From positions 1-29,621 of the IMG/VR virus record IMGVR_UViG_3300027797_000094: a DNA stretch of 29,621 bases; one strand, 5' to 3'. Below the pieces are notes generated by a model. That model worked only from the letters and a program-made list of their open reading frames with translations, made no database searches and had not been told where the DNA came from. The position numbers and the translations under genes are program-made. Position 1 is the stretch's first letter. The number at the start of each line of letters is the position of its first letter. Positions 1-29,621 of this stretch are shown piece by piece. The DNA is from a virus.

Positions 1-1446
1 TGTTGAACCAGTACCAGTCTGGGCTGCAACTGTCGTTGCTGCTCCTACGGATGTAATTGGACCAGTTAGATTGCTAGGTGCAATTGTTACACCATCTACA
101 TAAGCCTTTGTTGCAGCATCTGTAGATGTTGTAGGAGTTCCAAGACCTGTAATCTTGTTTGTACCCATAGCAATAGCGCCAGACATTGTTCCACCAGCCA
201 GAGGCAATTTAGTTGCTAGGCTGTTAGTAACAGTAGTGGAAAATGCTGCGTCGTTACCAAGTGCAGTTGCTAACTCATTAAGAGTATCCAACGCACCAGG
301 TGCTGCAGCAATTAAGTCTGTAATCTCTGTTTGGACATAGGCTGTAGTAGCAACCTGAGTTGTATTAGTATTTGCTGCTGCTGTTGGAGCAGTAGGAACA
401 CCAGTTAATGCTGGGCTAGCCAATGGAGCGTATGTGCTTGATGCTGTGGCAGTAGCCAACTTGGAATCAATCTGAGTTTGGATTGCAGAAGTAACGCCGT
501 CTAGGTATCCAAGTTCAGTTGCAGATACTGTGCTAGATGGAGCAATCTTTGTCCACTCAATAGCAGCAGATGCATTAATGTCATCATTGACAATGCTGTT
601 AGCAGCAATGGCTGCTGTAATGCTGGCGTTTCCAGTGCCATCAAATGTACCTGATGTACCAGTGACATCGCCTGTAAGGGCTATTGTGCGACCTGTAGCA
701 AGGGCTGTGGCTGTGGCTGCATTGCCTGTAGTAGAACCAGATGAGCCAGTTACATTGCCAGTTACATTTCCTGTGACGTTACCAGTTACGTTACCTGTAA
801 TGTTTCCAGTAAATGTACCAGCGATAGTTCCAGCACCAGTAATGGTAGGAGCAGAAATTGTTGGGCTAGTTCCAAGGACGTTAGCACCAGAACCAGTTGA
901 AGTTGTTACACCAGTTCCACCATTGGCTACTGGAAGAGTTCCAGTTACGCCAGTTGTAAGTGGCAATCCAGTTGCATTTGTTAACACACCAGATGCTGGA
1001 GTGCCAAGTACTGGAGTGACAAGAGTAGGAGATGTAGCAAATACTAAAGATCCAGTACCTGTCTCATCTGAGATAACTCCACGAAGTTCGGCAGAAGTAG
1101 TTGCTGCGTGTTGTGCCAGAGTTCCTTCAATGTGTGTATTGGCTTCACGGTAATCTCTACCAATAGCCATATGGCGAACTACTGCACCAGCAGAGTGTGC
1201 CTGACCAGTTGAGCCATCAATGCCACGAGTGATTGTCAGCGTGTTAGTGCTGACGGCGGTGACATCTACAATTTCTTCAAGTGCTGTATCTGGGTCAATT
1301 ACAATTGTAAAGGTTTCGGGTGCAGTAATGGTCACGCCACCAAGGAGTGCTGTACCTGATACAACAGTAGCAGTCGTACCTGATGATGTAAGTGCGCCAG
1401 TCAGCGTTGTCTGCTGAGAGCGTGAGGAGTATTTTCTAGTTGTCAT
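1..1446 (-). CDS. Tail fibre protein, 3' end beyond window
   Basis: The leftward frame is open from an ATG at 1444-1446 to the window edge (482 codons visible, no stop). The protein is rich in Gly, Thr, Ala, Ser and Val. It shows hallmarks of phage fibre shafts: an LPVANGGTG block near residues 170-180, a run of five four-residue GN(V/I)T repeats near residues 213-233, and a segment near residues 415-452 with LAGGTMSG, the KITGLG motif and DAATKAYVD, which recurs in many tail fibres and receptor-binding proteins. It follows the head-tail adaptor gene with an 8-nt gap, as expected for a late structural operon. The receptor-binding C-terminus lies outside the window, so specificity cannot be judged. 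The fibre call is strong; whether it is a side fibre or central tip is unknown. Confidence 0.82.
   Translation of the reverse strand, partial: MTTRKYSSRSQQTTLTGALTSSGTTATVVSGTALLGGVTITAPETFTIVIDPDTALEEIVDVTAVSTNTLTITRGIDGSTGQAHSAGAVVRHMAIGRDYREANTHIEGTLAQHAATTSAELRGVISDETGTGSLVFATSPTLVTPVLGTPASGVLTNATGLPLTTGVTGTLPVANGGTGVTTSTGSGANVLGTSPTISAPTITGAGTIAGTFTGNITGNVTGNVTGNVTGNVTGSSGSTTGNAATATALATGRTIALTGDVTGTSGTFDGTGNASITAAIAANSIVNDDINASAAIEWTKIAPSSTVSATELGYLDGVTSAIQTQIDSKLATATASSTYAPLASPALTGVPTAPTAAANTNTTQVATTAYVQTEITDLIAAAPGALDTLNELATALGNDAAFSTTVTNSLATKLPLAGGTMSGAIAMGTNKITGLGTPTTSTDAATKAYVDGVTIAPSNLTGPITSVGAATTVAAQTGTGST
749..808 (-). repeat. 12-bp tandem repeat inside the fibre gene (GNVT units)
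   Basis: Five consecutive 12-bp units encode GNIT followed by four GNVT. Third codon positions differ between units (for example GTAACG, GTGACG and TACATT forms on the + strand), while the peptide period is almost perfect. This points to selection on the protein repeat rather than a very recent slippage expansion. Short Gly/Asn/Thr repeats of this kind form the thin shaft of many fibres. Confidence 0.75.
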
Positions 1447-1454
1447 TCAGGTTC

Positions 1455-2393
1455 CTATCGGCGACTATAATGGACTTTTGGAGGATAGTTCTGTTGCTGT
1501 GCTTTGGTCTCTTCGTTAAGACGTTGAGAGTACAAAGCGTAAAGTTGTTTGGTTGCTGATTGTGAAGCACCATATGGGCGCTTGCTATCTGTCTCATCGG
1601 CCTGTGGGCTAACCTGGGCAGCACGTGCTGGATCAAGGAATGAAAGCAGACGATAAGCTGCACCAAGAATTACTACGTCCCGTGTAGATTCTGGTAGTCC
1701 AGTCTGTGTTACATACACCTGAGAATTAGTTGTAAATGGTGTTGGGTCTGTTGCATAGACAACTTTTACTGTGCGTCCAGAAATTGGAGCCTCACCTAAT
1801 GTAATCGTCTGGACTTGGTCAGTTCCAGATGTGTAACCGAATGCCTCTGGATTTGCTACAGCATCAAAGTCATATTTGCGAATTGGTCGCCACTCTTTAG
1901 ACGGACCAATATCTTGCCAGTGTACAGTCAGGATATTCTTGATATCTAGGTTAGCAAAAGCATATGTAGATACTGCTGCATTAAATGTGAATGTCGTTGT
2001 CTTCATTGCAAAGATGTTTGAACCAAGAGAACGAATGGTGTCATTGATTGCTCGCTTGATGTTGAAGCGTGGGAATGTAGGGGAGATAGTTACCTTAGCA
2101 TCTGCAGCGTGTGTAGCCGCTGTTGTACCTAGATACCCACGACCATAGGGAGCAACTGTAGCTGTGTTAGCAACACGGTCATATGAGTCAACCCATAAAA
2201 GTTCTTCGTCAATTTCTACAACACCTTTACCTAGTGACTCGGTTGATCCGAGACTTAGGATTAAAGGGGAGGCAGATGATGATGTGGTAGTTGAGACAGC
2301 AGATGAGATGTAAGTTGTGCGGTCTTGCTGGAATGTATAACCAGCGAGGTTGACCTGAACCTCATCCATCATATTGGCTAGAGTAGTTGTCAA
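1455..2393 (-). CDS. Structural protein, candidate head-tail adaptor
   Basis: 312 aa. It begins with TTG at 2391-2393, overlapping the preceding stop as TTGA, which suggests translational coupling; ATGs seven and eight codons further in are alternatives. The N-terminal part (MDEVQ, then a Ser/Thr-rich stretch near residues 30-45) is followed by an EIDEELLWVDS segment and a GRGYLGTTAATHA segment typical of phage beta-rich structural proteins. The C-terminal half has a helical region (residues about 240-300: RDVVILGAAYRLLSFLDPAR, then SQRLNEE) like head-tail connector or tail-tubular-A-type proteins. It sits just upstream of the fibre gene in the structural operon. I recognise the type but no named family, so the adaptor role is inference from fold-like features and position. 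Confidence 0.55.
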   Translation of the reverse strand: MTTTLANMMDEVQVNLAGYTFQQDRTTYISSAVSTTTSSSASPLILSLGSTESLGKGVVEIDEELLWVDSYDRVANTATVAPYGRGYLGTTAATHAADAKVTISPTFPRFNIKRAINDTIRSLGSNIFAMKTTTFTFNAAVSTYAFANLDIKNILTVHWQDIGPSKEWRPIRKYDFDAVANPEAFGYTSGTDQVQTITLGEAPISGRTVKVVYATDPTPFTTNSQVYVTQTGLPESTRDVVILGAAYRLLSFLDPARAAQVSPQADETDSKRPYGASQSATKQLYALYSQRLNEETKAQQQNYPPKVHYSRR

Positions 2394-2665
2394 GAGGCTA
2401 TGCTCCTTAATGCGTCAATTGCTGATTTGCCAGTAGTTCCAGCAAGTTCATTACAGATACCATTTAAATCTTTATAAGCAGAAGGTGCCCTACCAGAACT
2501 TGCCTTAATATTCAAGGCTCCAATTATTCCAAGACCAGTTGTTCCAGCCCACGCATTAGCAGCACCTTGTTCATCTTTAAATACTGTTATTGCTGGGTAA
2601 GTTCCACCATTGGCTAGGCGGTTCAATTCGGCACATAGTGTGCTACCTGCGGTACCTGTTGGCAT
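2390..2665 (-). CDS. Hypothetical small structural-operon protein
   Basis: 91 aa from an ATG at 2663-2665. It has an Ala/Gly-rich composition with a Cys near residue 11 (STLCAELNRLANGG) and another near residue 71 (NGICNELAGTTG). The two halves resemble each other: CAELNRLANGGTYP early and CNELAGTTGKSA late, each followed by an Ala-rich helix. This suggests an internal duplication of about 45-60 residues. Its stop overlaps the TTG start of the next gene. No family recognised. Its position between the glycosyltransferase-like gene and the adaptor candidate suggests a virion or assembly role, but nothing more can be said. Confidence 0.6.
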   Translation of the reverse strand: MPTGTAGSTLCAELNRLANGGTYPAITVFKDEQGAANAWAGTTGLGIIGALNIKASSGRAPSAYKDLNGICNELAGTTGKSAIDALRSIAS

Positions 2666-2673
2666 TGTTTATC

Positions 2674-3405
2674 CTATCTAGGTGTAATGATTTTCTTATC
2701 AGGTGTGATAAGTTTTGACTTAGGCTCTTCTTTAGACTTGCCAAAGAATGCCTTGTAATAATGTTCATCAAATGAGAACCGTTTCATATGTGGGACAACC
2801 GCTGAGGTGTCACACCATACTGGGACATCTGCCTTATCACATAGAGCGAAGAAGTATATATCTTCTCCCATAAATGATTTATTGACACCTATCTCAGTAA
2901 AGAGTGGTGCTCCAGGCACTGCTGCCTTAATCTTATCTACAACGCTTCGATGCATTAAAACGAATCCCATACCAGCAGCACCAACTTTAAGGAATTGATT
3001 TTCTGGAAGTGGATGGATACGTTTAATGCCTACGCTGTTCTCTTCATTAACAAATTCAAATACAGTTGGCATTGGAATCATTAATGGCTCTTCTGGAGTA
3101 TCTGTAGTAAAGTATACGCCCGTAAGAAGTGGCTTAGTTAAAGCATCCTTCTTCTTCCATAACTTTAAAAATACTTCAGGACTTAAAACTACATCTGAGT
3201 CTACCCATAGTAGCCAGTCAGACTTATTATTATCATACCAGTAGTTGACTGCAGTCTCACGTTGTCTACCTATTTGATTACCTTGACTTCGTAATGTAGT
3301 AGCAAACTTGATTCCAGAGTGAAGCATTACATCTGTAACACCCTGCATAAATTTTCCATCAACCATACCGTTATCGCACCAGGCGATAGATACTGTTTCT
3401 TGCAT
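2674..3405 (-). CDS. GT-A-fold glycosyltransferase-like protein
   Basis: 243 aa from an ATG at 3403-3405, preceded by AGTAGGGGACA (a good ribosome binding site, shared almost exactly with the HslV-like gene). Residues 65-71 read LLWVDSD, the DxD-type metal and nucleotide-sugar binding motif of GT-A glycosyltransferases. Upstream GRQRETAVNY (46-55) fits the nucleotide-binding region. The middle has GAAGMGFVLMHRSV, and MGEDIYFFALCDKADVPVW resembles the ED-type acceptor/catalytic segment. There is no signal peptide or membrane segment. Phage members of this group modify virion proteins, DNA or host surface sugars. Location inside the structural operon favours decoration of a virion protein, which is inference. 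Family call is good; substrate is unknown. Confidence 0.72.
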   Translation of the reverse strand: MQETVSIAWCDNGMVDGKFMQGVTDVMLHSGIKFATTLRSQGNQIGRQRETAVNYWYDNNKSDWLLWVDSDVVLSPEVFLKLWKKKDALTKPLLTGVYFTTDTPEEPLMIPMPTVFEFVNEENSVGIKRIHPLPENQFLKVGAAGMGFVLMHRSVVDKIKAAVPGAPLFTEIGVNKSFMGEDIYFFALCDKADVPVWCDTSAVVPHMKRFSFDEHYYKAFFGKSKEEPKSKLITPDKKIITPR

Positions 3406-3419
3406 TGTCCCCTACTTTT

Positions 3420-3656
3420 CTATCTATGTTTTGCTGTCTTCTTTGCTATTGCCTTGGGTTGCTTTACGAATTGCTTACCCTTTGCATTACCTGCAGCTTT
3501 TGCTTTATTAGTAGCAACTTTTTCCGATGCGCTTAAAGACTTCCAAGCAGCCTCAGGTAAATATCGTTTCTTGCCTTTTGATGGCTTGCCGTCAGACGTT
3601 GTCCACTTTTCTTTAGTCCACTTCTTAAGTGACTGTTGTGACTTAGCAAGTGCCAT
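3420..3656 (-). CDS. Small basic DUF5872-like protein
   Basis: 78 aa and strongly basic. It has the pattern KKWTKEKWTTSDGKPSKGK, then RYLPEAAWKSLS, ATNKAKAAGNAKGKQF and a Lys-rich tail. This matches the small DUF5872 type found in phages and large DNA viruses, recognised from memory of the motif layout. The start ATG overlaps the previous stop by one base (TAATG). It is the last of a run of basic proteins after the capsid gene. A role in binding packaged DNA or a virion component is plausible for such a Lys-rich late protein but not demonstrated. Confidence 0.72.
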   Translation of the reverse strand: MALAKSQQSLKKWTKEKWTTSDGKPSKGKKRYLPEAAWKSLSASEKVATNKAKAAGNAKGKQFVKQPKAIAKKTAKHR

Positions 3657-3841
3657 TACTTGTAGCCTCCGCCTGCCTTCTTGTATTCAACAGCAAGTAA
3701 CTGCGCTTTACGTGCAGACCATTCTCCAGGATCTCCACCCCTTGAACCAGCCTTAATCTTCTTAAATAAAGAAGCACGCATACCAGGCTTAGTGTAGTTA
3801 CCAGCAGCATTTACTTTTGACTTTGCTTTCTTGGCTACCAC
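3656..3841 (-). CDS. Small basic protein with KVNAAGNYTKPGMR motif
   Basis: About 61 aa using a GTG start at 3839-3841. This gives an N-terminus MVAKKAKSK directly before the conserved-looking NAAGNYTKPGMR block, followed by IKAGSRGGDPGEWSARKAQLLA and a C-terminal YKKAGGGYK. A TTG at 3857-3859 would add six residues but has a poorer ribosome binding site. Similar small proteins occur in many phages and giant viruses; no biochemical function is known to me. The start overlaps the previous gene's stop (GTGGTAG), so it is likely translationally coupled. Confidence 0.7.
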   Translation of the reverse strand: MVAKKAKSKVNAAGNYTKPGMRASLFKKIKAGSRGGDPGEWSARKAQLLAVEYKKAGGGYK

Positions 3842-4089
3842 TTTACTTTGTCCGCCCAATAAGCTGCAGACATTTTGCCTTTGGCAATGTTCTTTGCGTG
3901 ACGTGCCTTGAATGAAGCCTGACGCGCTGTTGGCTTTCTGTCACCAACAACACCTTGTTGACCAAAGCGAATAGTCTTGACCTTTGCACCTTCTTTAGCC
4001 ACAACAACGTGTGACTTCTTAGGATGATTAGGTGTACGCTTTGGCTTGTTAAAACCAGATACTCCTGCTCGTTTTAGTCGTGGGTCCAT
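3835..4089 (-). CDS. Small basic phage protein (possibly DUF6321-like)
   Basis: 84 aa from an ATG at 4087-4089. It opens with DPRLKRAGVSGFNKPKRTP, then PKKSHVVVAKEGAKVKTIRFGQQG, and ends with SFKARHAKNIAKGKMSAAYWADKVKW. This layout is a recurrent small phage/virus protein, which I tentatively place in DUF6321. The ARHAKNI...AAYWA block resembles one seen in several viral proteins. Highly basic, no membrane segment. It lies in the row of coupled small basic genes after the capsid genes. Function unknown; the family number is uncertain. Confidence 0.68.
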   Translation of the reverse strand: MDPRLKRAGVSGFNKPKRTPNHPKKSHVVVAKEGAKVKTIRFGQQGVVGDRKPTARQASFKARHAKNIAKGKMSAAYWADKVKW

Positions 4090-4090
4090 A

Positions 4091-4378
4091 TTAGCGGTTT
4101 GCTGGATTCTTTAGGCGTTCAACCTTTGATGCGGGACGGCTCATTGTTGCTGGGCCAGGTGATGCCTTTGGTGTGTAAAGTGCATTTTGGTAGCGTGTCT
4201 CTCCGTACATACGGCGGACACCTTCTCTAAATGCTGATGCTGAATCTGTTCCCGCTCTAAATGATGGATTAGTGCTGAGTTTCTTAAGTGCAGCTTTCAT
4301 ACCCATTGCTTTGATTAAGTCAATAGTATCTTGCTTTACTTTAATTTTAGTTTCTTTTGCACCTGGACGCTTAATCAT
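4091..4378 (-). CDS. Hypothetical basic protein
   Basis: 95 aa. I chose the ATG at 4376-4378 because GGTGAAG stands just upstream and because longer starts would run through the neighbouring gene at 4404-4628. The sequence is helical and basic at the N-terminus (IKVKQDTIDLIKAMGMKAAL), followed by TDSASAFREGVRRMYGETRY and a Pro/Ser/Lys tail. REGVRRMYG has the look of a capsid-associated or small structural protein, but no family is recognised. It ends one base before the start of the next small gene. Confidence 0.62.
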   Translation of the reverse strand: MIKRPGAKETKIKVKQDTIDLIKAMGMKAALKKLSTNPSFRAGTDSASAFREGVRRMYGETRYQNALYTPKASPGPATMSRPASKVERLKNPANR

Positions 4379-4403
4379 TTCTTCACCTTTTCTTTTGTGA
4401 TTT

Positions 4404-4628
4404 TTATTTTTTAATTTGCTTGCCTGTTTTGTCGTCATAACGACGACCCTGTACAAGGGCGCCAATGAACTGACCAAATTGTTTATCTTCTTTACGACGA
4501 AGCATATTTGCACGCTCATCTGTTCCAGGTCCAACCATCTGACTTGCTTCTCCAGTTTTATTGTAAGCACGAACAGATTGCTTTGCTTCCTTGATTAAGT
4601 TTTCCAGATAAGAAATATTGCGTGGCAT
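4404..4628 (-). CDS. Hypothetical basic protein
   Basis: 74 aa from an ATG at 4626-4628. Mostly helical and charged: NLIKEAKQSVRAYNKTGEA, then GTDERANMLRRKEDKQFGQFIGALVQGRRYDDKTG, ending in a Lys-rich tail. The start comes immediately after the stop of the 46-aa gene at 4630-4770. The RRYDD element followed by a basic tail is common among small phage virion proteins. No family recognised and no function proposed. Confidence 0.6.
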   Translation of the reverse strand: MPRNISYLENLIKEAKQSVRAYNKTGEASQMVGPGTDERANMLRRKEDKQFGQFIGALVQGRRYDDKTGKQIKK

Positions 4629-4629
4629 A

Positions 4630-4770
4630 TTACTTCTTCTTGCCCATCTTTTTAGGCATAGTCTTCTTAGCAGCCTTCTTCATTGGCTTGCCAGTCTTCT
4701 TGGCTTCCATCTTTGCCATAGCCATACCTTTTGGTGTGTATGCAAATTCTTTCATTCCTACTTTTGGCAT
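4630..4770 (-). CDS. 46-aa Lys/Met-rich peptide
   Basis: A short frame from an ATG at 4768-4770, preceded by GGAGTATAAA, to a TAA at 4630-4632. It begins MPKVGMKEFAYTPKGMAMAK and is followed by a Lys/Met-rich basic tail ending GKKK. Small proteins starting MPKVG.K.F.YTPKG with Lys-rich tails recur in phage capsid operons. The gene fills the space between its neighbours exactly, which supports it. Possibly a DNA-condensing or capsid-internal peptide; this is inference from charge and position. Confidence 0.7.
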   Translation of the reverse strand: MPKVGMKEFAYTPKGMAMAKMEAKKTGKPMKKAAKKTMPKKMGKKK

Positions 4771-4771
4771 T

Positions 4772-5080
4772 TTATACTCCTAGTTCTTTCATTACTTCTG
4801 CGGATTTGTGGTTTATATCTTTTGCTTTAGGCATAGTATCTGCATCATAAGCCCTGCCCAAATGCTCTGATGCTTTGTGTGCTTCTTCTACGTGACGCAT
4901 AGTGGTACCTGCTGGCTGTATTCCTTGTGCTCGCGCATCTCGGTAAGCCTGTAATTCAGCGTTCCACTTCTTGTCAGGTACATCTCGCTTAGCATCTCCA
5001 GAGTTCATCTGAAGACTCATACCCTTACAACCAAAGCAACCTTCAACATAAGTTGGATGTGCTTCCCAATGCTTTGCCAT
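4772..5080 (-). CDS. Hypothetical protein with CxxC
   Basis: 102 aa from an ATG at 5078-5080. The N-terminus reads AKHWEAHPTYVEGCFGCKGM: a His/Cys cluster (His4, His8, Cys15, Cys18) that could bind a metal. The rest is charged and helical, with ELQAYRDARAQGIQP and a segment RHVEEAHKASEHLGRAYDAD. YRDARAQGIQP followed by a helix is often seen in small phage proteins placed after the capsid gene. No family recognised. Confidence 0.62.
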   Translation of the reverse strand: MAKHWEAHPTYVEGCFGCKGMSLQMNSGDAKRDVPDKKWNAELQAYRDARAQGIQPAGTTMRHVEEAHKASEHLGRAYDADTMPKAKDINHKSAEVMKELGV

Positions 5081-5088
5081 ATTCGTCC

Positions 5089-5358
5089 CTACTGTGCCGT
5101 GAAGTTTGCCTCTGTAATTCCTACACCTGCTGCAATTAATTCTGCTTTTCTTGCATCATCTACTGTGTGGTTATATCCACCTCTATAGATTACGTCATAG
5201 TCTGCTTGGTCTTCGTCAACTATGTAACGTACTTGTGACCAAGTTGCACCAGACTTGACGATTGTTATTCCCTTGCGTAACTTGGCAAAGTAAAACAAGC
5301 GGTGTCCACCAGATGGACCCTCAAGTACATATGGTGTTTGGAATGTATAATTTGCCAT
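5089..5358 (-). CDS. Hypothetical protein after the capsid gene
   Basis: 89 aa from an ATG at 5356-5358. Predicted mostly beta in the first two thirds (YTFQTPYVLEGPSGGHRLFYF, then GITIVKSGATWSQVRYI), followed by a short helix. It lies 60 bases downstream of the capsid stop. Small beta-rich proteins directly after the major capsid gene are often decoration or head-completion proteins. That is a positional inference and no family is recognised. Confidence 0.62.
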   Translation of the reverse strand: MANYTFQTPYVLEGPSGGHRLFYFAKLRKGITIVKSGATWSQVRYIVDEDQADYDVIYRGGYNHTVDDARKAELIAAGVGITEANFTAQ

Positions 5359-5418
5359 TGTTCTCCCTAATGAACTTACCGATAAACAGGGGTTTCCCCC
5401 TGCCTATCTGTCAATCAA

Positions 5419-6372
5419 TTAAGCGATTGATGAACCAGATTCAATGCGGTATAGTGCTTCTTCACGGTAACGTGCAAAGCCTAGAACGCCGTACCAACCC
5501 ATTGGGCGGTGACGCATCAACTTGTCCACTACTGGACCGATGACTACGTGTGGTTCTTCAGCAACGGCTTCTGCCATTGCTTGCTGTCCTGCGAGGATTG
5601 TGCGGTACACCTTTGCAGATGAAGCACCGTCTGTTGCAGAGTAAAGACGTGGAGACTCTACGAAGTATGCACCTTCGTATGTTCCGATTTCTCCTGCCCA
5701 GATACGGTCTTGTGCAGAACCGTATTGGTTAGGAAGCAACCAACCTGCTGAGCCTGTTTCGGCGCGAAGGTCGTGTGAAACTTCTGGGTGGATACCAGCC
5801 CAGTAGAGTGAACCCTTGCGGGCAGTTGTCTTGTTAGCACGCAACTTTGCAACAGCCTTGCGGATGTTTGCAGAAGAGAGTGTTGCAGCAGCAGTAACTG
5901 TTGCTGTTGATGTTGCAGTTGAACCTGAGTAGATTACGTTTGTTCCACCGCGAAGAGTTGTCATCGCGACTGAATCAATAGAATCTGCAAGGTTGAATGC
6001 AATGATGTTAGCGATTGCTGGGTCTACATCAGCGAGGCTGAAGAGTTCCAACGCACGTGTCACCAACACTGAGTTACCATACTCGTTAAGAGTAATAGTT
6101 ACAGATGTTGGTGTAGACATTGCTACTGCATCTGGGTCAGTGTCTTCTGTGAGTGCAGTTGTTGCTGCTGAAAGGTCAACGTAACGTTGTAGAACGACTG
6201 TTGAGCCAGGGATTGATTGGTTAGTTGGGCGCTTGTCTGCGACAGAACGAATAAGTGGTTCTGAACGGAGAGCAAACTCCAAAAGACGGTCATACGCCTT
6301 TTGTACTAAACCTGCTGAACCAGCGGTACCTCCGAGTGAGGATGAACCTGTGGATACGTAGGAATTAGCCAT
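5419..6372 (-). CDS. Major capsid protein, N4-gp56-like
   Basis: 317 aa from an ATG at 6370-6372. It has the layout of HK97-fold capsid proteins of the N4-gp56 family: an N-terminal arm rich in Ser/Gly, an AYDRLLEFALRSEPLIRSVADKR helix region, GSTVVLQRYVDLSAATTALTE, TPTSVTITLNEYGNSVLVTRALELFS, an Ala/Thr-rich A-domain segment, then KGSLYWAGIHPEVSHDLRAE and a C-terminal GPVVDKLMRHRPMGWYGVLGFARYREEALYRIE. Position directly after a scaffold-like acidic coiled-coil gene supports the call. It forms the icosahedral shell. Confidence 0.86.
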   Translation of the reverse strand: MANSYVSTGSSSLGGTAGSAGLVQKAYDRLLEFALRSEPLIRSVADKRPTNQSIPGSTVVLQRYVDLSAATTALTEDTDPDAVAMSTPTSVTITLNEYGNSVLVTRALELFSLADVDPAIANIIAFNLADSIDSVAMTTLRGGTNVIYSGSTATSTATVTAAATLSSANIRKAVAKLRANKTTARKGSLYWAGIHPEVSHDLRAETGSAGWLLPNQYGSAQDRIWAGEIGTYEGAYFVESPRLYSATDGASSAKVYRTILAGQQAMAEAVAEEPHVVIGPVVDKLMRHRPMGWYGVLGFARYREEALYRIESGSSIA

Positions 6373-6410
6373 TGCTTGTCACCTCCAAGTGACTAGGAAC
6401 TATGATTGTT

Positions 6411-6887
6411 TTATTGTGAGCGGAGGAGAGATAAGATTTCTTCTGCAGATTCTGCATTAGCCAATCTTTGCTCTAGGTTCTCTGCTCGGTCAGGTGTTGT
6501 TGCACCCTGCGTTACTACATCCTGTTGGCGTAATGCCGCTAGATCTGCAGTGTTTGCTGCGGATGCCTCCTGTGCAGGAGCTAATCCAAATAAATCTCCG
6601 TTGTCATCAAGCCAGGTATTAACTGACTCTTCTGAAACATCGTCGATATCTTTTAGGATTAGTCGTATTGCTTTAGGATTTACACCCTTCTTTTCTAGGA
6701 CTTCTTTGACTGTACGCTCACGCTGCGACTTGGATAAACCCTCAAGTTGCTCAGTGAGTTCTTTGATACGCTTTTCGTCTGCACGCTTGGCTTTACGCAA
6801 CTTTTTAAGTAAGTCGTTTCCATCCATTTGTGATTCGTCTTGTGTATCGATGTCGTCTTCGTCGTCGTCCCAGTAGTTGTTGCTCAT
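6411..6887 (-). CDS. Scaffolding protein candidate
   Basis: 158 aa from the ATG at 6885-6887, chosen because AAGGGTGGG lies just upstream; an in-frame start 11 codons earlier lacks this. The N-terminus is very acidic (NNYWDDDEDDID). A charged coiled coil follows (LLKKLRKAKRADEKRIKELTEQLEGLSK), and the C-terminus is helical (ENLEQRLANAESAEEILSLL). High charge, coiled coil and a place just before the capsid gene are the classic signs of a capsid scaffold, which guides shell assembly and is then lost or cleaved. No enzyme motif is present. If the HslV-like protease is the prohead protease, this is a likely substrate. Confidence 0.72.
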   Translation of the reverse strand: MSNNYWDDDEDDIDTQDESQMDGNDLLKKLRKAKRADEKRIKELTEQLEGLSKSQRERTVKEVLEKKGVNPKAIRLILKDIDDVSEESVNTWLDDNGDLFGLAPAQEASAANTADLAALRQQDVVTQGATTPDRAENLEQRLANAESAEEILSLLRSQ

Positions 6888-6957
6888 AGCAACCCACCCT
6901 TCTATTCGTTGTAGTCGCAAGCCTCAGATTCCAATCGGGGAACTGGTCTGGCTCTTG

Positions 6958-6990
6958 CTATCGGTCTTGTACGCTATATGGGGCCGATAG
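6958..6990. other. Inverted repeat in the gap before the scaffold gene
   Basis: CTATCGG at 6958-6964 and CCGATAG at 6984-6990 form a perfect 7-bp inverted repeat around a 19-nt spacer. It lies in the 122-bp gap between the 486-aa virion gene and the scaffold gene, the largest gap in the left arm. A shorter repeat, TTCTA/TAGAA (7003-7015), overlaps the upstream stop codon. The repeats could mark an internal promoter operator or an mRNA processing or attenuation hairpin that raises capsid expression. No U-run follows on the transcribed strand, so a simple terminator is unlikely. Confidence 0.35.
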
Positions 6991-7009
6991 GTCCACATAG
7001 GATTCTATA

Positions 7010-8470
7010 TTAGAACGCGCCAGAACTTGATTGCCTGGTGAGATATTGTGTAGAGAAAGCTCCTCTAGCTGCTCCAGATTGTCCTTGGAACTGAGCTGCT
7101 TCTCTGGCAACCAACTGTTGCTTCTTTCTCTTAGCAGATGCAAGTCCAACAAACTGTTCTTGTTCTGCTTCTTTCTGTGTGTACGCTTCAAGTGTGGATC
7201 CGTAAATCGAACTAAGCTTTTCCATAGTAGGAAGTTCGGTTGCAATTCTTTCGTATCCAACCTGTGCTGCTTCCTTATCGATACCATATTGCTGAATTGC
7301 TTCAGACCCAATAGTACCAGACTGTAGGTTAGCATAGCGCACATTCTTAATACTCTGTGCCGCAAGGGATACATTGAGTCCCTGCTCAATTGCTGCTCCA
7401 CCAATTTCTGCTGCAGCAACTTTTCTTTGCAAGGCGGGAATTTGTTCTTTTGGATCTAGTATAGCACCTACTATGTCGCTAGTTGATAGCTCAGGAAAGA
7501 ATGTGTTAAATGCCTGCAACGTTCCTGGATTACCCTTTAAAACTCTATTGTAACCTAGAGATACTTTGTCTGCAATCTCTACAGGTGATGAACTATTTCC
7601 AATAAATTCAGCATATTTGTTTCTTGTTGCAAATTGAGTGAGACCGTAGCTCGTAAAGATTTTTTCATATGCTGCTTCATTTGCTAGATATGTCTTCTCA
7701 TCAAGTGTAGGCTTTCCAGCATTTCTTAATGTTTGATTACCAGAAAATCTTACTAGATACTCTTTGTTATAGCGAGCATCATTTCTTAAAAGCGTAAGCA
7801 TACCTTCGCCAGAAATGCTTGGATTGTCTACGCGAATTTGCTCTAAGACTGAGGCTATATTCTTAAGACCATAGGATTCAAGTGATGCAATAAGTGCTGC
7901 GTATTCTGGGTTGGCAAGAAGATTTGCTGCACCACCAGATTGTCCTGTAGGAGTTTGATTTCCGCCAGTCCTTCCATCAAGAGTACCACCACCGACTACG
8001 CGATCAGTTCCGCCAACCTGGTTAATATAATCTTCTTTGCTTACTTCTACACCTTTAACATAGTACTTACCAGTATTAGATAAGCCAGTTTTACCAGATG
8101 AAGTAAATATAGCATCGCTACCCATAAGGTTATTTGGGTCTTTTGCTATGTTAGAAGCAAATTCTGCTTTGTCAATAATTGCTTGAAGTTCTAGTCCAAG
8201 TTTAACATTACCAAGTGCTAGTTTAGATGTTTCAATAAACTTTTGTTTTTCTGCAGGATTTGTAATTTCATTAGCACGCTTTGCTAAATTTTCAATTGTT
8301 TTCTTTTGATTAAGTAAAGTCTTACCAGTAGTTGATTTGGTTTTTGTATAATCTGCCTGTGTCTTTGCTTGTGCTGCTGCATCTATCGCAGCGGCACGTG
8401 ATCCAGCAGCCCTGACCTGTTCGTCAGTGGTACTAAAACTAGGTGTCTCTCTATCGAATGCGCCAGCCAT
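7010..8470 (-). CDS. Probable internal virion protein (486 aa)
   Basis: 486 aa from an ATG overlapping the previous gene's last base. The N-terminal 110 residues are Ala/Lys/Gln-rich and helical (RAAGSRAAAIDAAAQAKTQ, ENLAKRANEIT). A Gly-rich linker occurs near residues 155-180 (GGTLDGRTGGNQTP). The rest is helical with EYAALIASLESYGLKNIAS and YEKIFTSYGLTQFATRNKYA, and a basic tail QKEAEQEQFVGLASAKRKKQ. There is no signal peptide and no enzymatic motif. It belongs to a chain of three genes with one-base overlaps (1618, 416 and 486 aa) placed between portal/protease and scaffold. Such large, helical, soluble proteins are typical of ejected core proteins in short-tailed phages. The role is inferred. 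Confidence 0.6.
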   Translation of the reverse strand: MAGAFDRETPSFSTTDEQVRAAGSRAAAIDAAAQAKTQADYTKTKSTTGKTLLNQKKTIENLAKRANEITNPAEKQKFIETSKLALGNVKLGLELQAIIDKAEFASNIAKDPNNLMGSDAIFTSSGKTGLSNTGKYYVKGVEVSKEDYINQVGGTDRVVGGGTLDGRTGGNQTPTGQSGGAANLLANPEYAALIASLESYGLKNIASVLEQIRVDNPSISGEGMLTLLRNDARYNKEYLVRFSGNQTLRNAGKPTLDEKTYLANEAAYEKIFTSYGLTQFATRNKYAEFIGNSSSPVEIADKVSLGYNRVLKGNPGTLQAFNTFFPELSTSDIVGAILDPKEQIPALQRKVAAAEIGGAAIEQGLNVSLAAQSIKNVRYANLQSGTIGSEAIQQYGIDKEAAQVGYERIATELPTMEKLSSIYGSTLEAYTQKEAEQEQFVGLASAKRKKQQLVAREAAQFQGQSGAARGAFSTQYLTRQSSSGAF

Positions 8471-9720
8471 TATACATTTACTCCAAACGCTGTGGCCATA
8501 TTTCTAATATCGGCATTGATTGTGTTCTTATAAAAATCAGTTTGCTTAATCTCTGGCTTTTTCCACTGCATCATTTCCCATTCTCCAACGGGAATTGCTG
8601 ACGCACCTGCAGCGACCTCATATAGGTCACTTGGCTTTGGAAGCTTTCCGTAGATTTTTTGATATGATGGTACGTATGGATCAAGTAAATCCTTGACGGT
8701 TGAACCATCTAGAATCTGTTGTTTGAATGCTGGGAACTGTGTAATTGCCTGCACCGAAATAGTATTCAATGTGTTAGCAAGAGCCTGCTGGCTTCGGATA
8801 CCCTTTAAAGCATCAGCATAGATCTTTCTTTCGGATGTAGCAAGACCATTATTTGCATAAGCATTGCGAATCTGCTTGATTACAGTACCAAGGGATCCAG
8901 CTTCAAGGGCAATATTATCTTCTTGACCAGGTGTAGCAACAGCCATCTTATAACGTTCATTTGCGGTTTTCTCTACATACTTAAGAAAGATATCTTCTTT
9001 TTCCTGTGCACTAATCCCACCCTTGGCACGCATTTCTGCTTTGTTGATATCTTTAATATAAGCCTGTGCAGTCTTGTCATCTGGTGAGATGTCAAACAAA
9101 TCCATAAACTTTGCAGATAGTTCTGCCTTAAGTTCTGATGGACGGGAAAGTGATATTGTTTTTCCAGTGCCAGATACGCTACCAAAATATTGCTGTGCTA
9201 GTCCAGGGTTCTGCACAAATGTAATGAGACTTGTATCATATGTCTGACCGACCTTGTCGGCGTGAATCATAATATTTGTTAAAGCTTTATAATCTTCAAC
9301 TCTAAATGATATCGCATTACCTTGTTGACGGATAAAGTCTGGAGTTGGAGCTTGTCCTTTTGCGTATAGCCCAGGGATTGCAGCCAGGGAAAGAAGAAGG
9401 TTAGCCTTTTCTTGATTGTTCTTAGTGGCAACAACTTGATAAGGACTATCTTGTGTATACTGAACCTTGTTGTAAACTGGAGCACCCTGAACAAGATCTC
9501 TTCCAACGTACTGCGTAGCAATCTTTCCAGTCTTAACTTCCATACCAATAGGCAGACCGCTTAAGCTTGTCTTGCTTGATGTGCCTGCAGTAGATTGAGG
9601 TGGGTTGCTTGCTACATCTTCCTCAGGAGTGGTTGTTGTTTTAGGCTTCTTGTTTTCTTTATTGGCTTTAGCCTTGTCTCGAGCCGCGGCAGCTGACTGA
9701 CCAGTAGCAACTATAGGCAT
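8470..9720 (-). CDS. Probable internal virion protein (416 aa)
   Basis: 416 aa from an ATG at 9718-9720. It begins with a disordered Ala/Lys/Thr/Pro-rich stretch (residues about 8-50, with AAAARDKAKANKENKKPK). A mixed domain follows with MEVKTGKIATQYVGRDLVQG, LLLSLAAIPGLYAKGQ and ITFVQNPGLAQQYFGSVSG. The C-terminal half is helical (KYVEKTANERYKMAVA, AITQFPAFKQQILDG, then YEVAAGASAIPVGEWEMMQW). No known family recognised. Coupled by one-base overlaps to both neighbours, so the three products are probably made in related amounts and act together. A structural or ejection role is inferred from context. Confidence 0.6.
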   Translation of the reverse strand: MPIVATGQSAAAARDKAKANKENKKPKTTTTPEEDVASNPPQSTAGTSSKTSLSGLPIGMEVKTGKIATQYVGRDLVQGAPVYNKVQYTQDSPYQVVATKNNQEKANLLLSLAAIPGLYAKGQAPTPDFIRQQGNAISFRVEDYKALTNIMIHADKVGQTYDTSLITFVQNPGLAQQYFGSVSGTGKTISLSRPSELKAELSAKFMDLFDISPDDKTAQAYIKDINKAEMRAKGGISAQEKEDIFLKYVEKTANERYKMAVATPGQEDNIALEAGSLGTVIKQIRNAYANNGLATSERKIYADALKGIRSQQALANTLNTISVQAITQFPAFKQQILDGSTVKDLLDPYVPSYQKIYGKLPKPSDLYEVAAGASAIPVGEWEMMQWKKPEIKQTDFYKNTINADIRNMATAFGVNV

Positions 9721-12700
9721 TAGCCCTCCAATTCATTCTTAAAGTATGTGTAAAATATCTTCTGGAAATCAGGATACTTCTTTAAAAGATTTAATGCTTC
9801 ATTAGCAAGCCACTCGCGTTGTGGTTCTGATGCTTTATTTTCAAGCGTCTTCATACCACTAGCCTTAAGAGCCTTATCACGTTGAATAAGGTAAGCACGA
9901 GCACCAGCGAGGGCATCTGAATCTACAAGAGTTTCATCATCTACAGCACGTTTTAGCTGTGATACAGCACGTTCTTGCCAGCCAAAGTCAAGCTTACCTG
10001 GGTCATAATTGCGTGATCTATATGACTCAGTTAGTGACTTGAGGGCCTCATCGTACTGAGACTTATCCCAACCTTCGCCAACCGAACGTGACATTAGGCG
10101 ATCTTTAGCAGCCTTGTAACGAATACGAGTTGCTTCTGCCATAATGTCAGAAGTGCTCATCTTCGTGAAGTTGCCCTGCATCTGTTGAAACTTATAAAGA
10201 ACCTGTGATAGTTCTCCATTTGGATAGAATGTTCCATATACATCAGGATACTTATCAAGTACTGATGGATCCTTACGAATCAAATTGTATGTAGGAAGAT
10301 TTGTAGGTTCAAATCCAGTAGTTGTTCTAACGATAGCAAAGACTTGCTCTGGTCCATATGTATCCAAGAAGTCAGCATATGCTTTATTCCTGTTTGAACC
10401 TGCTTCCTTTTCAAGATTCTTAAAGTCAGACCACAATGCTGTTGCAAGAACAGTATTGCCATCCTTGCTTTTAGCAAGAGCTTCAGGCTTCATAGCAAAA
10501 GGAATTGGGGTCAATGCACCAAAGATACCACGCCACATAGTAAAGTAACGAGCAAGATTATCGCTATCCTTTACTAATCTAGATTGATCAGCAGGATCAT
10601 CTAGACTATAGTCCCCACTATTAGCAAGATATAACATACTTGGCGCGAATGCGCTTGAGTATGCAGATTCAATACCTAGAATACCACCTTGAATAATACG
10701 TGCCCAGTTAGATGTAAGCAATGCTCCATCAATTAAACCACGATTCTTGATATCAGGTAATCCATAAGGGAATGCAATACGATAGATATCTTCTTCTAGG
10801 TTTGCTGGTAGAATCTTAAGTGGATTCTTGTTCAATGCATCAAGCATTGCTGTACCTATAAGGATACCAGGACCGAATCCAGGGAAGAAACTACCGCCAC
10901 CAAGTGCGAAGTTAAAGGACTGTGGTGTTGCTGAGAATGCCATAGGACCACTAAGTCTTGCAGCAGAACCACCAGGAATCATAGTCTGAAGTATATTCAA
11001 ACCAGTTGTGGCAAATGGGACAAAAAACTTACGCTCACCAGTCTGAGGATCACTAAAGAAGAACCCTTGGTTTGGGTCGTAATAGTCTTTTGCATCAGTT
11101 AATTCATACAATGCAGAAGATGATGGGCCAGTTAACCAGTCGCCAACCTTCGCTGCTTTGTAAACCTGTAGTGGGTTATTAAGTGCAATACGTGACCACT
11201 CTTCAAGGGTATTCTCCCAAGCCTGCATAAATGGGAATATGATACGCATCTGATGGAACAATAGGTTACGCTTGCTTGCATCATAGAACAAACTTGCAAC
11301 CTTTTTGTTTGCCAGGTTTGCTGCATACTGATGTGCTTCATCAAGAGTGATTGGACCCTTGCCGCTTGCGTTATCTAATGCACCCCAAACTTTATGGTTT
11401 GAACCAATATTGCGTCCAGTAATTGGATTTCTTAGAGGTAATAAACTCTTCTCCGCAACAGGTCTTAGTCTAGTAATAGCATCTGCATCAAGTCCAGCAG
11501 ATAGATCACGGATAGCATCCCAGTAAGATTGGCGCCATTCAGGCCCCATCGTAGATGTCTTTTCAAACTGGACAGCTTTCTCGAAGAACCAGTTAGTAAG
11601 CTTCTCGAACTCACCAGGGATTCCACGAGCAGCTTCAACGCTTTTAACTGGAACAACCATACGAATGTTTTCCCAGTTACCAAGACCATCAAATGTATCT
11701 TCAAGAGTTTTAGCAAACTCATCGTTTATCTTTGTAAACCCAGCGCGCTGTGTAAGCTTCTTATTGCTTAGCTTACTGGTTGCTTCTGCGATTGTCTTTC
11801 CATTAGGAATCTCAATGACCTTACCACCTATGGTAACTTTACCATCAAGTATAAGTTGTTTGATTAGAGAAGCGCCTTCTCCCCCGCCAGCCATCTCTTC
11901 AACACGTGCAAGAACAGATACATCTTCACCAAGTTTATTCTTGCCAGTGAATAGGTACTGCATTAAGCCTTCTGGAGTGCTAACAAAATCTTTAAACTCT
12001 TGGTCTTTAGATGCAATGAATCGTGCTAGATCATCCTTGCCTTCACCTTTAAGGAAGAAGTTGACCGTATCAAGTTCTTTACCTGTAGGAGTAGCGATAA
12101 CCTTTCGCACAAATGCGGAGTTGTGTAGGATACGCATTTGGCTAGCATATCCACCCCACCAAGATGGGTGTCCGTATACTTCTTTTTGATACCCAAGGCT
12201 TGTAATAATCTTATTAAGTGCACCATCTCCAGATGCACCTATAGATGATTCAGACATAAAGGAAACATAAGGACCGACAAGTTCGCCAGCGAGTGCTTCG
12301 TGAGAGAAGTCTTCTGCCGCTGTCTTGCCCTTCATTGAGACGCCATAAACGTCGTTGCGTGTCTCATCTAGCTTATTAAGGAGGGCTTTCCACTTAGGTC
12401 CACCATCTCTTCCCATCCACATAGACATAGCGCTTAATGGATGGTTAAAGAATGATACGTGACCTACACCGAATACACGGATCTGCTCTTCAATAATATT
12501 TCTAGCGATATATGCTGGACGAACCATTACGGTTTTCTTCCATACGCCAGTAAACGTGCTTAGTGCATTATTAATATCTTTTGTATAGCGGAATATTTTA
12601 CTAGCAGATTCTAGCGCATCCTTGATTTCTCTAGGACTTGGAATGAAAACAAAAGAGTTAAGTAATTCAGAGTCAAGATGAGAACTATGAAGGGTAACTT

Positions 12701-14576
12701 GCTTACCATTGACTAGTCCAAAGTTAATCTCAGCGCCTTTAGCGTGCTGTTCAGCCCAGTATGCTGCAGTATTCTTTCGCTCAGTATCGAATGCACGAGT
12801 AATTTTCTTGAATGCTTCCAGCTCTTCACCCTGAAAGCGTGATGCGTACTTACTAAAGATTGCATCAAAGAGTTTAGCTGTTGAATCGTAACCTGACTTG
12901 CTACCTGTCTGGGCATACGCAATATCGTTGATAAGATTATCGAGAACAGTCTTGTCTAATTCCATATAGCGACCAATATCGTTTACAGTTTCGATAAGCT
13001 TGTCTTTATTGGTAACGTGAATCAGTGTTCCACCAGCATTTGGTAGGTATGCATCGTACTTGCGACCAATTGCTATAATTTTTTCGCTAACAGGTATACG
13101 ATTAAGTGCGTTTGCTGCTGCGCCACGCACAAATTGTGATGCTCTTACGCTTTGTCCCTTGCTTACACCACTTGCTAGACGAGAAATTGCACGTCCAGTT
13201 CTTGTTCCCTGTTCTAATGAGCGTTGAATTACGGCACCATCAGCAATGTATGGAGCAATTGCTTCCAGTACTTCCTCGCGTGTACTAGCCTGCGCTAGTT
13301 TAACCGCTTCATCTACAGTAAGTTTTCCCTTAGATAACTTTTGAATCTTTCTAAAGTCAGAAATGTCGGCAATCGTGTCGATAATGTGTGCGCTAGCGGG
13401 TCCAGATAGGAAGTTTGCTATGCTATCGTAGTCAATCTTAATGTTATTATATTCATCACGAATTCTAGCCATCTCATTAAAATTCTTGAGATACTGATTC
13501 ATCTTCTTGTTTTTTGATGCAGCAGGTGCTACCTTCATAGCATCAAGAGAATCTTGTGTGCGCTTCATAGCTTCGTCAAGTTGAGACTTAAGAATGGATG
13601 CATCCTTAGCGGCTTTTGCTGCCTTGACTCCAGAGCCTGCTTGTGCTATGCTATCTGCTAGTTCTTTAGCTGCCTTGATACGGCCAACTGCTAGGAATGG
13701 GTCGAGAGCAACAGCAACACCAATATCACCAATTGCTGTAATAATTCTAGCAGTGTCACTCTCTGGATGCCCACCAGTTACTACGTATGCTACTGGGTCA
13801 AGAAGCGCGTATGGACGATAGTAGGTTTTTCCATTAACTTGAAAAGCAACTTTATTTGCCTTTAACTGTTCCTGGCGTGCAGCAAATCCAGCACCTGATT
13901 CTTCTGATGGAAAGAATCCGCTGCCAAGATCAACCTTGCCCTCATCAAATAATTGCTTTGTGATCTGGAACACAGTTTGCTGTCCAAGAAATTCTTTTGC
14001 AATATCTTTTTGTGCGGCAAATGATTCGTTCTTACCAAGACCTAGTTCTTCACGAGTCTTGCCACCTATTGGATTTCCGAACCAATCAACTTCACCATTT
14101 TTGATTGCGTTGAATTCTTCTCCAAGTCCGTCAATCGCCGTTCTAAATGGAGCAGACAATGCTTCAACTGATGCATTACCAACAACAGTAACACCGCGAA
14201 CTAAGCCTTTAAGCTGTGACCAAGCAAAGCCCCAAGGTGTTGAATTAAATCTTTGTGTTGAAAGTTTATCACTTTCTTTTTTCCTATCAGCAGCACGTTG
14301 CTCACGAGTTTGCACATCAATCTCTGTAAGAACCTTTACAAGATTGTTGTTAGGCATCGCGCCTGCACGATATAAACCTGTTACAAGTCCAGCAGATGCT
14401 CCTGGATTATTTTTAATAAGATCGCGCAAACGATCACCATTAGGACCTGTGACTAATTGCGCTGCTTTTAGAATATCAGAATAGTCAGCCTGATCCTGTG
14501 TAGAAATGCGCTCATCTACGCCAATCATAATTGGCAAGCCGTTAGCATCCTTTTTTACTTTTGGAAAACTAGCCAC
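9720..14576 (-). CDS. Giant (1618 aa) virion protein, candidate ejection protein
   Basis: The largest gene in the window, starting with GTG at 14574-14576 (TAGTG overlap with the gene before it). It is long, soluble and helical, with weakly hydrophobic patches (for example AIGDIGVAVALDPFLAVGRI near 285 and GPGILIGTAMLDALN in the last third). A recognisable block in the middle, GVWKKTVMVRPAYIARNIIEE, matches a segment recurrent in giant phage virion and polyvalent proteins (basic-Pro-x-Tyr-x-x-Arg-Asn). A second block, QMRIIFPFMQAWENTLEEW, also has a phage structural look. No transglycosylase, RNA polymerase or peptidase motif was found by eye. Its place between portal/protease and scaffold argues against a tape measure. 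Best reading: internal virion protein delivered with the DNA. Confidence 0.62.
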   Translation of the reverse strand: MASFPKVKKDANGLPIMIGVDERISTQDQADYSDILKAAQLVTGPNGDRLRDLIKNNPGASAGLVTGLYRAGAMPNNNLVKVLTEIDVQTREQRAADRKKESDKLSTQRFNSTPWGFAWSQLKGLVRGVTVVGNASVEALSAPFRTAIDGLGEEFNAIKNGEVDWFGNPIGGKTREELGLGKNESFAAQKDIAKEFLGQQTVFQITKQLFDEGKVDLGSGFFPSEESGAGFAARQEQLKANKVAFQVNGKTYYRPYALLDPVAYVVTGGHPESDTARIITAIGDIGVAVALDPFLAVGRIKAAKELADSIAQAGSGVKAAKAAKDASILKSQLDEAMKRTQDSLDAMKVAPAASKNKKMNQYLKNFNEMARIRDEYNNIKIDYDSIANFLSGPASAHIIDTIADISDFRKIQKLSKGKLTVDEAVKLAQASTREEVLEAIAPYIADGAVIQRSLEQGTRTGRAISRLASGVSKGQSVRASQFVRGAAANALNRIPVSEKIIAIGRKYDAYLPNAGGTLIHVTNKDKLIETVNDIGRYMELDKTVLDNLINDIAYAQTGSKSGYDSTAKLFDAIFSKYASRFQGEELEAFKKITRAFDTERKNTAAYWAEQHAKGAEINFGLVNGKQVTLHSSHLDSELLNSFVFIPSPREIKDALESASKIFRYTKDINNALSTFTGVWKKTVMVRPAYIARNIIEEQIRVFGVGHVSFFNHPLSAMSMWMGRDGGPKWKALLNKLDETRNDVYGVSMKGKTAAEDFSHEALAGELVGPYVSFMSESSIGASGDGALNKIITSLGYQKEVYGHPSWWGGYASQMRILHNSAFVRKVIATPTGKELDTVNFFLKGEGKDDLARFIASKDQEFKDFVSTPEGLMQYLFTGKNKLGEDVSVLARVEEMAGGGEGASLIKQLILDGKVTIGGKVIEIPNGKTIAEATSKLSNKKLTQRAGFTKINDEFAKTLEDTFDGLGNWENIRMVVPVKSVEAARGIPGEFEKLTNWFFEKAVQFEKTSTMGPEWRQSYWDAIRDLSAGLDADAITRLRPVAEKSLLPLRNPITGRNIGSNHKVWGALDNASGKGPITLDEAHQYAANLANKKVASLFYDASKRNLLFHQMRIIFPFMQAWENTLEEWSRIALNNPLQVYKAAKVGDWLTGPSSSALYELTDAKDYYDPNQGFFFSDPQTGERKFFVPFATTGLNILQTMIPGGSAARLSGPMAFSATPQSFNFALGGGSFFPGFGPGILIGTAMLDALNKNPLKILPANLEEDIYRIAFPYGLPDIKNRGLIDGALLTSNWARIIQGGILGIESAYSSAFAPSMLYLANSGDYSLDDPADQSRLVKDSDNLARYFTMWRGIFGALTPIPFAMKPEALAKSKDGNTVLATALWSDFKNLEKEAGSNRNKAYADFLDTYGPEQVFAIVRTTTGFEPTNLPTYNLIRKDPSVLDKYPDVYGTFYPNGELSQVLYKFQQMQGNFTKMSTSDIMAEATRIRYKAAKDRLMSRSVGEGWDKSQYDEALKSLTESYRSRNYDPGKLDFGWQERAVSQLKRAVDDETLVDSDALAGARAYLIQRDKALKASGMKTLENKASEPQREWLANEALNLLKKYPDFQKIFYTYFKNELEG

Positions 14577-15040
14577 TATAGCCGCCCTTGTGAAGTTAGT
14601 CCTTCTAGGATGTATCGTACATCTTCATTTGTAGGATCTTGCATATACAAAGCCTGTATAATTTGTATTGGCGATTCAGCTTGTGGTGTAGCCATTGTTG
14701 GAAGATTAAGTACAGATGAATCTGGACCAGGACCTAGATCGGAACCTGCTGTTACTGGTTCATCTGGTCGTTCAGTTGGCGAACTTAAAGGTGTAATTTG
14801 TGGCAACATAGATGCAATTCCACCAGCCTGTGGCATTGCACCATTTGCTGGTGTAGCAGCCAAAGGCGCAGATTGCTGTTGTTGCATTGTAGCTTGTCCT
14901 TGCCCATAACCTAGTCCAGAGATATATCGTGCTGGCTGTGTGCCGCTTTGTCCTCTGCCACCAGTTGCTGAAATGTTTGCAGGATTGTTCTGTGGTGCCG
15001 TTGGGCGATCTCCGCCACTACGTCCTTTAACTCCAGCCAC
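14576..15040 (-). CDS. Hypothetical Pro/Gln/Gly-rich protein
   Basis: 154 aa from a GTG at 15038-15040, preceded by a strong AGGAGGAAAC ribosome binding site. The N-terminus (MAGVKGRSGGDRPTAPQNNP) is followed by a low-complexity Gly/Gln/Ala/Pro region (residues about 30-110, with MQQQQSAPLAATPANG). A short helical C-terminus reads IQIIQALYMQDPTNEDVRYILEGL. The disordered, Pro-rich nature suggests a structural adaptor or assembly factor. It sits between the HslV-like protease and the 1618-aa virion gene. If the protease matures the prohead, such a disordered protein could be a substrate, but this is speculation. Confidence 0.6.
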   Translation of the reverse strand: MAGVKGRSGGDRPTAPQNNPANISATGGRGQSGTQPARYISGLGYGQGQATMQQQQSAPLAATPANGAMPQAGGIASMLPQITPLSSPTERPDEPVTAGSDLGPGPDSSVLNLPTMATPQAESPIQIIQALYMQDPTNEDVRYILEGLTSQGRL

Positions 15041-15048
15041 GTTTCCTC

Positions 15049-15591
15049 CTACTTAATATGTTTAGGTTGTACTTTAGATGTATACGGTGGAGCGGTAAAT
15101 GCTGTGAGCTTACTTGCAATTTCCATTGCCTGGTAAGCATCTGCTCCAGCGTGTAACGCACCTAGTGCGTATGCTGCACCTGATCCTGCTGCGTAGACAT
15201 TTGTGTCAGATTTGGATACTGAACATTCTTGGTCTACATCAAATACTTCTCCGCCCACAGCGATGATAAACTGAAAGCGCATTTCTTTTGTATCTTCATC
15301 AAAGTTATAACCATTCTCTGATAAACATTTACGCAGAGAAGGCATAGCCTTTGCAATCATAAAATGATACAAGTCTTTATAATCAAACTTTGTTGGTACT
15401 GGTGGTTCCCATATGTGTTGTGCAACATCACACGGTAGCACTTCGCCAGATCCAGCGATTAAGAATGCGCCTCTTTCAGCAATCTTCTTAACATCTGGAT
15501 GAGAATAAATTCTGCCACTGTCGTCAGTAGTTTGACTATCTGCAACAATTATAGCACTATCTTTGTACTCTAATCCAATAATTGTTGTCAT
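15049..15591 (-). CDS. Proteasome/HslV-like Ntn-hydrolase, candidate prohead protease
   Basis: 180 aa from an ATG at 15589-15591 (AGTAGGGGACA upstream). The sequence begins Met-Thr-Thr-Ile-Ile-Gly. Removal of Met1 by host methionine aminopeptidase would expose a catalytic N-terminal Thr, as in HslV, with no propeptide. Proteasome landmarks are in order: IIVADSQTT (Asp18, equal to proteasome Asp17), VKKI (Lys35/36, equal to Lys33), LIAGSGE (45-50, oxyanion glycine region) and GSGAAYALGAL (136-146, the GSG-YA-G block around Ser129). The length fits a single beta subunit. It lies directly after the portal gene, where tailed phages keep the capsid maturation protease. No unfoldase partner is visible. 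The fold and catalytic residues are strongly supported; the maturation role is inferred. Confidence 0.85.
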   Translation of the reverse strand: MTTIIGLEYKDSAIIVADSQTTDDSGRIYSHPDVKKIAERGAFLIAGSGEVLPCDVAQHIWEPPVPTKFDYKDLYHFMIAKAMPSLRKCLSENGYNFDEDTKEMRFQFIIAVGGEVFDVDQECSVSKSDTNVYAAGSGAAYALGALHAGADAYQAMEIASKLTAFTAPPYTSKVQPKHIK

Positions 15592-15605
15592 TGTCCCCTA
15601 CTTAA

Positions 15606-17393
15606 TTATCTACGTCGGATTGTACGAACACTTGCATTTGCTTCTCCGCCACCTGTTAGGCTAGAGAGAAGACTTTGAATATCTGGTGCCGCTTCTTCTG
15701 CGGGAGGCAATGCTACTTCTCCCTGAGGGGAAGCGCCTCCTGCTGGAACGCCAGCGGGAACAGGGGACGGTTGCTCAACCGCATTAGTAGGTGCCCCAGC
15801 AGGAGGAACTTGTTGCTGCGGTGCAAAGGTAGCCTCGATAGCATCTTCCAATGCCTGTCCCTTTTGTCGAGCCTTAATCACCGAAGCAATCTTACGAACT
15901 ACATCGGATGCGTCCTGGCCTTGTGTCGCCATCTGTGGTATCGCTTGAGTGTAGGCTGTAAGTGAACCGAGTAATGCTGTACGCATTTGCTCGATTTCAA
16001 TCTTTTCTAGTTCTTGTGTTACGTTAACTGTGAATGGGAGTTCACGCATTGCCATATCCTTGGAGATAAGTCCACCACCAAGTGCTTGGAGCATAAAGAT
16101 AAGTCCCTGTGCTGGATTAAGGCCAGCCAACATACCATAGCGGACATCAGCAGAGTAGTCACCCTTGATGTCTTTTGTAGGCTTGTATGTAATTTCATAT
16201 GGTGATCCAGAGTCAACACCACGAATTGTTTTTTCTTCAGAGAAGAACTTCTCATCAATTTCAAAACAAAGACTAATTACATCACGAAGTGCTGCAGCAA
16301 AGATTGCTTGTGCTGACTTAACCTGAGTATCAAAGGCTCCCATAAGAGCCTGCACGCCTTGACCTGTAACAATTGAAGCATCAATGTTTCCAGTACGGCT
16401 TTCAGGATAACGTGATCCAACACGCAATTCTTGATTAAGAACGTTCTGCTCTGTGAATGCGCCTTGTGGTATTGATAGTTCTACGCGACGTACACCTGCT
16501 GGGTTTGCAGTACGGATAACCGCATCTCCACCCAACTGTAGTTCTTGTACATCTTGTGGAAGAACAATAGGAGCCTGTACAGATTTCTCTGCAGCTTCCA
16601 TAGCAAGCAAAGCAAAACGATTGCGAAGCAATTGAATACCGAGCACGTCATCAAATTGTCCGCGTAGTTCACCATCAATAGATGGCTTGCGTGCGACAAC
16701 AACCATCATTTTTCCAAGAGGATTGTTGGCCTTTGAAAGAACTAAGTCACCCTTTGATGGGATGTAGATTACAGATTGATCTTTGTCGTAGTAACGAATC
16801 ATTTCAATCTGTGCATTGAGATCTTGCTTGTAGCCGTAGCCACCAAGAAGTTCACGCTCATACTCTGGGAACTGAGATACGAGTTCTCCGAGAGTTAGCG
16901 TGTATCGCTTTGCGTATGCAATGCATCGACCATAGCGATCAAATTCTGGATATGCACCGATTGGATTTTCAATGCGGATACGTGGAAGCTTTGCTTCATC
17001 GTCTAATTCAATGATGAATGGAACGAAACCATATGTTAGATACCAGTCAGCACCTGAGTACATCTGTACTCCAAGGTCTGAATTCTGAAAGTAGTTAGAT
17101 GCGATACGTGTACGCTTGTCAGCAAAGCCTCTAGCGCGGTCACTTACCTGGTTTGCTGCAGAGCAGTTAACGGCAGGAAGTGGCGCCATAACCTCAGATA
17201 GGTCACGTGCTACGATATCAATAAAGTTTGCTACTACGTTTGCATCAACACCGTCTGGGAAGAAGTCTGGGTAAACCTCAGCGATCTTTCCCTTACGGAC
17301 AGCAAGCACATCAAGGTTGCGAGCATCGCGTTCATTATTGCGATAACGCATCGAGATGACTCGTGCTGCAATCTGTTCCATTGTCAATGCCAT
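15606..17393 (-). CDS. Portal protein
   Basis: 595 aa, start ATG overlapping the previous stop (TAATG). Helical N-terminus (MEQIAARVISMRYRNNERDA), then VVANFIDIVARDLSEVMAPLPAV and a beta-rich region with YLTYGFVPFIIELDDEAKLPRI and NPIGAYPEFDRYGR. A long helical stem/crown part follows (AMEAAEKSVQAPIVLP, TQVKSAQAIFAAALRDVISLC). The C-terminus (about 500-595) is a Pro/Ala/Gly-rich tail ending in RTIRRR. Length, order and neighbours (terminase before, protease after) fit the dodecameric portal through which DNA enters and leaves the head. The low-complexity C-terminal tail may project into the capsid. Confidence 0.82.
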   Translation of the reverse strand: MALTMEQIAARVISMRYRNNERDARNLDVLAVRKGKIAEVYPDFFPDGVDANVVANFIDIVARDLSEVMAPLPAVNCSAANQVSDRARGFADKRTRIASNYFQNSDLGVQMYSGADWYLTYGFVPFIIELDDEAKLPRIRIENPIGAYPEFDRYGRCIAYAKRYTLTLGELVSQFPEYERELLGGYGYKQDLNAQIEMIRYYDKDQSVIYIPSKGDLVLSKANNPLGKMMVVVARKPSIDGELRGQFDDVLGIQLLRNRFALLAMEAAEKSVQAPIVLPQDVQELQLGGDAVIRTANPAGVRRVELSIPQGAFTEQNVLNQELRVGSRYPESRTGNIDASIVTGQGVQALMGAFDTQVKSAQAIFAAALRDVISLCFEIDEKFFSEEKTIRGVDSGSPYEITYKPTKDIKGDYSADVRYGMLAGLNPAQGLIFMLQALGGGLISKDMAMRELPFTVNVTQELEKIEIEQMRTALLGSLTAYTQAIPQMATQGQDASDVVRKIASVIKARQKGQALEDAIEATFAPQQQVPPAGAPTNAVEQPSPVPAGVPAGGASPQGEVALPPAEEAAPDIQSLLSSLTGGGEANASVRTIRRR

Positions 17394-17686
17394 TAGTTAC
17401 CCTTAATTCTACTTTTGTTCAGGTGAGCTTCTGCTATACGCTTTCTTGATTCTTCTGCATTTCTTGCAGCAGACGATCCCTTAGGTGGCAACCCTAGCGC
17501 TTCTTTCGCTTTGGCAATGCCTTCTTCGTTAATCTGTTGTTGAGTTCTTGCGGGTGGCGCAGAACCTTCTTTGTAAACCTTTTGAACAGTCTTTGCAGAC
17601 TTAATTCCGCCAGCGGTTCTTGTTGCTAATTGAATAGCACGAGCTGCTCTTGCTGCTGCGACTAGTACTGCAAGTGGGACTGCCAT
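17393..17686 (-). CDS. Hypothetical Ala-rich protein between terminase and portal
   Basis: 97 aa from the ATG at 17684-17686, which is preceded by GGATAGGATTACA and follows the terminase stop closely; a start further upstream would overlap the terminase gene. The N-terminus is a short Ala/Val-rich amphipathic or membrane-active stretch (MAVPLAVLVAAARAARAIQLA). A basic, helical, Pro-interrupted region follows (TQQQINEEGIAKAKEALGLPP). It overlaps the portal start by one base. No family recognised. A portal-associated or assembly function is possible from position only. Confidence 0.58.
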   Translation of the reverse strand: MAVPLAVLVAAARAARAIQLATRTAGGIKSAKTVQKVYKEGSAPPARTQQQINEEGIAKAKEALGLPPKGSSAARNAEESRKRIAEAHLNKSRIKGN

Positions 17687-17693
17687 TGTAATC

Positions 17694-19562
17694 CTATCCG
17701 TAGTATTCAGCCCATTGCTCTGCAAAGGCGTCATCTAAATTAAGTGACCCACGTTGCGCTTTCTGGGCACGTGTAGTCCAGCGATTTTGCTGATATTGAC
17801 CAACCCGACTTGACTGCTGCATAAGTTCACGCACACGAATGATTGCAAACCATAGTGCCATCACACAGTCTGTTGGGTTCTTTGTATCAGGCTTCCAAGT
17901 AATAAGCTGTTGAACCAAAGACTTTAAGCCTTCGGATCCTTCATTGCTTGGTATCTGAATAATGTTGTTGTCTTGGAAGCGTGTATCTCTAATGCTACCA
18001 AAGAGGGGAGACATAGATGCCACACCAAATCCTACGTCCCACTTGTTCTTACCAGTAAAGTGTGGATTCATCTGACATCCGTAGGATGCCAAGAAGTTGC
18101 GAAGGTCGGTATCCATCTGGTACGCCTTCTGGTGTGCGTTGATTTCAACGCGAAACTCTTGTGGTCTATATCGATCAACCCACTCTTCAATCAGAGCGCG
18201 TTCTTTCTGCGGGCTAGGTTCTGACATATTGACGCAGTCAAGAACATAAATCTTTCCATCAGATCTATTGTAGGTAACTGCTACGAAGGCGGACCTACCA
18301 GATACAGCAGGGTCAAAGCCAATAACTGTATAAGAACCCTCTACGTGCGTCGGGTGCCCTGGAGCACCTGGTTTAAGCGGTCCGCGCTTTCGCATACCGT
18401 TAATACATCCTGCAACTGCTGTTGGCGAAAAGATAGAGTCTTCTTGGATGTCTTCTTGTTGGTAGACCATAGCCCAGACAGATGATGCAACTTCAGAGCG
18501 GCGCGTAAAGAGCGAGGGTCCATCCCATTTCGGATAAAGTCCATTTGCATTAGCCTCGTCGATTTCGTTCTCTTGCTGATTGCTTTCAGGCCACAAGGTC
18601 TTCCAGTTCTTAGGGTTCTCATCGAACTCTAGAACGGCGGGCTGAGCAAAGTAAGTAAACGGGCTCTTGCCGCCAGACCATTGATCGCCACTGCGAATCA
18701 TTTTATAAAGGTCAATGGGAGCGACACGGGTTCCTACTACAAGTAATTTTCCGTGCCGTCCCAGACGTGTGATAACTTCCTTCTGAAGCCATTCAATTTG
18801 CTTCTCCCATTCGTGGGCATTTGAGTTCATCACAACATCGTCTAGGATAATCAGGTCGGCGCGGGCGCCGTAAATCTGTGACCCGAATCCTAATGCTTGC
18901 ACCGTAGGATCCTTTTCGCCAGAGTCGCGGCCAGTACCTAGGTAAATCATATCAGCAGACCATTGGGTTGCATCTGCCTTGTATCCCCCGTTAGGGCCGA
19001 AGGCCACTTGGAGTTTTGTATAAGCTGGGTGGCTAAGACGAGTCTTAATCGCACCGAGGAACTTACGAGCCATACCCTGAGTCTTAGAAACGATAATGAC
19101 TCGGGCGTTGGGATTCGTAACAATTTTATAGACGACGTAGTTCGTCGTGATGACCGTAGACTTGGCGTGCTCGGGTGGTACGTTAATCAGGACACGGTTG
19201 AGTGCGCCTTGCTCGTATGTCATCGCAGGGTGGATCCAGCGGGGCTCGCGGCCCTCTATTAGATCGTACCAGTCAAGGTGATGCTCGAAGAGCGTAGTAT
19301 CCAAGAACTGCTCGGAGAACTCAGGAAACGGAATATCTTTAAGTTCCTTCAGGTCAGCCTTGATGCCCTTACCCTCGAGGCGGGCCTTCTCGGCGCGTTC
19401 CTTGAAGTCAGGGTCTGCCATACACCATTGTCGGTAGGCTACATCTGAGCGGCCTACGGACTGCATAGCGGCCGTAATGGTCGCACCTTGCTCTAGCTGA
19501 ACTAGGACTTTTTCCTGGGCCTCCCGTTTAGGGATGGCCTGAACACCTGGTTTTCTGCCCAT
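17694..19562 (-). CDS. terL: Terminase large subunit with N-terminal HTH-like extension
   Basis: 622 aa from an ATG at 19560-19562 (AGGGGA upstream). Residues about 12-65 (EKVLVQLEQGATITAAMQSVGRSDVAYRQW...) look like a small-terminase helix-turn-helix. The ATPase follows: Walker A PPEHAKST (129-136), Walker B LIILDD (237-242) and coupling motif VVGTR (275-279). The RNase H-like nuclease domain has GFDPAVSG (Asp417), RVEINAHQ (Glu473) and a late NPTDCVMAL Asp. All landmarks of the packaging motor and headful/cos nuclease are present. No separate small terminase is seen in the window, which fits the idea that the N-terminal extension supplies DNA recognition. It is the first gene of the leftward structural operon, next to the repeat-rich divergent region. 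Confidence 0.92.
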   Translation of the reverse strand: MGRKPGVQAIPKREAQEKVLVQLEQGATITAAMQSVGRSDVAYRQWCMADPDFKERAEKARLEGKGIKADLKELKDIPFPEFSEQFLDTTLFEHHLDWYDLIEGREPRWIHPAMTYEQGALNRVLINVPPEHAKSTVITTNYVVYKIVTNPNARVIIVSKTQGMARKFLGAIKTRLSHPAYTKLQVAFGPNGGYKADATQWSADMIYLGTGRDSGEKDPTVQALGFGSQIYGARADLIILDDVVMNSNAHEWEKQIEWLQKEVITRLGRHGKLLVVGTRVAPIDLYKMIRSGDQWSGGKSPFTYFAQPAVLEFDENPKNWKTLWPESNQQENEIDEANANGLYPKWDGPSLFTRRSEVASSVWAMVYQQEDIQEDSIFSPTAVAGCINGMRKRGPLKPGAPGHPTHVEGSYTVIGFDPAVSGRSAFVAVTYNRSDGKIYVLDCVNMSEPSPQKERALIEEWVDRYRPQEFRVEINAHQKAYQMDTDLRNFLASYGCQMNPHFTGKNKWDVGFGVASMSPLFGSIRDTRFQDNNIIQIPSNEGSEGLKSLVQQLITWKPDTKNPTDCVMALWFAIIRVRELMQQSSRVGQYQQNRWTTRAQKAQRGSLNLDDAFAEQWAEYYG

Positions 19563-19649
19563 CAGTTATCCCCTAAATATCAGTCTATTAACGGTCCCTA
19601 TTAAACGATATAACTCTCCCATTATATATATTATATATAATATTATATA

Positions 19650-19680
19650 GGAGTCGCGGAGTCTTAAACGGAGCGACTCC
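19650..19680. repeat. 8-bp inverted repeat GGAGTCGC/GCGACTCC
   Basis: GGAGTCGC (19650-19657) and GCGACTCC (19673-19680) are perfectly complementary around a 15-nt spacer. The spacer contains another GGAGTC-like copy. A long alternating AT run lies on its left side. It could be a leader hairpin of the terminase transcript, an operator, or part of a packaging or origin structure. Confidence 0.7.
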
Positions 19681-19681
19681 G

Positions 19682-19703
19682 TATATGTAATACATTACAT
19701 ATA
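19682..19703. repeat. 22-bp near-palindrome TATATGTAAT-AC-ATTACATATA
   Basis: Two 10-bp arms, perfectly complementary, are separated by two bases. This is the symmetry expected for a dimeric DNA-binding protein operator, and it is also AT-rich enough to extrude or melt easily. It lies about 120 bp upstream of the terminase start, a suitable place for control of the leftward late operon. Confidence 0.7.
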
Positions 19704-19779
19704 AGATAACCTGTTCAAACACTAAAAACGAACACATTGTGAATATATATTTTTATATAAGGGGGGCTATATATTAAAA

Positions 19780-19795
19780 GGCCTGGTCACAGGCC
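19780..19795. other. Compact hairpin GGCCTG-GTCA-CAGGCC
   Basis: A 6-bp GC-rich perfect stem with a 4-nt loop, isolated in AT-rich sequence. No U-run of terminator type follows closely on the + strand; on the - strand it is followed by TTTTAATATATAG, so a weak leftward terminator or pause hairpin is possible. It may also be a structured origin element. Confidence 0.5.
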
Positions 19796-19869
19796 GGAAT
19801 ATAACAGAAAATTTGTATGGGAGTCATAATATATAGAGGACACACACATTAACAAACCCTACGGGCAAA

Positions 19870-19998
19870 TGTCGACAAAGCGATTTATCTACACACATTA
19901 TGACCTATTATGAATTGTCGACAAATCGACAAAGCCCTTTGGGGCTTCAACCCTAAACCTTTACTAAAGGGTTAAAGTTAAAAATGAATTGTCGATTT
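19870..19998. repeat. TCGACAAA / TTGTCGA motif cluster
   Basis: The palindrome TGTCGACA occurs at 19870-19877 and the perfect 10-bp palindrome TTGTCGACAA at 19915-19924. The latter is followed at once by another TCGACAAA, and TTGTCGATTTATCT appears near 19989. CGATTTATCT is itself present twice (near 19881 and 19993). Repeats in both orientations within 130 bp suggest multiple binding sites for one protein: iterons or operators. Confidence 0.6.
19932..19947. other. Hairpin AAGCCC-TTTG-GGGCTT
   Basis: A perfect 6-bp stem with a 4-nt loop directly after the TCGACAAA cluster. It is followed by a second weak inverted repeat (AACCCT...AGGGTT). It has the compactness of a terminator stem, but no T-run follows on the + strand. 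Confidence 0.5.
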
Positions 19999-20021
19999 AT
20001 CTCTTTGTGGACTATCCCCCC

Positions 20022-20037
20022 GACCCTTTCGCGGGTC
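20022..20037. other. Hairpin GACCC-TTTCGC-GGGTC
   Basis: A perfect 5-bp stem with a 6-nt loop just after a C-rich run. A further small hairpin, GGGTT-GAAAG-AACCC, lies at 20364-20378, and AAGTG-TGACG-CACTT at 20256-20270. Short stems are frequent throughout the right half of the non-coding region, consistent with a structured leader or origin rather than a gene. Confidence 0.4.
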
Positions 20038-20215
20038 AATAAATGAGTGAGCAACATCACACGCCAAATGGTCAAGAGTTCGGTGAACCTATGGTATAAG
20101 CGCGACAATCCCCAAGTAGTTGAAAGTTCAACTATCTAAATGTCCGTATTCTCCCAAGATGTCCGACTTGTTCGACTTGCCCTATCTTGTACATAAATGT
20201 CCACCCTGCCCGCTT

Positions 20216-20232
20216 TGTCCTAGTCTGTCCTA
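20216..20232. repeat. Tandem TGTCCTA pair
   Basis: TGTCCTA at 20216-20222 and 20226-20232, spaced by one helical turn (10 bp). Further TGTCC copies lie near 20141, 20160 and 20198. Helically phased direct repeats are compatible with an activator or initiator binding site. The motif is short, so chance remains possible. Confidence 0.35.
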
Positions 20233-20666
20233 CTTTGTGCGCTTTTGGGTTCTTCAAGTGTGACGCACTTCACACTCACAAATCGGACAAATCACCACAA
20301 ATCACCCGCCTGGCATTTCACTCTTGCGCCTTGTTCTCTCTTTGTGTGGTAAATTTCTCTTGTGGGTTGAAAGAACCCCGAAAGATTGTGCGAGTTATCG
20401 GCTATCCGATTGACTTGTTGCTCTCTCTCTTTCGGCAGATTGTTACCCTAGAAATTTAAGAGTTCTCTCTTGCTTCTCTTGTGAACCTTTCGCGATAGCG
20501 CGGATTAGTAGCGGATAGATAGAACTCCAACCTTTCGCCTTTCGATAATTCACAAAAACCAAAGGAACGCGAGTTACGCCTTGTAAGCGTGGCAAGTGTT
20601 CTTTTCGGACGGATAGGGTTCGCGCCTTATCCGTTCACAAGTTCAACCAACCGAAAGGATAGACAA

Positions 20667-20954
20667 ATGGCAAGTATCCAAGTGCTACGACCAAAGCCAC
20701 GCGCAAGTGTCGCGTGGAAGCAGTCTAAACACCCAATACAACCCGTCACAATTACTAAGCCAAATGGTGAAGTGATTGTGATTGAACAAGTAAAGCCAAA
20801 GCGCGTTAAGCGCGCAAAGGCTAAGCGTTCAACCCGAAAGGTCACGCCACTAACCCACAAGGTAAGTGAGCAGGACAACCTAGCAATTCAACTTCAAGAA
20901 CGGCGTGAAGCACTTATGCGCGAGATTGGAACTATTCATCTCTCGGACAAGTAA
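20667..20954 (+). CDS. Hypothetical basic protein, first rightward gene
   Basis: 95 aa from the ATG at 20667, preceded by GAAAGGATAGACAA, a ribosome binding site also used by later genes of this arm. In-frame codons upstream lack such a site. The centre is strongly basic (KPKRVKRAKAKRSTRK) after a beta-like stretch ITKPNGEVIVIEQV; the C-terminus is helical (LAIQLQERREALMREIG). It could bind nucleic acid by charge, which would fit an early gene next to a repeat-rich control region. No family recognised. Confidence 0.58.
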   Translation: MASIQVLRPKPRASVAWKQSKHPIQPVTITKPNGEVIVIEQVKPKRVKRAKAKRSTRKVTPLTHKVSEQDNLAIQLQERREALMREIGTIHLSDK

Positions 20955-21045
20955 CACGCCACGCCTTACCCCGTAATGACGGCGCAGGTTCGCGACCTAG
21001 TAAGGCACTCGCACAACTCGGTGCGTATCGTAGAAGGGTAACGAG

Positions 21046-21180
21046 ATGAACCTATCTAGTGGCGACTTATTCGCTTTAATTGTCGCCCTTGCTTCGCTTA
21101 ATCTGGTACTGGTGGTCGCCTTTCGGCGTATCTATGTGCTAGAACAACGCCTTAAAAGGTTGTCGGGCTATGTCCGATAA
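21046..21180 (+). CDS. 44-aa single-pass membrane peptide
   Basis: ATG at 21046 with GAAGGGTAACGAG upstream, stop at 21178-21180. The N-terminus MNLSSGDLF is followed by a hydrophobic segment, roughly residues 9-27 (ALIVALASLNLVLVVAF), then a basic helix RRIYVLEQRLKRLSGYVR. The topology would place the basic tail in the cytoplasm. It overlaps the next gene by 11 bases in another frame. No family recognised; small membrane proteins of this kind in phage early regions are often host-interaction factors. Confidence 0.55.
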   Translation: MNLSSGDLFALIVALASLNLVLVVAFRRIYVLEQRLKRLSGYVR

Positions 21181-21361
21181 CCTGCTACTTGACTTGACCC
21201 CTAGTGAAGTGACCCTAATCAGGTCGGCACTTCGGACTGAGCAAGATAGACACAAACGCAGTAATTTCGTAACCCTTGAACTATCGGTTCAAGATTTGCG
21301 CAACAAGATTTCAAACGCTATGATAGACAACGCTAACCTTAATCGTAAGGCTGGCGTGTAA
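21170..21361 (+). CDS. Hypothetical 63-aa protein
   Basis: ATG at 21170, inside the end of the 44-aa gene. The sequence MSDNLLLDLTPSEVTLIRSA continues into a charged helix (LRTEQDRHKRSNF) and a second helix (LELSVQDLRNKISNAMID). The pattern of a short helical-hairpin protein starting LTPSEV.LIR.AL is common among small phage proteins. No known function. It precedes the amidoligase gene by 40 bases. Confidence 0.58.
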   Translation: MSDNLLLDLTPSEVTLIRSALRTEQDRHKRSNFVTLELSVQDLRNKISNAMIDNANLNRKAGV

Positions 21362-21401
21362 ATGGTAAAGTTCCTACTACTCCAAAGGAAGGGGGTGGAT
21401 A

Positions 21402-22730
21402 ATGGATAATGACGAGAAGGCGTTGTGCTTTAATTGTGAAGGTTACTTTGATGTAGACGATTTACGCTCTCACCTAGACAAGTTCGTGTGTGTTGAGTGT
21501 TCGTGTTACTGTGAGGACTGTCGTGATTTAATCATCAAGCAGGACTCTATTTACTTTGAGGGCAACGGCGAGTGGTATTGTACAAATTGTGCGATAGTTT
21601 GCGAGCGTTGTAATAACGGCGAAAGAAGCGACTCTTACCGAGTTGTAAGCGGTGAGTATTGGTGCGAGGATTGCGCTGATAATCGCTCGTTCTATTGCGC
21701 TGGTTGCGAGGAGTCACACAGTAGTTCCTACGATAGTTACTATGTTCGTGACGACTCTCTATGCGAGAGTTGCTACGAGGCTTCGGCGTACTACTGTGAG
21801 GATTGCGAGGAACACTTCTATGATGACGACCCTTGCGATTGTCGCGAGGACGGCGGTAGCGGTAGTGGTAATCGTCTAGGTTGTTGCGGTAATCGTGGCT
21901 TCATACATCAGTATAGTTGCAAGCCTGAACTTCAATTCAAGGGTGAGTCTAAGCGCGGTTTGTTCTTCGGTATAGAGTTAGAAACTCAGATACGGACAAA
22001 GAATAATAACGGGCTAGAAGGCGCAAGTGAATTCGCAAGTAACGCACTCAAAGATATTGCTATCCTTAAACACGACTCTAGTATAGGTCGTGACGGATAC
22101 GCAGGGTTTGAGATAGTTACTCAACCGCACACACATACGCAGTATCGTGATAACTCACAAGTTCTGTGGGATACCATAGATAAATTGCGTACTGATTATG
22201 AAGCAAGGTCGTGGGATACTACGAGTTGCGGATTACACATACACATTAGTCGCGCTGGCTTCAGTAGTGGCGCACACTTACACCGATTTATCTCACTCGT
22301 CTACCATAATGCCGAGATGATGATGAAGTTCGCAGGTCGTAAGTCTGACTATGCTAGGTTCAATGATGTCTATACCTTCAACGAGTACGACAAGCCTGTG
22401 TTCTCGTTAAAGCACAAGGTCGGCGACCCTAGACAATACTCAAGTGAGCGTTTCTCTGCGGTCAATACGCAGAACAGAACGACTATTGAACTCAGGTTCT
22501 TTAGGGGCACTATGAACCCGAAGGGTGTTCTATCTGCTCTCGACCTTGCTCACTCTATGGTGGAATACACTAGAGAGTTACGCCTAGATGATGTTAAACT
22601 AGGCGCACTATCGTGGACTTGGTTCTGCGATTATGTCGAGTCCAACAACGGACTCTATCCTGATTTGTATGAGCGACTAGGTAAGGTTGCGAGTACGAAC
22701 ATCAACAAACCAACAATGATGAACGCGTAA
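21402..22730 (+). CDS. Cys-rich amidoligase (Amidoligase_2-like)
   Basis: 442 aa with a strong AAAGGAAGGGGG ribosome binding site. Residues 1-175 are Cys-rich with repeated CxxC pairs (Cys9/12, 30/33, 37/40, 60/63, 67/70, 88/91, 99/102, 121/124, 132/135), a string of zinc-ribbon or treble-clef-like knuckles. Residues about 185-400 have the signatures of COOH-NH2 ligases related to gamma-glutamylcysteine/glutamine synthetases: FFGIELETQ (metal-binding Glu pair), KHDSSIGRDGYAGFEIVTQP, GLHIHIS and IELRFFRGTMNP. Such enzymes use ATP to join a carboxylate to an amine. The next gene, 11 bases on, is a glutamine amidotransferase with its own Cys-rich tail, so the two probably act together. Substrate (host protein, cell-wall peptide or small molecule) is unknown. 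Confidence 0.8.
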   Translation: MDNDEKALCFNCEGYFDVDDLRSHLDKFVCVECSCYCEDCRDLIIKQDSIYFEGNGEWYCTNCAIVCERCNNGERSDSYRVVSGEYWCEDCADNRSFYCAGCEESHSSSYDSYYVRDDSLCESCYEASAYYCEDCEEHFYDDDPCDCREDGGSGSGNRLGCCGNRGFIHQYSCKPELQFKGESKRGLFFGIELETQIRTKNNNGLEGASEFASNALKDIAILKHDSSIGRDGYAGFEIVTQPHTHTQYRDNSQVLWDTIDKLRTDYEARSWDTTSCGLHIHISRAGFSSGAHLHRFISLVYHNAEMMMKFAGRKSDYARFNDVYTFNEYDKPVFSLKHKVGDPRQYSSERFSAVNTQNRTTIELRFFRGTMNPKGVLSALDLAHSMVEYTRELRLDDVKLGALSWTWFCDYVESNNGLYPDLYERLGKVASTNINKPTMMNA

Positions 22731-22741
22731 GGGGTGATAGT

Positions 22742-23596
22742 ATGTGTCTATTAGTAGTGTGTGAACCTAACTCTACACCAAGTAGAGATGATTTACACGC
22801 TGGTGCTTGTAGTAATCCGCACGGCTATGGCTTTGCTATCCACGCAGGGGATAAGATTATCTCAGAGCGTGGTATGTCGGCAAAGAAAATAATCAAGCGG
22901 TTCTTAGAGTTGCGTAAGCAGTACCCTAATGGGTACGCTATGTGGCACGCTAGGTATGCTACACACGGAGTAAAGAACGAGCAGAATTGCCACCCATTTA
23001 TTGTAGGTGGTGACGAGCAGACTTATCTAGCACACAATGGTGTATTAGATATTAACATAGCCGACAATGATAGAAGGTCGGACACTAGAGTATTCGCAGA
23101 GGATACTCTGCCTGCTATGGGTGGCGTTACAGTATTAGATGATGATAATGTATTCCACATCTTACAGAAGTGGGCAGGTGGTAGCAAGATTGCGGTACTA
23201 ACTACCGACCCCAAAGCGCAGTACCCTATGTACCTACTCAATGAGAACTTGGGTACTTGGGACGACAAGGGTGTATGGTGGTCAAACAATTCGCACAAGC
23301 GCACAACTGTGGTCAAAGCAACGACTGCTACCTACCCTAACTACTGGGAGAAGCAAGAAAAAGATTATGATTACAACGATGAATTGCTCAAGTATTACAA
23401 GGCTTTAGAAGAAGGTGACACGATAGATATGGAGGTGTGTATATTCTGCGAAGCCATTGTAGATTTCACGGAGAACCCATACTATTGTACAATGTGTGAG
23501 TCCTGCTACGATTGTGAGCAGGTCATAACAGATTGTCTATGCTACACACCTGATAGGGTGTGGAAATCCAAGCAGTCCTTTGAGGATATGCTATAA
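22742..23596 (+). CDS. Class II glutamine amidotransferase with Cys-rich tail
   Basis: 284 aa. Cys2 directly follows Met1, the N-terminal nucleophile of class II (Ntn) glutamine amidotransferases. Supporting motifs: SNPHGYGFAI (24-33), MWHARYATHGVKNEQNCHPF (68-86) and YLAHNGVL (95-102), with RSDTRVFAE (112-120) as in GATase II proteins that act on gamma-glutamyl amides. The C-terminus (233-268) has CIFCEA, CTMCESCYDCE and CLC: a zinc-binding cluster like the N-terminal knuckles of the preceding amidoligase. The gene follows the amidoligase by 11 bases in the same operon. Known family chemistry is release of ammonia from glutamine or cleavage of gamma-glutamyl amides. Whether it feeds or reverses the amidoligase is not decidable from sequence. 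Confidence 0.84.
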   Translation: MCLLVVCEPNSTPSRDDLHAGACSNPHGYGFAIHAGDKIISERGMSAKKIIKRFLELRKQYPNGYAMWHARYATHGVKNEQNCHPFIVGGDEQTYLAHNGVLDINIADNDRRSDTRVFAEDTLPAMGGVTVLDDDNVFHILQKWAGGSKIAVLTTDPKAQYPMYLLNENLGTWDDKGVWWSNNSHKRTTVVKATTATYPNYWEKQEKDYDYNDELLKYYKALEEGDTIDMEVCIFCEAIVDFTENPYYCTMCESCYDCEQVITDCLCYTPDRVWKSKQSFEDML

Positions 23597-23597
23597 T
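23589..23597 (+). promoter_or_regulatory. Extended -10 promoter candidate TGCTATAAT
   Basis: A perfect TATAAT with a TGn extension lies at the stop codon of the amidotransferase gene, 55 bases before the next start. No good -35 is seen at the usual spacing, which extended -10 promoters tolerate. A stem (CTGTAGGC/GCTTACAG, 23604-23625, one G-T pair, 6-nt loop) lies in the would-be leader. It may start a separate transcript for the downstream small genes and lysis region. Confidence 0.4.
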
Positions 23598-23651
23598 AAG
23601 TTTCTGTAGGCAACAAGGCTTACAGATTGTTCGACAACTAGAGAGGGTAAT

Positions 23652-23918
23652 ATGTCCAACACAGATACAATTCTCGGCTTAGCCGAGGAACTGCGAGTAA
23701 TCGCAGATGAAATCGCTTACAACACCTATGCGGAGTCAACAGACTTCACAAAGCGTGGCACTATCGTCAAGGCTAAAGAAGTTCAGAACCGCTTCAAGCC
23801 TAAGTCAATGTGGGTTTCACTCGGAGACGGCACATACAAGCACATCACAGGTAAGAAGGGCTTAGTTACTAAGCAGTCACGCCTTGATGGGTTCGTAGAT
23901 GTGGTGTTCGAAGCGTAA
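23652..23918 (+). CDS. Hypothetical 88-aa protein
   Basis: ATG at 23652 after GAGAGGGTAAT. The first half is an acidic helix (TILGLAEELRVIADEIAYNTYAE). The second half is beta-like and basic: KRGTIVKAKEVQNRF, SMWVSLGDGTYKHITGKKGLV and DGFVDVVFEA. No Cys and no membrane segment. It overlaps the next gene by one base (TAATG). No family recognised. It is the first gene after the promoter candidate, so may be the lead gene of the lysis-side transcript. Confidence 0.6.
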   Translation: MSNTDTILGLAEELRVIADEIAYNTYAESTDFTKRGTIVKAKEVQNRFKPKSMWVSLGDGTYKHITGKKGLVTKQSRLDGFVDVVFEA

Positions 23919-24133
23919 TGAACCCAATACACCAAGAGCAGGGAACTTTTCTTGGTTGGTGGGATTTAGAAGGGTTGGTTGGTACGCTACTTGAGTGTGC
24001 CGATCAACTCTCCCACTATAATGATGAGCACGGTGACTTAACCGAACTCATAAATCGTACTCGCATAACTGCGAACGAACTTTCACCACGCATAACTGAA
24101 AGGATTGTCAATGGCACACGAGCCACAAACTGA
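23918..24133 (+). CDS. Hypothetical 71-aa protein
   Basis: ATG overlapping the previous stop. A Trp-containing N-terminus (TFLGWWDLEGLVGTLLECAD) leads into an acidic turn (HYNDEHGDLTELINRTRI) and an Arg/Asn-rich C-terminus. It overlaps the next small gene by 23 bases in another frame. No family recognised and no function suggested. Confidence 0.55.
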   Translation: MNPIHQEQGTFLGWWDLEGLVGTLLECADQLSHYNDEHGDLTELINRTRITANELSPRITERIVNGTRATN

Positions 24134-24263
24134 CGACCCAATCGCGCTTGATATTTATAGAGAGTGCGACGACTGCGGGATCGAACACGATAGCAGTAGA
24201 GACTGTGACGAGTTCGCTTCATCAGAACCCGATGAAATGTGGGACGATTTCTTCGACGAATAA
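24111..24263 (+). CDS. 50-aa acidic peptide with CxxC
   Basis: ATG at 24111 preceded by GAAAGGATTGTCA, the same ribosome binding site pattern as neighbouring genes. The product is very acidic, with YRECDDCGIEHDSSRDCDEF in the middle (Cys19, Cys22, His26, Cys32: a possible single metal site) and a C-terminus EMWDDFFDE. The size and Asp/Glu load resemble small DNA-mimic or adaptor proteins, but this is only composition. No family recognised. Confidence 0.52.
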   Translation: MAHEPQTDDPIALDIYRECDDCGIEHDSSRDCDEFASSEPDEMWDDFFDE

Positions 24264-24290
24264 AATGTCCACCAAGTAGAAAGGATAGTA

Positions 24291-24407
24291 TTGGAGTTAA
24301 CTAGATTTATATTTATCTTCAGTATCATTGCCTTATTGGGTGGTGTTACTCCGCTAGGTATAATATTTTTCTTGTTCGTACTTTACATACTAGGTATAAT
24401 GTTATGA
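24291..24407 (+). CDS. 38-aa hydrophobic peptide, holin-like candidate
   Basis: TTG start at 24291 with AGAAAGGATAGTA just upstream. The stop overlaps the WhiB start as ATGA. Apart from the first four residues (one Glu, one Arg) the peptide is almost wholly hydrophobic, in two stretches separated by GGVTPLG: FIFIFSIIALL and IIFFLFVLYILGIML. Two membrane passes in a hairpin, or one long one, are possible. It lies two genes before the cell-wall lytic enzyme in the same coupled operon, where a holin would be expected, but it is shorter than most holins. A tiny regulatory membrane peptide is the alternative. Confidence 0.5.
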   Translation: MELTRFIFIFSIIALLGGVTPLGIIFFLFVLYILGIML

Positions 24408-24724
24408 ATGGATTATGTACGGGTCATAGTGACCCTGACCTATGGTTCTCAGACACATTGGAAACTGTAGGTAGTGGTAGTGTTCCTAGAGCACAGCAGA
24501 TTGCTATGCTTAAACGAGCACGACAAGCACTGGCAATTTGTAATAAGTGTCCTATCATTAAGGAATGCTTAGAAGAAGGTATGAAGAGTGAGAATGTTGA
24601 CTGGGGTATTTGGGGTGGCACACTATCAGGCGAGCGACTTCTTATCAAAAGAAAGACAGTCAAAGGTACTGATCGAATAAGGAAAGTACACTTCGCACAT
24701 AGAGTGAGAGGAACACAACAATGA
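24404..24724 (+). CDS. whiB: WhiB-family iron-sulphur transcription factor
   Basis: 106 aa, ATGA overlaps at both ends. Four conserved cysteines bind a 4Fe-4S cluster: Cys5, then Cys46-x2-Cys49-x5-Cys55. Other landmarks are DPDLWF (10-15) after Cys5 and the G[VI]WGG turn at 68-72 (GIWGGT), followed by a basic C-terminal tail (RLLIKRKTVKG). WhiB proteins occur only in Actinobacteria and their phages and act with the principal sigma factor. Phage copies such as mycobacteriophage TM4 WhiB repress host whiB2 and affect division and superinfection. Here it is translationally coupled to a hydrophobic peptide and to the transglycosylase, so it may time or modulate the late/lysis programme. It is the best host clue in the window. 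Confidence 0.93.
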   Translation: MNGLCTGHSDPDLWFSDTLETVGSGSVPRAQQIAMLKRARQALAICNKCPIIKECLEEGMKSENVDWGIWGGTLSGERLLIKRKTVKGTDRIRKVHFAHRVRGTQQ

Positions 24725-25119
24725 GAGTAATGATTTTCTTACTGCTTATCATTGGCGCAATGCTGAAGTTCGGACAACAAGTAAATGAACCTACACCACC
24801 GATGGGAACGGTAGAGATTCAACAGACTTGGACTGTCACGGACAGTAAGGCATACGCACAAGATAGGCTGAAAGAATGGCAACAAAAGCAGTGGTCTTGC
24901 CTTAACAGATTGTGGGGTAAAGAATCAGCGTGGAATCCTGATGCTTATAATAGCATTAAGGTAATGGGGAGAAACGCTGGTGGAATACCACAACTGTTAG
25001 GGCTTGACCCTGCCACACCAGCCACGCGTCAGATTGAGCGCGGCTTGGATTACATTTACTACAGATACGGAACTCCTTGCGAGGCTTGGAAGTTCTTTAC
25101 AAAGAATGGGTGGCACTAA
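24721..25119 (+). CDS. Membrane-anchored transglycosylase-like lysin
   Basis: 132 aa, start overlapping the whiB stop (ATGA). Residues 1-15 (MRVMIFLLLIIGAML) form a signal anchor or secretion signal without an obvious cleavage site. The domain at about 58-132 has LWGKESAWNPDAYN (Glu68 as probable catalytic acid), GGIPQLLGLDPATPA and QIERGLDYIYYRYGTPCEAWKFF, ending in NGWH. This is the layout of the short SLT/Rpf-related transglycosylase domains of actinobacterial phages and secreted proteins. It would cleave peptidoglycan from outside the membrane at lysis. There is no cell-wall binding repeat. Secretion by its own signal would make it partly independent of a holin, like SAR or signal-bearing endolysins. 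Confidence 0.78.
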   Translation: MRVMIFLLLIIGAMLKFGQQVNEPTPPMGTVEIQQTWTVTDSKAYAQDRLKEWQQKQWSCLNRLWGKESAWNPDAYNSIKVMGRNAGGIPQLLGLDPATPATRQIERGLDYIYYRYGTPCEAWKFFTKNGWH

Positions 25120-25343
25120 TGAGTAAAGATATAAACGATCTTGTACCTGACTACTCGGAGTCAATGGACATACGCGGTAATCCAACTCGCGTGTGTCCCT
25201 GTAGTTCCGACACCTGGAATGTCAAGGTCAAGTTCGATGAGGACGGTGACATAGGTATGTACTTCTTAGATATGGAGTGCGCTTCCTGTGGTACACTAGC
25301 AACAGCACCAACGCCTATAGATGGGGAGATAGAAGATGCCTGA
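25119..25343 (+). CDS. Small zinc-ribbon-like protein
   Basis: 74 aa from an ATG overlapping the lysin stop (TAATG); longer in-frame starts lie inside the lysin. Two Cys pairs, RVCPCSSDTWNVKVKFDEDG and MECASCGTLATAP, flank a beta hairpin, a typical zinc-ribbon arrangement of about 45 residues. The N-terminus is acidic (SKDINDLVPDYSESMD). Function unknown; such ribbons usually bind nucleic acid or protein partners. Overlaps the next gene by 8 bases. Confidence 0.6.
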   Translation: MSKDINDLVPDYSESMDIRGNPTRVCPCSSDTWNVKVKFDEDGDIGMYFLDMECASCGTLATAPTPIDGEIEDA

Positions 25344-25509
25344 TTTCTTACACGAGATTACAAAAGATCGCCAGTCTCGGCAAGAACTTCTTGACTGGCA
25401 ATCATCTATCAGTCACGCTATAGAACAACAGAACCTAACCGATCCTTGGGCAGCGGTAGAAGCACGTAACGCTGATGAAGAGTTACATTATAGTGGAGGA
25501 CCATTCTAA
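25336..25509 (+). CDS. Hypothetical 57-aa protein
   Basis: ATG at 25336 (AGATAGAAG upstream), stop at 25507-25509. It is a charged helical peptide: FLHEITKDRQSRQELLDWQ, then AIEQQNLTDPWAAVEARNADEE, ending in HYSGGPF. It is embedded in the chain of overlapping genes (8-base overlap before, TAATG after), which supports it despite its size. No family recognised. Confidence 0.55.
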   Translation: MPDFLHEITKDRQSRQELLDWQSSISHAIEQQNLTDPWAAVEARNADEELHYSGGPF

Positions 25510-25682
25510 TGCCAACATATGAATACCGTTGTGACAAATGCAATGCACATCTAGTAATGTCACGCAATGTCAACGATAGAGATGCTACAATTGAATGTGA
25601 TTGTGGCTATGTATTTACACGTATATTCACACCACCAGCAATCCAGTTCAAAGGGACTGGGTTCTATTCGACAGGAGGATAA
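25509..25682 (+). CDS. FmdB-type zinc-ribbon protein
   Basis: 57 aa. MPTYEYRCDKCNAH at the start and ECDCGYVFTRIFTPPAIQFK, followed by GFYSTGG, at the end match the FmdB/CxxC_CxxC_SSSS family almost along its full length: Tyr-Glu-Tyr-x-Cys-x2-Cys, a second Cys pair (Cys30, Cys32, here CxC instead of CxxC) and the PPAIQFKGxGFY tail. Cellular members are small regulators linked to amidase and formamidase operons; phage copies are known but unassigned. Overlaps its neighbours by one base on each side. Confidence 0.8.
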   Translation: MPTYEYRCDKCNAHLVMSRNVNDRDATIECDCGYVFTRIFTPPAIQFKGTGFYSTGG

Positions 25683-26260
25683 TGTCACTACAAAACTTAA
25701 CTGAGATAGATTTGTTTAATCTTCTTAGAAAGAATCTATACAATGATTTAGTTCACGTAACTAATGATGAGTACTCTGCTAGCGATGCGTTCTCTATCGA
25801 GCACGGCATATATGTAGAACTCAAATGTCGTAGGGCCCACTACCCCGACCTTATGATTGAGAAATTAAAGTATGATAGACTCAAGGCTGAGGCAGATAAA
25901 CTCGGTGTAACACCACTGTATATCTGCTCAACGCCTAAGGGTATATGGGAGTTCAACCTTGACCTAATCAAGATTGACTGGTTCAACAAAGATGATTTGC
26001 CTGCTACAACAGAGTTCGACAATAAAGAAAAGATAACAAAGGAGATAGGCTTAATCCTTATTGACAAGGGTAAACCTATTCTTCCTTGGTATCCTGACTA
26101 TGATAGTGAAGATCAATTCATTAACGAGTCAATGACTGCCTTCGCTGAGGATATGTATGTAGACCCAGCAGAAGCAGGACTCTTTGATGATAGTCTATTA
26201 CTAACTGATGAAGAGATACTTGCCGTTGAGGAAGAAGATGAACCACTACAGTTCAACTGA
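25682..26260 (+). CDS. PD-(D/E)XK-like nuclease candidate
   Basis: 192 aa from the ATG at 25682, preceded by ACAGGAGGATA. The first 100 residues carry a likely restriction-like nuclease core: SASDAF (Asp35), then IYVELKCR (Glu46-x-Lys48), the D...ExK signature, followed by a helix LMIEKLKYDRLKAEADKLG and a strand TPLYICS. The last 40 residues are very acidic (DEEILAVEEEDEP). Phage enzymes with this core resolve junctions or degrade host DNA. The gene ends the rightward operon and its tail overlaps the convergent sigma-factor gene by 15 bases. The nuclease call rests on short motifs. Confidence 0.6.
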   Translation: MSLQNLTEIDLFNLLRKNLYNDLVHVTNDEYSASDAFSIEHGIYVELKCRRAHYPDLMIEKLKYDRLKAEADKLGVTPLYICSTPKGIWEFNLDLIKIDWFNKDDLPATTEFDNKEKITKEIGLILIDKGKPILPWYPDYDSEDQFINESMTAFAEDMYVDPAEAGLFDDSLLLTDEEILAVEEEDEPLQFN

Positions 26261-26932
26261 TTCATCTTGTTCTCCTTCAACTTCTTTATCAGGTCGATCA
26301 ATATCTTGATAAGGTCGGAATCCACCGATCTTGTTAATAAGTTTACGTACCGCTCTAGTGGCACGCATACGCACGGCATCGCTGCTGCCAGCATTTAATT
26401 CAGTAGCAATGTCTGCGAACTCCATAGATTCTGCATATCGGAGGAAGAGTAACCTTCTATCCTGGTCATTTAACTTCCGATATGCATTATCTATTTCAAC
26501 CATCATCGCCTGCAAATTTCCACCTTCTGCTGGAGCACTCGGTCTCCCTGGTCTACCGAGATTCAACTTATGAGTTACACCCCACTCGCCACGTAACACA
26601 GGTGGCAGTAGTGCTTCTACTACATCGGGTTCGTAATAATATAAATCACTTTGATCATACCCAAGACTCTTAGCTTTCCAGTACTGACAGTAATCTATAG
26701 CCCTGTTCCGCAAGGAACGATAGATTAAATTCTTTGCATCCTTCTTATCGATGAGTTCCCAATCAGATAGATTGTTTGCGTGCATAGGGAACCACTCATA
26801 CAATGCTTGCTTTATATCTTCTAGTTCAACCATCTCGTACTTTTTATGGTACTCAGATGCTACGTGAACTACTATAAATTCCCAAGGTTCAATGCGTGAC
26901 CAGTCCACGCTACCACTTCCAAGTCTTGCCAT
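26246..26932 (-). CDS. Phage sigma-factor-like protein (sigma-70 regions 2 and 4)
   Basis: 228 aa using the ATG at 26930-26932 (MARLGSGSVDW); a TTG 24 bases upstream would add eight residues. Residues about 20-110 resemble region 2: DIKQALYEWF, then KNLIYRSLRNRAIDYCQYWKA. After a Gly/Pro-rich linker, residues about 145-205 resemble region 4: AYRKLNDQDRRLLFLRYAES, then FADIATELNAGSSDAVRMRA, a helix-turn-helix that contacts -35 DNA, and RAVRKLI. The C-terminal tail is acidic. This is the two-domain ECF-like layout seen in actinophages. It would redirect host RNA polymerase to phage promoters. It overlaps the phosphoesterase gene by 23 bases and is tail-to-tail with the nuclease gene. Confidence 0.75.
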   Translation of the reverse strand: MARLGSGSVDWSRIEPWEFIVVHVASEYHKKYEMVELEDIKQALYEWFPMHANNLSDWELIDKKDAKNLIYRSLRNRAIDYCQYWKAKSLGYDQSDLYYYEPDVVEALLPPVLRGEWGVTHKLNLGRPGRPSAPAEGGNLQAMMVEIDNAYRKLNDQDRRLLFLRYAESMEFADIATELNAGSSDAVRMRATRAVRKLINKIGGFRPYQDIDRPDKEVEGEQDESVEL

Positions 26933-27650
26933 CGACAGTGAATGATCTATTAACAATCGGTACTAGTTGTGGCACAACACTCTTGCCATCAACGTGTAAG
27001 ATACCAAAGCCTTGTTGCCACGTAAACAACCCTGCTTTAATATACTTTGCATTCTTATAATCCATTAAGTTGCCAAGTTCCATACCCCATACAGTCTTAG
27101 GTGTACCGCCACGATACGCCTGTGTGTGGTGTGTAAGACCCATACGGTGCGTGTGTCCACAGACTACACTCATACCTGAACGCTTGGCTAAGCCCAATGC
27201 GGTGGCTCCTGCGGTAGGCTGTACGTTACCTTCATCACCGTGCATAAGTAACCAACCAGGTGCTAGTTCATATGGATCTTTGTGATACTTAATCTCTAAC
27301 TCATCAAGCCCAAGGAAATTTTCTAATTGCAATTCGGGTAAACCCAGTAGTCCAGGTGCACGCATAGCAACAGTGTTAAACAATCTATCTGTATGATTAC
27401 TTCTAACCATATGCTCAACAGTTAAGTCATAAAGTACTTGTCTTGTTGTATCACGGTCACGTCCTATTGACCGCTCAAACTCCAACTCCGTACCCTTACT
27501 CCACTTACTGATTGTCTGCATATCCATTTCATCACCACAGGATACAACTGTATCAGGTTGGTACGCCTTAATGAACTTTGAGATTGCCTTCACGGCTTCT
27601 ACGTCGTGATATGGTACCTGCAAATCTGATATGCAAACGATTGTTTTCAT
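26910..27650 (-). CDS. Calcineurin-like metallophosphoesterase
   Basis: 246 aa; GGAGATAACACA precedes the ATG. Metallophosphoesterase motifs are in order: SDLQVPYHD (Asp9; Gln11 stands where His is usual), CGDEMD (Asp40), RSNHTD (Asn85, His86), LMHGDEG (His137) and CGHTHRM (His166, His168). The Gln variant is common among phage members that start SDxQxP. No signal peptide. Substrates of this family range from DNA ends and RNA caps to cyclic nucleotides. The replication-side location suggests nucleic acid processing or removal of defence signals, which is inference. Confidence 0.86.
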   Translation of the reverse strand: MKTIVCISDLQVPYHDVEAVKAISKFIKAYQPDTVVSCGDEMDMQTISKWSKGTELEFERSIGRDRDTTRQVLYDLTVEHMVRSNHTDRLFNTVAMRAPGLLGLPELQLENFLGLDELEIKYHKDPYELAPGWLLMHGDEGNVQPTAGATALGLAKRSGMSVVCGHTHRMGLTHHTQAYRGGTPKTVWGMELGNLMDYKNAKYIKAGLFTWQQGFGILHVDGKSVVPQLVPIVNRSFTVDGKTWKW

Positions 27651-27668
27651 TGTGTTATCTCCATTACC

Positions 27669-27749
27669 TTAGATGCCAAATATCGCACTGATTAGTGCAA
27701 GTATAGACATTAATTCTAGTTGAAGCGATAGTAAAATTGCCAACATCAT
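27669..27749 (-). CDS. 26-aa hydrophobic micropeptide candidate
   Basis: The frame starts at 27747-27749 with ATGATG overlapping the previous gene's stop (ATGA) and has GTGGGAC upstream. The product is almost entirely hydrophobic (MMLAILLSLQLELMSILALI, then SAIFGI), long enough for one membrane pass. It fills most of an otherwise empty gap between two genes. Its size makes chance possible; translational coupling is the main support. Confidence 0.4.
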   Translation of the reverse strand: MMLAILLSLQLELMSILALISAIFGI

Positions 27750-28117
27750 TTGTCCCACTCATCCCTAAGTACTAGCAACCCAATGATTGCATAGTTAGCC
27801 ATATCTTTTAACGTATCCTCCAAACTTTCGTGCTTAGGGTCAGCACCGCTCTCAACTAAGTTATTAAGACGAGCCAACTTATCGTGCATTCGGACACGCA
27901 ATCCATTCAACGGACCACCTGGACTCTCGCTGATATTCTTTGGGCCGTAGTCCTCGTGCTTACTAAGAAGCAATTGTTCTAACTCAAAGAAAGTTTTATC
28001 TACTGCTTCTCTGAAGCGAATATTGGAACTGTCAATGTTATAGTTAAGATGCTTGACGTCAAGTCCAAGTTCTTTATCTTGAACCCTTGATTTTTTAGAT
28101 GCCATATAATCTGCCAT
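27746..28117 (-). CDS. Nmad1/DUF1599-like protein
   Basis: 123 aa from an ATG at 28115-28117 with GAGGAAGT upstream; an ATG four codons on is the alternative. Motifs KHEDYGPKNISESPGGPLNGL, VRMHDKLARLNNL and DTLKDMANYAIIGLLVLRDEW match the small all-helical family listed as DUF1599 or nucleotide-modification-associated domain 1, common in actinophages and other phages. The spaced Glu/Asp/His/Lys residues recall MazG-like nucleotide pyrophosphohydrolases. It may act on modified or non-canonical nucleotides; this is family-level inference. Confidence 0.75.
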   Translation of the reverse strand: MADYMASKKSRVQDKELGLDVKHLNYNIDSSNIRFREAVDKTFFELEQLLLSKHEDYGPKNISESPGGPLNGLRVRMHDKLARLNNLVESGADPKHESLEDTLKDMANYAIIGLLVLRDEWDK

Positions 28118-28123
28118 ACTTCC

Positions 28124-28459
28124 TCATTCCTTATCTTCGAGTAATTGTTTGAGTTCATTATCCAAATCCGCTACGCTAGAACTGACTATCATATCTTCAA
28201 TTGTGTCCACGATAGTTCGTGGGTCAGTCTCAGCAAGAAACAAAGTCAAGTATGTCTCTTGGGCTATGCGCTTGACATCATCGGGACTGTCAGCATAACG
28301 ATACAGACACTTAAGCAATGAACCTATCATTAACTTATACCCATTAGGTAAGATCAATGCTGGGTCAAACTCATCGTCCTCTTCGAGTAGATGGTCTGTT
28401 GCTTCAAACACATTCTCAAACTTCTCACCACACTCTGGACATTCATCTCTGTTAATCAT
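28124..28459 (-). CDS. Zinc-knuckle protein next to primase
   Basis: 111 aa from the ATG at 28457-28459, overlapping the Toprim gene's end by 8 bases (MINRDECPECGEKF); a start at 28489 would add ten residues. The longer open frame back to 28774 runs through the Toprim gene and is not used. CPECGEKF near the N-terminus is one CxxC knuckle without a clear partner. The rest is acidic and helical (ATDHLLEEDDEFDP, LLKCLYRYADSPDDVKRIAQ, LDNELKQLLEDKE). No family recognised. Location suggests a role with replication proteins. Confidence 0.6.
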   Translation of the reverse strand: MINRDECPECGEKFENVFEATDHLLEEDDEFDPALILPNGYKLMIGSLLKCLYRYADSPDDVKRIAQETYLTLFLAETDPRTIVDTIEDMIVSSSVADLDNELKQLLEDKE

Positions 28460-29081
28460 CGAATCCCATTCCCATCTTCTCTCTGACATACTCTGCCCCG
28501 TGTTTGACGTAGGCAGAATTAACATCTTCACCTTCACCCATTGAGACAATGGTGACTGGTAATTCTCTTGCGAGTCCAGTTGCGAATTCTTTTCCTGGCT
28601 GATCTCCGTCTGCGAAAACAAATATTCTTTCAAAGTCCGCAAGTAATCTTGTATAATGTTTCTTCCACGAGTTAGCACCAGGAACACCAACACAAGGAAT
28701 ACCAATACACTTACTGAGAGTAAGAGTGTCCAACTCACCTTCACATACTCCAATCCAATCACCTGCTCGTTCAATATCTAGAACGTTGTACATCTTTGTT
28801 TCAGCACCAGTCATACCCATATACTTAGGCTCAACAGCAGGGTTAAGACTGCGGAAACGAAGATCAACAACCCCAGTTTTAGTAATGTACGGGATGGCAA
28901 GTCTACCAATGAACGCTTCGTGTCCAACCTCAGGCTCCGCGACTACGCCTAATCGAGCCAGCCGTGCCACTTCCACTGTTATACCTCTGCTTTTGAGGTA
29001 ATCTTCGGCTAGATAAATGTTTTCCTGATACCGATGGACTGCTCGCCCCAGTAATTCCTTCTGCGATTCGTTTTGCTTCAC
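28452..29081 (-). CDS. DnaG-type primase, Toprim/polymerase part
   Basis: 209 aa, GTG start at 29079-29081 with AGAGGGGG about nine bases upstream. An N-terminal helical part (YQENIYLAEDYLKSRGI) and LGVVAEPEVGHE, FIGRLAIPYIT and VVDLRFRSL match the start of the DnaG RNA polymerase domain. Toprim motifs follow: VCEGELDTLTL (catalytic Glu) and FADGDQPGKEFA (the DxD pair). The zinc-binding part is in the preceding, out-of-frame overlapping gene. Together they would make RNA primers on lagging-strand DNA. There is no helicase domain, so a separate helicase is expected outside the window. Confidence 0.82.
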   Translation of the reverse strand: MKQNESQKELLGRAVHRYQENIYLAEDYLKSRGITVEVARLARLGVVAEPEVGHEAFIGRLAIPYITKTGVVDLRFRSLNPAVEPKYMGMTGAETKMYNVLDIERAGDWIGVCEGELDTLTLSKCIGIPCVGVPGANSWKKHYTRLLADFERIFVFADGDQPGKEFATGLARELPVTIVSMGEGEDVNSAYVKHGAEYVREKMGMGFDD

Positions 29082-29286
29082 GAATATCGACCCCCTCTTG
29101 TCTTGCTATAAGTTGTAAACTGTTACCTTGTACGCCACAGGCGAAACAAATAAATATATTCTCATCTAAGTTTGCAGTGCCTGACTGGTGAGTGTCACCG
29201 TGAAACGGACATTTAAGATTAGTCTGTCCGTGATCTCGGCGTATGCTCGCACCATAATGTTCAAGCACTGCCTTAACCGAAGGCAT
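28930..29286 (-). CDS. DnaG-type primase, CHC2 zinc-finger part
   Basis: 118 aa from the ATG at 29284-29286 (GGTGA upstream, two bases after the preceding stop); starts at 29304 and 29307 are possible. CPFHGD (Cys26, His29) and FICFACGVQG (Cys47, Cys50) form the CHC2 zinc ribbon. IREAKRIAEGI follows, as in intact primases. After that point the frame becomes low-complexity (Ser/Arg-rich: SSPSVSGKHLSSRRLPQ) for the remaining 45 codons, while the Toprim gene takes over in another frame. The 152-base overlap suggests a split gene, a programmed +1 shift or a natural frameshift. Confidence 0.8.
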   Translation of the reverse strand: MPSVKAVLEHYGASIRRDHGQTNLKCPFHGDTHQSGTANLDENIFICFACGVQGNSLQLIARQEGVDIREAKRIAEGITGASSPSVSGKHLSSRRLPQKQRYNSGSGTAGSIRRSRGA

Positions 29287-29287
29287 A

Positions 29288-29621
29288 TCACTCACCGAAT
29301 ACATCACCCAATCTTAAGACAAGGTACGAGTCTGATATAGATTTTCCTCGTGCTTTGATGAGGACTGCTGCGAGTATCGCTTCACGTTTAATACCCCTGG
29401 CTTCCGCATAATGCGTTGCTTCCAACTGCGCTTCTTTGGTCCAGCCACTAAGGTCAATCTTGTTTCCTGCACCTGGTGCCTTGGCTTCGATAACTCCAAT
29501 GCTACCAAGGAAGTCCGAACGGACAACAACGTCGCCCTCATCTTTTGCACCTGTTCGAGCAAGTCGTTCAGCGTCGTATCCATTTGCTCTAAACCAGTCC
29601 TTGATGTCTGTTTCATATGTT
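29288..29621 (-). CDS. Holliday-junction-resolvase-like nuclease, 5' end beyond window
   Basis: 111 complete codons are visible from the right edge to a TGA at 29288-29290. The reading starts TYETDIKDWFRANGYDAERL. The nuclease core follows: GDVVVRSDFLGSIGVIEAKAP, the D...ExK signature of PD-(D/E)XK resolvases of the Hjc type. Then come a helix (WTKEAQLEATHYAEARG) and a terminal strand SDSYLVLRLGDVF. The role would be resolution of branched DNA before packaging or in recombination. The Met start lies outside the window. A different frame that is open over the same bases has no such motifs. Confidence 0.72.
   Translation of the reverse strand, partial: TYETDIKDWFRANGYDAERLARTGAKDEGDVVVRSDFLGSIGVIEAKAPGAGNKIDLSGWTKEAQLEATHYAEARGIKREAILAAVLIKARGKSISDSYLVLRLGDVFGE

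Follow-up and report, generated by a model that had tools for sequence, protein, structure and literature searches.

Adjacent genes for an amidoligase and a class II glutamine amidotransferase (GATase) are widespread in phages, with recorded hosts in Mycobacterium, Rhizobium, Pseudomonas, Acinetobacter and the methylotrophs, and they are predicted to form a cell-wall modification or superinfection system (PMC10580990, PMC5498523, PMC3890496). The cassette of phiEco32, LUZ24, UFV-P2, RIO-1 and PSA-HP1 places an Amidoligase_2 protein beside a class II GATase among early or replication-side genes and adds to them a COOH-NH2 ligase, a RimK-like ATP-grasp protein and a gamma-glutamyl cyclotransferase. 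Genes for amidoligase, GATase, ATP-grasp and cyclotransferase are all present in UFV-P2 and LUZ24, and in these two and in Rhizobium phages the pair sits in the same part of the genome with RimK-like and other amide ligases. In RIO-1-like phages the same enzymes belong to a seven-gene "peptidoglycan modification cassette" (PMC5498523). The pair is also carried by OM43 phages, and in the Methylophilales phages MEP401 and MEP402 the amidoligase adjoins the GATase (PMC10580990).

Two proposals of function are cited in PMC10580990: cell-wall modification against superinfection for the phiEco32 pair (Iyer 2009) and the making of secondary metabolites for the pair of the mycobacteriophage Marvin (Mageeney 2012). 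The former is stated as fact in one paper, but the source cited there is a computational study. No experimental test of the function, product or target of any member of the pair was found in the literature available.

The locus considered here lies in a virus record of 29,621 bases (IMGVR_UViG_3300027797_000094), a 29.6 kb fragment that I will refer to in its entirety as the window. Terminase, portal and head genes occupy its minus strand, and the pair falls within a block of plus-strand genes from about 20.6 to 26.3 kb. A glycosyltransferase-like gene (2674-3405; phrog_34859, E 4e-77) stands among the structural genes, and a metallophosphoesterase gene (phrog_221, E 4e-79) lies at 26910-27650. 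The features of the pair are:

21402..22730, plus strand: amidoligase gene, 442 aa, with an N-terminal Cys-rich module and a core of glutamine-synthetase fold
21426..21842, plus strand: N-terminal Cys-rich module of the ligase (residues 9-147), a LIM-like series of CxxC hairpins that probably binds zinc
21951..22727, plus strand: ligase core (residues 184-442), with motifs GxExE, KxDxS, FEIV, GxHxH and ExRFFRGT
22728..22741, plus strand: junction, with a Shine-Dalgarno-like AAGGGG that overlaps the ligase stop and precedes the GATase ATG
22742..23596, plus strand: class II GATase (Ntn hydrolase) gene, 284 aa, assigned by PF13522, PF13230 and a structural model
22742..23287, plus strand: glutaminase domain (residues 1-182), with Cys2 nucleophile, R71, N99-G100 and D114
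23438..23542, plus strand: C-terminal 8-Cys tail of the GATase (residues 233-267), CxxC-x12-CxxC-xx-CxxC-x6-CxC

A preliminary description of the window, made from its letters, had proposed two adjacent genes separated by 11 bases, an amidoligase and a GATase, and this is exactly what is found, with both genes on the same strand. The motifs it named are also in place: GIELE at residue 190, GLHIHIS at 277 and ELRFFRGT at 363 in the ligase, and Cys2, RYATHG at 71 and AHNG at 97 in the GATase, to which SDT at 113 may be added. It had further ranked the pair as the most likely undescribed system of the stretch, a judgment that does not survive comparison with the literature, since the phage cassette has already been published and Marvin (Marvinvirus) gp105 and gp106 have the same architecture. 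As in the window, the Marvin amidoligase and GATase genes are adjacent, the N-terminus of the ligase bears several CxxC motifs and the GATase ends in the same 8-Cys tail. The proteins are 31% and 33.5% identical to their counterparts in the window. Marvin differs in its shorter module of CxxC knuckles, an extra C-terminal domain on the ligase and a gap of 79 bases rather than 11. The window pair is adjacent like that of the phiEco32/LUZ24-type cassette, but the LUZ24 ligase lacks a knuckle module. MEP401 has a long ligase N-terminus with only two CxxC and a GATase devoid of a Cys tail.

The ligase of the window matches Amidoligase_2 (PF12224) over residues 230-385 (E 5.8e-7; 30.1 bits, gathering cut-off 22), as do its relatives above the same cut-off, and it matches phrog_2443, "amidoligase enzyme," at E 6e-11. 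In the AlphaFold2 model (mean pLDDT 84), the core of residues 184-442 takes the glutamine-synthetase superfold, closest to YbdK (VIA Z 12.7), then to glutamine synthetases (about 11.5) and Dop (about 10). Eleven residues (G190, E192, E194, D225, S227, E237, H279, H281, N355, E363 and R365) are invariant in 30 members of the clade, and the same motif residues are invariant in nine very distant phage ligases as well. The protein is thus a member of Amidoligase_2 by profile and modeled fold, as had been claimed, with predicted ATP-dependent activity. Nearly every member of the clade has a ligase that ends in (N)A (residues 440-442 in the window; 22719-22727).

The GATase passes the profile of GATase_6 (PF13522; E 3.3e-7, 30.8 bits, cut-off 27) and exceeds the gathering score of GATase_4 (PF13230; E 2e-5). 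Its model (pLDDT 78, low in the tail) finds the glutaminase domain of GlmS first (E 1e-7), followed by PurF and EgtC. C2, R71, N99, G100 and D114 are invariant in 30 relatives and nine distant phage GATases. Profile, pocket residues and model agree with the preliminary assignment to the class II glutaminases, and glutaminase activity is predicted. Because the motif residues of both enzymes are invariant in 30 clade members and nine distant phages, both active sites look intact and the two proteins are presumably active.

The linkage of the two genes was examined from both sides. Starting from the GATase, the ligase is directly upstream in 75 of 76 viral loci, and the remaining contig starts inside the GATase. 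Starting from the ligase, the GATase lies 3-19 bases downstream in all 80 loci. The strict co-occurrence that had been anticipated therefore holds in the clade of the window, although these counts are not independent events, as the contigs share seeds and ancestry. Of the two outcomes named beforehand as refutations, a failed profile placement of the ligase core and a rare pairing of the genes, neither occurred. For more distant ligases, a same-strand GATase is present no farther than 4 kb away in 69 of 73 and in 53 of 61 distinct cases. Several exceptions occur where a contig ends, but a clostridial group truly lacks a GATase within 4 kb, which suggests that a ligase of this fold need not have such a partner. 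The pair is adjacent in distant phages too (Marvin, MEP401, ctgrD200 and AciJM_313), and no fusion of the two was found among 325 ligase and 308 GATase ORFs. A genome collection gave one close match, in a Rhodobacteraceae MAG on a 3.3 kb contig of probable phage origin, and two weak matches without a ligase. Three loci (L261, L264 and L269) have two amidoligase genes around a single GATase.

I tentatively favor, at somewhat short of an even chance, the view that the pair draws on glutamine to amidate a host carboxylate, most probably that of a cell-wall precursor peptide. The N-terminal cysteine of the GATase would hydrolyze glutamine and so supply ammonia, while the ligase, like glutamine synthetase, would use ATP to activate the carboxylate and yield an amide. 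The likeliest substrate would be the cytosolic precursor of the host's cell-wall peptide, and the purpose may be to change the envelope during infection, for example against superinfecting phages. MurT-GatD and LtsA/AsnB resemble the proposed pair in outline, combining glutamine-derived ammonia with an ATP-activated carboxylate, but neither is related to the ligase. MurT is a relative of Mur ligases, and its partner GatD is a class I glutaminase, of a different type. LtsA/AsnB also differs, in being a single chain that includes an asparagine-synthetase domain (PMC3267633, PMC3885529). A precedent for an effect on phage is asnH of Lactobacillus casei, responsible for glutamine-dependent wall amidation, whose disruption lowered the sensitivity of the cells to phage J1 about 10^4-fold (PMC3885529). 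Besides this precedent and the published proposals, amidation of the wall draws support from the family and fold of the enzymes, their invariant residues, their linkage and a neighbor that resembles peptidoglycan hydrolases. The clostridial ligases without a nearby GATase, and the finding of no natural fusion of the two proteins, count against it. Genes downstream of the pair include:

23652..23918, plus strand: small gene, 88 aa, conserved downstream of the ligase at 148 of 157 loci of the window clade
24404-24724: WhiB-like regulator gene, present in 144 of 157 loci
24721..25119, plus strand: peptidoglycan-hydrolase-like gene (AggPromo_Cterm / transglycosylase-like; NF052397, E 2e-17; phrog_12661 "transglycosylase," E 1.9e-21)
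26246-26956: sigma-factor-like protein gene

The 88-aa gene, which comes right after the GATase, may belong to the operon as a third member. The hydrolase-like gene occurs in 144 of 157 loci, mostly downstream on the same strand, and the phage-encoded WhiB-like regulator suggests an actinobacterial host. Both neighbors may merely share a strand block with the pair. An anti-phage defense function was considered and dropped, there being no PADLOC matches.

The accompanying enzymes of the phiEco32/LUZ24-type cassette were not detected in eight near-complete relatives of the window phage. Searches with the Pfam RimK and COOH-NH2 ligase profiles were uninformative, since they missed the positive-control phages, so phmmer was used with queries from LUZ24 and a Rhizobium phage, which connect these two phages with one another at E 4e-33 and 3e-26. 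These queries turned up no ATP-grasp protein, COOH-NH2 ligase or cyclotransferase in the eight genomes (39-41 kb), and a Pfam search for GGCT in the genomes of the clade came back empty. Judged by those eight relatives (the window record itself being a fragment), the clade of the window appears to have a two-enzyme version of the amidoligase/GATase system. The pair is then of a known kind, with a close relative that has a name, and the part worth recording is the two-gene subtype found in about a hundred viral contigs, with LIM-like knuckles on the ligase and apparently without the accompanying ligases and cyclotransferase. As far as the available literature shows, this part is newer. Being compact, and having in Marvin a close relative that grows on laboratory M. 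smegmatis, the two-gene version opens the long-standing cell-wall proposal to a direct test.

The Cys-rich clusters that had been claimed for both proteins lie far beyond chance and are conserved in 30 homologues. Residues 1-175 of the ligase contain 24 cysteines and nine CxxC, a number reached by none of 20,000 shuffles (maximum five), and among 30 divergent homologues 13 of the cysteines are invariant and three nearly so. Sequence matches of the module to LIM, PHD and FYVE zinc domains are weak: those in the PDB have E 0.04 or worse, and there is none to a Pfam zinc domain at E up to 1, so that it does not belong to LIM by sequence profile. Foldseek matches it to pairs of LIM domains at E 2e-3 to 1e-2, with low TM. 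The module is probably LIM-like rather than LIM proper, and probably binds zinc. In the GATase tail all eight cysteines (233, 236, 249, 252, 255, 258, 265 and 267) are invariant in 30 relatives and align in Marvin gp106, and no shuffle out of 20,000 equaled its four CxxC. Neither the N-terminal module nor the tail, used alone as a query, found a match in the named phages. The number of CxxC in the ligase is 4 to 10 within the clade of the window and Marvin and ranges from 0 to 26 over the wider set. At the extreme, the L227 ligase packs 41 Cys and 26 CxxC into the 178 residues ahead of its core, and it has an untailed GATase as its neighbor. The N-termini of the ligases of L282, L296, L298 and L302 are acidic and repeat-like with few Cys and look like a degenerate, Cys-less knuckle module, relatives such as L280 being knuckled.

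The clusters had also been called matching, as if both proteins docked on one partner or on each other. The resemblance in pattern stands, though nothing beyond pattern: the two are weakly alike by hhalign, with a probability of 23% as against 0.1-0.3% for reversed controls. Thirty-one of 33 tails with at least two CxxC adjoin knuckled ligases (70% clustering; one lineage excepted), as expected if the modules bind each other or a common partner and so build an enzyme complex, but 17 of 48 knuckled ligases are paired with an untailed GATase. I set aside strict pairing of the modules as evidence of docking (Fisher p 8e-6 at 70% clustering, p 0.03 at 50%) and do not rely on the correlation, because it comes down to about four independent events on the tree; its supported branches give only four independent comparisons, none of them significant. 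In the tree of 88 ligase cores, knuckles are more widespread than the 8-Cys tail, which is confined to one clade of 32 rows, Marvin included. The GATases of MEP401, AciJM_313 and ctgrD200 are linked to a ligase yet have no tail, and the lineage of L282, L296 and L322 combines a shorter tail with a ligase devoid of knuckles, the knuckles apparently having been lost. Since 17 rows have knuckles without tail and these three have tail without knuckles, the two modules are separable. Evolution, as read from the sequences, thus lends little support to obligatory mutual docking, and I regard a complex built by the two modules as improbable.

For amidation of the wall precursor, the LIM-like knuckles of the ligase and the clade-specific tail of the GATase would most probably anchor the enzymes to a partner protein or to the substrate, and these zinc-like modules offer a handle toward finding the partner. 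The usual ligands of LIM-like modules are proteins or nucleic acids, which suits a protein target equally well and tells against the wall alone. The main rival, unlikely in my estimation though ahead of the others, is accordingly modification of a protein: the ligase would form an amide or isopeptide bond in the manner of PafA on a protein bound by the knuckles, and the GATase would feed ammonia or, as a gamma-glutamyl amidase, remove the modification. The core shares its superfold with PafA and Dop, but is no nearer to them than to YbdK or glutamine synthetase. The match of the GATase to EgtC, an Ntn hydrolase that acts on gamma-glutamyl amides, fits this rival, as does a knuckle count as variable (0 to 26 CxxC) as expected of a targeting part. 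Near the gene in the window clade, however, no Pup-like substrates or substrates with conserved tails were seen.

A small-molecule product, either an amidated or gamma-glutamyl compound or a hypermodified DNA base, seems doubtful to me. YbdK, the best structural match of the ligase, is a carboxylate-amine ligase, and the GATase resembles GlmS and PurF. The secondary-metabolite proposal for the Marvin pair, as cited in PMC10580990, points the same way. On the other hand, a ligase rich in knuckles would be odd as a small-molecule enzyme, and a non-systematic look at the ORFs noticed no base-modification gene. I give a similarly low probability to the idea that the two-gene version with knuckles forms a system apart with a target of its own, in which the LIM-like array would recruit the ligase to a host macromolecule (such as the ribosome, RNA polymerase or the cell-division machinery) and a carboxylate would be amidated there. 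If true, this would be a phage takeover modification of a kind not yet described.

In the window clade, no C-terminal tail that might mark substrates was found to be shared by proteins encoded around the ligase; the only cases were two Rhizobium phages and one contig. Rhizobium phage RHph_N3_19 (L353; MN988527) encodes at least 16 different small proteins that end in a near-identical Q-x-GD(T/R)-acidic-DI, many of them with a start of VGDxV type (examples at 19060-19314, 20111-20368 and 22072-22335), and RHph_N3_13 (L352) does likewise. Several of those in RHph_N3_19 flank the amidoligase, ATP-grasp and GATase genes, and the DNA of the tail varies at synonymous sites. The tail could be a tag for targeting or for recognition as a ligase substrate. 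In contig L277 (2437-4533), three neighboring paralogues beside the amidoligase have a common C-terminal tail, ED-A-(L/F)-ASLD.
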